Positions 1 through 64,000 of a stretch of 64,000 nucleotides of DNA are shown here, in pieces. The DNA is from Haloarcula marismortui ATCC 43049 (GTDB lineage: Archaea > Halobacteriota > Halobacteria > Halobacteriales > Haloarculaceae): NCBI RefSeq assembly GCF_000011085.1, contig NC_006397.1, positions 1-64,000 of the forward strand, written 5' to 3'. The position numbers were made by a program, and so were the translations under genes. A model generated the notes under the pieces. It made no database searches, had not been told where the DNA came from, and was given only the letters and a program-made list of their open reading frames with translations. Each line of letters begins with the position of its first letter. Positions within the stretch are counted from its first letter, which is position 1.

Positions 1-68
1 AACAGGGTGTATCTCGCACATTCTCATCCACTAGTATAACTGCTGCTGACAGTAATCGAACTAGATAG

Positions 69-281
69 ACTGTTCTGGATGCTATCATTCGATATTTTGA
101 CAACACGGGAGCCATCCTGTTCGTTGATCCGAGATTCGACGAGTCATGCAACAAGATCCAGACCGTTGCCTGCAAACGCCTAGGCTGTGACTCAACGACT
201 CGATCACGATCGCTAGTCGCACGTCTGATCTCACCGATTGAAGCCGTATTCCACAGAGTGCGAGAACCGGTCATTTACTGA
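69..281 (+). other. open frame without start, possible gene remnant
   Basis: A 70-codon open stretch ends with TGA just downstream of the 5S gene. It follows an in-frame TAG and has no ATG. It could encode a residual soluble peptide but matches no family I recognise. The flanking DNA holds no tRNA-Cys, which often follows 5S in haloarchaea. Probably a gene remnant or chance. Confidence 0.15.
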
Positions 282-308
282 GTGGTTCGGCTCTGTTTAA
301 ATACGGAA

Positions 309-344
309 AGCCCACTCGGGAGAGATATCTCTCCTGAGTGGGCT
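309..344 (-). terminator. 18-bp palindromic hairpin downstream of 5S rRNA
   Basis: Two 18-base arms (309-326 and 327-344) are complementary with a single G-U type mismatch and virtually no loop. The hairpin lies 16 bases beyond the 3' end of the minus-strand 5S gene. It fits a transcript end or processing structure for the rRNA operon. There is no clear T-run on the transcribed strand, so terminator is an inference from position. Confidence 0.5.
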
Positions 345-359
345 ATGAAAGGTATGAAT

Positions 360-481
360 GGTGGCGGCGAACCGCGTTTCCCAGAGGCTCGCGCACTCCA
401 GTACTCCCCGGAACGCTGGTGGGCTTATCTTCCGTGTTCGGGATGGGTACGGGAGGCAACCCCACCGCTGTGGCCGCCTAA
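360..481 (-). rRNA. rrf: 5S ribosomal RNA
   Basis: The 122-nt minus-strand sequence starts TTAGGCGGCC and ends CGCCGCCACC, and the two ends pair. It follows Haloarcula 5S rRNA as I remember it almost base for base, with one visible change near the 3' end (AAACGCGG where AAACCCGG is usual). It is the last gene of the 16S-23S-5S operon and lies 139 bases after 23S. No tRNA follows it. Confidence 0.95.
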
Positions 482-545
482 CGTCGAGTCACGGAATCGA
501 ACCGCGATAGTACCAGTCTCGATTAACTCTTCCACCGTGTGATTA

Positions 546-578
546 CGTGCGATCCAGTTTGCGCCTGGACTCGTTCAG
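546..578 (-). other. 23S precursor processing stem, 3' half (bulge-helix-bulge)
   Basis: This segment can pair with 3563-3595 on the other side of 23S. Arms of about 12 and 14 bp are separated by unpaired runs on each strand. Such a bulge-helix-bulge is the known cleavage substrate of the archaeal splicing endonuclease that releases pre-23S rRNA. Confidence 0.7.
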
Positions 579-620
579 CGACGAGTTAAATCGTCGGTGA
601 ATGAGTCACAGTGCGTATGA

Positions 621-3542
<2,922 letters not shown>

Positions 3543-3562
3543 CGTCGTTGTGACTCGTTCAA

Positions 3563-3595
3563 CTGAACGAGTCCAGTGGACGCCTGGATCGCACG
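3563..3595 (-). other. 23S precursor processing stem, 5' half (bulge-helix-bulge)
   Basis: Complementary partner of 546-578. The paired blocks are 3563-3576 and 3583-3595, with an internal unpaired run 3577-3582. It lies about 20 bases upstream of the 23S 5' end, the usual place of the archaeal pre-23S processing stem. Confidence 0.7.
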
Positions 3596-3750
3596 TACAC
3601 ACGGTTTCATACTCGCCCCCAAGGTGGAGATGGTGGGCGAATCGACCCTTCCCAGGCTCGGTTTTACCCGGCCTGGTGCATCTGTCGTCGTATCACATTC
3701 GAACGCCGTCCCACACTTAAGGGGACGGATTTCGAAGCGATACGGAGTAC

Positions 3751-3828
3751 GGACCCGTCGGGAGTTGCACCCGACATCCCCGTGTGGGGATATCCGCCTC
3801 GGATAGGTCTTGTGAGCCCAGCGGGCCC
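3751..3828 (-). other. tRNA-sized relic in the 16S-23S spacer
   Basis: Haloarchaeal spacers normally hold tRNA-Ala. Here a 78-nt segment has a 7-bp acceptor-like stem (GGGCCCG with CGGGTCC, one G-U) next to a 17-nt T-arm-like hairpin (TCGGG, 7-nt loop TGCAACT, CCCGA). The part where the D and anticodon arms should be does not fold canonically: the middle hairpin has 6-bp arms around a 4-nt loop, with no usable anticodon loop. I read this as a decayed or remodelled tRNA or a pure processing structure, not a working tRNA. Confidence 0.4.
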
Positions 3829-3948
3829 ATGCAGTAGTCGGCGCTTACCGACTCGCGGTGACTTGTGGTCACCAGTCAGTTCCGTCTGGTTGTTGTGACC
3901 AACAACCAAGTGTAGGTGGGTCAGGGCAAGGCCCTGATCCCGGTCAGT

Positions 3949-5420
<1,472 letters not shown>

Positions 5421-5669
5421 GTGCTGATATACATCAGCGGCGGAAGTGGTTGCACTCCGTCGGAAGCTAACACATTGGTTCCTACGCCAATGTTGACTAC
5501 TGCATGGGTCCGTGGGCTCACATCAGATTCCATCTTAACGGCGGACCGCAGGGGTGGAATCCTCATACACGAACACGAAGCCTCGCTGGCCTCGCATTCT
5601 AAGCGAGTGACCCAACCCACCACGGGGGTGGCGTTGGGGTGTCGTTCCGGGAATGCTGCCCGGCGCGAC

Positions 5670-5706
5670 CTTCGCATTACATCCGATGGGAGGGGAGTAT
5701 ATAAAT
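5670..5706 (-). promoter_or_regulatory. rRNA operon promoter (TATA box and start region)
   Basis: On the minus strand a TATA-box-like ATTTATATA (5706-5698) lies about 25 bases before TAATGCGAAGG. TGCGA at the start point is a hallmark of halobacterial rRNA promoters as I recall them. The 250-base leader to 16S follows. A second TGCGAGG near 5600 lacks an obvious TATA box, so only one promoter is called. Confidence 0.6.
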
Positions 5707-5870
5707 GGACGGTCTTGGACCCGCCATGTTCAGGAACCACACGGCACACGCGTGGCATACACACGGGTGGTTTCAGTAGTGTATTGGACCGGCGAAGTTG
5801 AGCGACAGTTACAAAAGTATAGTCAAGTTTTGAGGGATATTATCTGGATATCGGTGGAGGATTTCATCGC

Positions 5871-6316
5871 TCAGGTCGGCACAATCCGCGATTCAGAGGT
5901 GAGAAATAAATCAGTTGCGCGTAGGAAGTCTCCTCTATCACCGACGAAAACGGACTCGTTACGCCCCAAAACGGTTGCAGCGATTGCTGCGTCCTTTGCC
6001 AATACCGCTCCCTTCGCCGTCGTCTGCGGTTAGCTATGCATTCACCGAATAGCCGACCAGCACGGCGGGAAATGCTTAGGTTCGTGTTAGCCAGCGCGGA
6101 TGAGTCAAGCACGGCTTCTATGGGCGCTCCGCGCGTGTGTGCGCGACCTTCTACTTCCCCGTCCAGTTTGACCCCGTACGACGCCGATGTACAGTTCCAA
6201 GACTGTTATCGCCGAAATCACCAGTGGAACATTCGCTACTTCGAACTCACGTTCCTTCTCAACGGCCGCTACGACAGCGTCGATGATATCCAAGATAAGG
6301 CTCGTATCGAAATCAT
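5871..6316 (-). pseudogene. decayed VapC-type PIN toxin
   Basis: Pieces of a PIN-domain toxin are spread over three frames on the minus strand. FDTSLILDII then PLVISAITVLELYIGVV form the N-terminal half. SISRRAGRLFGE is the middle. KDAAIAATVLGRNESVFVGD is the C-terminal active-site region, ending with TGA at 5871. A one-base loss right after the ATG (ATGATTTCGATACG where ATGATTTTCGATACG is expected) and at least two later shifts break it. The ATG overlaps the antitoxin stop as ATGA, the usual vapBC coupling. It lies between the rRNA promoter and orc1. Confidence 0.7.
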
Positions 6317-6538
6317 TCAAATCGCCCTGCGACATCACGGGCTTCATTACGGTCGTCCTGACCAGCCTGCCCGATGGTGTCTCGCATATCGGCTACCTGA
6401 TCTTCATCGAACGCACCGCGAAGGTCTCTGAGAGAACGCCCCGTCGATGAGTCGTGCTACGGCGTCGCTGAACGACGCATTGTCACGTTTCTTCGCTTTG
6501 ATCGTAGACATCTTCTCAGGACAGATTTGATGTGGCAT
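6313..6538 (-). pseudogene. decayed VapB-type antitoxin
   Basis: The frame starts at ATG 6538 and reads IKAKKRDNASFSDAVARLI, typical of haloarchaeal VapB antitoxins. It then shifts by one base in a run of four G, after which RSLRDLRGAFDEDQVADMRD continues in the next frame to the stop at 6313. Removing one G restores a full-length antitoxin of about 75 residues. Toxin and antitoxin are both broken, so the module is dead. Confidence 0.7.
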
Positions 6539-6825
6539 GTTGACAGCGTTAACGCTCCGTCGAAATCAACAGTGAGGTGTTGCAAGTCGGGAAATCAGAC
6601 CTTCCAGGGGGGAGAATGGAGTATATGCACACCCACTCCAGCGCGAGAAGTTTGAGGCGCTGCTTCGGCGTGTCAGCGATGGATAATGCTGGAGCAATAT
6701 TCAGGGTGGTTAAGCCGAAAGATACAATAGATGGAGCGGGTGAGAAGGTCAAGAGCCGGTACGTTGCACTGGTTGGTCCGAGGTAGTGCGGTTTTCTCCG
6801 GAAACAGTGGTGTGTGTTTTCCTCG

Positions 6826-8064
6826 TCACATCGTGGCGAACTCCTCGCCGGAGTCGGGCAGGTACTCAATGATACTTTGATGTGCGCCAAACTCGCCAAT
6901 AATCGTCTGGAGAGCATCAACGACAGTCGCAATATCGCGATTGAGTTCATGCTGACGGTACGTGCCACCGTCCTGACCACGATGTTCCATCTCAGACAGT
7001 GTGAGATTGAGAATTTCGAAATCTGAGAGAAAACTGCGCATTCGGCGCGCAGTTCGCGGTTCTCGGCCCTGAAACTCACAGAGCTCTTTATATCGCTGAT
7101 AGACAATCCGAGAGCGGGCGGGTGTTTCCCCCTCTGCAGCAAGCGTGGTCAGCGCATAGAGTGTGAGTTGCTCGTGTTCAGTGAGGTCGCGCATAATGTC
7201 CATGCTCTGTTGGGCCTCAAGCTTCTCCTGAGCGCGTTCGACATGATCAGTCGTAACCGAGTTTGCGTTTTCAGTGCGAGCGAGGTCGCCAGCCTTCCGC
7301 AGAAGCGTGATCGCCCGTCGGGCGTCACCACCATCCTGGCGACCGAGTGCGGCACACAGCGGGATGACGCCATCCTCAAGCGCACTCTCGTGGAAGGCTA
7401 TCTCGGCCCGTTGTTCGAGGACCTTCTGGAGTTCTTCCGTGCCGTATGGCGGGAACGAAATCTCCGTCTCACAGAGAGATGACTGCACCTTCGCATCGAG
7501 CTGTTCGCGGAAGGTCGAATCGTTACTGATCCCAATGACACCAAGCTGGATATTGTCGATATAGCCGTTGTTATCGGCACGGGTGATCTGGTAGAGGAAG
7601 GTATCATCCGTGATGTGGTCGATCTCGTCGAGAACGATGATAACGCTGCCAGAAAGCTTATTCAGTTCATTCCAGAGGAGACGATAAACTTTGGATTGAG
7701 GATGGCCGGTCTCAGCGATATGGTTCTCGTGACCGCGAAGGTTATTCACGAGGCTGATTGCAGCCTGATAGCTCGTACTCAGCCCATCGCAATTCAGCGA
7801 GATGACGGTGAGATCGACTTCAAAATGGTCCGCTGATTCTCGGAGTTCATTAAGTAGAAAGTTCGTCACAGCAGTCTTCCCGACACCAGTCTTTCCATAG
7901 ATGAAGATGTTATCGGGGTACTCACCATTGATTATCGGCTGTAAAGCAGCTTCATATTCCTCAATCTCGTTGTCCCGGCCAACAATATCATCCGGCACAT
8001 ACTCGACTTTGAGTGTATTCCGGCGTTTGTACAGCGTGTCGTCCGGTTGAAAACGAGGACCCAT
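6826..8064 (-). CDS. orc1: Orc1/Cdc6 replication initiator A
   Basis: AAA+ origin-binding ATPase of 412 residues, the usual size for archaeal Orc1/Cdc6. Walker A is GKTGVGKT at 57-64 and Walker B is IIVLDEID with D146 and E147. A C-terminal winged-helix region follows around residues 300-400. It would bind origin repeats and open the duplex for helicase loading. The start codon lies about 55 bases from the first of nine repeats (8119-8794), so gene and candidate origin form one unit. It is clearly different from the second Orc protein at 50.2-51.5 kb, which suggests a separate origin specificity. The tail is adjacent to the decayed vapBC pair. Confidence 0.93.
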   Translation of the reverse strand: MGPRFQPDDTLYKRRNTLKVEYVPDDIVGRDNEIEEYEAALQPIINGEYPDNIFIYGKTGVGKTAVTNFLLNELRESADHFEVDLTVISLNCDGLSTSYQAAISLVNNLRGHENHIAETGHPQSKVYRLLWNELNKLSGSVIIVLDEIDHITDDTFLYQITRADNNGYIDNIQLGVIGISNDSTFREQLDAKVQSSLCETEISFPPYGTEELQKVLEQRAEIAFHESALEDGVIPLCAALGRQDGGDARRAITLLRKAGDLARTENANSVTTDHVERAQEKLEAQQSMDIMRDLTEHEQLTLYALTTLAAEGETPARSRIVYQRYKELCEFQGREPRTARRMRSFLSDFEILNLTLSEMEHRGQDGGTYRQHELNRDIATVVDALQTIIGEFGAHQSIIEYLPDSGEEFATM

Positions 8065-8118
8065 ATTATGCGTGAATGAGTGAGGCTACCACAATAGTTG
8101 TTTCGACCACCGTTTCCG

Positions 8119-8794
8119 CTATTTCCAGTATAACCAGGACTGGGTGACCCTTCCGATATATGGGGAGGACCCCACTGTTTCCACTATATCACCTGCGCTC
8201 TATCGCGGTGCGGTTGAAGACCAGTAGAATGGAATTAGGTATATACGAGATAACTGCCGCTTGGCGCTATGTGGAGCGATAGTACCCCACTATTTCCAGT
8301 ATATAGCGTGTCGTGGGGGGACTAGACACACCCCACCGTTTCCAGTAAATCGGAGTCACTGTATCATGAGTTGTGACAGATGGGTCAGACCACTGGGTTC
8401 CAGTATTTCCAGTAAATACCTTTTTATAAGAGTTAGAGACCCCACCGTTTCCAGTATATCGGTGAAACAAGTGTAATCAGGAGACTGAAGTAGGATGGAA
8501 TGGTGTAGATTATTGGTACACCCTCCCCCCACTATTTCCAGTAAAGAACAACGAAGTAGCGACGACTACAGAAAATGAACTTTGATCTAGGGAAAAGTTT
8601 ATAATAATAGCATTATAGCTAGACCGTAGTAGAGCTAGAGCGGTGTTGTTGTAGGGACTAGTTCTAGTGAAAGAAATGAGGTGCGGAGCCTAACTTACCT
8701 GTCCTACTAGCTTTAGTGGAAATAGTGGGGGGAGGGTGGCCATTCTTACTTCTTCTATCCTAATGTGTAATTCTAATAGTAGAAATAGTGGGGT
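8119..8794. other. candidate replication origin 1 with ORB-like repeats
   Basis: Seven copies of CCCCACYRTTTCCAGTAWA or its core lie in plus orientation at 8119, 8169, 8284, 8330, 8403, 8439 and 8526. Two copies lie in the opposite orientation at 8712-8732 and 8777-8794. The opposing sets bracket an AT-rich stretch (8545-8710, with TTTATAATAATAGCATTATA) that could be the unwinding element. A G/C-string joined to TTTCCAGT resembles haloarchaeal origin recognition boxes, and the divergent adjacent orc1 gene fits. Confidence 0.75.
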
Positions 8795-8801
8795 CTGACG
8801 G

Positions 8802-8921
8802 GTGTCAGACAACGGGAGTTGGAACCCGAAACTTCGCGGAATGGCATACGGACTTCTTGGAATACTTGGGTTGCTGGTGTATCTGGTACAAAAGGAGCGT
8901 CAAAAGGCTGGCCCGACCTGA
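8802..8921 (+). CDS. possible 39-residue single-span membrane protein
   Basis: A GTG-started frame encodes about ten polar residues, one hydrophobic helix (MAYGLLGILGLLVYLV) and a basic tail (QKERQKAG). It lies directly beside the last origin repeat. No ribosome site is obvious and the family is not recognised. The clean polar-helix-basic pattern is the only support. Confidence 0.35.
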   Translation: MSDNGSWNPKLRGMAYGLLGILGLLVYLVQKERQKAGPT

Positions 8922-9200
8922 CTAATATATCTGTCCGCTCGAGCTCCTCACTGATGTCCCGGATAGGGCAAATCGGTACGTTCGAAGGTCTACCTTGCAG
9001 TTAGTTCACTCGCTTTCACAGGTGAAGAAACTATATCCAACGACTGGTCTCACAGGCATGGGACCCATTTTTTAGCCCCAGTCTGGTGAGGGCCGTTCCA
9101 GTGAGAGCGTCCTGACCGTACCATGGGAAGGCTACTGAAGGCGATCAAAACGGAAAATAACATCCAGCAACCGAACCCACTGAAGCGCAGTTTCCAGAAC

Positions 9201-9430
9201 TTACTGTTGATTGTCACGTAGTACCTCAGAAACAGGATACCGGTCTGAAGTTCCAGTCACCGCTCGTAGTTGGGGGACTCGCTCCGAGAGTTCCACAGGC
9301 GTGTGGCTGTCCAATCCAAGAACGAACTGGATTCCATACTCAGTGAACAGATCTAGCACCGCTGGGTCAGGATGTACCCGGCCAAGTGATCCATGGACGC
9401 GGCCAGCATTCACTTCAGGGATTGTTCTGG
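9201..9430 (-). pseudogene. C-terminal fragment of a PHP-domain phosphoesterase
   Basis: About 75 residues read EVNAGRVHGSLGRVHPDP and later FVLGLDSHTPVELSERVP. The late PHP motif GxDSHTP is characteristic of haloarchaeal histidinol-phosphatase-like proteins of roughly 230-270 residues. The N-terminal two thirds with the first metal-binding histidines is missing. The fragment runs into a transposase fragment at about 9420, so the gene was probably cut by an insertion or deletion. Confidence 0.6.
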
Positions 9431-9610
9431 AGTATCGTTGAACGTGCGGTCGCAATTCTTACAGAGATACCGTTGAAACTCTCTGTAGCTGCCGTTTCTG
9501 ACCGTCCGGTCAGAACGGCAGCGAGGACAGGTAACACCGTCACGCCAGCGAACCTGCTCCAACAGGTCTGCTGCGACCGATTCCAACCCAAACACATCGA
9601 GCGGAATCAT
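9410..9610 (-). pseudogene. N-terminal fragment of an IS1595-type transposase
   Basis: The 66-residue frame begins MIPLDVFGLESVAADLLEQV and has a zinc ribbon with CPRC and CKNC, ending at DRTFND. This is the typical N-terminus of haloarchaeal IS1595-family transposases of about 300 residues. The DDE domain is absent. The break after FND joins directly to the PHP fragment. A GGGCACC/GGTGCCC hairpin at 9618-9641 may mark the element end. A C-terminal fragment of what looks like the same family lies at 60.8 kb. Confidence 0.65.
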
Positions 9611-9902
9611 TCGTGTCGGGCACCACTGGCGCGGTGCCCTTGTCCTCTTCGACTCCGCAGCTACCGCTCTCCAGTATCAACAATCTCTTATGCAAGAGCG
9701 GCAGAGTAATAGCCGTTCCTACTCCACTGCGTTCGTACTTTGTGTCTCTCTGACGAGTAGAGGATACGGAGACAGTGTCTCAAAGGTTTCCGAGATGGCT
9801 TCGAGCACAACCTCTCGAATGTGGCTCCAGCTGTAGCTCAGAGATTCATTTCACCGTTTAGTATATCGGTTTCAAGCTAATCAGGAGGCTGCCAGTGACT
9901 GC
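9611..9902. other. no complete gene; short decayed frame
   Basis: On the minus strand, 9719-9846 is open and reads SWSHIREVVLEAISETFETL up to a TAG, with no start codon and a stop just upstream. It looks like the tail of a real protein of unknown family. The rest shows nothing. Confidence 0.3.
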
Positions 9903-10040
9903 CTACGGAATCACGACATCTTTCATCCGTCCCTCACAGCGGCGACACGTGAGTTCCCTGCTCGGTGCCGTTGTCCGATAGCCACAGTTGGTACATTTGA
10001 ACTCTTTTTGCTCTTTCGCAAGTGGGTCTCGCCGGCTCAT
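9903..10040 (-). CDS. 45-residue zinc-ribbon protein (rubrerythrin-like domain type)
   Basis: A small ORF begins MSRRDPLAKEQKEFKCTNCG and contains a second pair CRRC, ending DVVIP. Two CxxC knuckles about 15 residues apart make a rubredoxin/zinc-ribbon fold likely. Haloarchaeal proteins of 45-60 residues with this layout are often annotated as rubrerythrin-like. It is monocistronic with a TATA-rich upstream region (10045-10075). It probably binds zinc; its partner is unknown. Confidence 0.7.
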   Translation of the reverse strand: MSRRDPLAKEQKEFKCTNCGYRTTAPSRELTCRRCEGRMKDVVIP

Positions 10041-10320
10041 ATGGCATATTTAGTATCCCTATAGTAATAATTCTTTTCGGCCATCATATCATTCACCCAA
10101 TTACACTATGAGCACATCTCTCCGGTAGTAAGAGAGTATATACAATGGGTTATTATAGTGAAATGTGGCGTATAGAATAATCTATAGCGGGGGTAGTTGA
10201 ACCCCACCTGAGAGACTATCACCTACTGGCGTTTGCTCACGTTATTCCAGCCGTTGAATCCTCGCGAGAAACACATCCAATTCAACAAAACCGACCAACA
10301 ACTGCGACACCATACCCGAA
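10041..10320. other. AT-rich intergenic region
   Basis: No gene is seen. The stretch holds several A/T-rich blocks (ATTATAGTGAAATG, TAGTAATAATTC) that could serve as promoter for the zinc-ribbon gene. No convincing terminator of the amidase gene is seen. Confidence 0.3.
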
Positions 10321-11229
10321 TCAGAATGGGTGCGACAAGTGCTCTGCAGGGATGGAGTTTCGCACGGTTACGAGTGGATCGACGACTTGGCTTATTTCGA
10401 GTCCGCCAACAAGACTGGAAAACAGGTATGCCTCTGTCTTCGACATGTCGTGATCGGCTTGCAAGAGGTCAAGGATATCACGGTTAGCCAATTTGACTGC
10501 CTCTTCCATCGTGTCGGCGCTGGCGATTGACTTGATATTCTCACCCGTATCTACAATGGGACGGTCGAGTCCAACACCGGGGTCCGAAATCACTGAAACC
10601 GTGACATCGATTTCGGTCCCGATTTCGGCACCTGTCCCGCACATCTCTCCGTCGGCCATAGCGGCCTTGGAGTCGCCCATCGCCAACATTGCCCCGTCCT
10701 GAAATACGGGGAAGTAAGCAGTGGTTCCGCCGGTCATGTCGGTGGTATCGAGGTTCCCACCATGGTCGTGAGGGGTCAGTGTCGTGATGGTCTCTTCTGC
10801 GGTAGCCACACCAATTGTCCCGATCATCGGCTCGATCGGAATTTCGTGGCCGTCGAATTCGATCGTGTCACCATCGACTTCGGTGATTCGGGTCGCAGGG
10901 TGTTCAATCTCTTCGTCGTCTTGTAGCAATCCGAAGTCCGGCGTCGTGACCACTCGGCCCTGGCCCTCGGTGACCCGCACCGCTTCAATCTCGACCGCCA
11001 AGATGTCACCCGGCTCAGCACCCTCTACTTCGATTGGGCCGGTCGCTGCGTTCACTTCGTCCGGAATCGAATCAAGGAGGTCGTCACCAGTCTGAATCGT
11101 TTTATTGAGACTATCGATAGTCTCGATTGTGAGCGATTCCCCGTCGGCAGCTGTATAGACCGGATCCATCTCCGGAGAGAACTCGTAGATGTGGCCGTCC
11201 TCGTCGAATGAGACACATCGGCGTGACAT
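10321..11229 (-). CDS. acetamidase/formamidase family protein
   Basis: A 302-residue member of the FmdA/AmdA family, which hydrolyses short amides to carboxylate and ammonia in the cytoplasm. Diagnostic segments are PMIGTIGVA, TPHDHGGNLDTTDMTGGTT (metal-site His/Asp/Asn) and FQDGAMLAMGDSKAAMADGE with the catalytic Glu region. The C-terminus carries EAYLFSSLVGGLEISQVVDP, which is also typical. Length is normal and the start ATG at 11229 gives a complete N-terminal beta-domain. It stands alone with no transporter beside it. Substrate cannot be told from sequence. Confidence 0.9.
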   Translation of the reverse strand: MSRRCVSFDEDGHIYEFSPEMDPVYTAADGESLTIETIDSLNKTIQTGDDLLDSIPDEVNAATGPIEVEGAEPGDILAVEIEAVRVTEGQGRVVTTPDFGLLQDDEEIEHPATRITEVDGDTIEFDGHEIPIEPMIGTIGVATAEETITTLTPHDHGGNLDTTDMTGGTTAYFPVFQDGAMLAMGDSKAAMADGEMCGTGAEIGTEIDVTVSVISDPGVGLDRPIVDTGENIKSIASADTMEEAVKLANRDILDLLQADHDMSKTEAYLFSSLVGGLEISQVVDPLVTVRNSIPAEHLSHPF

Positions 11230-11404
11230 ATAGATTCTCTTCGGGCAAATGCTACAAAAAAGTCTCCCCGATACGCTGGGACGCTCTCAACCGCTGTGTC
11301 TTCGTCCGCTGCGGTTGTTGCTGAAGTCAGCCGAGGCATAACTGTCTGAGAGAGCCCGTGAGCGTACCCACAAGGCAACTGGCCTGGCTCGCTAGCCCAT
11401 CCCC

Positions 11405-11602
11405 TTACTCTCGGCCACTGGGGTCGATACCGAGCCAGACCGCGATATATCGATACGCGAAGACAACAACAAGGATAATACCGAATTCGAGCCAGATTGC
11501 AATGTCACCCACAACGGCCTGGGATAGTTCAAGAATGAAAAATACCAGCAGCAACATTGCAATATAGTAGAGCGCGAGTTCAACGAGTTGATTTTTCTCC
11601 AT
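11405..11602 (-). CDS. small two-helix membrane protein
   Basis: A 65-residue protein with two hydrophobic helices (around 8-26 and 35-58) and a short polar end GIDPSGRE. It is unlike any family I can name. Codon use and acidic tail suit a real haloarchaeal gene. A short leader rich in purines precedes ATG 11602. Confidence 0.5.
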   Translation of the reverse strand: MEKNQLVELALYYIAMLLLVFFILELSQAVVGDIAIWLEFGIILVVVFAYRYIAVWLGIDPSGRE

Positions 11603-11900
11603 ACACCTCTTACGTCGAGCCCCCTCTCAAACCCTGTCCTCTATATCGGTAGGGAAGCCACACGCAAGCACAATCCACTACGGAAGGTTCGAAACCCGAC
11701 CACTGGACCAAGCTGTTTCCTGTTAGAGCGTGTCATAGAAACATCCAGAACTGGGACCACTCAGGGTAGAAAATATTGGGATGGGAAGCTTTGTTGGAAT
11801 ACTATTAGTTTGACACTGATACCGCTGAAACAGCCGTTAGGTAGCTACTGCGAACTGAACAGGGAAAGAACTATTCAGATAGAGATGATAATTTCAGAAC

Positions 11901-12122
11901 ATGAACACAGATAGTCATGACTTTGGAAAGGGCCTCTGTTTTTATTTTCGCCGCTTAGCACTTGTTTTACTTGTCCTATTTGCCTTTAGAGGCGCTACAG
12001 GAGGTATCCGTGAGTTTGTTGTTAATGGTAACTGGCTGGCTGGGAGCTTCGGTGTTATAGTTGTGAGTGTAATCGCCTATTGGCTTTTTAATCTATACGT
12101 TGGCTCTTATAATGAGGCATAA
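11901..12122 (+). CDS. small two-helix membrane protein
   Basis: A 73-residue protein with a polar start, a helix at about 17-32 (LALVLLVLFAF), and a second at about 48-68 (GVIVVSVIAYWLFNLYV). The region is AT-richer than its neighbours, suggesting recent acquisition. Family unknown. It lies 130 bases before an IS element insertion site. Confidence 0.45.
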   Translation: MNTDSHDFGKGLCFYFRRLALVLLVLFAFRGATGGIREFVVNGNWLAGSFGVIVVSVIAYWLFNLYVGSYNEA

Positions 12123-12261
12123 AACTCCTGTACTGATCGATTCACGGCCTGTTGTACAAGTCGCTACTACCGAAATCGTATACTATCAATCTCAACTAGG
12201 CGAATACAACGCTCAGTAGAACTGCGCGCTAAACGAGTCACACCGAGTTTAATTCGAAGTA

Positions 12262-13330
12262 GAGGGTGTCATAGAACAGTTACCACACCAAAGAGCAGGG
12301 TGAATGCTGAGGTGGTATGGACTCAGCGACCCTGCAGAATGAGCCTTCGGTAGAGTCGTTCTTCAATGTCGCGGAGACCGAGACGTTAGCGTTGTTTGAG
12401 CATCTCTCCTTCGAGTTTCTTGGCGAGTTCGACGTGTTCGCCCCGGCGGAGACGGGGCGAACACGAGAGCATAAACCACCAGAGATGCTGCGTGGGTTCC
12501 TCCACTGCTATTACCGTGATATCTACGGAATTCGTCCTGCTGAGCGGGAGCTTCAGAACACGGTTGTCTGGCTGAGCTGTGGCTTCGATCGACCGCCGTC
12601 AAGAGACGCGGTCGATCGGTTCCTTACTGACCTCGAACACGTCGTCGACGAAGTCTTTGACCACCTCGTCGAGCAGGCCGCCCGGCGCGGCCTGCTCGAC
12701 TTGACCTACTGCATCGATTCAACCGACGTGAGGGCGATGCCCGCTGACCAAGATGCGTCGAAATGCTACGATCCAACCGATGAAGAGTACTACTACGGCT
12801 ACGGCTGTACGATTGTTTCGACCGGACAAAAAATACCGATTGCAGCGGAGTTCACCGAGAGCAAACAAGCGCCAGAAGAGACGGCGATGCGCGTCACCTG
12901 TGACGCGCTCGCCGTCGCCAAGCCGATTTGGATGGTCGGTGACAGCGCCTACGACACCCTCGACTGGCACGACCACCTGCTGGCCGCAGGGGTCGTGCCA
13001 GTCGCCCCGTACAATGCTAGAAACGCTGACGACCCGAAAGATATCGAATACAGGGTCGAGGACCGCATTGAGAAACACAGCGAGGATGTACAGCTGAAAC
13101 AATCGATACTAAACCAGACGTACAATCGCCGCACTGGAGTGGAACGAACCAACGAATCAGTGAAGGACTGCGGCCTCGGGCGAACGCACGCCCGAGGCCG
13201 CGCCCACGCACGAGCGCAGGTCTTCCTCGCACTGTGTCTTCGCCTGGTCGTCGCAATCACCAATTACGAACGCGGAGACAATCCGGGAAGCACGATCATC
13301 ACGGTGTGAGAAGAGTTCTATGACACCCTC
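12262..13330 (+). mobile_element. IS5-family insertion sequence, copy 1 (ISH11-like)
   Basis: A 1069-bp element with 16-bp perfect terminal inverted repeats GAGGGTGTCATAGAAC, one transposase gene, and an 8-bp target duplication TCGAAGTA (12254-12261 and 13331-13338). Size and single-ORF layout resemble ISH11; that name is from memory and not checked. It entered the last codons of the minus-strand Tat protein gene at 13318-14271. An identical copy in the opposite orientation is at 26306-27374. Confidence 0.93.
12317..13309 (+). CDS. IS5-family DDE transposase (copy 1)
   Basis: A 330-residue transposase that cuts and joins the ends of its own element. The catalytic triad is visible as D134 (YCIDSTDV), D209 (MVGDSAYD) and E276 (TGVERTNES), in the spacing expected for the IS5/IS4 RNase-H-like fold. 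The frame is intact and fills the element between the terminal repeats. The translated product is identical to that of the second copy, so one or both insertions are recent. Confidence 0.93.
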   Translation: MDSATLQNEPSVESFFNVAETETLALFEHLSFEFLGEFDVFAPAETGRTREHKPPEMLRGFLHCYYRDIYGIRPAERELQNTVVWLSCGFDRPPSRDAVDRFLTDLEHVVDEVFDHLVEQAARRGLLDLTYCIDSTDVRAMPADQDASKCYDPTDEEYYYGYGCTIVSTGQKIPIAAEFTESKQAPEETAMRVTCDALAVAKPIWMVGDSAYDTLDWHDHLLAAGVVPVAPYNARNADDPKDIEYRVEDRIEKHSEDVQLKQSILNQTYNRRTGVERTNESVKDCGLGRTHARGRAHARAQVFLALCLRLVVAITNYERGDNPGSTIITV

Positions 13331-14271
13331 TCGAAGTAGTCAATCTCGAGTTCTCTATTGCCTTTCCCGTTGGTATCTGAGTCGAGGATCAAATAGAGAT
13401 TGTCGTTATTTGCAGCGATTTGTTGCTCTTCTGAATCTGTGAAGGGGTAGCTGTTGGTCCCCGTGGCAAGGACTTGTCGAGTCGTGAGCTGCTGGCCAGC
13501 ACCATTGACGAGATAGAATCCAAAGGAGCCACTGCCGATCTGAATGCGCTCTATGTCGAAGATCATCTCGTACTCAGCGGCTGTCTCGTCTACCGCCGGC
13601 AGTGAGTATCCAACTTTGAGGTCCTCCTGCCCCCCCGAAGAGAGAGCTGCCGCAGTTGTACTATCGTCGTCGTTGACTGCAGCGGGATTCTCGATATTCC
13701 CACTCGGATCTGTTGGTTGAGGGGCGTCACCATCATTACCATCACGATAGTTGTTCGAATCGCCGTAGTCGAATGTGCAGCTGATATCGACGTAGGACCT
13801 GGGACTGGTTCTCCGGGTCGCAGTAACCGATATGTCGTCCGTTGTCGCCGAAAAATCGAGGACAACTTCATATGAATCCCCGAGATCATCGGTTTTGTTG
13901 GTACAACTGATGTCCACGTCAAACTGGCCGAAGCCTGTGTTTCGGACGGTAGCATCAACTGGTGGAGAAGTAACCTCTGTCCCGTCCTGTGTAACCAACT
14001 TCACAACACTCACATCGATATCTGACTCAGACAGCGAACCGATGTTATCGGTTATTTTGTACACGGTTGCCGTGTCATTCTCTCCAGAGACCTGAGCAGT
14101 CCTAGATGTATCGACCAATCCGAGAAGTGCGTTGGCATCTGCTGCCGTGTCAAGGTCGCTTTTGCGGCGAGCACTGGTTTGTGTAAACGCAAGCGACTCA
14201 GACACCAGCAGCATGCCACCTCCAGCTATAAAACCGAGAGCAGCGCGACGTGTGAGCGACTGTTTATCCAT
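13318..14271 (-). CDS. Tat-exported protein with IS-altered C-terminus
   Basis: A 317-residue secreted protein. The start at 14271 gives MDKQSLTRRAALGFIAGGG, a twin-arginine signal followed by a hydrophobic core; an upstream in-frame ATG at 14337 would bury it. The mature part is acidic, beta-rich and low in complexity (DDDSTTAAALSSGG). Family unknown, though SipW/TasA-like surface proteins are similar in style. The IS element at 12262-13330 sits at its 3' end: the present tail reads YFERVS, with the stop inside the IS repeat. Joining across the target duplication gives YFELNSV and a stop at 12238. The protein is thus changed only in its last few residues and is probably still functional. Confidence 0.75.
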   Translation of the reverse strand: MDKQSLTRRAALGFIAGGGMLLVSESLAFTQTSARRKSDLDTAADANALLGLVDTSRTAQVSGENDTATVYKITDNIGSLSESDIDVSVVKLVTQDGTEVTSPPVDATVRNTGFGQFDVDISCTNKTDDLGDSYEVVLDFSATTDDISVTATRRTSPRSYVDISCTFDYGDSNNYRDGNDGDAPQPTDPSGNIENPAAVNDDDSTTAAALSSGGQEDLKVGYSLPAVDETAAEYEMIFDIERIQIGSGSFGFYLVNGAGQQLTTRQVLATGTNSYPFTDSEEQQIAANNDNLYLILDSDTNGKGNRELEIDYFERVS

Positions 14272-14480
14272 CGTAGAGTAGAATATGCCGTATACGGTCC
14301 TCTTGGTTACACTTACGTGACCGATATTTGATAACACTATTGATTTTTGAAATGAAAGGGTGAAACAGTCGATACAAACGAAGCCTGTATTGACTACAAC
14401 CGGACCAAGACCTGTTCTCTGGTGAGAACTTTAACAGAGCCCAACGACTGCAAGCAAAATGGCGGGCAACAGCCTCCTGG

Positions 14481-14612
14481 ATGAAGATCGAGTATGCCGA
14501 CCGGATGCGCACGGTCGGCGAAATGGGCGCTTGGGAGCCTTGGTTAGAGTTCTTCGTCGAGGGGATTCGGACACAGGCTGCTGAGGCAGTCGCTCAAACG
14601 AACGATCTTTGA
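14481..14612 (+). pseudogene. C-terminal fragment of a Fic/DOC-family protein
   Basis: The frame reads EYADRMRTVGEMGAWEPWLE, then FFVEGIRTQAAEAV and a TGA. The WExWLxFFLxGV block is the usual C-terminus of Fic-domain AMP transferases. The HxFxDGNGR active site and everything before it is missing. The end abuts the truncated PIN toxin on the other strand at about 14617, so two decayed toxin genes meet here. Confidence 0.5.
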
Positions 14613-14616
14613 GCGC

Positions 14617-14916
14617 TCCGACGTGTCCATCGAACCGATCTTATTCTCGCTCTCTTGGAGCTCGGCCCTTACCAATGCAGCTTCAGCTGCCCCGTCGGCG
14701 GAGAGTTCCAGTGGTTTGACCCAATCGAGGTCATCGCGGGCCTCTTCAACGCCGTCACGGCCCCGCAATCGGCCCGCGCTGGCGAATACCTCTGGAGTGC
14801 CACCGTAGGTACGAAGAGCGGGAGTGGCTCGTTATGTTCGAGATACTCGGCTATCGCCTCGTCCCCGTGCAGGTAGTCGATGAGCGCGGTAGTGTCCAAA
14901 CAGTTTATCCTGACGT
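14617..14916 (-). pseudogene. truncated, frameshifted VapC-type PIN toxin
   Basis: The N-terminal part reads INCLDTTALIDYLHGDEAIA and LPLFVPTVAL. The frame then shifts and continues EVFASAGRLRGRDGVEEARD and LELSADGAAEAALVRAEL to NKIGSMDT, where similarity stops. The C-terminal acidic active-site half is lost. No start codon is present (GTC where GTG or ATG is expected). It follows its antitoxin gene on the same strand. Confidence 0.6.
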
Positions 14917-15068
14917 TCCCTGAAGTCCTCGTCAAGTTCCTCTCGCATCCCTTCGGCTTCCTCGCGGAGTCCGCGGTCTTTCCAAGCACCGAACCCCTTC
15001 ATGACGTCCTGCTCGTCTCCCGTCATTCGGAGGAGAACGTCTGTGAAACTCTCATTTTCCCGTTTCAT
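14832..15068 (-). pseudogene. VapB-type antitoxin, N-terminally degraded
   Basis: From ATG 15068 the product begins MKRENESFTDVLLRMTGDE and continues through a charged helix ending FRERQDKLFG, typical of haloarchaeal VapB. The family's first 15 or so residues (the DNA-binding strand) are missing: an in-frame TGA lies 30 bases upstream. The usual stop before the toxin is also gone, so the frame runs on into toxin sequence. Probably inactive, like the toxin. Confidence 0.5.
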
Positions 15069-15205
15069 CAACGCTCCCGTCGCGTCACCGGTTCAGACCG
15101 AAAAGCCGGTTACTCGGCACCAGTGGGTATATAAAAATTCCGACGGATTGTCAGGTCTGCCAGCTATGGTGTCGTTCTTTTTTATCGGATATCGTCGGCT
15201 GACGT

Positions 15206-16468
15206 ATGACAGAGGATACTGGCGACCAACCGTGTGGTACCCGACGGCAGTTGCTGGCAGGGCTGGCCGTAAGCAGTGCTTCAATAGCTGGCTGTACGAC
15301 GCTACCGTCATTCGGTCAGGGGGTCCGCTTCGGATCAGTCGACCAACCCGAAACAGGGTCACCACACTACCGGGACTGGATACCGACGCAGGACCGAGGC
15401 GACCAGTTCGACAGGGTCCGAACGAGCTTGGAGTACCTCGAACCAGATAACCGCGGAGCGGACCTACTTGGGACCCCCTACGGGGGACAGGGGGTCAAAC
15501 CGGGGATGGACGACATCGGTGTGGCCCTCTCCGCGTTCGAGTGGGCGGTTGAATCCCGGGGAAGCGTCGTAGCGAAGGGGTCGGTAAACACGGACACCGT
15601 CAAGGCAGCGCTGGAGGAAACCGGATACCAGCAGTACGACAACTACGAGGGATACAGGATCTACGAGCGCGATGACCTCCAGCGGGTCATCGCCCACGGG
15701 GACAACTACGTACTCTTTTCGGGCTATATCGACGAGCCGTTGCAGTTCGTCGGGCCGAGGATCGACGCCGAATCTGGCCGTCAGACACGGCTGCACGAGG
15801 CCGAATCCCAGTTCGAACGGATGACAGACAGTGTGGGGGCACCCCCGTGGACTCGAATCAGGCCAGGAACCTTCACCGTCGACGGCTCCACGGCCGTTCT
15901 GGAGGCCAGAAGCGTCGGATTCGGCGGGTCGATAATCTATACTACTCGAAGCTTTCTGTTCGAGGACGGTGCCGGCGTGTCGGAACAGTCCATCAGGGAC
16001 CGAATCAGCGAGTACCCTGAGGCGCTAGAGGCCGACCGCGCCGAAGTGACTGTTGATGGCGACATCGCAACCGTCGTCGCGAAGATGCCGCCAGATACCT
16101 TCCGGGATATGGACAGCATCGGCCTCTACGACCAACCGATAATCACCTGGGGGCTCGCGTGGGAGCCGGGCGATTCGACGGCGCTCCTCACACACGAAGC
16201 CGGTGATTCAGTCGACGCAGACCTGTTCACTGTCTACCTGCAAGACGTCTCGGCAGGGGCGAATGACGGGACAGACGGACCGCGCGAGCCCGAGCCGGCA
16301 GACGCCCAGTTTAGTGACAGCTACGGCCGAATCGGGCCGGGCAACTCCCTGTCAGTGGACGTTAGCAGTCAAGAGAGGTGGCAGATACTCGTCCGCGGAG
16401 AGCCCGCCAGCAGGAACTACGTCTGGACCGAACTCGTATACTTCCCGCCCAGCCTGCTCGACCAGTGA
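15206..16468 (+). CDS. Tat lipoprotein of unknown function
   Basis: A 420-residue exported lipoprotein. The N-terminus has GTRRQLLAGLAVSSASIAGC: twin arginines, hydrophobic stretch and a lipobox AGC, so it should be lipid-anchored outside the membrane. The mature part has no domain I recognise; it is a haloarchaeal type with two alternating beta-rich halves (around 90-250 and 260-340). The C-terminus (residues 380-420) is a separate beta segment. It is followed 108 bases later by a regulator/membrane-protein pair on the same strand, which may belong to the same unit. Confidence 0.75.
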   Translation: MTEDTGDQPCGTRRQLLAGLAVSSASIAGCTTLPSFGQGVRFGSVDQPETGSPHYRDWIPTQDRGDQFDRVRTSLEYLEPDNRGADLLGTPYGGQGVKPGMDDIGVALSAFEWAVESRGSVVAKGSVNTDTVKAALEETGYQQYDNYEGYRIYERDDLQRVIAHGDNYVLFSGYIDEPLQFVGPRIDAESGRQTRLHEAESQFERMTDSVGAPPWTRIRPGTFTVDGSTAVLEARSVGFGGSIIYTTRSFLFEDGAGVSEQSIRDRISEYPEALEADRAEVTVDGDIATVVAKMPPDTFRDMDSIGLYDQPIITWGLAWEPGDSTALLTHEAGDSVDADLFTVYLQDVSAGANDGTDGPREPEPADAQFSDSYGRIGPGNSLSVDVSSQERWQILVRGEPASRNYVWTELVYFPPSLLDQ

Positions 16469-16575
16469 TGAATGGTGAGTTCACGACAGCCGTCCGGACA
16501 CCCGTGCAACACCCAAATTCCTGGGGACGTCCCGGTCGAAACCGGCAGCGGATCGTCGACGATTATATTCGAGAC

Positions 16576-16941
16576 ATGACAACGAGGGATACAGTGACGG
16601 ACGGACAGGACCTCGAGACAGTCGTTGCCCTCCTTGACGACGAGTACGCGAGAGCTATCCTCACCGCAACCAGTACCGAGCCGATGACGGTACAGGAGCT
16701 CGCCGACCGGACGGAGGCATCCCCGTCAACGCTGTATCGGCGTGTGGAACGGCTCAAGGCGGTCGGCTTCCTCGACGAACAGACGCGGGTGCGACCTGAC
16801 GGCCACCACGACTCGGTCTACTCAGCGGTGTTGACCGACCTTCACTTCTCCCTGCGTGACGGTCGCTTCGATTTCGAGATCGAGACCGAGACCGATGAGG
16901 ACCCAGCTGACAGATTACATCGACTGTGGAGTGATTTCTGA
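16576..16941 (+). CDS. winged-helix transcriptional regulator (pair 1)
   Basis: A 121-residue cytoplasmic DNA-binding protein. Residues about 10-75 form an ArsR-like winged helix: LLDDEYARAILTA, ELADRTEASPSTLYRRVERL (recognition helix) and VGFLDEQTRV. The acidic C-terminus ends DRLHRLWSDF. The ATG at 16576 was chosen because it starts the fold directly; upstream in-frame codons overlap the lipoprotein gene. Its stop overlaps the next start by one base (TGATG), so the two are translationally coupled. It is homologous to the regulator at 62686-63108. Confidence 0.85.
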   Translation: MTTRDTVTDGQDLETVVALLDDEYARAILTATSTEPMTVQELADRTEASPSTLYRRVERLKAVGFLDEQTRVRPDGHHDSVYSAVLTDLHFSLRDGRFDFEIETETDEDPADRLHRLWSDF

Positions 16942-17267
16942 TGGTATTCGAGACGAACCTCTACGGTTTTCGCGTCATCGAGCTTATCGCCAGCGGCTTC
17001 GCCAGCGGCTCGGCCGCAGTCGGGCTCTACATCGGCTTCCGATCGCTCCAGAGTTTCTACCGCCACGGCGACCCATCAATGCGGTATCTCGCAGTTGGGC
17101 TGCTGTTGTTGACCGCCATCACGTACACCGTCACGTTCGTCGGGTCAATACTACTGCAGTTCCGTATCCTCTCGCTCCCGCAGCAGGATTATTTCCTGAC
17201 AGTGAGCAATATACTCCAGTTCGCGGGGCTGGTGTGCATCGCGTACGCACTCCATCGGCGCGACTGA
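16941..17267 (+). CDS. three-helix membrane protein, DUF7521-like (pair 1)
   Basis: A 108-residue membrane protein with hydrophobic helices at about 12-32, 50-73 and 85-104, ending in a basic ALHRRD tail. It resembles the haloarchaeal DUF7521 group, which is regularly encoded beside a winged-helix regulator. Start overlaps the regulator stop. Role unknown; sensing or anchoring for the regulator is an inference from the coupling. Similar pairs occur at 44.3-45.1 and 62.4-63.1 kb. Confidence 0.8.
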   Translation: MVFETNLYGFRVIELIASGFASGSAAVGLYIGFRSLQSFYRHGDPSMRYLAVGLLLLTAITYTVTFVGSILLQFRILSLPQQDYFLTVSNILQFAGLVCIAYALHRRD

Positions 17268-17710
17268 GACGGTTGGAGTGGTTTACTACCCCGGGATCGA
17301 CGCGCTCGGAGACTGATTCAGCTTACGACAAGAGAACGGTCCCATCCAGAAGAGGCGACCAAGCAGCGTCTGGTCCCGAACAACACTGTACAAGCAAGCG
17401 TAGAACGTGAGACTCCTCACTCGTTTTCCAGCGCCACATAGATGTCGACGTGGCGGCATCCGTTGAGTCCCCAGCTCAAGAGCAACCTTACGTCGCTCAC
17501 CGTCGCTTTCAGCCGCCTGATATCGCTCGTACACTGGCGGACCTTCTCGTCAATCGTCACACGCTCGACTCTTTGATGCTCCCGAGTACCCGTTTCTCAG
17601 CTGTCGAAGTCACGCCTCTCTTGTGTGCCTGCCGTCAGTCGAGACAAGATACCTACTTACCACCGTGAAACCTGATCTCAGATGGAGGGTGACTGCAAAA
17701 CTAAACCGTC
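17268..17710. other. region without a sure gene
   Basis: On the minus strand a GTG frame (17417-17560) could encode 47 residues reading TIDEKVRQCTSDIRRLKATV and ending DIYVALENE. It looks protein-like but has a stop shortly upstream and matches no known family. It may be the tail of a decayed gene. Nothing else is evident. Confidence 0.25.
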
Positions 17711-18109
17711 TTAGTCCATGAGCTTCTGCTGTTGCTCCTGAGCCCACTCAAGTGCGTCGTCAAAGTCTTCAAATCCTTTGGTTGTGACGCTCTCAGCTTC
17801 ATTGTTCTGGCTAATTGCTAGACGTGACAGCCCATCAGCGACATATGCAGTCGTTTTGACGCCAGACTCTTCGGAGACTTCAGTCCAGTTCTGATTGACG
17901 TGGTTGAGAACCTCGCGGTTAGCGTTTTCTACATTCCCGATTTCAACGACGACGCTATGCATCTCCGGATCGCTTGCTGTTTCAACATAATGTTGTTCAG
18001 CTTGTTCCATGTCGCCGCTCTCGACGGCTGCAGGCATATCCTCAATATACCAGACACCGACACCGTCTTGCTCCTCATACTCGACATACTCTGAAATCGA
18101 TTGTGCCAT
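17711..18109 (-). CDS. SpoIIAA/STAS-like protein
   Basis: A 132-residue acidic soluble protein. The pattern of an N-terminal strand (VGVWYIEDMP), central HSVVVEIGNVENANREVL, then TTAYVADGLSRLAISQNNEA and GFEDFDDALEWAQEQQ is that of the SpoIIAA-like/STAS fold found in many haloarchaeal single-domain proteins. These are thought to bind ligands or partner proteins; no specific partner is seen here. ATG 18109 is preferred to the GTG two codons upstream. It has its own promoter-like A/T-rich upstream region. Confidence 0.65.
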   Translation of the reverse strand: MAQSISEYVEYEEQDGVGVWYIEDMPAAVESGDMEQAEQHYVETASDPEMHSVVVEIGNVENANREVLNHVNQNWTEVSEESGVKTTAYVADGLSRLAISQNNEAESVTTKGFEDFDDALEWAQEQQQKLMD

Positions 18110-18258
18110 GATCACACGTTGCCACCTCAGTGTATATTAATCCACCTCGCACATTTCCAGTTGTGATACTCAGACCGTCTGAAATCCTGCTGGCAGAGCC
18201 ATTTAATGACAGCTGCGGATGATGCACTTATCTGTCTGAGTTTCCGGTATTACTCTTA

Positions 18259-18495
18259 GATATGGTTATCCAGAACACGAGTGCTTAGAGGACGATGGAG
18301 TGAATTTCGATCATGGGAGCGATCAGTGAACTTGGTGATGACCCGCTGATCGAATTTTTGTTCTCATTCGCGGGGGCAGTTCTGACAAGCGTTTCCGGAT
18401 ACCCAACGAAATGCCACTCTGCTGTATCATCCACAAAAATGAGACACCGGTCATGGTTGGGGCCGGCCATGAGAACAACTCCGGTGACACAGCCT
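18259..18495 (+). pseudogene. degraded internal fragment of exonuclease VII large subunit
   Basis: Nucleotide sequence tracks the intact xseA gene at roughly 36600-36830 through blocks such as ATCCAGAACACGAGTG, GCGATCAGTGAACT and CATCCACAAAA, with several small indels and stops. It covers only about a fifth of the gene, the central catalytic portion. It is a relic of a second xseA copy, not expressed protein. Confidence 0.75.
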
Positions 18496-18647
18496 GTTGC
18501 ATTGTCTTGAGCGTTGACCGGAGTTGGCCGCTTGCCGAGCGCACCAGCTCACCATCTGGCCAGGAATGTACTTCGAGCCCGTCGAAGCATGTCGGAAGTA
18601 TCACGTGTGAAAATGCTGCAGGAAACATTATATACGGTTCTATTTGT

Positions 18648-19305
18648 TTGATATTATATAGAAGGCGCTTACGACGCGGGCCCAGATGGTTCTCGTGGAC
18701 AGGTTGGTATCGGCACGCTCATCGTTTTCATTGCGATGGTACTCGTTGCGGCAATCGCGGCCGGCGTTCTGATCAATACGGCCGGATTTCTTCAATCAAG
18801 CGCCGAACAGACAGGGCAACAGAGCTCTGACCAAGTCACCAACCGGCTACAGGTAACCTCCGCAACCGGACAGATCGGTACTGTGAGCGGCGAAGACCGT
18901 GTTGGCGTCGTGAACATCAGCGTGAGTCGAGCGCCGGGCGCCGGTAATATCGATCTGTCTGAGACGACTATCCAATGGGTCGATTCATAAGGCTCGTACA
19001 GTCTGGTCCATCAGAGCCAATCGGGTGGTGTCACCGACGGAACGTTCGGAACGACGATAATCTAGGACGGCGACGGGTCGCGGCCAGTCTTGAACGACCG
19101 CGCCGACCGGCTCAAGATAACGCTCGACATCGGAGCCGCCCCGTTCGATGTTAGCGTCGGTGGAACTAACATAGGCAACTTCGGTAACTCGCTTGCAGAG
19201 GGTGACTTGGCGACGATATGAATTACCACACCGACTGGTGGAACCACCGAGATTCAATTAACTGTCCCACAGACCCTCAGTGGGTCAAGTTCAGTCTCGC
19301 TGTGA
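18648..19305 (+). pseudogene. archaellin (archaeal flagellin) pseudogene
   Basis: A single frame reads [20 protein letters not shown], then [19 protein letters not shown], the hallmark N-terminus of haloarchaeal archaellins. The C-terminal half (PVLNDRADRLKITLDIG, LAEGDLATI, QTLSGSSSVSL) follows in the same frame. It is interrupted by TAA at 18988, TAG at 19063 and TGA at 19219, and has no start codon: the usual MFE(F) leader with the prepilin-peptidase site is replaced. No frameshift is needed. Archaellins form the rotating archaellum filament; this copy cannot be made. Confidence 0.85.
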
Positions 19306-19434
19306 AGTAAACCAGTTTCGCTCAGACCGCTTTTGTACGGGCAGCACGGGTCGCCTTCTGGTACGCATGGCGCTACGCTCCACGCCTGAGGATACCGGAA
19401 GGATATTGTCACTCGTCGTTGACAGGTGCCATCG

Positions 19435-19881
19435 ATGCCCTCCACAAACAATCGGCAACCTGCCGGTGGTGCTCTCGTTATCGCCAGTCTCATTATCGTT
19501 ATACTCGGATTTATTCTGGTCCCTCACCCTGGCGAGGCACAATCGACACATCGTATTGCGCGAACCGTTGAAGCCGACGAAGTGCCAGAGAGTAAAACCG
19601 TCACTCCGGTCGGTGATCTGTCGCCAGAAGCGAAATCAGCATTCCGAGAGGCCTTGGCTAACGAGGGCAGTTATACTGTTCACGGCAAAGAAAACCGGCC
19701 ACCGGAATGGTACTACTCCGATGATACTGGCTTCTATTACGTCCAGAGCGAGGGAACGATATACGAGGTGATGACGAGCGGATCGGCAGGTCACATCTTC
19801 GACTACATTAAGATAGGCCCCTTCCTCCTCACTGGGATTGCGATGGGCATTACTGGGATTCGATGGCTTCAGCGGGGGTGA
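19435..19881 (+). CDS. two-helix membrane protein with external domain (paralogue A)
   Basis: A 148-residue protein with an N-terminal helix (about 14-32), an external domain of 80 residues and a C-terminal helix (about 125-145). The middle shows LSPEAKSAFREAL, GSYTVHG, GFYYVQSEGTIYEVM. The same plan and motif order recur at 21036-21506, so the two are paralogues 1.6 kb apart. Start is ATG 19435; a GTG at 19426 is possible. Family is known to me only as haloarchaeal membrane proteins of unknown role. Confidence 0.65.
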   Translation: MPSTNNRQPAGGALVIASLIIVILGFILVPHPGEAQSTHRIARTVEADEVPESKTVTPVGDLSPEAKSAFREALANEGSYTVHGKENRPPEWYYSDDTGFYYVQSEGTIYEVMTSGSAGHIFDYIKIGPFLLTGIAMGITGIRWLQRG

Positions 19882-20148
19882 AGCGGACACCTGAAATTCG
19901 CTTCCCTACTCATTCCCTTAGAGACCGTCTTTTCAGTACCCGAGCAGTTCGGCCAACCAGTGACCCGCTCAGTCGAACTTCCGACCGGCCACAGTACGCA
20001 GTATCCACACCATTGACCGCGCACACTCTACTGAAGGGGTCAGTACTGGAGAGTTACTGATTATGGATGACACTGAGCACTCAATCCAGAGAGCTAACCA
20101 GAAAGCACTCTGGTCCACAATTTCACCAGCCGTCTGTCGATGAGGAGT

Positions 20149-20541
20149 CTATGGTTTAAGAATCGTCTCAGCCGTCTGCCTGAAGCCCTTGTAATAGATT
20201 ATACCCCACAACGGCGTCGATTCGTAGTAATCGACGGTGCCCTCAGTCGGGTCAATGATGACTGGAAATTCGAAGGATGACCAGTGTTTCGGGTCATACT
20301 GTTGGACCCAATCGATGAGACCTGTCTCGCTAACAATGACCGGATAGACGACGAGGTTGCCGCCTAATCCCCGCAGGAGTTTCGATTTCAGGGAGAGGCC
20401 GTAGTTGAAGCTAGCCTCACTGAACGCCTGTGCCTGAGAGGCTGTTTCCGCCGTGCCGACCACGAATACGGTGTCGACTAATCCAAACTTTGAGATCGAT
20501 AGCGAGCGGTCGTGAAATACCGTCGCCTGTTGGTCGTCCAC
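20149..20541 (-). CDS. hypothetical soluble protein
   Basis: A 130-residue protein with alternating strand/helix pattern: VDTVFVVGTAETASQAQAFS, NLVVYPVIVSETGLIDWV, FPVIIDPTEGTVDYYES, then WGIIYYKGFR. No signal peptide or membrane span. Not recognised; the alternation suggests a small alpha/beta fold. It is monocistronic, facing away from its neighbours. Confidence 0.55.
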   Translation of the reverse strand: MDDQQATVFHDRSLSISKFGLVDTVFVVGTAETASQAQAFSEASFNYGLSLKSKLLRGLGGNLVVYPVIVSETGLIDWVQQYDPKHWSSFEFPVIIDPTEGTVDYYESTPLWGIIYYKGFRQTAETILKP

Positions 20542-20761
20542 CGTCGTCGTCGACTGTTCAAACTCATCGAGTCTCCCCGATAGCGTCTAAATATATTCTT
20601 CGATAGAATCATACTTTTCCATGGGCCTGTCATGTTAGTAGACGCATAAAAAATCCATCTGTGAATCCATCACAGACGAGTGCTGGCGACATAGTCAGAT
20701 CGTATGCATCTCGACGACCGACTCTGCTCGTCAGCTTGGAGTGCTGAATGTGCATAGTGTC

Positions 20762-20971
20762 TCAGCCCGAATTTGAGTCTCCGCCAAGAGAAACATTTGC
20801 GAATCCAGCTACTGCCAGAGCGAAGGCTACGCTACCCGCTCTCGACGGCTGCAAAATAGCGATCTGGAAGCCGAAGACATCCGCGCTAATCGACAGCAGG
20901 AGCGCCATCATCCCTGCGAGAGCCACCGATGCCACAAAGAATATACGCACTTGCACGGGACATGAAATCAC
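20762..20971 (-). CDS. small two-helix membrane protein
   Basis: A 69-residue protein with helices at about 8-28 and 44-60 joined by a short FGFQIAILQPSRAG loop, and a polar end GGDSNSG. The hydropathy pattern and N-terminal helix start suggest a real gene of the many short haloarchaeal membrane proteins. The opposite-strand frame over the same DNA looks like a shadow. Function unknown. Confidence 0.45.
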   Translation of the reverse strand: MISCPVQVRIFFVASVALAGMMALLLSISADVFGFQIAILQPSRAGSVAFALAVAGFANVSLGGDSNSG

Positions 20972-21035
20972 TACCTCGCTTGACGAATTAAGATACTGAA
21001 AATAGCTCTCTGATCTATTTCAGACAGTCTCTAAA

Positions 21036-21506
21036 ATGGGCACACCAGCAGGATTTCGATTCAGTGGCCGCGCGCTCATTATAATTGCTGTAGCAGCGTT
21101 CATCATAGCTGGTCTACTCCTTTTCGTTGCCCCGGATACGGCGCACCCAGTTCTCGTCACGGAGGAGGATGAATCAGAAGTTCCTCCCGATGCCGAGGTG
21201 CTCAGGTACACTAACCTTTCAGAGGGGGGTCAGGACGTGTTCGACCAAGGATTGCGTGCTGATGGATTTATCAGGGTGTATCAGTCACCGCCAGATTTCG
21301 ACTATCCAACGGGTGACACAGTGGCCGCTGCCCGTGTCAAAAAGAACGGGACGATATACAGTATACTCACCGCCTCAAGATGCAAGCTCTGTGGCTTCGT
21401 GAATGTACTCGGCTACATAGCTGGGCTTGTTGGGCTCATCCTGTTAATGCGCGGGGCGTTTCGCTTGTTGAATGGGGAAGCCGACGTACGAGCTGATGAT
21501 CGGTAG
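21036..21506 (+). CDS. two-helix membrane protein with external domain (paralogue B)
   Basis: A 156-residue protein: helix at about 12-33, external domain, helix at about 122-143, acidic tail. The domain includes LSEGGQDVFDQGL, GFIRVYQSPPDF and KNGTIYSILTASRCKLCG, paralleling paralogue A at 19435-19881. Unlike A, it carries a CKLC pair near the second helix. Probably exported domain held at the membrane. Role unknown. Confidence 0.65.
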   Translation: MGTPAGFRFSGRALIIIAVAAFIIAGLLLFVAPDTAHPVLVTEEDESEVPPDAEVLRYTNLSEGGQDVFDQGLRADGFIRVYQSPPDFDYPTGDTVAAARVKKNGTIYSILTASRCKLCGFVNVLGYIAGLVGLILLMRGAFRLLNGEADVRADDR

Positions 21507-21637
21507 CGTGTCCGTTTGCGGTCCTAGTTTCGACCTGACCGCGGGTTCGGCCACGACCAAGTCTGGCCTACACTGTGGCTTTTGGGGTATACGAGATCCA
21601 GAGAAAGCATTTACCAATTTGGCCAGACAACTGACGT

Positions 21638-22249
21638 ATGCGCCGCCGTCAAGCCCTCGCGCTTGTCACCGGTAGCCTCTCGCTGGTGGCAGGGTGTTCT
21701 TCCGACACAACAACAGACCTCACCCCAACACCCAGCAAGACAGGGACAGAGATGACTCCTGAGTCGCAAATACGGGAATTACCGATGACGACACCACCCG
21801 ACCCAATCGATTGCGACGATGACCCACGCCCGGTATCCCGCGCCGCTGGTGACTCTTACTCAGACCGGGCCAATGGATTCGAACTGACGGCATCGAAGGG
21901 TGTCGTCACTATCGGTGAGCGCATTACATTCACACTCACAAATATCGGAGACAATCCGCGGGGGATCGGAGAAAAATACAAATACAATATTCTCCGGCAG
22001 CACGACGGGTGGGAACCGATCTACTTTACAGAGAGCCAAGCCGGTTGGACAGACTTAGGCGTCCGCGTGTACCCCGGCGGTGGCTTTCGGTGGACCTTCA
22101 CGGCCACCAACGACGGATTGGAACGGCAAAACGGCTACAACCCAGCCTATCACGTCTGCTCGGCCCTCGAACCGGGCGAGTATCGCTTCGCGTTCTTCGG
22201 ATTGGGAGGGAGCACAATCTCGACGACGTTCATGATCACGGATGCGTGA
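21638..22249 (+). CDS. lipoprotein of unknown function
   Basis: A 203-residue exported lipoprotein. MRRRQALALVTGSLSLVAGC is a short Tat/Sec-like signal with a lipobox ending in Cys20, followed by a Thr/Pro-rich linker. The mature domain (about 75-203) is beta-rich with GFELTASKGVVTIGERITFT and ALEPGEYRFAFFGLGG, an immunoglobulin-like layout seen in haloarchaeal lipoproteins that resemble intracellular proteinase-inhibitor domains. No functional partner adjoins it. Confidence 0.7.
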   Translation: MRRRQALALVTGSLSLVAGCSSDTTTDLTPTPSKTGTEMTPESQIRELPMTTPPDPIDCDDDPRPVSRAAGDSYSDRANGFELTASKGVVTIGERITFTLTNIGDNPRGIGEKYKYNILRQHDGWEPIYFTESQAGWTDLGVRVYPGGGFRWTFTATNDGLERQNGYNPAYHVCSALEPGEYRFAFFGLGGSTISTTFMITDA

Positions 22250-22551
22250 CTGACTAAAGGATACACACGCCTACCGAGCAGTTGTTCTAGGTGAACGACT
22301 TGATTGGAGACGGTGCGCTCCTGTACCGATCAATAGCTACTTCGTAGTCATGCGACTCTGCTGTATAGCGCGCTCCCACCTATACTACCCCTACCAGTAA
22401 CAGCGCGACCGATCCAGAGAGTGCGTAACAGGAGGATATTTGCCTGAAATAGATTGCAGGAAAGCAGGTGGAGAGTAACACTTCGAATTATCTCTCCAAT
22501 AACAATACGCTCGCCGGGGAAGCTCAGCACAGAGAGCAACAATACGGACGG

Positions 22552-22875
22552 TTATCCTCCAATAATGAATCTAAAACCGATGAACGGAGCAGCGACTAAA
22601 ATTCCGAAGGCGAGAATTGCCGCGAAACGGAGTACACCCGCCGCCTGTCGCCGATTCTTGGGGAGAGACTCTGCGGTTCCGGACAGCGCGGTTCCGACGA
22701 CGAGAACCAATATCCATCTAGCATCGCCTGCGCCGCCGGTGCTTGCGGTACACGCGAACATACATAAGAAGGTGAGCGACACGCCAAACTGAACGAGTGC
22801 AAGTGGACGGCCTTGTGGCTCATTAAACAGCGTCTCGCTAACATAGGGGACCATACGATACGCGTTCCTGCTCAC
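22552..22875 (-). CDS. three-helix membrane protein
   Basis: A 107-residue protein with hydrophobic segments at about 26-43, 50-66 and 82-104. The N-terminus is polar (MSRNAYRMVPYVSETLF) and the loop after helix 2 is basic (PKNRRQ). Not assigned to a family. It belongs to a run of small membrane proteins (20.8-23.6 kb) with no soluble partner. Confidence 0.55.
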   Translation of the reverse strand: MSRNAYRMVPYVSETLFNEPQGRPLALVQFGVSLTFLCMFACTASTGGAGDARWILVLVVGTALSGTAESLPKNRRQAAGVLRFAAILAFGILVAAPFIGFRFIIGG

Positions 22876-23086
22876 GATACAAAGGATGTTTCAACGTGAT
22901 ACCAGTAAAACGACCTTTCCTATGCTACGCGATTGTGCTGCAGGAGGCGGGAGGCGACATACTACAGGGCTCGCGCTCTGTATGCACAGCATCCTCGGGA
23001 ACGATTCGATACCTTCAGGAGTGGTGTGATACACACAGAAGTTGTCTGCAGCACTGAGTGCCAACTCGTCCCAATCGAGGCTCTTG

Positions 23087-23263
23087 TTATCTAGTCTGCC
23101 ACCCGATGAACTTCTCAAACCCAAACGTAAAGCCGAGAAAAACGACAGCGAACACGAACCAACGGAACACATCGAAGGTACCAGTGAACGCAAGCACGTT
23201 GAAAATATACGATAATGATGCACCAACGAATGCCGCGACGTAGAGGTTCCGTCGGGTGTCCAT
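23087..23263 (-). CDS. 58-residue two-helix membrane protein
   Basis: A short frame, MDTRRNLYVAAFVGASLSYI at the start, gives helices at about 7-25 and 33-52 and ends FIGWQTR. The positive-inside rule fits with RR at the N-terminus and KFIGWQTR at the C-terminus. A/T-rich promoter-like DNA lies just upstream (23285-23300). Function unknown. Confidence 0.5.
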   Translation of the reverse strand: MDTRRNLYVAAFVGASLSYIFNVLAFTGTFDVFRWFVFAVVFLGFTFGFEKFIGWQTR

Positions 23264-23354
23264 GCAGTCGCTTCTAACGACAGTGTGTTAATTTTTCACC
23301 ACTGGGTTACACGAACGCGTATCTTGTTTGCCGAGTGCATCAACCAACTCAGTC

Positions 23355-23582
23355 CTACTTTATTCCAGATCGCCCGCGCTGCACGCCGCACTCGGTTGCG
23401 CTCTTCGACGGTACAGTTGCCGCCTCAAGATATCGGGTAAGACCTCTGACCAGCGACCACCACCGTGTGGCGCAACGTCCCAGCCACGCTCGCCACGTGT
23501 ATAGATGCTTCGCGAGCGTCTGTACGCCCTGTGCCAGAAGGCCCAGTGCTGCACAGAGTAACATAATTGCTGCTGCTAGCAT
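23355..23582 (-). CDS. possible small membrane protein
   Basis: A 75-residue frame opens with a hydrophobic helix (MLAAAIMLLCAALGLLAQGV) and continues with a basic, Trp/Arg-rich segment. The acidic bias usual in this organism is absent, so it may be a chance frame. No neighbour helps to assign it. Confidence 0.3.
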   Translation of the reverse strand: MLAAAIMLLCAALGLLAQGVQTLAKHLYTWRAWLGRCATRWWSLVRGLTRYLEAATVPSKSATECGVQRGRSGIK

Positions 23583-23785
23583 GGCAGTGCCGAAGAGGAC
23601 ACACCAATGGGCGGAAACAATCGCCCAAGGAACAGTGTTTCAGGAATCCGGCTGGCACCACTCCACAAAATCACCACCACCGAAGCCACGTCATGTCCAA
23701 GTCGCGCGGTCTGCTAATCACTCTCTTCGCAGTTATCCTTCTACTAGCCTATCGGTCACGCTACACTGACCGTGCCTGCGTCACA

Positions 23786-24238
23786 CTATGAAGAGGCGTC
23801 AAATTGTGCTGTCAGCCGTTGCTGCGTGTCCAGTCCTGCGTGAAACCGAGTGATAATCTCAGATTGGTGCTCTGGACATGCGAGCACGGCGACGGCCCCA
23901 TCCTGAACCTGAATCACCGGTTGCTGTGGGTTGTACGGTGCGAGGTGACAACTGGGGCAGCTCACGCCGCCAGCGGGCCTGTGATTTAGGATTTCAGCGG
24001 TGGCTGTAGTCGTGTATCCACAAACAGACTTGAACTGTTTTAAGTGATCAGTACAGCCAACGAGTGGAACCGTTAGTTGGTCAATGAGCAGGAACGACGG
24101 CATACCATCGGGTGACTCCAGTGCGGACCGACATGCATCACACTGGATCGGCGGATATTCCTCATGTTTGTCCGACGGGTCCTGCAGTGGTTCTCCGGGG
24201 ACCATAATAAGCAGAGCACGTGAAACTTGGGTACGCAC
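23786..24238 (-). CDS. Cys/His-rich hypothetical protein
   Basis: A soluble protein of up to 150 residues with four metal-ligand-like pairs: CDAC, CTDH, CPSC and CPEH. These could make two zinc sites. ATG 24205 (MVPGEPLQDP) is an alternative start that would give 139 residues. Similar haloarchaeal proteins exist but I know no function. It is flanked by decayed DNA on both sides. Confidence 0.6.
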   Translation of the reverse strand: MRTQVSRALLIMVPGEPLQDPSDKHEEYPPIQCDACRSALESPDGMPSFLLIDQLTVPLVGCTDHLKQFKSVCGYTTTATAEILNHRPAGGVSCPSCHLAPYNPQQPVIQVQDGAVAVLACPEHQSEIITRFHAGLDTQQRLTAQFDASS

Positions 24239-24516
24239 ACGGGTAAGTGATATGTTTAGATACTCGTCGGAGGATATCCAACCTCAGCAGACAGCAAACT
24301 AGCCTGTTATAAAACCATTCACAGCTGATTTACTGCGGTGTCGATCCGAGTAGAAAATGTTCGCATAAAGATGGCTACAAAAGATAGCGCAACATATAGA
24401 GGATCTATGCAGCATAGCTGCGCAATTTATTCCATCTGGTGAGTACTTGATTTGGTTCTGACCGCAAATATCTCACGTATACATAACTGACCAAGCCGCT
24501 GTCATCCCAGCTATTG
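24239..24516. other. AT-rich region without a gene
   Basis: No frame of interest on either strand. The A/T content rises markedly (24300-24500), which suits regulatory or foreign DNA; no repeat or hairpin stood out. Confidence 0.3.
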
Positions 24517-24876
24517 TTAATATTCGCTCACGCAGAAGCCGTTTCCTTCTGGGTCTTCCATTACCGTCCAAGTTGCCGTGTGCGTTTCGTACGCTTCGGT
24601 CTTGGTTTCACGGACGGATCCCCCAAGCTGACGGAGTTGTTCAACTGTCTCCTCACGATTCTGGGTTGCCAAGTCAAGATGGATGGGGAGGTCGCGCTCC
24701 GTTCCTTTCGGTTGTTCTTTGAACAGCAGATTTGGGCTACCGCCAGGACGCTCAACAATTTCTGGACCAAGCGATCCCGGAAGGTCCTGTTGTTCACCAT
24801 CAAGAGCTTCCGACCAGAACTCCGCCAGTCGTTCCGCATCAGTACAAGCAAAGGTAATAAATTATAGCTTTTCCAT
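24517..24876 (-). pseudogene. VOC/glyoxalase-like protein with a nonsense codon at position 5
   Basis: The minus strand from ATG 24876 reads MEKL, then TAA, then an uninterrupted glyoxalase-like domain: FITFACTDAERLAEFWSEAL, ERPGGSPNLLFKEQP, LPIHLDLATQNREETVEQL, WTVMEDPEGNGFCV. This is the VOC fold pattern of about 115 residues with the terminal ExN/EGN metal motif. Everything after codon 5 is intact and no other start is available nearby. A single-base change would restore it, so inactivation is recent or the base is a sequence error. Confidence 0.75.
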
Positions 24877-24974
24877 GCATATCAGTCATTCTACAGGGTC
24901 AAAACACCTGTTGTCAACGACAATTGTTACCGATTTTGACAGAGAAAAGATCTATTGTAAGTTGTAACCAACAG

Positions 24975-25409
24975 CTAATCTTTGAACAGTTCCGTATCGA
25001 ATTCGTCAGTTGAGTCCCGAACGAGACGGTCCTCTCCATCATGAGCGGCAATCGCGCCCTCGCTCAATTCTGGGTTGACCTCTTCGATGGTCTCGGGTGC
25101 GACTTTCGTTGTGACCTCAAACTCCTCGATTGGACTAAGAACACCCCATGCAGCCCCGATTGCATGGAGGACAACGGCCAGTGGTGTCAATACCAGAAAC
25201 ACCGGCCACAGCAATGGATGTTTTTTGTAGGCCCACAGACCAAACAGCATATAAATAAACAGGACGACCAACAGTGCAGTCGAAATCAGTTCGAAGAACT
25301 GGATGCTAACTGTTGCACCAGGGACGACCGAAGCACCAATAATCAACAGTGGAATGGCCGGCGAAAAGCCCCACGACACGACGCGAGTTAGTGTCAGTGG
25401 TTGGTACAC
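24975..25409 (-). CDS. membrane protein resembling the tail of a family 2 glycosyltransferase
   Basis: A 144-residue protein with three hydrophobic helices (about 14-32, 38-60 and 68-90) then an acidic soluble tail. SWGFSPAIPLL, WPVFLVLTPLAVVLHAIGAA and EEFEVTTKV are segments I associate with the C-terminal membrane half of haloarchaeal GT2 enzymes. The catalytic domain is absent, so it may be a truncated gene or a stand-alone membrane protein. Confidence 0.5.
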   Translation of the reverse strand: MYQPLTLTRVVSWGFSPAIPLLIIGASVVPGATVSIQFFELISTALLVVLFIYMLFGLWAYKKHPLLWPVFLVLTPLAVVLHAIGAAWGVLSPIEEFEVTTKVAPETIEEVNPELSEGAIAAHDGEDRLVRDSTDEFDTELFKD

Positions 25410-25656
25410 TAGCGGGAGGATATGACGATCAGAGTGTCAGTCAAGTTCGGACGTGCGTAGGGCCTGTAGACAACCCAGAGTATGAGGAGCGTACAGCGTT
25501 TATCTATGAATTATTAGCGATAAGGCCTCTTCTGAAGGTTATTTGAATATTCGCACAAAGAACTTATATAATTTGAGCCAGATGTTTACTACTAGCCGTA
25601 AGAAATCATGAAGATACACCTATTTTGGAGAAAAAATAGGAGGTTTTCGAAATCCA
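25410..25656. other. intergenic, AT-rich upstream region
   Basis: No gene seen. A/T-rich blocks at 25545-25575 (AACTTATATAATTTGAG) could be the promoter of the acetyltransferase gene, since TTATATAA lies about 90 bases before its ATG. Confidence 0.35.
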
Positions 25657-26232
25657 ATGAGTACTGAGGATCCAGAAGAGGCGACCATGGTCACGCGACT
25701 GCTGAACAGTATCCGGACACTCACCGCCAGTCTTCGACCACGTCGGATTAGACCCATTGTCCCACCCGTGACTGTCACTGATGCCAATGATCGAGAAGTT
25801 CAGATTCGTCAATATTCTGAAAGTGACCGCAATTCACTGGTCACAATGTACGACGACTTCGACCCAACACAACGTGCACAGGGCGTTCCGCCACGTAGCG
25901 TTGAAGCTATTCGCGAATGGCTCTCTGACGCCCTTGACGGAATACATGTTGTAGCCGCTGTTAATAACAAAATTGTCGGCCATATTGGGTTCGTACCCGA
26001 CGGAACGGGCCGGCACGAACTCCTGATATTTGTCCATCCGGATTATCAGCAAGCAGGCATCGGAAGTGACCTGATAGCCGCTGGGCTTGGCCATGCAGAA
26101 CAGGCTGGTGTAACATACGTTTGGCTCTCCGTTGAGAAAAGAAAACGATACCAACAGCAGTTCTACAATCGGGCAGGATTCTCCCTAGTCAACTCATCAG
26201 GAATGACGTACCGGATGTCCAGGTTGCTCTAA
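25657..26232 (+). CDS. GNAT-family N-acetyltransferase
   Basis: A 191-residue protein. Residues about 45-190 are a GNAT domain: IRQYSESDRNSLVTMYDDF, HVVAAVNNKIVGHIGFV, and the acetyl-CoA loop HPDYQQAGIGSDLIAAGL (Q/RxxGxG/A type), then YNRAGFSLV. It transfers an acetyl group to an amine of an unknown substrate. The first 40 residues are a linker with basic residues. An ATG at 25687 is an alternative start. The IS copy 2 lies 74 bases downstream. Confidence 0.85.
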   Translation: MSTEDPEEATMVTRLLNSIRTLTASLRPRRIRPIVPPVTVTDANDREVQIRQYSESDRNSLVTMYDDFDPTQRAQGVPPRSVEAIREWLSDALDGIHVVAAVNNKIVGHIGFVPDGTGRHELLIFVHPDYQQAGIGSDLIAAGLGHAEQAGVTYVWLSVEKRKRYQQQFYNRAGFSLVNSSGMTYRMSRLL

Positions 26233-26305
26233 GCAGCAGCGTGTCATGTAATACTTCTCACCCTCTCTGCCAAGCGATTATACAGCCGTAAATTCCTTTT
26301 TCAAA

Positions 26306-27374
26306 GAGGGTGTCATAGAACTCTTCTCACACCGTGATGATCGTGCTTCCCGGATTGTCTCCGCGTTCGTAATTGGTGATTGCGACGACCAGGCGAAGAC
26401 ACAGTGCGAGGAAGACCTGCGCTCGTGCGTGGGCGCGGCCTCGGGCGTGCGTTCGCCCGAGGCCGCAGTCCTTCACTGATTCGTTGGTTCGTTCCACTCC
26501 AGTGCGGCGATTGTACGTCTGGTTTAGTATCGATTGTTTCAGCTGTACATCCTCGCTGTGTTTCTCAATGCGGTCCTCGACCCTGTATTCGATATCTTTC
26601 GGGTCGTCAGCGTTTCTAGCATTGTACGGGGCGACTGGCACGACCCCTGCGGCCAGCAGGTGGTCGTGCCAGTCGAGGGTGTCGTAGGCGCTGTCACCGA
26701 CCATCCAAATCGGCTTGGCGACGGCGAGCGCGTCACAGGTGACGCGCATCGCCGTCTCTTCTGGCGCTTGTTTGCTCTCGGTGAACTCCGCTGCAATCGG
26801 TATTTTTTGTCCGGTCGAAACAATCGTACAGCCGTAGCCGTAGTAGTACTCTTCATCGGTTGGATCGTAGCATTTCGACGCATCTTGGTCAGCGGGCATC
26901 GCCCTCACGTCGGTTGAATCGATGCAGTAGGTCAAGTCGAGCAGGCCGCGCCGGGCGGCCTGCTCGACGAGGTGGTCAAAGACTTCGTCGACGACGTGTT
27001 CGAGGTCAGTAAGGAACCGATCGACCGCGTCTCTTGACGGCGGTCGATCGAAGCCACAGCTCAGCCAGACAACCGTGTTCTGAAGCTCCCGCTCAGCAGG
27101 ACGAATTCCGTAGATATCACGGTAATAGCAGTGGAGGAACCCACGCAGCATCTCTGGTGGTTTATGCTCTCGTGTTCGCCCCGTCTCCGCCGGGGCGAAC
27201 ACGTCGAACTCGCCAAGAAACTCGAAGGAGAGATGCTCAAACAACGCTAACGTCTCGGTCTCCGCGACATTGAAGAACGACTCTACCGAAGGCTCATTCT
27301 GCAGGGTCGCTGAGTCCATACCACCTCAGCATTCACCCTGCTCTTTGGTGTGGTAACTGTTCTATGACACCCTC
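26306..27374 (-). mobile_element. IS5-family insertion sequence, copy 2 (ISH11-like)
   Basis: Same 1069-bp element and 16-bp terminal repeats as copy 1, in the opposite orientation. Here the flanking octamers differ (TTTTCAAA on the left, TAGCTAAC on the right), so the target duplication is missing. That is expected after recombination with another copy or a deletion next to the element. Confidence 0.93.
26327..27319 (-). CDS. IS5-family DDE transposase (copy 2)
   Basis: Encodes exactly the same 330-residue transposase as 12317-13309, with D134, D209 and E276 intact. The gene appears functional. Identity of the products shows recent spread or gene conversion between the copies. Confidence 0.93.
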   Translation of the reverse strand: MDSATLQNEPSVESFFNVAETETLALFEHLSFEFLGEFDVFAPAETGRTREHKPPEMLRGFLHCYYRDIYGIRPAERELQNTVVWLSCGFDRPPSRDAVDRFLTDLEHVVDEVFDHLVEQAARRGLLDLTYCIDSTDVRAMPADQDASKCYDPTDEEYYYGYGCTIVSTGQKIPIAAEFTESKQAPEETAMRVTCDALAVAKPIWMVGDSAYDTLDWHDHLLAAGVVPVAPYNARNADDPKDIEYRVEDRIEKHSEDVQLKQSILNQTYNRRTGVERTNESVKDCGLGRTHARGRAHARAQVFLALCLRLVVAITNYERGDNPGSTIITV

Positions 27375-27615
27375 TAGCTAACTGCATATAGTTCACAAAC
27401 TAGTCGGTTGAGCGTGGGCCGTGGTGTATGTTCTGCCGATGTGCTGGTCGTTAGATGAGATGTTCGACGGACTCGCCGTCCCGGGCTAAAGTCGTTCCCG
27501 TCCATCGTTGGGTATCTGGGTGATATTGAGACGAATACTGACACACCGGTCTGCTGGAGCGTATCAGTGCTTGCCAGTAAGTCATCGGTGGCGGGGCGTT
27601 CGGTTCCTTCCCCCT

Positions 27616-28266
27616 CTAATCGAACACCAGTCGCTCTCCATTCCGGCCAGAAATCGAAGTCCCTTCGATACGCTGTTGGACGCGTTCGATGTCGTATGGA
27701 ACCCGACAGAGATCGACAGACAGGTCGGACAAACCGACGACGCCATATGCAGCATCTGGATCGCCGTCACGAGGTTGGCCGACACTGCCGGGGTTGATCA
27801 CGAGTCCGTCATCGAATGTCTCAGCGTGTTGGATGTGCGTGTGGCCCAAAACGAGGACATCCTCGTCCTCAAGGAGTGTTGGCGAAAAGTCAGCCGGTTC
27901 TGTGTATCGGTCTTGCTCGTCAGGATGGTCATGCACGATTTTGAGTCGCTCGTCGAACAGTCGGAGTTCGCGGGGAAGATCCCCTAACCACTCGAGGTCG
28001 TCCGTCGAAAGGACTCGACGAGCATATTCGTCGCCAGATTCCCAGGTCATCCCCCTGACGACATTGCGATCGTGGTTTCCCACGACGGTCGGGATACTTC
28101 GGTCCCTGACCATGTTTAGACATGCCTTGGGCGATGGCCCGTAGCCGACGATGTCACCGGCACAGAGGAGTGCATCGACAGGTTCCATATCGTCAAGGAC
28201 CGCCCTCAATGCAACAGCGTTGGCATGAATATCGGAGAGCAACCCGATGCGCGTCGCCTCGGTCAT
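27616..28266 (-). CDS. calcineurin-like metallophosphoesterase (YfcE/MJ0936 type)
   Basis: A 216-residue cytoplasmic phosphoesterase with the full motif set: LLSDIHANAVAL (Asp/His), LLCAGDIVGYGP (GD), TVVGNHDR (GNHD), IVHDHP and LVLGHTHIQ (GHTH). INPGSVGQPRDGDPDA is the typical closing loop. These enzymes use two metals to cleave phosphodiester bonds; the natural substrate is unknown. Length is normal. The gene is alone, downstream of IS copy 2 with 240 bases of non-coding DNA between. Confidence 0.88.
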   Translation of the reverse strand: MTEATRIGLLSDIHANAVALRAVLDDMEPVDALLCAGDIVGYGPSPKACLNMVRDRSIPTVVGNHDRNVVRGMTWESGDEYARRVLSTDDLEWLGDLPRELRLFDERLKIVHDHPDEQDRYTEPADFSPTLLEDEDVLVLGHTHIQHAETFDDGLVINPGSVGQPRDGDPDAAYGVVGLSDLSVDLCRVPYDIERVQQRIEGTSISGRNGERLVFD

Positions 28267-28417
28267 CGCATTCCTAAATTTGACATGTGGATCGTGATTA
28301 ACCTACGGGCCAGCCATCGGCGTGTGATCATTGGTCGATAGCTAAGTCTGGTGTTCTGAGCTTCACATCAACATTGTACTGGCGATGTGTGTGTGGTCTA
28401 GAGCGAGGTGATAATGC

Positions 28418-28619
28418 CTATTCCAGTTTCTTAGTTGGTTCACTGACGGTCAATTGCCCTTTGTTAGCAGCCTCACTGGCATTCTCTAGGCTGTCAAGGT
28501 GCTCACGGGTCCAACCAATGTATCTGAGCAATTGGCCAACCGCTCTGTCGCTGCCATCGGACTTTTTCAATTCAACAAGACACATCTTGAAGTCGGTTTT
28601 GTGAATCGAGAAGATGTCT
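28418..28619 (-). pseudogene. fragment of a NucS/DUF91-type nuclease
   Basis: The frame reads FKMCLVELKKSDGSDRAVGQ then LLRYIGWTREHL, matching the catalytic VELKxxxxxDRAVGQLLRYMGW block of NucS and related RecB-like nucleases. The N-terminal DNA-binding half and the rest of the C-terminus are missing, and a stop precedes it in frame at about 28620. A 55-codon ATG frame (28585-28418) exists but would not fold as an enzyme. Confidence 0.6.
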
Positions 28620-28797
28620 GGTCATCTGACCACAGTCGAAAGTGCCACGCCTGCATCTAGATAACCTGTCTGGAACATTTTTAACACAGGACCCACCTCG
28701 TTCAGCTACGACTGTGTGGCGCTCTAATTAAACGGCTGACCGTGACCTATGAGTGGCTGCAAAGACTGAGATAGCGACATATCTACTCAGATATCTG

Positions 28798-30027
28798 TCA
28801 CGTAGTTCTAGCAACCGAGCGTGCAACACGCCGTAGCGTGCTATTATTGGCTGTGTCGGCTGGGGACCTACTCACGTAATAGGTGGTCCCATCCACCGAC
28901 CAACTAATGCGTACCGTCCTGTTTGTACGCGTTTGCCTTGCCTCGAACTCACCCACTTGCACGGGCACTCCCGGAGTCGTATTCTGTGTCCCGTTGAGAA
29001 TCCAAATCCTGTACTGGGTGTCATTGCCAGTGGCCTCATACCTGAGTGTCGCCACTTCGGGATCAGATGTGCGGTGTGAAGCAACTTCTAACTCGAATTC
29101 TGCTGGCATGTTCGGGTCTGGTACTGGGAGTGAGGCAGCGTCGGCCAGCGCTGCTCGCGACTCGTAGTTATTAAATTGAATTTGTTGTGCGTCGTCCGGA
29201 ATCTCTTGTGGTTCAAGTTGGAACGTTCCAGGTTCGAATGTCGGATTGAACGTTACATTCCGATATGTGACTATATACTCATAGTCATCACCATAGGCAA
29301 CGAACTCTGTCTGTCGTTTGATTGGAAATAAGGACTCAGTATCTAGCCACAGCGTCTGTGACCGCAGCGACATATCTTCACTGGCCGGAGCTAGCTCTAG
29401 CCGATAGGCTTCTCGCCCGTCAATCGATTCTGTCCCATTGTATAGGACTGTCACATTCCCGCCACGATACGCAGACGAACTGTTTTCTCCAGACTCGTTT
29501 TTTTGTGGCACTACTGGCAGGGGTGAAATGCCCGGTGTCGCCGTTGGCTGAGGGACAGGGCGGTTATTCTTCGCAGCGGCGAGGAGTTCTGGATACGTCG
29601 CCTCTGTAGAGCTATTATCGGTCTGGAATGACATTCGATGAAGCTCATTCGACTCTGGATCATAGGAAACAAGCGTTGATCCGTTCGCAATAATAAATCC
29701 ACCTTCACCAACCCGTGGTTGTCTCATTTCCTCTGCTCTATTAACCGACATCACTCGTTCAAAATACGCAAACGAACCAACTCGTTCCCGCTTTTGAGTG
29801 ACGATTGTGGCTGTTTTGTTGTTCCGGGTTTGGACTGTGGTTACTGTTGCGTTGACGGCATTTACCGACGCGTAGCGGTCTGTTGCCTCATCCTCTGATG
29901 GGAGCTCCTCATTCTCACTGGACAAACTCCCGATTGCACTACATCCGCTCGCTGTGACTAGCATCACCACAACCACCACACGTGCAAGCCCTCGCAGGCT
30001 GCATAGGTTCCTCGCAAACCTATACAT
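28798..30027 (-). CDS. LolA-like lipoprotein
   Basis: A 409-residue exported lipoprotein. The signal (about 14-28) ends with the lipobox TASGC at Cys29. Residues about 55-280 follow the order of LolA/outer-membrane-lipoprotein-sorting-like domains in haloarchaea: a long first beta-helix unit, then REAYRLELAP, LWLDTESLFPIKRQ and YRNVTFNPTFEPGTFQ. A second domain at 300-400 is another beta-rich unit. It would sit on the outer face of the membrane; the cargo is unknown. ATA-rich promoter DNA lies upstream at 30045-30070. Confidence 0.75.
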   Translation of the reverse strand: MYRFARNLCSLRGLARVVVVVMLVTASGCSAIGSLSSENEELPSEDEATDRYASVNAVNATVTTVQTRNNKTATIVTQKRERVGSFAYFERVMSVNRAEEMRQPRVGEGGFIIANGSTLVSYDPESNELHRMSFQTDNSSTEATYPELLAAAKNNRPVPQPTATPGISPLPVVPQKNESGENSSSAYRGGNVTVLYNGTESIDGREAYRLELAPASEDMSLRSQTLWLDTESLFPIKRQTEFVAYGDDYEYIVTYRNVTFNPTFEPGTFQLEPQEIPDDAQQIQFNNYESRAALADAASLPVPDPNMPAEFELEVASHRTSDPEVATLRYEATGNDTQYRIWILNGTQNTTPGVPVQVGEFEARQTRTNRTVRISWSVDGTTYYVSRSPADTANNSTLRRVARSVARTT

Positions 30028-30234
30028 ATGTACAGGGATGGTAACAATTGAGTGGATATAAAATACTGTTTAATGGGTTGATCGCATCGAAGCTTCGAAT
30101 AATGCTCGCCGGTGCGTCGGTGTGACCCTCAGTGAGGTTTGTTGGGTGGCAGTCCGAAGATGCCATGGAACAGTCAGTATGGGTTTCTGAGAATCATCAA
30201 CCCGAGTTCAACGATGAGGTTCGTCGAGGCGAAC

Positions 30235-30471
30235 ATGAACGCGAGGAAGTTCACCACGGGCGTAGGCGGTGGGTTCCTGTGGATGACGCTCTGGACGGTG
30301 GTCCTGATTAGTATCCCGCTCGGCCTCGGGTACCTGTTTCTCACCCAGCGTGACTCCGGTGGTGGCACGACCGACGACGCACTGACCGTCCTGCGGCGTC
30401 GCTACGCCAGCGGTGAAATCGACGAGGAGGAATTCGACGCGCGCCGTCGGAAACTGCAACGCGGTGAATGA
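30235..30471 (+). CDS. SHOCT-domain membrane protein
   Basis: A protein of 78 residues: a membrane helix (about 12-35, LWMTLWTVVLISIPLGLGYL) and a C-terminal SHOCT motif (ALTVLRRRYASGEIDEEEFDARR). An in-frame ATG at 30139 would add 32 residues and cannot be excluded. In haloarchaea such proteins often precede copper P-type ATPases, and here the next frame is indeed the N-terminus of one. The stop abuts that frame's GTG. Confidence 0.75.
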   Translation: MNARKFTTGVGGGFLWMTLWTVVLISIPLGLGYLFLTQRDSGGGTTDDALTVLRRRYASGEIDEEEFDARRRKLQRGE

Positions 30472-30654
30472 GTGGTGGCCGACTCGCACGACTCAGGTGA
30501 CGTGAGCCATCGTGAACACAGTCACGATGAGGGCCACACCCACCACGAGGAGCACAGCAGCCACGACGGTCACGGCGACCATGGCGGTGGCCACAAGCGC
30601 GGCGGGATGCACGCCGGTCACGAACAGATGTTCTGGCGGCGCTTCCGAAAAGTC
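30472..30654 (+). pseudogene. N-terminal fragment of a CopB-type copper ATPase
   Basis: From GTG 30472 the frame encodes a His-rich leader (HSHDEGHTHHEEHSSHDGHG) then GGMHAGHEQMFWRRF, the typical entrance of haloarchaeal CopB-like metal-transport ATPases of about 800 residues. After WRRF the match ends and the DNA belongs to the oppositely oriented tautomerase gene. All membrane and catalytic domains are missing. Confidence 0.7.
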
Positions 30655-30666
30655 GATGAGACACAC

Positions 30667-31044
30667 TCACTCGTCGGAGTTCCACTCGCCACCGACTCTG
30701 TCGACGCCCATCATCGCCGATCCGGGATGTTCGGTGAATACGACTTTCATGTTTTCGTCGGGGATATCGAGTTCTTCCGCCGCGTACTCCATCGTGGCGA
30801 GGGCGAACGCGCGTTTCCGGTCGATGGACCTCCCGCGACGGATTTCAGCGTCGAGGAACAGCAGCGGTCCATCGACGGCCCGTCCGAGATGCATCTCCGT
30901 CGGGTCGCGCTCTCGGATTGTGACCGCGACGTGGCCAGCAGTCGTCGCCATTTCGGTCGTGTAGAATTCTGTTACGCGTTCGGCTAGCGAGGTTTTCGCA
31001 GCATCCGATAGCGTCCGTGCGATGTCAAACTGTAGCAGTGGCAT
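30667..31044 (-). CDS. tautomerase (4-OT/MIF superfamily)
   Basis: A 125-residue protein. Starting at ATG 31044 gives MPLLQFDIARTLSDAAKTSL, placing the catalytic N-terminal proline right after Met as the superfamily requires; the longer frame from 31110 would bury it. Later parts FYTTEMATTAGHVAVTIRE and PLLFLDAEIRRGRS repeat the beta-alpha-beta theme of a MIF-like trimer. The substrate is unknown. Its 3' end lies over the junction with the copper ATPase fragment. Confidence 0.75.
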   Translation of the reverse strand: MPLLQFDIARTLSDAAKTSLAERVTEFYTTEMATTAGHVAVTIRERDPTEMHLGRAVDGPLLFLDAEIRRGRSIDRKRAFALATMEYAAEELDIPDENMKVVFTEHPGSAMMGVDRVGGEWNSDE

Positions 31045-31255
31045 GGGGGCAGTCATCCCGAAAGCGACTTTTATTTTGTCCGTCCAGCCAACCACCCTAG
31101 TCAGTGGCATGACTGTCGAGCTCCCTCAGTCGAAGGGCGTGTTTCGGCTGCCTATCCCATGGTCCATCTAACCAGCATCATTTAAATTGTGGGTGGTCAT
31201 ACTGAGGGCAGGTTGAACACATTGCACATCTGCCTCGAATCCCGGCCGAGGTCCG

Positions 31256-31558
31256 GTGAGTGTTCTAGGGAATACGGGCAACACGGTGGTGTTGAATTTA
31301 GTGACTGACAACTCCGAGACTGTCGAATACGCCGACGTGGACGATATTTCACCGATGGCGTGGCGACTCCTCCGGGTCGCGGCCGGATACGAGCAACGGG
31401 GCGTCGAGCGAGAAGTCGACGACCTCATGCAGGCACACCTCTCAATGCTTGAAAACGGAACTCGCGGCCTATCGGACGCTCGTCGTCAGGTCCTGTTCGA
31501 CCTGTATGCGGTCGACCTCAGTCCGGACCAGATCAACGCGATAGTCACCAACTTCTAA
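31256..31558 (+). CDS. hypothetical haloarchaeal protein
   Basis: A 100-residue acidic protein started by GTG (a second GTG is ten codons later). It begins with a strand-rich segment and continues as helices: ISPMAWRLLRVAAGYEQRGV, EREVDDLMQAHLSMLE, ARRQVLFDLYAVDL. No membrane span. Not recognised. It ends 60 bases before the transporter gene on the same strand and could share its regulation. Confidence 0.55.
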   Translation: MSVLGNTGNTVVLNLVTDNSETVEYADVDDISPMAWRLLRVAAGYEQRGVEREVDDLMQAHLSMLENGTRGLSDARRQVLFDLYAVDLSPDQINAIVTNF

Positions 31559-31618
31559 AACGTCATTATACATCACCCAAGATTTAAGACCAGTGGCTGG
31601 GGAGTACCCTGTGTATCA

Positions 31619-33235
31619 ATGATACACCGCACTCTGAGCGAGGTACAGACACGGCTGGTCAAGTTTGGGATTGTGTGTCTCGGGACGGTGCTCATCGCAG
31701 CCGCACCGACGCCGGCGGGGCTCTCGCTGGCCGGTCAGTACACGCTCGCGACGATGTTTTTCGCCGGGACGCTGTGGGTAACGGGCACGCTCCCACTCGC
31801 GGTGACCGCGCTGTCGATTCCGGTGCTGCTCACTGCTACTGGGGTCTACGACGACATGGACACCGCGCTCGTCGGGTTCGCGGACCACCTCATCTTCCTG
31901 TTCATGGCGGGGTTCATGCTGGCAAACGCCCTCCAGAAGTACGACATCGACCGGCGTATCGCGCTGTACACGATGGCGAGGATGGGCAGTTCGCCCCGTC
32001 GCCTCATCGGCGCTGTCATGATATCCACTGCGGGACTGTCGATGTGGGTCTCGAACACGGCGACGGCAGCCATGATGACACCGATTGCGGTCGGTGTCCT
32101 CTCTCAGGTGCTCAGCAGCGAGGGCGTCGCGGCGGTCGGTGAGTCTACCCCAGAAGGGGCTGCTTCGGGAACGGCCACGGACGGTGGCATCGGCACCGCG
32201 GACGAGTTTACCAACATGCAGATTGGAATGTTGCTCGGGACGGCCTATGCCGCCAGTATCGGCGGTGTTGGGACGATAATTGGTACTCCACCGAACGCCG
32301 TGCTCGTCGGGCAACTCAACGCTATCCTTGGGTACGAAATCGGATTCGTCGACTGGCTACTCATCGGGCTGCCCGTCGTCTTCATCACGCTCCCTCTCGT
32401 CTGGTATCTCCTTACATACGTCCTGTACCCGCCCCAGATCAACAACGTCGACGAGGCACAGGCACAGGCACAGGCGTACCTCGACGACGAGGACAGTCTC
32501 GACCCGCGGGGGCGACGTGTCGCGATTATCTTCGGGGCCACGGCCGGGCTCTGGGTGCTCGGTGGCCTCGGCACGTTCCTGGCCCCGTATCTGCCGGCCG
32601 TGTGGCTGACCACGCTCTTTGGTGGCAGCGGGATGACGATCTTCGGACTTGAGGGCCACCAGGGACTCCTCTACTACGTGATGGTCGGTGTGATGGCCAT
32701 CCCCGCGCTCGTGCTGGCCGACACGATGGAGTGGGACGAACTCGTCGACATCGACTGGGGAACGCTCCTGCTGTTCGGCGGCGGTATCTCGCTCGCCGAC
32801 GCGCTCGCGAACACCGGAACGACCGAGTGGATAGCGAACACGGTGTTTGGCGGGCTCACCGGGATGCCGGTCGTGCTCATCATCGCCGCGGTCGTGCTCG
32901 TCGTCGTGTTCCTGACCGAGATGACCTCAAACACTGCGACGACGACCATTCTTGTCCCGATACTCATCGGTCTGGGCAGTGTCTTCGCGGCCACGCTCGG
33001 GCTGACGGATTTCAAGACGGCGATCTTCCTCTCGGTCTCTGGGGCGATCGCGGCCAGTTTCGCGTTCGCGCTCCCCGTGGCGACGCCGCCGAACGCCATC
33101 GTCTACGGGAGCGGATACATCAAGCAGAGCCACATGCTGCGAACCGGCGTTATCCTCAACATCGTCATGACTGCAGTGCTGACGGGGCTCATCTGGCTGC
33201 TGTTCACCTTCGTCTGGCCGCATCTCCTCTGGTGA
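31619..33235 (+). CDS. DASS-family (SLC13) anion:Na+ symporter
   Basis: A 538-residue membrane transporter of the divalent-anion/Na+ symporter family (succinate, citrate, sulfate or phosphate). Two SNT signature motifs are present: MWVSNTATAAMMTPI in the first half and TSNTATTTILVPI in the second, and FALPVATPPNAIVYGSGYI near the C-terminus. About 12 hydrophobic helices and a polar central loop (450-550 nt before the middle) suit the family. Cargo cannot be told. Start ATG 31619 directly precedes the first amphipathic segment. It lies upstream of the truncated MFS gene. Confidence 0.9.
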   Translation: MIHRTLSEVQTRLVKFGIVCLGTVLIAAAPTPAGLSLAGQYTLATMFFAGTLWVTGTLPLAVTALSIPVLLTATGVYDDMDTALVGFADHLIFLFMAGFMLANALQKYDIDRRIALYTMARMGSSPRRLIGAVMISTAGLSMWVSNTATAAMMTPIAVGVLSQVLSSEGVAAVGESTPEGAASGTATDGGIGTADEFTNMQIGMLLGTAYAASIGGVGTIIGTPPNAVLVGQLNAILGYEIGFVDWLLIGLPVVFITLPLVWYLLTYVLYPPQINNVDEAQAQAQAYLDDEDSLDPRGRRVAIIFGATAGLWVLGGLGTFLAPYLPAVWLTTLFGGSGMTIFGLEGHQGLLYYVMVGVMAIPALVLADTMEWDELVDIDWGTLLLFGGGISLADALANTGTTEWIANTVFGGLTGMPVVLIIAAVVLVVVFLTEMTSNTATTTILVPILIGLGSVFAATLGLTDFKTAIFLSVSGAIAASFAFALPVATPPNAIVYGSGYIKQSHMLRTGVILNIVMTAVLTGLIWLLFTFVWPHLLW

Positions 33236-33266
33236 CACAGCGAGACTGGAGTGTCGACCCCTCTCT

Positions 33267-33707
33267 CTGGACAGGAATCAGCACCGAACGATATCCCTCG
33301 TCTTCCTGTGGCAACTCGCCGCGAGCATCTGTTACTACGCCGTGTTCGCAGCCACGCCGTTTCTCCGGGACGAGTTCGGGCTGACCGGAACGAAAGTCGG
33401 ACTCGTGGTGACGGTACTGACGCTCGGCTACGCGGTGTTTTTACTGCCACTGGGTGCGGTCACGGACCGGTACGGCGAACACAGCACCCTCTCGATGGGC
33501 CTCGTCGGCCTCGCCGGGGGCGCGCTGCTCGTCCCGGTCGCGGACACGTACGGACTGTTGCTGTGCAGTGTCTTCGTCCTCGGTGCGCTGTATGGCACGG
33601 CGATACCGGGCACGAACAAGGCGATATTTGGAAACGTCCCGTCCGGGCGGCAAAACCTCGCTGGCGTCGCCGTCGCCGACGCTCAACAACGGGATAGTGG
33701 GCAATAG
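33267..33707 (+). pseudogene. truncated MFS transporter
   Basis: The frame reads RTISLVFLWQLAASICYYAV, FLRDEFGLTGTKVGLVVT, LLPLGAVTDRYGEHSTLS: helices 1-4 of a major-facilitator transporter with the loop 2-3 motif (GxxxDRxGxR/H). It then ends after PSGRQNLAGV with unrelated codons to a stop at 33707, so helices 5-12 are gone. No ATG opens the frame; the nearest start-like codon is a GTG inside helix 1. Confidence 0.65.
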
Positions 33708-33841
33708 AATCCGGGGCGGCTCGGATAACTCTGGGTTCCCGAAATCGGTTCGGATGATTCCCCAGTATGTGGGTCCGCCACGGGGAGCGCCTGTGTGCCA
33801 GTACCGGAACGTTTACAGCTGGATCGGTGTATCATTGATAC

Positions 33842-34285
33842 ATGGCACTGGAAACGGTACTGGTCGCTGGTAGGCCCGGTGACGAGGGTAACGGGCAGCA
33901 ACTCGCATCGACAGCGATCGACATAGCGAAGCCGGCGGATGCCCGAGTGGTCGTCGGCCAAATATTCACTGATGAGGAATACGAAACTAGCAAAACAAGT
34001 CTGGGTTTCGACGACGCCTCTGAGGTGTCGCCCGAACAGATAGCGGCCCAACACGGGCTCTTCAAGTCAATCGTCTCACAGCTCGACTCCGCAGAAGTCG
34101 AGTACGAACTGCGCACTGCAACTGGGCCACACGCGAACAGCATCATGGACCTAGCTGCCGACGTAGATCTCATCATTGTCGGTGGAGCGAACCGCTCACC
34201 GACGGGGAAAGCCGTCTTCGGCTCCACCACGCAAGATGTCCTCGTTCAGGCCCCCTGTCCCGTGGTGTTCGTCCGTCGAGAGTGA
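33842..34285 (+). CDS. universal stress protein (UspA family)
   Basis: A 147-residue UspA-fold protein. The C-terminal ATP-binding signature [20 protein letters not shown] (G-x2-G-x9-G-S/T) and [10 protein letters not shown] are intact, and the N-terminal strand [12 protein letters not shown] starts directly after ATG 33842. Probably ATP-binding and stress-related. Followed by 250 bases with only short decayed frames. Confidence 0.9.
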
Positions 34286-34544
34286 CTGGTGTGAAACTGT
34301 GGCGCACAGCTTCGATGCCACCTGAGGACTTGGCGGCGTGGCTTGAAGGCCTAATCTGGCGGTTCAATCCCGGTGCGTCCGAAATAACTGCCGTTATTTC
34401 AGAGACACAGCGTGAGTCCGGATTCTGCGGACTCTCTTGCAAGCCGCTTCGCAGAGTTGAACGGTGCAAATTGGAGCGGTTTCCTGAAGTCCGGTGAAGT
34501 CTGGCCTCGTGGCTTCATCTATGAGTGAGACCGTGCAGAGAAGA
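34286..34544. other. no gene
   Basis: Only short frames of no clear meaning. A 9-bp inverted repeat-like stretch (AAATAACTGCCGTTATTTC at 34382-34400) forms a small hairpin. Confidence 0.3.
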
Positions 34545-35606
34545 CTACTCCTTCGCTTGATTGGAACCCTGTTTGAAGCTCTCGATAACAACTGCGATTT
34601 TGTCCGTCGATGGAACGTCTCGGACGCTGTACTCGTGTGGGTGCTGCTGGTCATGTGGATATTCATCCGGTTGCGGGATATCGTATGTTTTGGTGCCTTG
34701 GAAACCGCTCAAGAACTCTCGGGTGAGCATCGGTTCTACGAACGCCAGCTGTGACCCCTCTTTGTCCCCGATGAATCCCTGAATGAGTGTGTTGTCAAAG
34801 TTCGTGGGATCACCCTGCTCGTCGGGACCGTTTGGGAGCTCAGGAGCGTCTGTCGGCGCTGCGTGTTCACCCATGTCTGTAATATACCGCTCATCAGCGA
34901 CGGGCGGCGGTGGTCGCATGTACCCCTCTGGAAGTTGAGCGAAGTCGAAGTTAGTCTCGATTCCGTCCGATGTTTTGGCATCGTACGGTGGAACCTGTGG
35001 ACCCGCAATGTTGTCCACCGTTGCCGGGTCAAGCATGTGGAAGTGGATATCGAAATGGGGCTTCTCCCACGCTCCTTTGCCACCAAAATGGCCGTCTGGA
35101 TTCCAGTTGAGTCCCAAGAAAGTAAATGGCGTATTAGCCGCGTCCGGGAACGGCACAAAGAACTGCAGCGACTGTTTGAAGTGGATCGTTGCTGCCTGTC
35201 CGCCAATCCGATACTTATCAGTCTCTGCCCGATTGTCTGATTCAGTTATATCCGTCTCGTCTGGAAGCCCTTCGAGTGCGGCGTGATCGAACTCAATTCC
35301 GTGATACTTCGCCTCTCCTGACGGTGTTTCACTCGTAAAGGTTCGGACTCGCCCGTTTCCGAGGGTAACGCTTCGTCCATACTCAGTGATTCCACTTGGT
35401 GGAAAGCCCTCCCAGCTATCGGTGCTATTTCCAGTACCCTTCGCGTCGGACTGCTCATCGTTGGCAGTTGCTATAGGTAGACCGGCTCCGCCTAATATCG
35501 CACTTCCTGCAAGGGTCGACTGAAGCAGTGTTCGCCGACTTAGTGCGACCGTCGGATGGTCTGGCGACTGACCTGCTTCCTGTGTCTGATCGGAATCTTC
35601 CACCAT
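34545..35606 (-). CDS. Tat-exported protein, possibly TTHB210-like
   Basis: A 353-residue protein with a Tat signal (SRRTLLQSTLAGSAILGGAG, residues 23-42) and no lipobox, so released or membrane-held outside. The domain at about 75-330 includes FFVPFPDAANTPFTFLGLNW, HFDIHFHMLDP (His-rich) and EGYMRPPPPV. I recall similar motifs in the DUF5602/TTHB210-like group, whose members are periplasmic or extracytoplasmic; the reaction is unknown. The His pairs suggest metal binding. The upstream region (35610-35630) is A/T-rich. Confidence 0.7.
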   Translation of the reverse strand: MVEDSDQTQEAGQSPDHPTVALSRRTLLQSTLAGSAILGGAGLPIATANDEQSDAKGTGNSTDSWEGFPPSGITEYGRSVTLGNGRVRTFTSETPSGEAKYHGIEFDHAALEGLPDETDITESDNRAETDKYRIGGQAATIHFKQSLQFFVPFPDAANTPFTFLGLNWNPDGHFGGKGAWEKPHFDIHFHMLDPATVDNIAGPQVPPYDAKTSDGIETNFDFAQLPEGYMRPPPPVADERYITDMGEHAAPTDAPELPNGPDEQGDPTNFDNTLIQGFIGDKEGSQLAFVEPMLTREFLSGFQGTKTYDIPQPDEYPHDQQHPHEYSVRDVPSTDKIAVVIESFKQGSNQAKE

Positions 35607-36044
35607 ACTAAAAAATATATTCCCATTTACACTTTAAGCTGTGCGCGGCTAGAATAGAACCGCACACCTCCAACGAGTTCGCCGCGCTGTCAACCTAAAA
35701 CAACCCCCTGCGTTGGAGTCAGCAAAATCTGACACTGGACTGCTGGCCACGATACTCAGATTGGCGCGGCGATTGTGCTGTGCTTTGTCGCCGGAAGAAA
35801 CCCAGTGGCGTGGGTTTACTTGCCACCGTGAGGCTGGTCTTGGAATCCCCTCACCCAGCGGGGGTCACAAAATTGCTTCTCACACTGCCGTCAGACTGCC
35901 ATCGTGACAGTTCCATGCCCTTGCAAGGACAGCCTGAGCTGGTCCGTTGACGCTATACTTCCTATATCACCCCGGTTAGATGACGAACGTAACCTGACGG
36001 AACCACCATGGCTTAAGTACACAACTGCACTACAGAAGAGGCGA
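35607..36044. other. upstream region of xseA
   Basis: No independent gene. The xseA frame stays open back to 35904, but the extra 47 residues are rich in Cys, Pro and Trp and do not look like protein. The stretch includes a small CCCAGTGG/CCACTGGG-like hairpin near 35800. Confidence 0.3.
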
Positions 36045-37256
36045 ATGGGCTCGGGGCCGGAGTTGACGCAGACATCGCTGGAGACACTTCAGGAAGCACT
36101 CCAAACGGAGCGAATTACCTACGTTGATACGCTGAATGAAGATATCGGCGCAGTTGTTGAGAGTGCAGACCAGCTTGCCTTCGATTACGTCGTCGGTGAT
36201 GTCTCTGACTATGGCGTGTCCTCGAATGACCATGTCCATCTTGATCTGGTCCATGAGGGCTCGACGATTCACTGCGTACTCTTCGGATACAAGCGGTCAG
36301 CTATCGACGCTACGATCGAGGATGGGATGCAGGTGGCTGTGAAAGGCTCACTGTCGTACTACGAAGACGGGGGCAACGTGTCCGTCATCGTCGAAGACAT
36401 CGTTGAGGTCGGTGAAGGCACGTACCAGCGGATATACGAGCAAAATCGGCAACTGCTGGACTCGGATGGGTTGCTTGATCCGGAGCACAAACAGGCGCTT
36501 CCAGACTTCCCAGAACGAATCGGGATCGCCACCAGTGCAACAAGCGATGCCCGAATGGATGCAATTACCAGCATTCACGAGCGATATCCTGACGTTGATA
36601 TCGTCATCCAGAACACGAGTGTTCAGGGCGACGATGCAATGATGTCGATCATGGGTGCGATCAGTGAACTCGATGACGACCCGCGGGTCGACGTTATCGT
36701 TCTCACTCGCGGCGGCGGTTCTGACAAGCATCTCCGGGTGTTCAACGAAACACCGCTCTGCCGTGTCATCCACAAAACCGAGACGCCAGTCGTGGTTGGA
36801 GTCGGCCACGAGAACGACCGAACACTGGCCGATGAAGTGGCCGACAGGCGGGTGATGACACCGACCGAGGCGGGCAACATCGTTCCAGAGCGGACCACGC
36901 TGGAGGCGGAACTGGAAACACTCGAAGAACGTCTCAACACAGCCTACACAGAGACTGCCGAGACGACGCTGGAAACGATGGACGACCGACTCACACGGGC
37001 CTACAGACGGACAGTTGAGTCGGATCTGTCTGCGTTCGAAGCTGAGTTGGACCGCACATACGACACCCACGTTCGAGATGAACTGACTGATCTTGCAAAC
37101 CGGCTAGAGCAAGCGCGGACCCAGTATGACCAGCAGCGAGAACGTGAACAAGAGGTCGCTGCCCATCGCCGCCAGCGTCGACGGCTGCTGCTCATCTTGG
37201 TAGCACTGGGCTTGCTTGTTGTGGCCTTGCTCCTGTACATCCTGCTTCCACTATGA
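36045..37256 (+). CDS. xseA: exonuclease VII large subunit with C-terminal membrane helix
   Basis: A 403-residue large subunit of exonuclease VII, a single-strand-specific nuclease. An OB-fold N-domain (about 15-130, FDYVVGDVSDYGVSSNDHVH) precedes the catalytic domain: PERIGIATSATSDARMDAI, VIVLTRGGGSDKHLRVFNE, ETPVVVGVGHENDRTLADEV. The helical region follows at 290-375. The last 25 residues (RRRLLLILVALGLLVVALLL) form a basic stretch plus a membrane helix, not expected in bacterial XseA. ATG 36045 starts the OB domain. The stop overlaps xseB by ATGA. Confidence 0.88.
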   Translation: MGSGPELTQTSLETLQEALQTERITYVDTLNEDIGAVVESADQLAFDYVVGDVSDYGVSSNDHVHLDLVHEGSTIHCVLFGYKRSAIDATIEDGMQVAVKGSLSYYEDGGNVSVIVEDIVEVGEGTYQRIYEQNRQLLDSDGLLDPEHKQALPDFPERIGIATSATSDARMDAITSIHERYPDVDIVIQNTSVQGDDAMMSIMGAISELDDDPRVDVIVLTRGGGSDKHLRVFNETPLCRVIHKTETPVVVGVGHENDRTLADEVADRRVMTPTEAGNIVPERTTLEAELETLEERLNTAYTETAETTLETMDDRLTRAYRRTVESDLSAFEAELDRTYDTHVRDELTDLANRLEQARTQYDQQREREQEVAAHRRQRRRLLLILVALGLLVVALLLYILLPL

Positions 37257-37429
37257 AAGACGAGACAATCGCCGACAAGACCGACCGACTTGAACAGATT
37301 ATCGAACAGCTCGAAAACGGAGACGTCGCGCTGGAACGAGCGAACGAACTCCATGCTGAGGGCACGGAACTGATTGCTGAGTTGGAATCCGAGCTAGCTG
37401 TTGGGGATGGCGAGGTTATTGATCGCTGA
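37253..37429 (+). CDS. xseB: exonuclease VII small subunit
   Basis: A 58-residue protein: TDRLEQIIEQLENGDVALER is the diagnostic XseB coiled-coil segment, followed by ELHAEGTELIAELESEL. It binds the large subunit's helical region. The start ATG overlaps the xseA stop by four bases, giving 1:1 coupling. Slightly shorter than bacterial XseB (70-80 residues), as common in haloarchaea. Confidence 0.88.
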   Translation: MKDETIADKTDRLEQIIEQLENGDVALERANELHAEGTELIAELESELAVGDGEVIDR

Positions 37430-38075
37430 AGTCCGGTTAAAACTGTTTTGAGCTATAGTAGCTCTCCTCACAGAACGTCCCGTATTTCGGTTTCTGTGGT
37501 GGCTCTTGCGATGGCTGCACCCTCGCCGTCAACGTTTATCTCAGAAAGTTAAGACCCAATGGACGGCTAGACAGCGGATTTAGATCAGCTAACCAACAGC
37601 CGGGACGGTTCTCATTCTCTGTTGGTTAGCGTCTTCAGAGTGCTGGAAGAGTCCGGGTACGCTTACGAAGTCTATGTGCCCTCACAGAATGCTTCGAATC
37701 CGGGCCAGCAGTCCGGTGACTCCTCCGGCACACGCCGGAGGCGCTCATGCACATCCTGCCAGATACCTGGGTGCGTTTGTAGATATTCGCTGAGCACCCA
37801 CGTTGAGCGGTGGGTGCGTATTTGGACACACTGCCGATGGCACACTCGTCGCAGATGTACTTTCTACGGGCCAACACATCGACTTTCGAGGTCGCTGCTG
37901 GCGCGTCCTGCACGACCCAGTCCCGATGGTCACCCCAAATATCGATCTCGAGGCGAGAAGCTACGACAAGGCGATTTATCCCTGATTTAATCGCGTTAAT
38001 TCGGCGAAAACCGGCCCCAAATCGGCCTCATGGCTTGGCCCCCTTATCACCTCCCGCCCGATACGTCGAGTTGCA
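37430..38075. other. region without a sure gene
   Basis: A GTG frame at 37803-37985 (start SGGCVFGHTADGTLVADVLS) and several others are open but unconvincing. GTGCCG/CGGCAC-type hairpins occur around 37728-37741. Nothing can be named. Confidence 0.3.
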
Positions 38076-38354
38076 ATGTTCGAAGCAGATCCGCTGACGA
38101 TTGTCCAGTTCGCAAACGAAACGGCTCAGATGGGGATGCAGGCAGGCCCACCGACAGACCTCCCCGCGCAGGTTCCGGACTTCGTCGGGAACATTCTGGC
38201 TGAGGTTAGCTCCGCGGCCGGCGGTGAGTCCGGTGGCCTCGGTGAGGTGATCAGCAGCATGACACCTGGTGGCAGTGAGGCCGGGGCGAATACGGCCGCA
38301 GAGAACGCGACTTCGGCCGCGAACGGGGCCGCGGACAATGCCCCTGGCAAATAA
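38076..38354 (+). CDS. small Gly/Ala-rich protein
   Basis: A 92-residue protein. The N-terminal half is an ordinary helix (PLTIVQFANETAQMGM) plus PAQVPDFVGNILAEV. The C-terminal half is low-complexity Gly/Ser/Ala/Asn (AGANTAAENATSAANGAADN). It is acidic with no signal peptide. Not recognised. It stands alone. Confidence 0.5.
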   Translation: MFEADPLTIVQFANETAQMGMQAGPPTDLPAQVPDFVGNILAEVSSAAGGESGGLGEVISSMTPGGSEAGANTAAENATSAANGAADNAPGK

Positions 38355-38681
38355 GCACGCAGTGGTTCCACCAGTTGGACCTGATTGGGGTACGGAATGA
38401 TTGTCTGGCGCTGACCGTTCTTTTGAGCGCTCTAAGCAGGTGTAACTACCGTTTCAGCGTATGGGTGTCTGACGACGAGACCAAGATCGCTGGGGAGTGA
38501 GTGGTTCGGTTGGTTGTGGCTAACCAAGCCGACCGCGAGGCGGTTCGAGATATCTTGTTGCATACCGCCTCCTCGTTCCTCTTAAAAAGTAACCGCAATA
38601 AGCCGTCGTAATCACATCGGTTCTTTCTTAGCTAAAGACGGATGAGAGCAAGTAATTAAACCGGACGACCGCAGTTCCTGT

Positions 38682-38975
38682 CTATTCGGGATGTAGTTGC
38701 CGTTGAGCTTCTATTGCTCCGCTCTGACGAATCCGGACTTCATACGTCTCAACAGAGAAACGAACCTCGGTAAACTGTCGCCCCGCTACTGCCTGAAGCC
38801 CGTTGCAGAGCGACTCAGCGTCAACGTACTCGTCCAGTACTGGTACGTCATCAGTAGACAACTCCTCCAGAACTTCTGCAAGCTCTACGATGAGCTCAGT
38901 GTCGCCGTCCCAGTCATGAACTGCAAGCGTTTCCCAGTTCTGGGAAAGCGATGGAGTAGCAGCGCTCTCTGACAT
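38682..38975 (-). CDS. HalOD1 output-domain protein
   Basis: A 97-residue soluble protein made of a single HalOD1 domain, a haloarchaeal output domain common in signalling proteins. Features are ELIVELAEVLEELSTDDVPV, LDEYVDAESLCNGLQ, and VRFSVETYEVRIRQSGAIEA at the C-terminus. Stand-alone copies are frequent in haloarchaea; ligand and target are unknown. The start ATG at 38975 lies beside an A/T-rich promoter-like region. Confidence 0.8.
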   Translation of the reverse strand: MSESAATPSLSQNWETLAVHDWDGDTELIVELAEVLEELSTDDVPVLDEYVDAESLCNGLQAVAGRQFTEVRFSVETYEVRIRQSGAIEAQRQLHPE

Positions 38976-39053
38976 ACCTACATTTGGTTACATACGTACA
39001 TGAAAACATCGGCCTAAGTATCAGTAGTAATAACTACGTCAAAATAAATTGAA

Positions 39054-39257
39054 TCAAGTAGTGGGGACTCCGAGACCGTCTGGAAAAGCGTGGTTCAGTA
39101 CAACCTCCTCGGCGTCACCATCAGCCGAAACAACGGCCACGGAGAACTCGTAGCTGTTCCAGTTATCTGCTGCAGCCTCATCATCAACACCGAAAAAGGG
39201 CGGTTGGCCCTGAGTGAGTAGTTCATGTGATCTGGTCAGTACAGAGGAACAAGCCAA
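39054..39257 (-). CDS. short acidic hypothetical protein
   Basis: A 67-residue frame: GQPPFFGVDDEAAADNWNSY, then EFSVAVVSADGDAEEVVLNH. The acidic composition and beta-like pattern suggest it derives from a real gene, perhaps the end of a longer one that has lost its beginning. No neighbour helps. Confidence 0.35.
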   Translation of the reverse strand: MACSSVLTRSHELLTQGQPPFFGVDDEAAADNWNSYEFSVAVVSADGDAEEVVLNHAFPDGLGVPTT

Positions 39258-40282
39258 CAGAACCGTCCGCGTTCGACTCGGTGGTTGCCAGTAGTACCGC
39301 GCAAGATACAGAGGGTGTATCCAGCATACTGAGATTCGATTGCACTCTCGGAGAAACTGGTGAAAACTGGACTAGTCAAATAGCTACGTCACAGTGGCTC
39401 GATAATGCCAATTGTCGTGGCCACCGCCACGATCACGAAGAGACCACCGGAACCCAGAACCGCTACAGCTTTTTGCTGACGGAACTGGAGACATTGTCTC
39501 TGTCTATGCCAGCGCTGACTGTCGAGACTGGGTTTCACCTGACCCAGTGTGGCAACCTTCGTGTGCAGGGCTGCGATTGACACTGGCTAACAACCCATAG
39601 TTAAAATTAATTATCGACGGCGAATACCACCAAAACAGGTTCTGGTCCCCGCTGCAGGCCGACTCCTACGCCACCCTCACGTGGGTGAGGCGGTATGCAG
39701 GATCCGGAACCTGTCCGTGCCTCTGACAATTGCGGTTGTCGGGCGAGACTGTCGGTGCCCACCGTCGCCCGACATGCCCCTTTTGCAAGGAACATAGCAC
39801 CTGTTTGACACCACTCTGGTCACAGCACTCCGTCACTGGTGGTCACCTCCAGCGACGGGTCTGGTCGGCGTAGGTAGGTCCGTGAGCGTGTCTGACGGCG
39901 TCAGTCAACGTACCTCGTTCGTACGAGCGTCGAACTCGTCCCGGTTGATGCGGTTTTGCCCGGTGAGTGTGCTGAGATTCTGATAGAGCCGGCTGTCATT
40001 GAGCGGGTCTGTTCATACTACCGATACGCCTTCGGAGAACTGCGGCTGAAGCCCCTCGTTGAATAGTATCAGGAATTATAGAAGTAACGACTAACTGACC
40101 ACCAATAGAGGACCAGAACTAGATTGAATCTGACGAAGAAATACAGCGGTGTAGATGAAAAACAAATCGCATTACCAGCAGCTGTTGTGTTCTTTTCCAA
40201 TGATAAGCGGGTGTCCGAATACTGTTTTTCGTTACTTTGTATTTCCAGAAGTATTATCTGAATACTTATTTCTAGCAAGAGT
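39258..40282. other. 1 kb of decayed DNA with a PadR-like remnant
   Basis: On the minus strand 39905-40010 reads DPLNDSRLYQNLSTLTGQNR, then a DARTNEV end; this recalls the LYQNLxxLxxxGLVxK core of PadR-family winged-helix regulators. It has neither start nor complete fold. A 25-residue hydrophobic segment (VAVLGSGGLFVIVAVATTIG) at about 39395-39460 minus could be a membrane-protein relic. No intact gene is seen. Confidence 0.35.
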
Positions 40283-40600
40283 ATGCCAATCCGGCAACAT
40301 CGACCTGACACGGAGGCCTTCGTGGAAGAATTCTTAGCGCAAACGGTTCCTTCAGCAATCCCAAATGACCGCTTCATCAATTGGGACGGCCTCAACGAGA
40401 GTATCGAGATGGACTCTGAACAGATCGCGGCTATTGTCGAACTTGAGGACGTTGAGAAAGAGGCCTTCGTAGGAGGAGTTGCCGACGCTCTGATGGCTGC
40501 CGACGATACCCGCGAGTGGATAGATTTCTACTTTGAACTCGTCGGTGAACGCGGGAATAAATACAGTTCGCTCGAAGGGTGCGACTCGGGCCATAAATAG
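40283..40600 (+). CDS. hypothetical protein next to integrase
   Basis: A 105-residue acidic protein: DTEAFVEEFLAQTVPSAIPN, FINWDGLNESIEMDSEQIAA, EREWID-type helix and ERGNKYSSLEG at the end. I recall no family with confidence; the N-terminal segment looks like the first portion of a restriction-type enzyme. It may be a truncated gene. AT-rich promoter-like DNA lies just upstream (40255-40275). Confidence 0.45.
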   Translation: MPIRQHRPDTEAFVEEFLAQTVPSAIPNDRFINWDGLNESIEMDSEQIAAIVELEDVEKEAFVGGVADALMAADDTREWIDFYFELVGERGNKYSSLEGCDSGHK

Positions 40601-40790
40601 CGATGGTGACAGTCGCGGCGAAGTGGACGAAATAATCGCGACAACAGTCGAACCAGCGAACCGGGCCACAAAAGGCCAAACGTCTCTTGGCCAGTATAAT
40701 TCTTGAGTTGAGCCCTACTGACGCTACCAACAATGACTGTGTACAATAGGTGATAGAATAGAATCCAACGCGAGATCCGGGCAGTGTACT

Positions 40791-41813
40791 CTACTTACCG
40801 CTGATGATGTTGTTCGCTTCGTCACGGGTACGCTTCGCGGCCTCCTGTGCATAGCCCTCGTGTGTTGTTTCGATGGACTTGTGCCGCAGTACGTCCTGCG
40901 CCAGCTGTGGGTTTTCGCGATAGAGTTCACGACCGAGGCCACGGCGAGCCCCGTGGGGTTTCAGCGGCTCCTCGAAGTCATACTCAGACCACTCACAGAG
41001 GTCTGCCAGTATGTTCCGGGCTGACTGCGTTGTGATCGACGGCGTCGGGTCCAGTGCTTTCGCCGCGTTGTCGAGCCTGGGGAACACGGCCTCGTTCTCG
41101 TCGGGCTCTCGGAGTTGCTTCCAGCGCCGGAGCGGGCGAAGTGCATCGTCGAGGATGGGTGCAGACTCACGGGTGCGATTCTTGCCGAACACTTGCATCG
41201 TGCCAGCATCGAGGTCGACGTGCCGCCACCGCAGGCCGTTCCGTTCTTCATCATCGGAGACGGCGACGAGTTCCGCACTGCGGGCTCCGGAGTAGGCGAG
41301 TAAGAAGACGAGTGCCTGGTCGCGGTAGGCCGCCGTGCGGTCAATGTCGTCGCTCTCGCCGGCTTCATCGACGCGGGCGGTGGCAGTCGCGCAAATGGCT
41401 TCGCGGTCGCGTGTCGTCCAGTACTGTTGGTCGGTTTCAGTCTCGTCGGTCGGAAGCGGGCCTTCGGCGTGGTTGGTCTTGGCCGGGTTCGTCGGTACCA
41501 GACCCTCGTAGACAGCCCATGTCAGGAACGAGCGGACGTAGGCGAAGTAGCGGCGGGCGGTTTCTGGTGAAATATCGTCTCTGTCGTCGGCCCGGGCTAG
41601 GTCACGAGCGTACTGCCGACAAAGGTCGTCGTCGATATCCTCGGGACTGGAGATACCGTGCTGGTCCCGGGACCAAGCTGCGAACTTCCGAAGCACGCTC
41701 GCGACGTTTGTTCGGTAGCGCCCGGAGTCGATATCGACGAGTCGTTTCTCGATGGCTGTTTCGAGGGCGTCACCCCCGGGAGTAGCGTCGTATGCAGGCG
41801 GAAGCCGATCCAT
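40791..41813 (-). CDS. tyrosine recombinase / integrase
   Basis: A 340-residue XerC/D-like recombinase. N-terminal SAM-like core-binding domain (about 15-115) and catalytic domain with the conserved set: R178 (YSGARSAEL), K211, H287 and R290 in KPHGARRGLGREL, H311 and the nucleophile Y321 (HKSIETTHEGY). Complete in length. It could promote dimer resolution of the replicon or integration of an element. Upstream of its start lies one of two similar 45-bp direct repeats (41980-42024). Confidence 0.9.
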   Translation of the reverse strand: MDRLPPAYDATPGGDALETAIEKRLVDIDSGRYRTNVASVLRKFAAWSRDQHGISSPEDIDDDLCRQYARDLARADDRDDISPETARRYFAYVRSFLTWAVYEGLVPTNPAKTNHAEGPLPTDETETDQQYWTTRDREAICATATARVDEAGESDDIDRTAAYRDQALVFLLAYSGARSAELVAVSDDEERNGLRWRHVDLDAGTMQVFGKNRTRESAPILDDALRPLRRWKQLREPDENEAVFPRLDNAAKALDPTPSITTQSARNILADLCEWSEYDFEEPLKPHGARRGLGRELYRENPQLAQDVLRHKSIETTHEGYAQEAAKRTRDEANNIISGK

Positions 41814-41979
41814 GCTTCCCGTACAGCGGCGGTCCGGGTAAAACTGGTGGTGCTTATTGCATTAATACAAACCTATCTACAAAACCAGAATTTCGGTGTT
41901 TCAGTACCCTTTATAGTGCAATTATTGGCTCTGTCGGTGTTGATAAAGGATATATTGCTATACGGAATTCCGAAACTGA

Positions 41980-42024
41980 AGTTGAGACTACACCGAATTT
42001 AGCGGGGCTATAATGCGTGGTTTC
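41980..42024 (+). repeat. direct repeat, left copy
   Basis: 45 bases with AGTTGAGACTACA, then eight differing bases, then AGCGGG, CT.T.ATGCGTG and TTT. Roughly 34 of 45 positions match the copy at 45236-45280 without gaps. It lies 167 bases before the start of the integrase. Confidence 0.55.
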
Positions 42025-42260
42025 GGGAGATTCGTCGAAAGACAATGCGGCGAATCGCCAGACTGCCAGTTGCTCAATAACGATGTCACATATATACTCA
42101 GAACCCACCTCGCGCTCTGAACCGATTCGATAACTGTACGAAGATTCGAGGGTTGGACGCGAACGACTTACTAAGGCTGTCTCAACCCTCTATTTGCAAT
42201 GGCAAAACGCAACGACCGACACGTCAAAGCTATCGGTTCTAAACCGAGGGACAGCTAACC

Positions 42261-42587
42261 ATGCGCGTTCCCGTCCCGAAAAACAAACTCGTCGCCTTCA
42301 CGCTCGTCGGTGCGCTCCTTACAGCTGGTGTCGCCGGGGCCCTTACTCTGCCCGGTGGCGGCCTCGCGCAGGCTGGCGACCAAACCGACTCACCCGATTC
42401 GACGGCGTCGGACGCATCGCAACAGGTCGCTGCGGATGCGCCGACGCCGAATCAGGACTTCACGCCAGCAGTCCAGACCCAGTCCAGCTACGAAGACAAG
42501 GAACACGAGGAGTACGAAGAAAACGACGACCACGAAGAGGAGGAGGAATACGAAGAGGAACACGACGAACACGAAGAGGACGAGTGA
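42261..42587 (+). CDS. exported acidic Glu/His-rich protein
   Basis: A 108-residue protein: Sec-type signal or anchor at residues 9-34 (VAFTLVGALLTAGVAGALTL), a polar linker, then a tail of Asp/Glu with His and Tyr spaced regularly (EEYEENDDHEEEEEYEEE). The tail would bind metal cations outside the cell. It is first in a four-gene operon (42.3-44.3 kb) with ApbE and a haem protein, five bases before apbE. No family known. Confidence 0.7.
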   Translation: MRVPVPKNKLVAFTLVGALLTAGVAGALTLPGGGLAQAGDQTDSPDSTASDASQQVAADAPTPNQDFTPAVQTQSSYEDKEHEEYEENDDHEEEEEYEEEHDEHEEDE

Positions 42588-42592
42588 CCGAG

Positions 42593-43462
42593 ATGACGAG
42601 ATCGCTCGCATCAGTGTGCGAACGGTTCGGGGACACCCACCGCGCGTTCAGCTGTTGTGACACGACGTTTCGGATTCAGGCGACAGGCATTCGGGCCGAG
42701 ACTGCGGCAACCGCGGCCCAAGAAACGGCTGAATCACTCGAAGCACAGCTGAACGCCTTCGATGAGATGAGTGCCGTCAGTCAACTCAACCGTGAAGGGG
42801 AAATCGCGAACGAACACATCGCGCGTATCGTCCGGCGTGGGCTCGAATACAACGACCGGACCGACGGGGTGTTCGATATTTATCAAGGCCGCCTCGAACA
42901 CGAGCTCAAAACATTCCTGCGTGGTGACAGCGAAACACCACCAGACGGATTCGATACCGGAACTGTCCGGACCAGCGGGCCCCACGTCACTACCGACATC
43001 AAACTCGATCTCAATGGCCTCGCCAAAGGGTACATCGTTGACCGGGCAAGCGAGGCACTCGGCGGTGTTGGTCGACGTGGGTTCGTTAGTGGTGGCGGGG
43101 ATATGTCTCCACCGACAGGCCCGGTTGCCATCGAGAGTCCGTACGGCGACGACACACCGCTGAAGATCCTCGACACGGACTGGTACGTCGCAACGTCCGG
43201 CGGCTACCGACGATCGCGAAACGGGACTGACCACGTCTACGATCCAACCACTGAATCCCTCGGCTCTCGTCATGAATTGGTCACTGTCGTGGTGCGCCGG
43301 GACTGTATGGAAGCCGACGCCTTGGCGACAACCATCGCAGCACTCCCACTTGCTGAGGCACGCGAATTAGCATCAGAATGGGAGGGTCTGGAGGCACTCA
43401 TCATCCACGACGGCGTCTTTCATCCAACAGAAGGGTTTGAGACACATGTCTTGGACACATAA
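42593..43462 (+). CDS. apbE: FAD:protein FMN transferase (ApbE)
   Basis: A 289-residue ApbE-family enzyme, which attaches FMN from FAD to a Thr/Ser of exported redox proteins, using Mg2+. Key parts: AFDEMSAVSQLNREGE, VFDIYQGRLEH, DIKLDLNGLAKGYIVDRASE (conserved LxGxAKGYxVD), FVSGGGDM and VATSGGYRRS. The start at 42593 follows the preceding gene by five bases; the frame is open further up but overlaps it. Its end overlaps the next gene by 17 bases. Substrate is not certain. Confidence 0.88.
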   Translation: MTRSLASVCERFGDTHRAFSCCDTTFRIQATGIRAETAATAAQETAESLEAQLNAFDEMSAVSQLNREGEIANEHIARIVRRGLEYNDRTDGVFDIYQGRLEHELKTFLRGDSETPPDGFDTGTVRTSGPHVTTDIKLDLNGLAKGYIVDRASEALGGVGRRGFVSGGGDMSPPTGPVAIESPYGDDTPLKILDTDWYVATSGGYRRSRNGTDHVYDPTTESLGSRHELVTVVVRRDCMEADALATTIAALPLAEARELASEWEGLEALIIHDGVFHPTEGFETHVLDT

Positions 43463-43733
43463 GCAACGAACCACCATCGTAGCAATCGTCGTCTTAGTGG
43501 TGGCTGTCCCTGCTCTTTGGCAGATCGGAGACGTGCGTGCCGCCCAAGCGACCGAACAAAAACAAAGCGACCTTGTCGACCAGACCGTTTCAACGAGACA
43601 GGCCCCAGCTGATTACGACGGCGATAGTATCAACGACTCCGCGGATACGTGTCCGACACGACCGGAAACGAAAAACGGGTTCCAGGACGCGGACGGCTGT
43701 CCTGATGTCGTCGAAACGACGGGGGCATCGTAA
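43446..43733 (+). CDS. exported thrombospondin-type-3-repeat protein
   Basis: A 95-residue protein. Signal/anchor helix at about 8-27 (TTIVAIVVLVVAVPAL) then a linker and one calcium-binding TSP3 unit: DYDGDSINDSADTCP, then GFQDADGCPDV. The end reads VETTGAS; TGAS/T resembles the SGAT motif that ApbE flavinylates, though here it is the very C-terminus. Start overlaps apbE by 17 bases and the stop is joined to the next start (TAATG). So it is a candidate partner or substrate of ApbE. Confidence 0.72.
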   Translation: MSWTHKQRTTIVAIVVLVVAVPALWQIGDVRAAQATEQKQSDLVDQTVSTRQAPADYDGDSINDSADTCPTRPETKNGFQDADGCPDVVETTGAS

Positions 43734-44275
43734 TGTCACAACTCGTTTGGCTCCTCGACCGAGGTGCCGCACTCGTGACATATCCGGCGTTGTATCTGGC
43801 TGTTCTCACGGGCATTCTCTACAACACGGAGTCATTTGGAATGCTCCACGAGGCCGCTCAACGAATCCATATTGAATTATCCGTGTTCGCGATGATCGTC
43901 ACGTTGCTACACGCAGGACTCGGTGTGCTTGATGCGTGGTTCGTCGTCACCGGACAGGTTCCAGCGCCGGCATACTCGATGCCGTACTTCCTCGGCGGCG
44001 TCGCCGTGGGTGCGGGGGCACTGCTCATGCTTGTCGTCGCAGTTCTAGGCTTTACTGACGCGAAACGCTTCCAGCGACCGTGGGGGCCACGCGTCGTCCA
44101 CTCATTTGCATATGCTGGGTTCGCGTTCGGGACAATCCATGCTGCAGCGATCGGGACTGACCTGACGGGACTCATCCGTCCTCTGCTGGGGCCCTCAGTG
44201 GCGTTTCTCGTGTACGTGCTCCTGTTGCGTCTGTTGGTGCTTCGAGGGATTCCATCGAACGCGATCCCGGATTAG
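43733..44275 (+). CDS. bis-haem b membrane protein, ferric-reductase-like
   Basis: A 180-residue membrane protein with about five helices. His46 and His60 lie in one helix region and His123 and His136 in another, spacing 14 and 13. That is the two-haem ligand pattern of ferric-reductase-like transmembrane domains. His39 is an additional candidate. No NAD/FAD domain is attached, so electrons would pass through other proteins, perhaps a flavinylated partner. Last gene of the ApbE operon. Its 3' end overlaps the convergent regulator by four bases. Confidence 0.75.
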   Translation: MSQLVWLLDRGAALVTYPALYLAVLTGILYNTESFGMLHEAAQRIHIELSVFAMIVTLLHAGLGVLDAWFVVTGQVPAPAYSMPYFLGGVAVGAGALLMLVVAVLGFTDAKRFQRPWGPRVVHSFAYAGFAFGTIHAAAIGTDLTGLIRPLLGPSVAFLVYVLLLRLLVLRGIPSNAIPD

Positions 44276-44793
44276 TAGCTGTCCCAGAGGCCGAGGATAC
44301 GGTCGACGACTTTGTCCGTGAACGAGCGCCGGTGAACCGTGTAGAGGTACTTGACGCGATCGGGATCGCTGACCTCGTAGACCACACTTCGGCCGTCGCG
44401 TTCTTTCGTGACGAGGTCGGCCTCGGCGAGCTTTGATAGATGCCACGAGACCGTCGATTGCGCCTTGTCGAGGCGTTCGCTCAGTTCAGTCGTCGAAAGC
44501 GGGCTGTCAGTGAGAAGATGTGCGAGGATGCGGCGACTGTATTCCCGGCGCAACGCGTTCATCACTGTCCGATCGGCTTCGTCGAACTCGGCAGCCGGAT
44601 AGTACCGCGTGTACTTGCCGTCGTCCGAGACGTCGATCAGGCCTTTGTCGGCGAGCCACCTGAGCTGGTACTGGAGTGTCCCCTGTGCGTACTTGAGCTC
44701 GTCGAGGAGCGCACGAAAGTGAACGCCCGGCGTGTCGGCTATCCGCTGGTAGATTTCCCGCCGAGAGGCCAGTTCGAGATCCGGATCCGACAT
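44272..44793 (-). CDS. double winged-helix regulator (pair 2)
   Basis: A 173-residue cytoplasmic regulator with two DNA-binding units: residues 8-65 (REIYQRIADTPGVHFRALLDE, GTLQYQLRWLADKGLIDV) and 75-150 (SRRILAHLLTDSPLSTTEL, AQSTVSWHLSKLAEADLVTK). It follows the membrane gene by three bases. It is convergent with the ApbE operon and may regulate it, though no operator is visible. Confidence 0.85.
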   Translation of the reverse strand: MSDPDLELASRREIYQRIADTPGVHFRALLDELKYAQGTLQYQLRWLADKGLIDVSDDGKYTRYYPAAEFDEADRTVMNALRREYSRRILAHLLTDSPLSTTELSERLDKAQSTVSWHLSKLAEADLVTKERDGRSVVYEVSDPDRVKYLYTVHRRSFTDKVVDRILGLWDSY

Positions 44794-44796
44794 TGC

Positions 44797-45084
44797 TCAG
44801 TCCCGCGTCAAAGCGACGAAGAACGCCAGGAGGCCACCAAGGATCAGAATCGCACTCCCGTGTTCAAGCAGTTCGAGCGTGGTGTACGGGAAATACGGAA
44901 GCAACGGATACTCGAGAAACACGATGAGCCCGTAGACGGCAAACATCCCGTACCCGAGCGTAACGATCCACATACGACGATCACGTTCCCGCCGCCATGC
45001 GAGGAAGCTGAGTACACTCAGGCCTGCCGCGAGGACGAAGATACCCAGACTAACGTATTGTTCGAGGAGTTGAGCGAGGGGCAT
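44797..45084 (-). CDS. three-helix membrane protein, DUF7521-like (pair 2)
   Basis: A 95-residue membrane protein starting MPLAQLLEQYVSLG at ATG 45084, with helices at about 10-28, 38-60 and 70-90. The longer frame to 45174 has an unlikely N-terminus. It precedes its regulator, the reverse of the order in the pairs at 16.6-17.3 and 62.4-63.1 kb. Function unknown. Confidence 0.75.
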   Translation of the reverse strand: MPLAQLLEQYVSLGIFVLAAGLSVLSFLAWRRERDRRMWIVTLGYGMFAVYGLIVFLEYPLLPYFPYTTLELLEHGSAILILGGLLAFFVALTRD

Positions 45085-45235
45085 ACGTTGTATCTGTATA
45101 CACAGCCGGAGCGACGTACTCGGCAATCGATACAATTCAATCGAAGGGTAGCGGGGAAAACGATTGGCGTCCAACCGTCGAATCCAATCTTATGTATTGA
45201 GACGACCAGTCTCAACTTCTGCGCCTGAATGGGGG

Positions 45236-45280
45236 AGTTGAGACTACAGGGGGTCTAGCGGGACTGTGATGCGTGTTTTT
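45236..45280 (+). repeat. direct repeat, right copy
   Basis: Gapless partner of 41980-42024 (AGTTGAGACTACA and ATGCGTG cores). Together the copies flank the ApbE operon and regulator pair. A weaker third relative may lie near 47061-47080 (TGATGCGTGG then TTCAGCCG), next to a GACGACYRGTCTCAAC block present at both 45201 and 46976. Confidence 0.5.
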
Positions 45281-45422
45281 AGCCGATTCAGTCCGCGAGA
45301 GCTGCCTCAAATTACTCTCCAGATGGCTATTCTTGGTACGTTGCCAATCAAATGGGCAAATTTTCGAGACTTCCAGCAGTGTAGCCACTCAAACACCGCG
45401 CTAACCCGAACCAAGCACCCTG

Positions 45423-46010
45423 CTACCCGATTCCTGTCTCCTTCTTCAGCAACGTCAGCGTGTTGTCGGCTGTCACAATTGCCGAGTGTTCGTATTCACC
45501 GGTCAATTCGACCTGCGCGAGTAGATCCACTGCTCGCCAAATCGAGTACAGCAGGCACGCAAACGCGAAATAAAAGAACCGGAGTCCGAAGTCTTTCGAT
45601 GTCGTCGCGGCCATGAGCCGTTTAATCGACCTGTAGCCGCTTTCTATCTCCCACCGATACCTATACTCGGTGAGAAAAGCACTGCTGGTATTCGTTATAA
45701 ACACTGAGTACTGACGGTGGTCGCCATGCTCAGAATCTTCCTTTCGCCGATAGAGTAGTGTTGTCTCGTGCCACTCATTCTTCCCGAGATGTAGTTTCCT
45801 ATCAGTCTCGTATCGGTCTTGACCCCGCTGGAGCAACCGTTTGGCCTGCGCTTTCTCGCTGGTTTGCATCCGCTTCGGCACGACATACGACAGTCCACGC
45901 TGGCTGAGCATCTCCAGAATGTGCTGGCTGTCGAACTCCCGGTCCATCAGCACGTTATCGACGTGAACGAGGTTCTCGGCAGAGTTAAGCAGATCTTCGA
46001 TAATTTCTAA
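45423..46010 (-). pseudogene. C-terminal half of an ISH3-family transposase
   Basis: About 195 residues of the right half of an ISH3/ISH27-like transposase: DNVLMDREFDSQHILEML, KRMQTSEKAQAKRLLQRGQD, RYRWEIESGYRSIKRLMAAT (catalytic Glu region), ending LTLLKKETGIG. The N-terminal half is missing; a TGA lies in frame just upstream. The element was probably cut by the joining of the adjacent toxin-antitoxin segment. Confidence 0.75.
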
Positions 46011-46039
46011 TCAGGCGTTTTGAACTTCGAACAAGCCTG

Positions 46040-46546
46040 TCATCGATACTCCGAAATCGTTCGATACGGGACGTAGTAGCCGATCTCATCGATCCACTTC
46101 GACAGCCACTCGTCAGCAGTGGCTTCGTCGATCCTCCCAGCATCGATTGCAGCCAACAGAACGCCAACCGACCCCACAACGGTCACGCCCTGATCTTTCG
46201 CAAACGACCGAGCATCTCCGTCGTCTGTCAGCAGTCGACCGTCGTGTGCGTCGGCAAGGGCGAACGCCTGTGCTTCCCCAGGATCGAGATGCTCCCCAAC
46301 AACGGCTTCTCTGTTTGCGACAGTATCCGAAATCGCCGCAACTGGGATTTCGTCGTCAAGCGCATCGAGTGCTTCCTGAAGATATGGGTGGTTAGCAACG
46401 CCGTGTTCGAGCTCCTCACGAACGACTGGTACCGTACAGATTCCAGAAAGGTCAGCTACTATCCACAGCTGATCGATGTACGCAAAATTCGAGAGGACAG
46501 TCGTGTTCAAGACGCTCGGGTTCGCTGGGAGATCGTTACCTGTCAT
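46040..46546 (-). CDS. PIN-domain toxin
   Basis: A 168-residue PIN-domain ribonuclease: SVLNTTVLSNFAYIDQLW, VPVVREELEHGV, LDPGEAQAFALADAHDG and RLLTDDGDARSFAKDQGV, with GSVGVLLAAIDAG. The first acidic position reads Asn (LNTTVLSNF), as in other haloarchaeal members I recall. Catalytic acids are otherwise present. It overlaps the antitoxin stop by four bases (ATGA) and forms an intact pair, unlike the two broken pairs elsewhere in the window. Confidence 0.82.
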   Translation of the reverse strand: MTGNDLPANPSVLNTTVLSNFAYIDQLWIVADLSGICTVPVVREELEHGVANHPYLQEALDALDDEIPVAAISDTVANREAVVGEHLDPGEAQAFALADAHDGRLLTDDGDARSFAKDQGVTVVGSVGVLLAAIDAGRIDEATADEWLSKWIDEIGYYVPYRTISEYR

Positions 46547-46911
46547 TTAGCACGTGGCTCCTCATCAGACGAGTCCTCATCATCGAATTCGAGTTCGCGT
46601 GCTGCCTCTACCTCGTAGGCTGCGTCGTCTTCGTCAACGAGTCCGAGGCGAAGTTCAACACCGTGCTCACGGAGGATGTCACGCATCGTCCAGCGGTCCA
46701 CAGCAGCGAGTCTTGCAGCATCACCGAGTGTGATCCGCTCGCGTTCGTAGAGGGCGACCGCAGCTGCAATCCGTTCGTTCTCGTGGTCCTCGAAGTATTC
46801 ACGCACGAACTCGCGCAACGCATCGCTCTTGCCACCAAACACACCAGCCTCGACAGCACCCTCAATGAGGAGGTCAAGGTCATCTGGGTAAGAACCGGTA
46901 ATTCGTGCCAT
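46543..46911 (-). CDS. antitoxin (UPF0175-like)
   Basis: A 122-residue DNA-binding antitoxin. The N-terminus MARITGSYPDDLDLLIEGAV resembles a ribbon-helix-helix strand and helix; the middle has ERERITLGDAARLAAVDRWT and LREHGVELRLGLVDEDD, the UPF0175-like block. The C-terminus is very acidic. It lies directly upstream of the PIN toxin; the two would be co-transcribed and the complex would repress its own promoter. Confidence 0.78.
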   Translation of the reverse strand: MARITGSYPDDLDLLIEGAVEAGVFGGKSDALREFVREYFEDHENERIAAAVALYERERITLGDAARLAAVDRWTMRDILREHGVELRLGLVDEDDAAYEVEAARELEFDDEDSSDEEPRAK

Positions 46912-47109
46912 CGTTCTCTCCTAGACTACGACTTCATACTATTTATGAACTACGTCAGAATACGATATGCATTGCGACGACTGGTCTCAACTATTACGCT
47001 CAAATTCTGACCTTTGATAAGCAACATAATTTTTGCCTGCTAGGAGACCAAGATAGACGTCTGATGCGTGGGAATTCAGCCGTTTTAGCGGTTGTAATGG
47101 ATTGAGAAT

Positions 47110-48249
47110 GAAGCAAAATTAGCGCGTGATGAGTCTGTCAGCTGTGACGTGACAACTGGAGTCGACGACTGTCGGAAATCCGCCCAGGCGGGCCAGCGCT
47201 GCCGCTGGACCGTTTGACAAGCCCGCCACGACTCAGGTGATTACTCCGGTGGTCCGAGTCTGAGATCATGCCTGGCGATGGGAGGAATGTCGATGCACGT
47301 ACGCGAGTGCCCGCTCGCTCGTCTTGACGTGGTACCGCGCTCCTTCAGCTGGTCGGTCGAGGTCCATCGCCGGAAACACGTACTCACACAGCGCCGCGTT
47401 ACCTGCTTTGCCTTTTTTTCGATGTAACGCTGCTCGGATCGGATAGAGACATAGCTCTTGTCCTCTGGTTCGAGCGCCCACAGCCGAGCGGGTTGCCCAG
47501 CTCGTGGGCAACCCTGAGAATGCGCTCGGCGGACGTCTGAATGAACATCTTGAATCGCTCAGGGAATCGGTCGCGCCAAGCACGACCGAATGCGGTTCCC
47601 CCCGGTGCCGTCTTTCCGTCTGCGAACTGCTCAGTAAATCGTTCGTGGCAGGCGTTGTACAGCGTTGATTAATCAGGACGAGAATCGACGCCGAGCGCGT
47701 CGAGTAGTGATGGCTCGGCGTCGAGGACTGGCAGAGCGCGGTTTCGTGGTTCCAGTTGTGGTAGAGCCCATTAAGTGAAGCCGGGCCACAAGCTCGAAAT
47801 CAGTAGTACTAGCGTCCCAGCGGGGTTCGTATCATGGTTTTGTGTGCTACCGATCGTGATCGGCAGCCACGTGAGAACGATTTCGACATCGTTGTATTGG
47901 TCGTGACCGAACCAGTGGGTTGCGAGACAAAGGCCCGTCAGGACATTGGTTTCTGGGTCACGCTTCGGTCTGCAGTCCCCAGACCATACGGGCGTGTTTC
48001 CCTGATTTCTCGTGGAGCGGTTCGAATGCCTTCGCACGAGTCGTAGCTGTGTGGACCATCGACTGGCGCGATGGCCCACACGCAACTCAGACCACGCATA
48101 GACACTGACGGTCACGGCCGTATGCTCGTTCAGTTCTCCGTGGACTCCCACGCATTGGGATCGTTATTTTGGACTACACGCAACCGCCGCCTGGACCCAG
48201 TTCCGCGAATAATCGCAAGACTGCAAGCGGATTGGGATCAGAGATATCT
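47110..48249. other. 1.1 kb of decayed coding DNA
   Basis: Minus-strand pieces such as FPERFKMFIQTSAERILRVA and GNAALCEYVFPAMDLDRPAE read like protein but change frame and lack starts. They may be parts of an old transposase-like gene; I cannot name the family. Between 47770 and 48240 one frame contains NVLTGLCLATHWFGHDQYND, also unassigned. No intact gene is seen. Confidence 0.35.
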
Positions 48250-48273
48250 ACATAATGTACATTATGTGCGAAA
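48250..48273. repeat. ACATAATGT/ACATTATGT site downstream of parA module
   Basis: Two overlapping palindrome-like units (TACATAATGTACATTATGTG) lie 35 bases beyond the stop of the ParA partner gene. The same ACATWWTGT core recurs upstream of parA (49683-49946), so the module is flanked by its presumed binding sites. Confidence 0.5.
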
Positions 48274-48307
48274 CCCAGATCGTGAAGCGAATCAGACAAA
48301 TCCGAGT

Positions 48308-48790
48308 TTAGTCGTTCGCGGCCTGCTCGCTCAGCATCTCCACAACTTCCTGAACACGTTCCTCATCAGCTTCGATACCACGCTCTCGGAGGATCTGGAG
48401 GGCGACCTCGTCACCGTGGTCCGCAATCACCCGGAGACACGCATCTTGAAACTCTCGTCCCTCGAACTCGGGGACATCAAACATTGAGCATACGGCAGTC
48501 ACCGAGGATCGCATTCGGGTGACGCCATTCCACGTCTCCTCTCGGACATAGAAGCCGTGCATATCGGTCTCGTCAAAGGAGAAAGCCGGCCCGCCGGTGG
48601 ATTCGTCCATATCCTCCTTATCTTGATCAGGTGCGGACTCAATCTCCGACTCTGTGTCCTCAGTAGCTATCTCCTCATCCGGTTGCGGTTCATCCTCCGT
48701 GTCAGTACGTTCGTCGTCTGGCGCCGTCTCTTCCTCCGTTTGTTTGAGCTGTTCGGCGACGTCTCCGAAACGGTCGTCCTCATTAGGCAT
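48308..48790 (-). CDS. ParA-associated small acidic protein
   Basis: A 160-residue protein whose ATG (48790) overlaps the end of parA. Residues 12-70 are an acidic low-complexity stretch (DTEDEPQPDEEIATEDTESE), followed by GPAFSFDETDMHGFYVREE and a C-terminal helical domain (FQDACLRVIADHGDEVALQI). Position fits the second partition component (the DNA-binding partner of ParA), but no ParB fold is recognisable. The C-terminal domain may bind the sites at 48250 and 49683-49946. Confidence 0.65.
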   Translation of the reverse strand: MPNEDDRFGDVAEQLKQTEEETAPDDERTDTEDEPQPDEEIATEDTESEIESAPDQDKEDMDESTGGPAFSFDETDMHGFYVREETWNGVTRMRSSVTAVCSMFDVPEFEGREFQDACLRVIADHGDEVALQILRERGIEADEERVQEVVEMLSEQAAND

Positions 48791-49655
48791 GGCTGTGTTC
48801 CTCCACGAGGTCCGCCAAGTGGTCGAAATTCGGGATCTGGTCACAGTCTTCGTCGAACTCTGAGACGGGCATTCCTTGCTTGAACGCGCGGGAAATCGCA
48901 GTCCGTTCCCGGATTCCAGGCTTTGGAATACTCTCAACGGTCTGATCAGAATCATCAAGAGTATCGAATATCTCTGGGTCGATACGAGCGTACTCAGGGA
49001 CGAACGCACCGAACTCTCGATTGAGATTTTCAACGAGGGTCCGATGCTCGTTGTGTTGCCCCATTGTTTCTCGAATTATATTTGGGGTAACTGCGAGGAT
49101 GTCTAACCCGATATTCTGCCGGATTGGAGAAATTTGACGTTCAATCATCTTATTGAGACCGTTAATCGAGCCAGCACGTGGGATCAGCGGGACTATGACA
49201 CGTTGGACTGCGATGAGAGCGTTGTCAGAAAGTTTCCCTCGGCCACCTGCCGCATCAATTATCACGTAGTCGTATCCGTTTTGAATGAGCGGATCAACGA
49301 CGTTCCGCCGAAGCTTCACATCTGCAAATCGTTCGTCCTTCAGCCTCGTCTCCACATTCTCGAGATCGTTGCTCGACGGGAGCAGGTGAACGCCGAAATC
49401 CGTCTCAATAAGGAGGTCCTCGGGGTCCTCACCATTGATGAGGGCGTCACCGAGGTTAATATCTCGATCGTAGGCATCATCGTACCCAAGCTGGGTCGTC
49501 ATGTGCCCGTCCTTATCCAGATCTATGAGTACCGTCTCATGGCCGCGAGCAGCGAGTCTATCAGCGATGTTGAGTGCGATCGTGGATTTTCCTACGCCGC
49601 CCTTTAGCAACGAGACAGCTGCTCCAGGGAGCCCCTCAAACTCGTCGGCACTCAT
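48783..49655 (-). CDS. parA: ParA-family partition ATPase
   Basis: A 290-residue ParA/Soj/MinD-type ATPase with a deviant Walker A (KGGVGKST, residues 18-25), LIDLDKDGHMTTQLGY, and YDYVIIDAAGG as Walker B. It drives plasmid or chromosome segregation by forming gradients on DNA. Overlaps the small acidic gene at its 3' end. Upstream lie palindromic sites that could be its centromere and promoter, then the second orc gene. Confidence 0.9.
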   Translation of the reverse strand: MSADEFEGLPGAAVSLLKGGVGKSTIALNIADRLAARGHETVLIDLDKDGHMTTQLGYDDAYDRDINLGDALINGEDPEDLLIETDFGVHLLPSSNDLENVETRLKDERFADVKLRRNVVDPLIQNGYDYVIIDAAGGRGKLSDNALIAVQRVIVPLIPRAGSINGLNKMIERQISPIRQNIGLDILAVTPNIIRETMGQHNEHRTLVENLNREFGAFVPEYARIDPEIFDTLDDSDQTVESIPKPGIRERTAISRAFKQGMPVSEFDEDCDQIPNFDHLADLVEEHSHA

Positions 49656-49682
49656 AGGTCAGCACTCCCGTAACAAATGAAT

Positions 49683-49946
49683 TTTGTACATTTTGCAGAT
49701 AATTCACATTGTGCGAATATTAAACGTTGTGTGCGTTTCGTTGATAATGTAGGTTTTGCTCGACTCATACGATACTAATGAAGTTCATCCATGTTAATTC
49801 TGCGTCAGACAGATTGCGTACGCCATCCACACAATCTACATTTTGTATATTATGTAGATTGTTGCTACAATCCTTATTTTGCCATAATCACCGAAATATA
49901 CATAATTCGAAAAATTTGCATAATCTACATTTTGTGTACTAATGTG
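49683..49946. repeat. AT-rich palindromic sites upstream of parA (candidate centromere)
   Basis: At least four units with an ACATTTTGT or ACATTGTG core occur at 49687-49722, 49832-49861 and 49919-49946. The middle one is a clean 9-bp inverted repeat, CAATCTACA and TGTAGATTG around an 12-base centre. Sites are similar to 48250-48273. They lie between parA and the orc gene and are likely bound by the partition partner or by the regulator of parA. Confidence 0.55.
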
Positions 49947-50204
49947 ATCACCAAGCATTAATTGACGGAATGGACGGAATCCGCAGTATCTCGCGGCAGA
50001 ATAAGGTTGTAACTAGCCGTTCACTACAAAAAACTGATCGTGATCATCAAACTAATCAGAGTGTCTCGGCTCCGAAATCGGAGTTGTCTGTCTAACCCCC
50101 GGTAAGTAAAGTTGCTGGCTATCAAGCTATAGAGTATAGATAAGTATTAGCCAACAACCAATTGTAGCCGATCTTGTTGTTGGTTAATCCGGATCACGAC
50201 AGAA

Positions 50205-51485
50205 TCAGAACGAGTCTAACGTCGTCGATGTCTCGTCTGTAGCAAACAACTCCGCTAACCGCTCGTCCTCTTGAAGTACTTCCTGTGCCAAATCCGCGCG
50301 AATCGAAAATTCGTACTCATAGTATGAGCCCCCTTTGGGGCCCTTATTCTGTTCATCTACGTCCAGGAATCCTTTCAGCGTCAACTGTGACAACCGGTCA
50401 TGAATCGTTCTGTCAGTCCGCACATCCGCATCGATACGCTTTGCAGCCATTACATACCGCTCATAAATTCGGTTACGCTTGGACGGCGTTTCATCCTCCC
50501 GCTCCAACAGTAATAGGGAGTAGAGAGTCAGTTTACTCTGTGTTGGCAAGCGAGTTAATTCGTCGCGCACTTTATCGCGCTCAACAATCTCGTCTGCCTG
50601 TCTCACATGCGCTCCGGTGATGACGTCGGACTCCTCATCTCGTGCCAGATCTCCAGCCTTATACAATCGCTTCAGCGCCTGTCGGGCACTTCCAGAGTCT
50701 TGTGCGGCAAACGCTGCACACAACGGAACCACATCGCCCTCCAAAATATCAGACTGTAACTCATAACTGCCATCATCAAGTCGCTGAGCCGAAGTACCGT
50801 GAAACGCCTCACCAGCACGCTGTTTCAAGATGTTCCCGAGTTCGTTCGCATCATACGGTGGAAAATGGATCTCTTCGTCAGCGAGACTGTCCTTCACACG
50901 CGCTGAGAGGTTATCGCGGAACGTGAAGTCATTCGAGATACCGATTACCCCAACCAGTGTATCTTCAACGTTCTCGTTATCGTTCGCCCGTGGAAGCTTA
51001 TACAGGATGTCATCATCATTCCCAATGGCATCAATTTCGTCAAGTACGATCAAGCAATGTGTTGCATCGAGTGCTTCCAGCTCATCGAACAACATATTGT
51101 AGATCATCCCGCTCGGATACCCGGTCGGTTTGATTTGCTCGGTTGGCGGACGAAATTGATTAATGAGGTTTGCAGCCACCTGATAACTGCTGTTCAGCGA
51201 TTTGCAATTTAGCTCAATTACTTGAACATCGACACCGTCGATATTTTGCTGATCCTCGATCAGTCGTTCAACGACCATCCTCGAAGATAGTGTCTTCCCG
51301 ACTCCAGTCTGGCCATATAGAAATAGGTTTTTCGGCGGCGCACCGTTAATCACAGGTTTGAGCGCACTCTGGTACTGCTCAAGTTCTGTGTCGCGCTCAA
51401 TAAGGCGGTCAGGTTGATACCCGTCCCGTAGGACCGATTCGTCTCGGAAGATAGTGGAGTCAGGAGAGAACGGTTCGAGTCCCAT
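50205..51485 (-). CDS. orc1: Orc1/Cdc6 replication initiator B
   Basis: A 426-residue AAA+ initiator. Walker A GQTGVGKT (58-65), Walker B CLIVLDEID (D149, E150), and a C-terminal winged-helix part with LTLYSLLLLEREDETPSKRN. It shares the plan of initiator A but differs through most of the sequence. Its start faces a block of its own repeats (51520-52294), so it should serve a different origin. The ParA module lies downstream. Confidence 0.93.
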   Translation of the reverse strand: MGLEPFSPDSTIFRDESVLRDGYQPDRLIERDTELEQYQSALKPVINGAPPKNLFLYGQTGVGKTLSSRMVVERLIEDQQNIDGVDVQVIELNCKSLNSSYQVAANLINQFRPPTEQIKPTGYPSGMIYNMLFDELEALDATHCLIVLDEIDAIGNDDDILYKLPRANDNENVEDTLVGVIGISNDFTFRDNLSARVKDSLADEEIHFPPYDANELGNILKQRAGEAFHGTSAQRLDDGSYELQSDILEGDVVPLCAAFAAQDSGSARQALKRLYKAGDLARDEESDVITGAHVRQADEIVERDKVRDELTRLPTQSKLTLYSLLLLEREDETPSKRNRIYERYVMAAKRIDADVRTDRTIHDRLSQLTLKGFLDVDEQNKGPKGGSYYEYEFSIRADLAQEVLQEDERLAELFATDETSTTLDSF

Positions 51486-51519
51486 CGTATACCCGATAGA
51501 TACAATCTATGTGAAATAA

Positions 51520-52294
51520 AACCACCGCTTCATGGGACTCATTTGTTTCATGAGATGCCCCCACTGCTTCATGAGACATATGCGTCGGTTTTCACATGAG
51601 TTGGGACGTTTTGCACTAACCCCCTCCCCCCAGATTTCACGAGAGTATCGTTAGAGAGGAGGGGAAGAGAGGGCAAAATGAAACTCTGAATGAGAAGAAG
51701 ATTTAATACAGATAGATTAGAACAGGATCCGTAATACGTTAGGTTCAGTTTAATTCTCTAGTGAGGTCCCAGCAAGAAACGTCAGACATTATTTCTTCCC
51801 TCCCCTCCCCTACAGCAACTCTCATGAAATATGGGGGGAGGGGGAGAGATCAACCTGCATGAGTAAGGAGACATCAACTTCTCATGGATTGTCGCTAACA
51901 AACGACATCCATCGCTAGTAGCCTATATCCATAGGAATCTACGGTCGCGTTGCTCTTCATTTGATTCACTGAGAGACCATCAATCCCTCTCCACTCACTG
52001 TCTGGACTCCGTGCTTTCTCTGAGTTACTACACAATTGATGACCTGCTCTGTTCATACTACACCCCACATTTCATGAGTTAGGAGCTGCGCTGCTATTCT
52101 TGAACTCTCGTGAAATGTGGGGGGTGGGGAACAAAATTCCGGTTAACTGGTCCATATTAACTCTCGTGAAAACCGGGGGGTCCCACTTCTCCACGACCGA
52201 TACAGCAAGACAGGCACTATCAGAGTTGAATTACGCCGCCTGTGTAGGTGTTTGCGTTGGAAGTCTCATCTGGAGGCTCTCATGAAAAGGGACA
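51520..52294. other. candidate replication origin 2 with ORB-like repeats
   Basis: About ten copies of CTCRTGAAATNTGGGGG or its shorter core TTTCATGAG occur. Plus-oriented as C-run then TTTCATGAG: 51520, 51543, 51558, 51588, 51626 and 52061. Opposite: 51817, 52103, 52159 and 52275. The core TCATGA is palindromic and the C/G-run sets direction. AT-rich DNA lies between (51700-51760). Placement beside orc1 B parallels origin 1, but the repeat sequence is different. Confidence 0.75.
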
Positions 52295-52471
52295 GATTAA
52301 ACATAACATCGCAGCTGAAATTATTCAGGTCAGCTATCCTGTACCACATGAGACATCTGTTTATCTAACTGAACTCAGGCCTCCTGTTTGTTCTAATACA
52401 TCATGTAGGCGATTGAGATATTGCCCACTATGTCCGTTTTGTGCAACCCTCACAGTCGGAGGTTCCACACA

Positions 52472-52750
52472 ATGTCCAATCCACCAGACGATGCATTGCT
52501 GACCGAACTCGCAACCTACCAGAACCGAAAGCTCCTGCTCTGGCAACTTGCAGCAGACGGACGCTCGTTCTGTGGTATCCAGTTTATGGCTCGGGAGCGC
52601 GACCTGCAGGGCGCGCCCGTCGACGAACAAGTCCAAGCCTTCGTCGACGATATGCTCTCGGACGGCGAGGTTCGACCAGAGTACGACGCGATGGCGGACT
52701 GGGAAGCCCTGGAAGCGAACCACGGCGACACCGCCGACCAGTACCTCTAG
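52472..52750 (+). CDS. hypothetical plasmid-type protein
   Basis: A 92-residue acidic soluble protein starting MSNPPDDALLTELATYQNRK with helices and LSDGEVRPEYDAMADWEALE later. The start at 52472 was preferred to an upstream in-frame ATG within decayed-looking DNA. It is just past origin 2 and followed by another unknown gene on the same strand. Not recognised. Confidence 0.55.
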   Translation: MSNPPDDALLTELATYQNRKLLLWQLAADGRSFCGIQFMARERDLQGAPVDEQVQAFVDDMLSDGEVRPEYDAMADWEALEANHGDTADQYL

Positions 52751-52807
52751 ATCGGACTCTGCCGCAGGGCGATTTTGTGTCGCCTCCATGGCTGGAGGCT
52801 TTCCAGT

Positions 52808-53632
52808 ATGTTGCCGACAGCCGAACCACCGTTTGACCCGATCTTCGTTGATGAACCGCTGCTTACCTCAAACTACAAAGAGACGATCATCAGCAAAGTC
52901 GGCTTGCCATTCTACGCCGACGTTGAGCGCCCCGATGAAGCGCCCGCTGACGAGCGCGAGCGAACCATCGACCTTGCGGAGCGAGTCCTGCGTGCCGGCG
53001 GCGTCCGAACCGGCTTCGGACACCACGAGGAAGTCCGGACCTCGATGGAGTCGTGGGCTCCCAATGCCGACGAGGAATGTGATGCTAGCCCCGGCTACTG
53101 GCGCTCTTATGTCCTCTTGATGTTTCCCCAAGAGATGAACTTCGGGCAGCTAAACGGCGAACCCGAGCAGAAGCACAAGAAGGCCAAGACCGTGCTTGCG
53201 TGGGCCGCCGACTGTATCGACAGCGACGTCCTTCAGGAGATCGAGCGGTCCCAAGCCGAGGACATCAAGCAAGCATGGCGCGACGCCGCAGAAGCCGAAC
53301 TGACCCAACGCGAAATCGAGCAGTTCGCTGAGGACCCGCCAGACAAACTCGATGGGTGGACGAAACTTGACGCCAACCACGACGGTGTTGAGGTTGCCTA
53401 CGTCGCTGACAACCACGGGACGCCGTCGGTCGCGGCCGTCTTTGAGGGTGCTGACAGCGAGTTGGAGGCGCTTGAGTTCACGCTGGCGGCGTGGCAAGAG
53501 AACGACGGCAATCCTCGTCAGGCAAGGCCAAATCGGTACTGTGTCACGACTGACGGTGACGGGGCCTACGCCCAACTCCGGTCGCATCTGCTGACCTTCG
53601 AGGTTGAGCCGATGGAGGCACTCGAAGTGTAG
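52808..53632 (+). CDS. hypothetical acidic protein
   Basis: A 274-residue soluble protein. A conserved-looking segment is ECDASPGYWRSYVLLMFPQE, followed by a helical part (KAKTVLAWAADCIDSDVLQE) and a C-terminal beta-rich part (VEVAYVADNHGTPSVAAVFE). No membrane span or catalytic motif. ATG 52808 was chosen; a TTG lies 11 codons upstream. Together with the previous gene it may form a unit of the replicon backbone. Family unknown. Confidence 0.6.
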   Translation: MLPTAEPPFDPIFVDEPLLTSNYKETIISKVGLPFYADVERPDEAPADERERTIDLAERVLRAGGVRTGFGHHEEVRTSMESWAPNADEECDASPGYWRSYVLLMFPQEMNFGQLNGEPEQKHKKAKTVLAWAADCIDSDVLQEIERSQAEDIKQAWRDAAEAELTQREIEQFAEDPPDKLDGWTKLDANHDGVEVAYVADNHGTPSVAAVFEGADSELEALEFTLAAWQENDGNPRQARPNRYCVTTDGDGAYAQLRSHLLTFEVEPMEALEV

Positions 53633-53885
53633 GGCCATTCCTGCGCTGAGCATGGTCACATCCCAGGTTCACCACACCGTGTTTCGAGTGTAAATACTAC
53701 TGTAGTCTGGTGGTTTTTCACCGGAAGCGGTGGTGTGTATGCACGCGTGAGCAGTAGTGGTTTGATGATGGCAGTGCTGGATCAAATATGTTGTTTAGTA
53801 TCAATTAACGGATTGTACCTTGGCGGGGTCGGTTTTCGGTAGCTTCAGTGCTCGGTGGACGCGTTCAACTACCTTTCTGGCGTGG
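53633..53885. other. intergenic, no gene
   Basis: Between two convergent genes. No frame or repeat stands out. A possible transcript end of either gene could be here. Confidence 0.3.
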
Positions 53886-56192
53886 CTAACTCCCACCAAG
53901 CACCCGCTTGAACAGGGTAAACGTGAGCAGCGTGAACAGGAGTCCATTGAGCATCCCCTGACTCGCCGCGAGGAGCTTCGCTCCCCACCCGATAGGACCG
54001 ATTCCGCCGTAGCCGATGGTAGAAAAGGAAATGTATGAGTAGTAGATGCCATTTCCTATTACTGCCAGCTGGTCCTCGGCATTCCAGACAACGCCTGCCC
54101 CAGTCTCCAAGGGGCCTCCGAGGACATACAAAATGCCGTATACGAGTGGAAGAAGAAACGTAAGCGCAGCAATCCGCGGGAGTCGATTCCCGTAGCCACA
54201 AGTAAACTGCATCACACGGTTCAGGACGACACTAGCCCCCTTCTTTGCCTTCGTCGTTGCGTCCAGCGAGTATTCGTCTCTGATGAGACTGAGATTTTTT
54301 CGCCGGTTGTAGTGGAACCGCTTGTATTCGAACTCGCGACTCGCGGGCGTATCGCCGACGTCGTTGGCACTCGTCATTGCTTTCCGGTAGGTCTCTTCAA
54401 TCACGTCGGGAGTCATTTCCACGCTGAAATCGCCAGTCGCGTTGTTCCCGCTGAACTCGTGTAGAACCCAGTCGTTCCGCTCTAAGTACGAGTGGTGATC
54501 CGAGAAGTCGAAATGGTCGAAGTCAGTACGGCAGAACCGAAACTGATCAAGCAGTTCACCGGACCCGTTCTCGCTTCCCAACTGGACGTTTCCGACTGTG
54601 GCCTCGGTGAAGTCGAATGGAATATTGGAATCGCCGGGTTCGACGATTTGGCCGCCACTAATACTCGCGCTGACGAAATTCATATAGATATCATCGTCAA
54701 GCGCGTGGAGACGGATATGCACCTCACCAGTAACGGTCGCGCCGGTGAAATCAACCTCGACCGCGAATCTAGTATCCCATAGAGACAGGTTCGTGAACGT
54801 AGCCTCCCGAAACGTAGCGTTGGTCTCGAAGACCGCCTCCTCGAATGTAGCGTTATCTTCGAGCGATTTTGCTTCCCCCTCGAAGAGCGCACCCACGAAG
54901 CTGGCTTCGGACTTGAACGTCGCTCTCTTGAAGCTCACGTCCTCGTGAAACCGCACTTCATCGAAGGTCGCAGGCCCACCAAAGGTCGCGTTCACGAAAT
55001 CCGCGTCGGCGTAAAACTCCGTTTCGAAGGCACTAACAGAGCCCTCGAAGGTGGCGTCGTGGGCATGTACAGGATCGCTGAACACCGCCCGGTCGAGACA
55101 GAGGTCGCCGAGCACGTGCATATCATGGCAGTCGACCCGGGCTTCGAACTCCGCACGGTCGAGGTTGAGCCGCCCATCGAAGGTGGTTTCGCTGAAATCA
55201 GCGTACCGGAACCGGGCTAGCTTGAAATCAGCATCCCCACGGAAATGCGCATTGTCGAATGCGATATCATCTTCAACGGTACGGGCGCCGCCATTGAACT
55301 CGGTTCCCCGGAAGTTGGCACGTCCATCGACAGTAACGTCGGTAAACGTAGCGTCTTCGTTGAACGTGGCCTCATTGAACGTTGCTGACCGGCGGAACTC
55401 TGTAGTCGCGAATGTGGTGTCATCACCGAATATCGCGTGGGTAAACGTCGCATCATCGTCGAATTGCGTGTCGGCAAACGTCGCACACTCAACCGCTGCG
55501 CGATTGAACAATGCGGCTGACTCGAAGTGAGCGCCAGCAAAGGAGATATGATCGTCTAACTCGTGGCTGGAGCCACGTGCGGTGATGTTCCGAAATGAGG
55601 TCTCCCCGGTAAATGATGCGTCTCGGAAGCTCGTATCCTCATCAAAGATCGCTTCATCGCAGTCGACACGACCGTGAAAGTGTGCCTGAGAAAAGCGGAC
55701 ATCTTCGTGGAACGTCGTCTCATTCGCCGAGAATTCGTCGGTGACCGTGACTGCTGTCGCCTCAAGAATACCCGATAGGATGGCATCGTCGAGCTTGAGA
55801 CTGCCAATGGTCGCCTCCCGGAGATTGATTCCTTGCGCAATGTGGCCGTGGGTGATGTCTAGTGCCGCAATATCGGCATGTTGGAAGTTGAGCAGATGGT
55901 TTGTCGCCCCGTCGATTTGCTGATATGTGAGCGACATTGTGGGAAGGTCGGCCCCGACGTACTCGTTACTTCGCGGGTCTTGAGAGGTGAGGTTCTCACG
56001 GAGTGTCTGCACGATATCGTCGTCGGTCACATCGAGTGACCGGCGCTCGGCACGCGACATATGGAAGATGCAGTTGTCGCTCTCTGCGTGAGACTCGTGT
56101 GGGCACTCCCATGTTGTCTCGATATACGCGTCTGTCTCGTTTGACGGGTCAAAGCGATACGAACATGTCTCGGCGTCGGGGACTGAGCTCAT
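53886..56192 (-). CDS. pentapeptide-repeat K+-channel-like protein
   Basis: A 768-residue protein. Residues about 10-45 hold possible metal ligands (CSYRF, WECPHES, DNCIFH). Residues about 85-560 are dozens of A(D/N)LxX-type pentapeptides (FNEATFNEDATFTDV style), which fold as a right-handed beta-helix. Near the C-terminus come two membrane helices (around 650-670 and 740-765) with a pore loop FSTIGYGGIG whose TIGYG (725-729) is the K+ selectivity filter motif. So it is a two-helix channel with a very large soluble domain. Last gene of a five-gene operon, 76 bases after the 313-residue protein. Confidence 0.85.
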   Translation of the reverse strand: MSSVPDAETCSYRFDPSNETDAYIETTWECPHESHAESDNCIFHMSRAERRSLDVTDDDIVQTLRENLTSQDPRSNEYVGADLPTMSLTYQQIDGATNHLLNFQHADIAALDITHGHIAQGINLREATIGSLKLDDAILSGILEATAVTVTDEFSANETTFHEDVRFSQAHFHGRVDCDEAIFDEDTSFRDASFTGETSFRNITARGSSHELDDHISFAGAHFESAALFNRAAVECATFADTQFDDDATFTHAIFGDDTTFATTEFRRSATFNEATFNEDATFTDVTVDGRANFRGTEFNGGARTVEDDIAFDNAHFRGDADFKLARFRYADFSETTFDGRLNLDRAEFEARVDCHDMHVLGDLCLDRAVFSDPVHAHDATFEGSVSAFETEFYADADFVNATFGGPATFDEVRFHEDVSFKRATFKSEASFVGALFEGEAKSLEDNATFEEAVFETNATFREATFTNLSLWDTRFAVEVDFTGATVTGEVHIRLHALDDDIYMNFVSASISGGQIVEPGDSNIPFDFTEATVGNVQLGSENGSGELLDQFRFCRTDFDHFDFSDHHSYLERNDWVLHEFSGNNATGDFSVEMTPDVIEETYRKAMTSANDVGDTPASREFEYKRFHYNRRKNLSLIRDEYSLDATTKAKKGASVVLNRVMQFTCGYGNRLPRIAALTFLLPLVYGILYVLGGPLETGAGVVWNAEDQLAVIGNGIYYSYISFSTIGYGGIGPIGWGAKLLAASQGMLNGLLFTLLTFTLFKRVLGGS

Positions 56193-56268
56193 ACGTCGCT
56201 AGGGGAGAGTGAACTGGGCATTGGGGTAGCTATTCAGTAGCGTGATTGTTTATTTGGAGCATAGTCGT

Positions 56269-57210
56269 TCAAAAAATCTCACGCCGTTCCTCCGGAGTGA
56301 GCGACGTATCCGGGGCGGAGTGTGCGCAGTGTTCGCACTCGTAGCTGCCGCCTCCTTCTTCGTACGTAATGATTGGTGTCCCCAGTATGAAGAACGCCTC
56401 CTTTTGTTGGCGTTCGATGATCGCATCAGCGGCTTCACCACACCCTCGACACCAGTCCTCATCTTCGGCAACCGACTGATAGGTCACCTTCGCGCGGCCG
56501 AACGTGACCGCGCTGTACGCTTCGTCTTCGGTCGTCTCAATGAGATCGTCGGCCGGAAACGGCTGCACGTCGATCGTATTGTCGAACCCGGTTTCGACGG
56601 CCGTGTCGACGTCGATGTAGGGACCCAGGTCGACTCGATTGTCCCGACCGACAATATGGACCTCGACAGCGGCATCGCCGCGAACAATGAGTTCGTTGTT
56701 CGTCCCAATGAGATAGCAGCTGACACTGCCTGTCGCGCCTGTCACGTTAACGGTGGACTGACAGCCTGAGAGAACGACCCCAGTGTTGGGATCCGTTACC
56801 TCTCGCTGTTGTTGCCAGCCACTTACCGTGACGTCGTAGGTTGCGGGGTCACGAGACGGCGCATCGCTTGTGCCGGCGTCAAAGACCTGTTCGGGGCCAC
56901 GCGCTGAGAGTGCCCCATCGACAGCGCCGTGGGCGATGAACACGTCTTCGGCTGTGCCAACCGCGAGGTCACCATGGACGCCATCCGGTTCCGTGTAGCC
57001 ATCCTCCAGCGTACCGGTGATATCAGTCACCGGGTCAGCCACGTCAGCAGCCGGTGTGATTGGCACGCCGGTGAAGACGTACTCGACGTTCCGCAAGTCG
57101 AGATCGCCGTCAATCGAGTCGGGCTGTACATACATGTCTTCCAGTCCGGACATCCGAACCGGTGTCTCTATGCCGCCGTTGAGAGTCACGTCGCCTGTGT
57201 ACTCGCTCAT
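56269..57210 (-). CDS. beta-solenoid-like protein with C-terminal Cys pairs
   Basis: A 313-residue protein with no signal. Residues 5-100 repeat a motif LEDMYVQPDSIDGDL, AEDVFIAHGAVDGAL; residues about 130-220 hold NELIVRGDAAVEVHIVGRDN. Both are beta-solenoid-like. The end has CRGCG and CEHCAH, likely a zinc site. ATG 57210 was chosen over the longer frame to 57396, which lies inside the upstream gene. It follows the 159-residue gene by 16 bases. Family unknown. Confidence 0.72.
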   Translation of the reverse strand: MSEYTGDVTLNGGIETPVRMSGLEDMYVQPDSIDGDLDLRNVEYVFTGVPITPAADVADPVTDITGTLEDGYTEPDGVHGDLAVGTAEDVFIAHGAVDGALSARGPEQVFDAGTSDAPSRDPATYDVTVSGWQQQREVTDPNTGVVLSGCQSTVNVTGATGSVSCYLIGTNNELIVRGDAAVEVHIVGRDNRVDLGPYIDVDTAVETGFDNTIDVQPFPADDLIETTEDEAYSAVTFGRAKVTYQSVAEDEDWCRGCGEAADAIIERQQKEAFFILGTPIITYEEGGGSYECEHCAHSAPDTSLTPEERREIF

Positions 57211-57226
57211 GGTGTGAATCGGTCCG

Positions 57227-57706
57227 TTAGATGCTAGTCGGGGCCCAGTACTGCGCGATGCTTGTGGTGGTAACCACCAGCAAGTCGTGCTCTGGGTAGG
57301 TGTGGTACGTCTCGAACGTCCTGTCGTCGGTCGTGATCGCCGTATAGGCACGTGGCCCGAACTCGTAGCAAAGGTCGTAGTCCGCTTCCGGGTCAAATTC
57401 CGATAGTGGGAGAGTCATTGCCATGCTAGACACACCGTGTGGACTCGCAAGTGAGTCCGTACAGCCCTGTTCGAGCGGAATTACCTCGGCATCCTGTTCG
57501 GAGATGGGTTTGCACGAGCAAATTTCATGGAACCCGAGCGAGTCGGCAGTAACGGCGTGTGAGTTGCCGATGACGCGGAAGGTAGCTGTCTCCCCACAGA
57601 AGGGGAGCGTCTGTGCTTGTTTTACATCCATCGCGTTGAACGACGGCGGCACATCAGGATGTGCCAGATAGAGTTCAGTCGTGGTCTGGTGTGTTGTGTC
57701 GCCCAT
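57227..57706 (-). CDS. hypothetical protein in SpeE-channel operon
   Basis: A 159-residue acidic soluble protein with Cys-containing motif (FHEICSCKPISEQDAEVIPLE, CTDSL) and beta-rich ends. Its ATG shares one base with the stop of the SpeE-like gene (TAATG), so translation is coupled. Family unknown. Present between the spermidine-synthase-like and beta-solenoid genes, it probably works with them. Confidence 0.68.
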   Translation of the reverse strand: MGDTTHQTTTELYLAHPDVPPSFNAMDVKQAQTLPFCGETATFRVIGNSHAVTADSLGFHEICSCKPISEQDAEVIPLEQGCTDSLASPHGVSSMAMTLPLSEFDPEADYDLCYEFGPRAYTAITTDDRTFETYHTYPEHDLLVVTTTSIAQYWAPTSI

Positions 57707-59499
57707 TATTTAATGAGGATATCGTAGTTTGGATGGAACACGCTATTCGGCCGGACACCGGCGTATCTCGGCGTGTCTACCCACTCGACCGCTTGGTAGC
57801 GGTGCTGATAGCGGTTCATGTATGCTGTGCCGTTATGTGGCGAAAGCGAATCGCGCGGTGCCGGTGCGAGCAGTGTGAACCGCTCGACGCGCTCTGTCTC
57901 GCCATCTGCGTCAATATCTTCCCATGCGAAATACGGTGCTGCACTCGTCAGGCCGGCTTTGTGAACCGTGTTGTAGTACGCGGTTCTGTGCTGGGCGTAG
58001 CTGTATCGTGAATACGTCCACGTCGCGATCACGCCGTCTGCTGTAAGATGCTGGCGCAGCTGACTGTAAAACTCCACAGAGTATAGCGGGAGCTGGTCGT
58101 CGTCGGTCGCCCCAGGGATGTCCAGCAAGATTACGTCATAGCGCTGCTCGGACTGCTCGAGGTACTGGAACGCGTCTTGCACGCGCGTCGATTTATTTTG
58201 GTATCGGTAGGCTCCGTCGTGGTACTGCGCAAGGAACGGATCGGTCTTCGCCCGCTGCATGAACTCGCCGTCGATATCGACGTGGTCGACACTAACCCCG
58301 TGTCGTTGCAGTCGGTCCATCGCCGCCCAATCGCCCCCACCGATGAGGAGAACCTTCGTGTCAGTACTATTTTCGAACATCGACAGCGGGACGTCGACGA
58401 GCCCTTGATGATAGCTGTCTGCCCACGACTCACAGAGTTGGACAGCGGAATCCAATCTGAGACAGTGTTCCGTGGTGGCACCGAAGTACGGGTTGTCGCC
58501 GCTGCCGGTCCACGTTCGGTTGTACTCCGTGACGCGTTGGTACCTCGTCGTCCACGTGTCTGTGACAGCAACGTCCATCGCCCCCGGAGCGTACTCCAAC
58601 TCGAATTCTCGTTCGAAGTAGTACTCAGAGACGTCCTCGCCAACCGGGCCCGCGTTGACAGCCGCGGCGCCCGTGCTTGCTGTGACGAGCAGGCAGACTG
58701 CGAACAGCGCCTTCCCCGTTGATCCTACTGGCTGTGGGAGTCGGCTTCGAAGCGTTGGTCTGTGTGTGTTCGCCGTCGTGCTCGCGAAGATTAGCGCAGC
58801 GACGCCGTTCAGGAACGCAAGGACGAACACCGACGGTATGAGTCCAACTGCCGGATAGAGGAAGAACACGTAGACAAGTGAGCCGACTAACCCGCCAAGG
58901 TAGTCAAAGCCCAATACTGCTGCATAGGCACTTGTTTCATCGGCTGGGTCGCTCGGCTTGCCCTCTCGCCGCTTGATGCTAAAAGCGGCGCCCAACACCA
59001 CTCCAAAGGCCCGATTCAGATGGCTGGTGAGTCGCCGAACCCCGCGGGCGATACTGGAGGGGGGCCGCGCCGTATCCCGAACCGATTCCGATAGTGTGGT
59101 CAACAGCGGCAACTCGAACCCTGAGAGGAACCCGATTGTGACAATCGGGAGCCGGGCAATCGCGCCGACTAGTGGCGCGTATGCAGCGGGGTATCTGAGC
59201 GTTCCGAGCAGGATGACGAGGAGGAACCCAAGCGGTGCAACGACGGCGAGGTACGTTTCGACACGGAAGAAGTTCGACTCGGGGTCTGTCTCCAATCGGC
59301 CTGAGAGGAACGATCCTAGCCCCAGCGACGAAAAGAACAATCCGATAGTGAGGCCGTACTGAGTGACGCTCCCGCCGAAGACAACTGTGTAGAGCTCGGC
59401 AAAGACGAGTTCGTACGCAAAGCTACACAGCGCAACGATAAACGTGAGCGCGTGCAGCAGCGGGACGCTGTGGCGCGGATGGTGCGGTCGTGGTGTCAT
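57706..59499 (-). CDS. membrane-fused spermidine-synthase-like protein
   Basis: A 597-residue protein: N-terminal membrane domain with about 7 helices (15-280) and a C-terminal aminopropyltransferase-like domain (300-560). In the latter GGGDW (387-391), DIDGEF (408-413), D442, LLDIPG (458-463) with D460, and LYSVEFY (472-478) correspond to the decarboxylated-SAM-binding and catalytic motifs of SpeE. So the methyltransferase-like fold with a catalytic Asp is intact. Bacteria have similar membrane SpeE proteins in clusters with DUF350/DUF4178/DUF4247 proteins. It could add aminopropyl or modify a membrane partner; substrate unknown. Confidence 0.85.
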   Translation of the reverse strand: MTPRPHHPRHSVPLLHALTFIVALCSFAYELVFAELYTVVFGGSVTQYGLTIGLFFSSLGLGSFLSGRLETDPESNFFRVETYLAVVAPLGFLLVILLGTLRYPAAYAPLVGAIARLPIVTIGFLSGFELPLLTTLSESVRDTARPPSSIARGVRRLTSHLNRAFGVVLGAAFSIKRREGKPSDPADETSAYAAVLGFDYLGGLVGSLVYVFFLYPAVGLIPSVFVLAFLNGVAALIFASTTANTHRPTLRSRLPQPVGSTGKALFAVCLLVTASTGAAAVNAGPVGEDVSEYYFEREFELEYAPGAMDVAVTDTWTTRYQRVTEYNRTWTGSGDNPYFGATTEHCLRLDSAVQLCESWADSYHQGLVDVPLSMFENSTDTKVLLIGGGDWAAMDRLQRHGVSVDHVDIDGEFMQRAKTDPFLAQYHDGAYRYQNKSTRVQDAFQYLEQSEQRYDVILLDIPGATDDDQLPLYSVEFYSQLRQHLTADGVIATWTYSRYSYAQHRTAYYNTVHKAGLTSAAPYFAWEDIDADGETERVERFTLLAPAPRDSLSPHNGTAYMNRYQHRYQAVEWVDTPRYAGVRPNSVFHPNYDILIK

Positions 59500-59543
59500 T
59501 GGGGGGACTCAGGGCAACGAACGGCGGACGGGCGAGCTGCGGG

Positions 59544-60326
59544 TCAAATTCGGGGTGAAACCTTCCACTTCTGGGCTATGCTGTAGGTATCATTGTCGTC
59601 CTTGACGAGGACATCGACGGCCTCCCAGCCGAGATTAGTGCCGTCGGCTGCGGTAGTGTGTGTGCCGACTCGGTACCAGCCTGCGTTCGTGACGTCGATA
59701 CTAACTGTATCGTCGGGATTTTGCCACGTCTCATCCCACGAAACTGGCCCTGGCGCAGGCAGCTCCTCGTCGGTGTCGCTTACTGGGCCGATGCGGGCAA
59801 TTCCCACCTCGGAGATTTCGGTTTCGGCCCGGCGCACCTCGTCATCGTGGTCATCGTACCACGTCCCAACGTAGGCGCCACCGTGGTACTTGGCACGGCC
59901 TCGTCCAGTACGAGGCGCATCAGAATAGGAGGAGCCTCGGCCACGACCAACAGCACCGCGGCCACCGCCACCACCGCCTTTCTGTGCTTGGGCCGTTCCA
60001 ACGGGACTCAGCGAGCCGATGACCGACAGTCCACTCGGTGAATCCTTGGCGTTGCTGTCGAGTGACTGCGCGTTCTGTCCATTGATTGGGACGCCGTCTC
60101 GTCTGGTGGCTACCCACGGGTCGTCAACGAGCTCAGCCAGCAGTTGGGCGCTATCGATTGTAACTGTGCTGAGGACTCGGGACCGGCGTGGTGGCGGGCT
60201 CTCTGAGCTACTACAGCCAGAGAGTCCGACCAGACCGGCTGTCGGAAGGAGGGCTGCGCCATGGAGGAATCTACGTCGGTCCACAGCAGGCCTTTGTGGG
60301 TGTATGTAAAATGTTTTTTTGTTCAA
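59544..60326 (-). CDS. Tat lipoprotein with Gly-rich linker
   Basis: A 260-residue exported lipoprotein. The signal AVDRRRFLHGAALLPTAGLV and LSGC place the lipid anchor at about Cys38. A Gly/Arg-rich low-complexity stretch follows (GGGGGGRGAVGRGRGSS, about residues 115-150), then a beta domain (160-260) with YVGTWYDDHDDEV and TNAGWYRVGTHTTAADGTN. First gene of the five-gene operon, 45 bases before the SpeE-like gene. Its role may be the external part of the channel system. Confidence 0.75.
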   Translation of the reverse strand: MNKKTFYIHPQRPAVDRRRFLHGAALLPTAGLVGLSGCSSSESPPPRRSRVLSTVTIDSAQLLAELVDDPWVATRRDGVPINGQNAQSLDSNAKDSPSGLSVIGSLSPVGTAQAQKGGGGGGRGAVGRGRGSSYSDAPRTGRGRAKYHGGAYVGTWYDDHDDEVRRAETEISEVGIARIGPVSDTDEELPAPGPVSWDETWQNPDDTVSIDVTNAGWYRVGTHTTAADGTNLGWEAVDVLVKDDNDTYSIAQKWKVSPRI

Positions 60327-60810
60327 AAGCGTGTTTCACGTAAGGATACTCTTCCGCGCATGAAACTAGTGAATAGAGACGAATCCCCGAGCCGTCCCCG
60401 ACTACTGGGTCGTGGGTGTGGTCGCACGGACAATGCTACCCAAACTGAGCTCGGACTAGCACTACTTCTGGGGGCTAATTCGGCAAGCTGATTGTGGCAG
60501 CTGAAGAAGCACTGCGATGACCGAACTTGCACATAACCACGGGAATGTGGCAGGCTTTCTCAGACAGTACCAGGCGTGCTTCGCCACGAGAGCCGACGGC
60601 TCTTCGTGACCAAACTGGGAGACGACGTGGCGTCGTGGGACACAGTACTTTCGCGGACTCATTCGACCTGTGAACAACAAATCTATCCAAGGAATCGCAA
60701 GCATGGTTGATATCAAACAAGAGAAACTCGGACGATTCGTCCGAGAGAGCGCCTGAGAGTGCGAAAACGTTGAGCAACACCTCTGACAGACAGCGCCTGA
60801 GGCGGCTCTG
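60327..60810. other. decayed region upstream of the channel operon
   Basis: No intact gene. Scattered protein-like traces include ECENVEQHL and a TAPEA segment that continues into the transposase remnant at 60811. A promoter for the operon should lie around 60330-60360 (A/T-rich near GTTTTTTTG), reading leftwards. Confidence 0.35.
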
Positions 60811-60951
60811 TGCGACGCGTGGCTCTCGCCGCACCGAGGCGTCTCAAAAGATAAGCTCACGCCATATCTCAGAGCTTTCCGACTTCGCCGCCGAATCTTA
60901 CGTTAACCTGGTCGAGAAGCTCTCAAAGAAATCGTCCGAACCGTTCTCTGA
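60811..60951 (+). pseudogene. C-terminal remnant of an IS1595-type transposase
   Basis: The frame reads WLSPHRGVSKDKLTPYLRAF, then RLRRRILR, TAA, and PGREALKEIVRTVL with a final TGA. This is the closing region of haloarchaeal IS1595-type transposases as I recall them. Everything before is decayed, with further stops upstream. An N-terminal remnant of the same kind lies at 9.4-9.6 kb. Confidence 0.5.
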
Positions 60952-61340
60952 CTCACCAGTAACGTGCTTCATATGAGCGTAGAGATTAAGTACAGCGAAC
61001 CGTCACTATCGATTCCGTGCTAACTCGGATGAATCGGTCCGTTAGTAGAACTGCTCACTGAGAGCAAGTGGGTCTCAAGCTATACCGACCGCCAAGAGTA
61101 ATTGTGGGAATTGATTTCTGCCGTCCTGCGATTTCGCTCACAATCTATCCGGACCCTAAGTATATACTACCAGTTGTTATTAGAGCAGATTGGGATTCTG
61201 TACCGTCAAAGCGTTCCTGGGAGCAGATATCCCGATTCGGCAATGTTCAACTGACGGGTAGTATAAGAGTGGACGGTAACTTCAGCGAATGAAGCCGGCC
61301 GGCGTCCCTGATAGGTATTCCAGCCGTTTCTCCGAGTGTG
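60952..61340. other. no gene; AT-rich upstream DNA
   Basis: Only short open frames. A/T-rich blocks at 61140-61170 (ACCCTAAGTATATACTACC) could be the promoter of the CPBP protease gene or of another decayed one. Confidence 0.3.
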
Positions 61341-62249
61341 ATGGAATCGAACCGCTCGCTGCTCGCACGACTCATCAACGAACATCCGGTTGTGGTGTTC
61401 TCCGCACTGGCAATCGGACTCTCTTGGACGGTGTGGATTGCGACGTTTTCGATAACTACCTCACGGTCGGGACTATGGATGTTGGGAATAGTCCTCGGAG
61501 CCTTCGGCCCTGGAGCCGCGGGAGCGGTCGTGACACGCCTCCGTGGTGAATCAGTCCACGCTTGGCTCGCAACGATTTTCGATTGGCGACGACCACTCCG
61601 CTGGTACGGACTCGCAATCGCCGTCCCGGTGGTTGGGGCCCTTGGAGTCGCTGTCGTCGTCTTCTCGCTCGTGGGGCTTCCCGACAGCAGTTCCCTTGGG
61701 CAACTGGCCCCGCTCTTCCTGTTTAATCTGGTGCTGGCGACACTGTTCACCGGTGGAAACGAGGAGTTCGGGTGGCGGGGATTCGCACTCCCACATCTCC
61801 AGAAGCGGTTCAGTGCGCTCACCGCGAGTGTTCTCGTCGGTGGCGTCTGGGCACTCTGGCACGTCCCGATGTTCGTCTACGACGTGTACCCCCACTCACC
61901 GGTTCTGTACACTGCCAGCGTGGTTTGTTTTGCGGTCATCCTCACGTGGTACTACAACGCGTCGGACGGATCTGTTCTCGGTGCCGTACTGTTTCACGGG
62001 ACGCTCAACGCCGCGGTGAACGTCCCCGGGCAGGCTGTCGGCGGCGCGGCAGCAGTGCCGGTCCCATACGCGGCGATTCTGACCGGCACGTTCGGGGTCC
62101 TCGCTACCTTGTTCGTCGTCCGCTACGGTCCTGAAACGCTTTCACACAACGAAGCCGTCCAGCCGCGCTGGACGGGTTCCCGGTCGACTGACGGAGCCGT
62201 GTCCGGTAATCCCTCCAGCGATGGACACGGAACTGAACCGTCCGACTGA
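61341..62249 (+). CDS. CPBP-family intramembrane metalloprotease
   Basis: A 302-residue membrane protein of the CAAX-protease/bacteriocin-processing (Abi) family with about 8 helices. Catalytic motifs are seen: NEEFGWRGF (Glu-Glu with Arg), WALWHVPMF (His) and FHGTLNAA (His). It would cleave within or near the membrane; no substrate gene is adjacent. ATG 61341 follows an alternative GTG. The C-terminal 40 residues are polar and Ser/Gly-rich. Confidence 0.85.
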   Translation: MESNRSLLARLINEHPVVVFSALAIGLSWTVWIATFSITTSRSGLWMLGIVLGAFGPGAAGAVVTRLRGESVHAWLATIFDWRRPLRWYGLAIAVPVVGALGVAVVVFSLVGLPDSSSLGQLAPLFLFNLVLATLFTGGNEEFGWRGFALPHLQKRFSALTASVLVGGVWALWHVPMFVYDVYPHSPVLYTASVVCFAVILTWYYNASDGSVLGAVLFHGTLNAAVNVPGQAVGGAAAVPVPYAAILTGTFGVLATLFVVRYGPETLSHNEAVQPRWTGSRSTDGAVSGNPSSDGHGTEPSD

Positions 62250-62372
62250 TACGGACTTTTGTAACGAATTACCGGTCATCCTGACCCCGTCTCCGGCGAT
62301 GACCGGCAATTGACTACAAAAATTCGTGTGACGCCCTGACCCAATCGTCAAGTTCAATGTTCGACAGGCGGT

Positions 62373-62684
62373 TCAGTCCCGCCGCGGGGTCCACAAGCCG
62401 TAGAGAATCAGTCCCAGGCCGGCAAACTCAGGAATCTGAAGGAGGCTATTGAGTAGCGGGGTGGGGAGTTCCAGAATGTGAATAAATATCAAAGCCAGCG
62501 GAGCCTGCACGAACAACACCAGTATGAATCCGATCGCTATATACAACATCGGGCGGCTCCGGTTTTGCCGGTACGCCGTGTAGGCAAGGTAACTGATTGC
62601 CAGTCCGAGAATCATCGGAACTATCTCGCTGACCTGGCGGACTGTTCGTAACGTTTCGAGATTGAGTTGGAGTATGGCGAGCAT
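62373..62684 (-). CDS. three-helix membrane protein, DUF7521-like (pair 3)
   Basis: A 103-residue membrane protein with hydrophobic helices at about 18-38, 46-70 and 78-98, ending LWTPRRD. It starts one base after the stop of its regulator. Ending and helix layout resemble the proteins at 16941-17267 and 44797-45084. Function unknown. Confidence 0.78.
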   Translation of the reverse strand: MLAILQLNLETLRTVRQVSEIVPMILGLAISYLAYTAYRQNRSRPMLYIAIGFILVLFVQAPLALIFIHILELPTPLLNSLLQIPEFAGLGLILYGLWTPRRD

Positions 62685-62685
62685 A

Positions 62686-63108
62686 TCAGCTACCCTCTAC
62701 GAACTGTGTGAAGCGGTCGACCATCCGGTCCCGACGCGAGACCGTGATGTCGAAGCCGTCTTCGCTGAGATCGAGTTCGATGCCATCGAGTTCTGTCCGA
62801 TAGAGTTTGTAATTCTTCCCATCGGTGACTGGCTGGATATCTTCGGTGACAAGATCGTACTCTCGGAGCCGTTCGAGTCGGCGGTAGACTGTCGGCTCCG
62901 AGACCCCGGCGCAGTCGCTGAGCTCTGCCGCCGAGCGAGGCTTCTTTTTCGCCTCGACGAGAATCGTGCGCGCACACTCGTCACCGAGCAGGTCTGCGAG
63001 TGCTTCAGGATCTCGCACGTCGGACACTGTAAGCGGGCCATCTCTTGGTTCGTCAATATAGGTTGTGCCGTTCTGGGCTTTCTGTCTGGCTTCAGTCAGA
63101 GAAGTCAT
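62686..63108 (-). CDS. winged-helix regulator (pair 3)
   Basis: A 140-residue regulator with LGDECARTILVEAKKKPRSA, ELSDCAGVSEPTVYRRLERL and YDLVTEDIQPV, the same design as the regulator at 16576-16941. The C-terminus (about 100-140) is amphipathic and may be a ligand or dimerisation part. Its start at 63108 is 42 bases from the divergent glycosyltransferase gene at 63151, so the two share a control region. Confidence 0.85.
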   Translation of the reverse strand: MTSLTEARQKAQNGTTYIDEPRDGPLTVSDVRDPEALADLLGDECARTILVEAKKKPRSAAELSDCAGVSEPTVYRRLERLREYDLVTEDIQPVTDGKNYKLYRTELDGIELDLSEDGFDITVSRRDRMVDRFTQFVEGS

Positions 63109-63150
63109 AAGAAACTACCATCCATATCCGCGCTCACGTTTCGAGTACGA

Positions 63151-64000
63151 ATGTCGAACAGACAGACACGCACGCCAACAAGTGTCCTCCTCCCAACGGT
63201 GTCTTGGACCGCCGCCTGCGACGACGTCGCCGCACAATTAGGTCCCGAAGACGAACTCCTCATCATCCACGATAGCAAGGACGACCCGGTTGTGGACCGA
63301 AAACCGCTCTCGGAGAACGTCCAGTTCATCCCTGCTGGCGACCCTGTCGGGTGTTCCGGGAAAGCAAATGCTATTGCCGCTGGGATGGAAGCCGCCAATC
63401 ACGACCGTCTTGTCTGGACCGACGATGACTTTCATCACCCCCCGGACTGGCTTGACCGCCTCCACAAGGACTACGCCGAATACGGCCCGACAACAGAGTT
63501 GCCGGCGTTCGTCGGTCAAGATCCGCTTGCAGTCCTGTTAGAGCCTGTTTATGTCCTTGGGGGCACGCTCGGGACATACATGGGTGACCACGCCTGGGGC
63601 GGGGCTGTCATATTTGACAGAAGTGCTCTTGACGAGGAAAGGTTCCTTTCGGAGCTCCGCCAGACGATCAGCGACGATGGTCTCCTCGGGGAACACATTA
63701 GTGTGACATCAGTTCAACGCGTACGCCGGGTGCCAATGGGTGGAAGTCTCCGGCAGACGCTTGAACGCCATATCCGGTTCAACCAGATTTTCTCAACGCA
63801 TGATCCAACGGTAGCGAAACTCTCATTTGGTGTGTTGGTCGCCGTTCTCATCGGTTGTGTCTTCTTCCCGCTCCTCGCGGTGGTACTAACGGTACTGACA
63901 GCCGGTGTCAGTGCTAGCTTCGGGGTTCGACGAGCCTCGCTACTGCTAACGGTACCAGCACTTGTAGCCGCTGTCCCCTTGGGGCTGTATGCTTTCGCCC
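63151..64000 (+). CDS. family 2 glycosyltransferase (cut by the window end)
   Basis: At least 283 residues. The GT2 Rossmann-like part is visible: SVLLPTVSWTAACDDVAAQL, ELLIIHDSKDDPV, GKANAIAAGMEAA, and the metal motif WTDDDFHHPPDWLDRL (DxD type). WGGAVIFDRSALDEE and a membrane part follow from about residue 225 (LSFGVLVAVLIGCVFFPLLA). It would move a sugar to a lipid or polymer at the inner membrane face. ATG 63151 was chosen. The C-terminus is outside the window. Confidence 0.82.
   Translation, partial: MSNRQTRTPTSVLLPTVSWTAACDDVAAQLGPEDELLIIHDSKDDPVVDRKPLSENVQFIPAGDPVGCSGKANAIAAGMEAANHDRLVWTDDDFHHPPDWLDRLHKDYAEYGPTTELPAFVGQDPLAVLLEPVYVLGGTLGTYMGDHAWGGAVIFDRSALDEERFLSELRQTISDDGLLGEHISVTSVQRVRRVPMGGSLRQTLERHIRFNQIFSTHDPTVAKLSFGVLVAVLIGCVFFPLLAVVLTVLTAGVSASFGVRRASLLLTVPALVAAVPLGLYAFA

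Follow-up and report, generated by a model that had tools for sequence, protein, structure and literature searches.

A recurrent haloarchaeal gene cassette pairs a membrane SpeE-like protein with a DUF2617 protein proposed to be a minimal AdoMet decarboxylase-like enzyme

The window analyzed comprises 64,000 nucleotides of Haloarcula marismortui ATCC 43049 (assembly GCF_000011085.1, contig NC_006397.1, positions 1 to 64,000) and carries, at positions 53,886 to 60,326, five ORFs that all lie on the minus strand. The first encodes a Tat lipoprotein with a Gly-rich linker (P0005; 59544 to 60284), for which the GTG at 60284 is the start annotated in close relatives and a TTG at 60326 is an alternative. 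It is followed by the genes for a membrane-fused SpeE-like protein of the aminopropyltransferase family (P0004; 57706 to 59499), a 159-amino-acid DUF2617 protein (P0003; 57227 to 57706) proposed here to be a minimal AdoMet decarboxylase (AdoMetDC)-like pyruvoyl enzyme, a 313-amino-acid beta-repeat or beta-solenoid protein with a four-cysteine, zinc-ribbon-like C terminus (P0002; 56269 to 57210), and a pentapeptide-repeat protein with a putative C-terminal two-helix K+-channel-like pore (P0001; 53886 to 56192). From lipoprotein to channel, the genes are separated by 44 bases, a 1-base overlap, 16 bases, and 76 bases, the overlap being a TAATG in which the SpeE-like stop codon meets the DUF2617 start. 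The ORFs and their spacing confirm the close packing recorded in the first-pass annotation, and this spacing suggests that the five genes are co-transcribed.

The DUF2617 protein was found in 42 of the 292 sampled Halobacteria genomes; the contig scan used an archaea-specific motif and reached Halobacteria only. The SpeE-like gene adjoins the DUF2617 gene in every carrier (42/42), with the remaining three genes almost always nearby, so that neighborhood analysis reveals genes that cluster rather than being seldom together. The 313-amino-acid protein is present in 43 of the 292 genomes, 42 of them shared with DUF2617, a near-exclusive co-occurrence with a hypergeometric P value of ~4e-50 that ignores the relatedness of the genomes. 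Direct phmmer searches placed DUF2617 at 47 of 48 loci, with the sole exception at a contig end; this count is preferred to that of the iterated DUF2617 profile, which also caught artefact ORFs in other frames. The recurrence in other haloarchaea anticipated from the first sequence holds for gene content, which is found in about 20 genera, but not for gene order: the outer genes are shuffled among lineages, and the core of lipoprotein, SpeE-like, and 159-amino-acid genes is constant, with the lipoprotein gene always upstream of the SpeE-like gene. Pairwise distance correlations among the five proteins range from 0.81 to 0.94, values that shared descent alone would give. The data support a conserved, operon-like cassette that recurs across haloarchaea, with a grouping far above chance. 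No published description of this archaeal five-gene set was found, in agreement with its earlier designation as undescribed.

The twin arginine and lipobox cysteine of the lipoprotein are invariant in 29 relatives; in Pfam the protein matched no known family and gave only a weak TAT_signal match. In the 313-amino-acid protein, C254, C257, C292, and C295 are invariant in 27 relatives, which bears out and extends the zinc-like cysteine pair noted previously. Its predicted model (pLDDT 91.4) gave only general beta-solenoid matches for residues ~120 to 218 (Z up to 8.7), and a whole-model Foldseek search retrieved nothing significant. Assignment of the lipoprotein to DUF4247 and of the 313-amino-acid protein to DUF4178 was considered, and neither has Pfam support. 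Indeed DUF350, DUF4178, and DUF4247, all named in the first-pass annotation, are absent from the Haloarcula genome in searches whose positive control, Corynebacterium glutamicum, was matched for each. Two proteins had been listed as unknown; of these, the 159-amino-acid one is known to Pfam.

The channel protein matches Pentapeptide_3 and Ion_trans_2 above cut-off (PF07885, 27.5 bits versus 22.5). Its TIGYG selectivity-filter motif, reported earlier, was located at amino acids 725 to 729 (54006 to 54020, minus strand), where it lies between two helices, and T[IV]GYG is present in all 44 relatives. The protein is predicted to form a K+-channel-like pore with putative K+ selectivity. With regard to a possible polyamine block like that of Kir channels, the pore-lining helix of the Haloarcula channel lacks an acidic residue, although in some relatives a Glu is found near the helix start.

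The SpeE-like protein contains a Spermine_synth domain (55.8 bits versus a cut-off of 22.9; E 5.6e-15), matches the polyamine aminopropyltransferase model NF002956 with an E value of 5e-58, which is below that model's own cut-off, and retrieves solved aminopropyltransferases with an E value of 3e-22. The profile searches support its placement nearest to polyamine aminopropyltransferase models and not in a plain methyltransferase family. The earlier reading of intact catalytic residues stands in part. The Asp of the GGGD motif (D390), the VDxD acids, the adenine-side D442, and the first Asp of DxxDP (D460) are retained, but the second Asp of DxPDP is replaced by Gly (D460-x-P-G463). D390, D442, D460, and G463 are invariant among the haloarchaeal relatives aligned, and all 26 sequences have DxPG, so that the complete acceptor-side DxxDP motif is absent; because of this incomplete motif, the protein is called only SpeE-like. 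The transfer of a polyamine-like group proposed in the first-pass annotation remains plausible as aminopropyl transfer, although by a catalytic set that is not fully intact. Anti-phage defense was also considered; PADLOC gave one match only, in which mad2 aligned weakly with the enzyme core of the SpeE-like protein (E 2.8e-6).

The 159-amino-acid protein passes the Pfam DUF2617 model (PF10936; 31.4 bits versus a cut-off of 22.3), as do all 35 archaeal relatives. This family occurs in actinobacteria, including Mycobacterium tuberculosis, and its published description goes no further than predicting a beta-sandwich enzyme that has two conserved histidines (PMC11237479). Searched against PDB sequences up to an E value of 10, the DUF2617 profile gave a single match, the AdoMet decarboxylase 2iii (E 0.16 to 0.44), in an alignment that spans the FxPxxxT...HTWPE active-site motif. 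AdoMet_dc was also the only other Pfam family matched by more than one of the 35 members, being sub-threshold in 3 (best E 0.027); because none reaches the PF02675 cut-off, DUF2617 is filed as a divergent relative of AdoMetDC and not as a PF02675 member. PF01536 was not matched, in a search whose control gave no match either. In profile-profile comparison, DUF2617 matched archaeal AdoMetDC at 88% (P 3e-6), versus at most 0.2% for the four other cassette profiles. The C-terminal half alone reached 94% (P 1.4e-7), and the N-terminal half, where Ser49 and Cys65 lie, matched weakly (6.8%, P 0.005); profile comparison between the two halves gave no match. With fragments of human AdoMetDC the score was not significant, 63 of 2,000 shuffles scoring as high. 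When 85 ORF families were ranked blindly against AdoMetDC, the top two were both DUF2617, and the third had a P value of 0.003.

The predicted model of DUF2617 (pLDDT 92.3, pTM 0.86), which lacks long helices, ranked human AdoMetDC first among 1,000 chains in VIA-align (Z 7.7, rmsd 3.8), a Z value below 8 that lies within the range a common arrangement can give and is not decisive alone. The superposition covers 136 of the 159 residues and places model residues 5 to 151 on residues 4 to 261 of the human chain, across both of its halves. Ranks 2 to 4 are three trypanosome AdoMetDC/prozyme entries (6.2 to 6.3), and the first unrelated row scores 4.3. The predicted fold of the protein is that of AdoMetDC. 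That DUF2617 is instead an unrelated beta-sandwich enzyme whose AdoMetDC likeness reflects convergence on one motif would accord with its published description, and Foldseek alone gave no significant match for the model, no one method being conclusive by itself. This reading is nevertheless very improbable, because independent kinds of evidence concur, from the sequence profile and the blind ranking of families to the structural ranking, the placement of the residues, and the slot that the gene occupies. Homology of DUF2617 to AdoMetDC is well supported.

Ser49 (codon at 57560 to 57562, minus strand), the proposed pyruvoyl precursor, is invariant in the 35 relatives together with Cys65 and His135 (codon at 57302 to 57304, minus strand; aligned with the HTWPE motif), and all three are also conserved in the wider Pfam profile according to an alanine scan. 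They map onto S63, C83, and H68 of Thermotoga maritima AdoMetDC, which are essential (PMC10407285). The placement of His135 (human His243) is firm, and that of Ser49 (human Ser68) and Cys65 follows from the weak first-half alignment together with the fold. The position before the candidate cleavage Ser is Ser, not Glu, in most relatives, and cleavage at Ser49 would yield chains of 5.3 and 12.2 kDa. Phe116 and Glu139 are invariant in archaeal DUF2617 and align within the motif with human Phe223 and Glu247, which have adenine- and ribose-binding roles. Scoring of point variants showed that Phe116, Thr122, and Glu139 are not conserved in the Pfam profile, which is mostly bacterial.

These substrate-side residues bear on the possibility that DUF2617 is an AdoMetDC-fold pyruvoyl enzyme for another substrate, such as arginine or ornithine, that makes the acceptor and not the donor. 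Bacteria and archaea widely possess AdoMetDC homologues that decarboxylate arginine or ornithine (PMC10407285), and the lack of conservation of Phe116 and Glu139 in the mostly bacterial profile points the same way. Their archaeal invariance argues against it, and the Haloarcula genome already encodes the arginine decarboxylase PvlArgDC. Moreover, the speD-like gene beside the bacterial membrane SpeE is annotated as a canonical AdoMetDC, and the SpeE-like enzyme would still be left without a donor. We regard this alternative as decidedly unlikely.

The supply of decarboxylated AdoMet also bears on function. Only 2 of the 292 Halobacteria have a canonical AdoMetDC, and no DUF2617 carrier (0/42) does. 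Haloferax volcanii has DUF2617 without it, and C. glutamicum matches DUF2617, DUF350, DUF4178, and DUF4247 but not AdoMetDC. The absence of speD alone proves little, because another SpeE-like protein occurs in many Halobacteria in the absence of both speD and DUF2617. This last observation would fit a non-catalytic DUF2617, a prozyme-like partner or AdoMet sensor, with the SpeE-like protein using another donor, for example AdoMet for aminocarboxypropyl or methyl transfer; the lost Asp of DxPDP would fit as well. Trypanosome AdoMetDC/prozyme entries account for three of the top four structural matches, although uncleaved chains score best partly since both halves share one chain. However, invariant Ser49, Cys65, and His135, which matter in the wider family profile too, would be needless in a dead enzyme, and the carrier genomes hold no canonical AdoMetDC for a prozyme to activate. 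A non-catalytic role is unlikely on balance.

Profile comparisons, the confidently modeled structure, residue conservation, and the place of the gene together indicate that DUF2617 is a minimal two-half relative of pyruvoyl-dependent AdoMetDC. The favored reading, which we consider probable, is a divergent AdoMetDC that supplies decarboxylated AdoMet to the membrane SpeE-like enzyme for an unusual acceptor. We infer that one short chain, built like the eukaryotic class 2 enzyme from two AdoMetDC-like halves, would cleave itself before Ser49 to form the pyruvoyl cofactor, with an active site combining Cys65 from the half of Ser49 with His135 (and Thr122) from the other, and would convert AdoMet to decarboxylated AdoMet. 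The SpeE-like protein would then move the aminopropyl group to an acceptor; loss of the acceptor-side Asp makes a standard diamine an improbable candidate for this role. Speculatively, the other three cassette proteins may sense or respond at the membrane, and the identity of the acceptor is equally conjectural, as is the envelope-stress or ion-control function suggested in the first-pass annotation.

The cassette has a bacterial counterpart, as the first-pass annotation supposed. In the operon variant that joins DUF4247 and DUF2617 to SpeE-like, DUF350, and DUF4178 partners (Ravi et al. 2024; PMC11237479), DUF2617, a secreted or lipoprotein gene, and polyamine-type enzymes likewise share one operon, whereas the archaeal cassette lacks DUF350, DUF4178, and DUF4247 and has the solenoid/zinc-ribbon protein and pentapeptide channel instead. 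In bacterial DUF4178/DUF350 clusters, canonical speD adjoins the membrane SpeE or lies near it. The NF002956/PRK03612-type SpeE of such clusters in Alteromonas and Novosphingobium shares with the haloarchaeal protein a membrane N terminus, a SpeE domain, GGGD, the first DxPDP Asp, and an AdoMetDC (or its proposed substitute DUF2617) close by; it differs in the second DxPDP Asp, Gly in all 26 haloarchaeal sequences, at ~25% identity. The canonical haloarchaeal speD-speE pair (G139, L113) follows the same two-enzyme logic with adjacent genes but has a standard small SpeD, a soluble SpeE with DISDP, and no recognized lipoprotein, solenoid, or channel gene. DUF2617 itself resembles AdoMetDC of class 1b (SpeD, PF02675) and class 2 in predicted fold, Ser/Cys/His positions, and FxPxxxT...HTYPE, and the eukaryotic class 2 enzyme in having both halves on one chain with a candidate cleavage Ser in the first half only. 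Unlike these enzymes, it is only 159 amino acids long and its model lacks long helices; relative to human AdoMetDC, it has Thr for Ser229 and no recognized Glu8.

DUF2617 appears to be the missing AdoMetDC, which gives the aminopropylation idea the definite form of a module of two enzymes. Whether DUF2617 of actinobacteria and haloarchaea is more generally a prokaryotic, minimal class-2-like fused AdoMetDC that feeds membrane SpeE-like enzymes in speD-less lineages, for aminopropylation of a target that is not a free diamine, with a tie to a pentapeptide K+-channel-like protein, we judge to be evenly balanced. The proposal gives DUF2617 of haloarchaea and actinobacteria, including that of M. 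tuberculosis (PMC11237479), a testable enzyme activity and, if true, explains the donor supply of SpeE-like enzymes where speD is missing. The two-half layout is also relevant to the idea that eukaryotes invented the fused class 2 AdoMetDC arrangement (PMC10407285). The membrane clusters of SpeE with DUF proteins would gain a defined chemistry and, in Haloferax volcanii, a tractable host.

All five minus-strand genes described in the first-pass annotation were present in the window, and the TAATG overlap it reported is common to the SpeE-like and 159-amino-acid protein genes. For the lipoprotein gene, the GTG at 60284 is the more likely start codon; it is the one used in the annotations of Haloarcula sinaiiensis and H. 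hispanica, whose plasmids carry near-identical copies of the cassette. On its 288-kb contig, the cassette is flanked by genes for an Orc1/Cdc6 replication initiator (50205-51485, minus strand, approximately 2 kb past its downstream end) and a CAAX-type (Rce1-like) membrane protease (61338-62249, plus strand), which suggests that this contig is a secondary replicon.

The 159-amino-acid protein, initially set down as unknown, belongs to family DUF2617 and is encoded in 42 of the 292 sampled Halobacteria genomes. Neighborhoods rebuilt from DNA place a close relative of the SpeE-like protein beside its gene in all 42 carriers. Among 48 loci, drawn from these genomes and from plasmid records that in part belong to identical strains, lipoprotein and SpeE-like protein are present throughout, the 159-amino-acid protein (by direct search) and the 313-amino-acid protein are found in 47 loci each, and the channel protein is found in 44. 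Some absent genes fall at contig ends, and the channel gene was not found nearby in the loci of Haloferax larsenii and H. elongans. Gene content follows this pattern also in another set of 44 loci from named genera, among them Haloarcula, Haloferax, Halogranum, Natrinema, Natrialba, Halosimplex, Halorientalis, Halohasta, and Halorussus. The neighborhood analysis proposed earlier shows the five genes recurring together. The expected constancy of order holds across loci for the lipoprotein-SpeE-159-amino-acid core, whereas the 313-amino-acid and channel genes relocate: they lie in line with the core, upstream of it in divergent orientation, downstream of it in convergent orientation, or in swapped positions. 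Retention of gene content while the order is shuffled is strong evidence that the five genes are functionally linked. The 313-amino-acid protein is nearly restricted to the cassette, with 43 strong matches in the 292 genomes, 42 of them shared with DUF2617 carriers. The extra genome (G258, locus L195, ∼8413-10536) has an intact 313-amino-acid gene, fragments of the lipoprotein, DUF2617, and channel genes, and no recognized SpeE, in what looks like a decayed copy of the cassette. In one clade (loci L106 to L109), the SpeE-like protein (∼530 amino acids) has lost part of the membrane region, and the 313-amino-acid homologue (∼200 amino acids) is without N-terminal repeats and inverted in orientation.

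In the confident model of the 313-amino-acid protein (pLDDT 91), beta repeats and a solenoid are combined with a four-Cys end. The channel protein carries pentapeptide repeats on its N-terminal side and a two-helix pore, where the claimed TIGYG filter is kept as T[IV]GYG in all relatives. Its N terminus (∼56060-56165, minus strand) bears a zinc-knuckle-like C..Y.F...W.CPHE...C.FH cluster, retained in one subgroup of relatives and missing from others.

Up to an E value of 10, the profile of archaeal DUF2617 relatives matched a single PDB sequence, an AdoMet decarboxylase (AdoMetDC), at an E value of 0.16, by itself nonsignificant, along the stretch ayrFgpdAvTtidvdergyeTYHTYPEhdlaly. Profile-profile comparison with archaeal AdoMetDC gave 88% (P 3e-6) for DUF2617 and ≤0.2% for the four other cassette alignments. 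In a blind test, where open reading frames of the cassette loci were clustered and 85 families compared with AdoMetDC, the top two were both DUF2617 clusters, and the third had a P value of 0.003.

The AlphaFold model of the 159-amino-acid protein is confident (pLDDT 92.3). When the best 1000 Foldseek chains were re-ranked, human AdoMetDC came first (Z 7.7, 136/159 residues, with positions 5-151 of the model on 4-261 of the chain), ahead of trypanosome AdoMetDC/prozyme chains (Z 6.3, 6.2, and 6.2) and then of a row at 4.3. The match of this predicted model extends over the two halves of the human protein, in which two class 1b units are fused and only the first has the cleavage Ser (PMC10407285).

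Human AdoMetDC sequence blocks were checked against the PDB. In the second half, motifs place His135 at human His243, Thr122 at Ser229, Phe116 at Phe223, and Glu139 at Glu247. The first half, where Ser49 would fall at Ser68 and Cys65 at Cys82, is the weakest link. Across 35 DUF2617 sequences, there is no variation at Ser49, His50, Glu61, Cys65, Phe116, Thr122, His135, Tyr137, or Glu139. The Ser-equivalent position of the second half is not conserved, which would leave a single predicted cleavage site, the class 2 arrangement. When point variants were scored against the Pfam DUF2617 profile (baseline, 31.4 bits), the largest falls were at His50, Tyr137, His135, Pro138, Cys65, Glu61, Gly47, and Ser49. 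Scores barely fell at Thr122, Phe116, and Glu139, where the profile favors Gln. These drops suggest that the Ser/Cys/His set is common to the whole family, with substrate-side residues firm in archaea only.

Canonical AdoMetDC occurs in only 2 of the 292 Halobacteria, neither a DUF2617 carrier, and is common elsewhere in the phylum (55/148). The two are G139 (L113:6373-8154), where its gene adjoins that of a standard soluble spermidine synthase with DISDP, and G090 (L070). Among 14 control genomes, AdoMetDC was matched in 8 and DUF2617 in two others, Corynebacterium glutamicum and H. volcanii. C. glutamicum also matches DUF350, DUF4178, and DUF4247, families of the bacterial operons in PMC11237479. 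The passages on DUF2617 in that paper and in one further paper make no link to AdoMetDC. Bacterial clusters of an SpeE-like membrane protein with DUF350 and DUF4178, as the first-pass annotation had mentioned, were seen on Alteromonas and Novosphingobium plasmids. There, canonical speD lies immediately after membrane SpeE or two genes past it, respectively; in the haloarchaeal cassette, DUF2617 thus occupies the speD slot. On a polyamine-independent role of AdoMetDC, the most pertinent paper is Li et al. 2019 (doi 10.1042/BCJ20190561), which PMC11237479 cites. A distant SpeE-like protein of ∼470 to 760 amino acids is found in ∼99 Halobacteria genomes (e.g., G118 and G196) without canonical AdoMetDC or DUF2617.

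The SpeE-like protein of the cassette combines a membrane N terminus with a C-terminal domain that matches aminopropyltransferases of known structure (E 3e-22). Its catalytic residues, described as intact, are so on the donor side, where the retained acids are the equivalents of human Asp104, Asp155, and Asp173, but the DxPDP of bacterial membrane forms (DLPDP, DFPDP) is changed to DxPG in 26/26 aligned haloarchaeal sequences. From these residues, we infer that the protein would transfer an aminopropyl group to an atypical acceptor. Agmatine may be available in this organism, because its genome encodes PvlArgDC.
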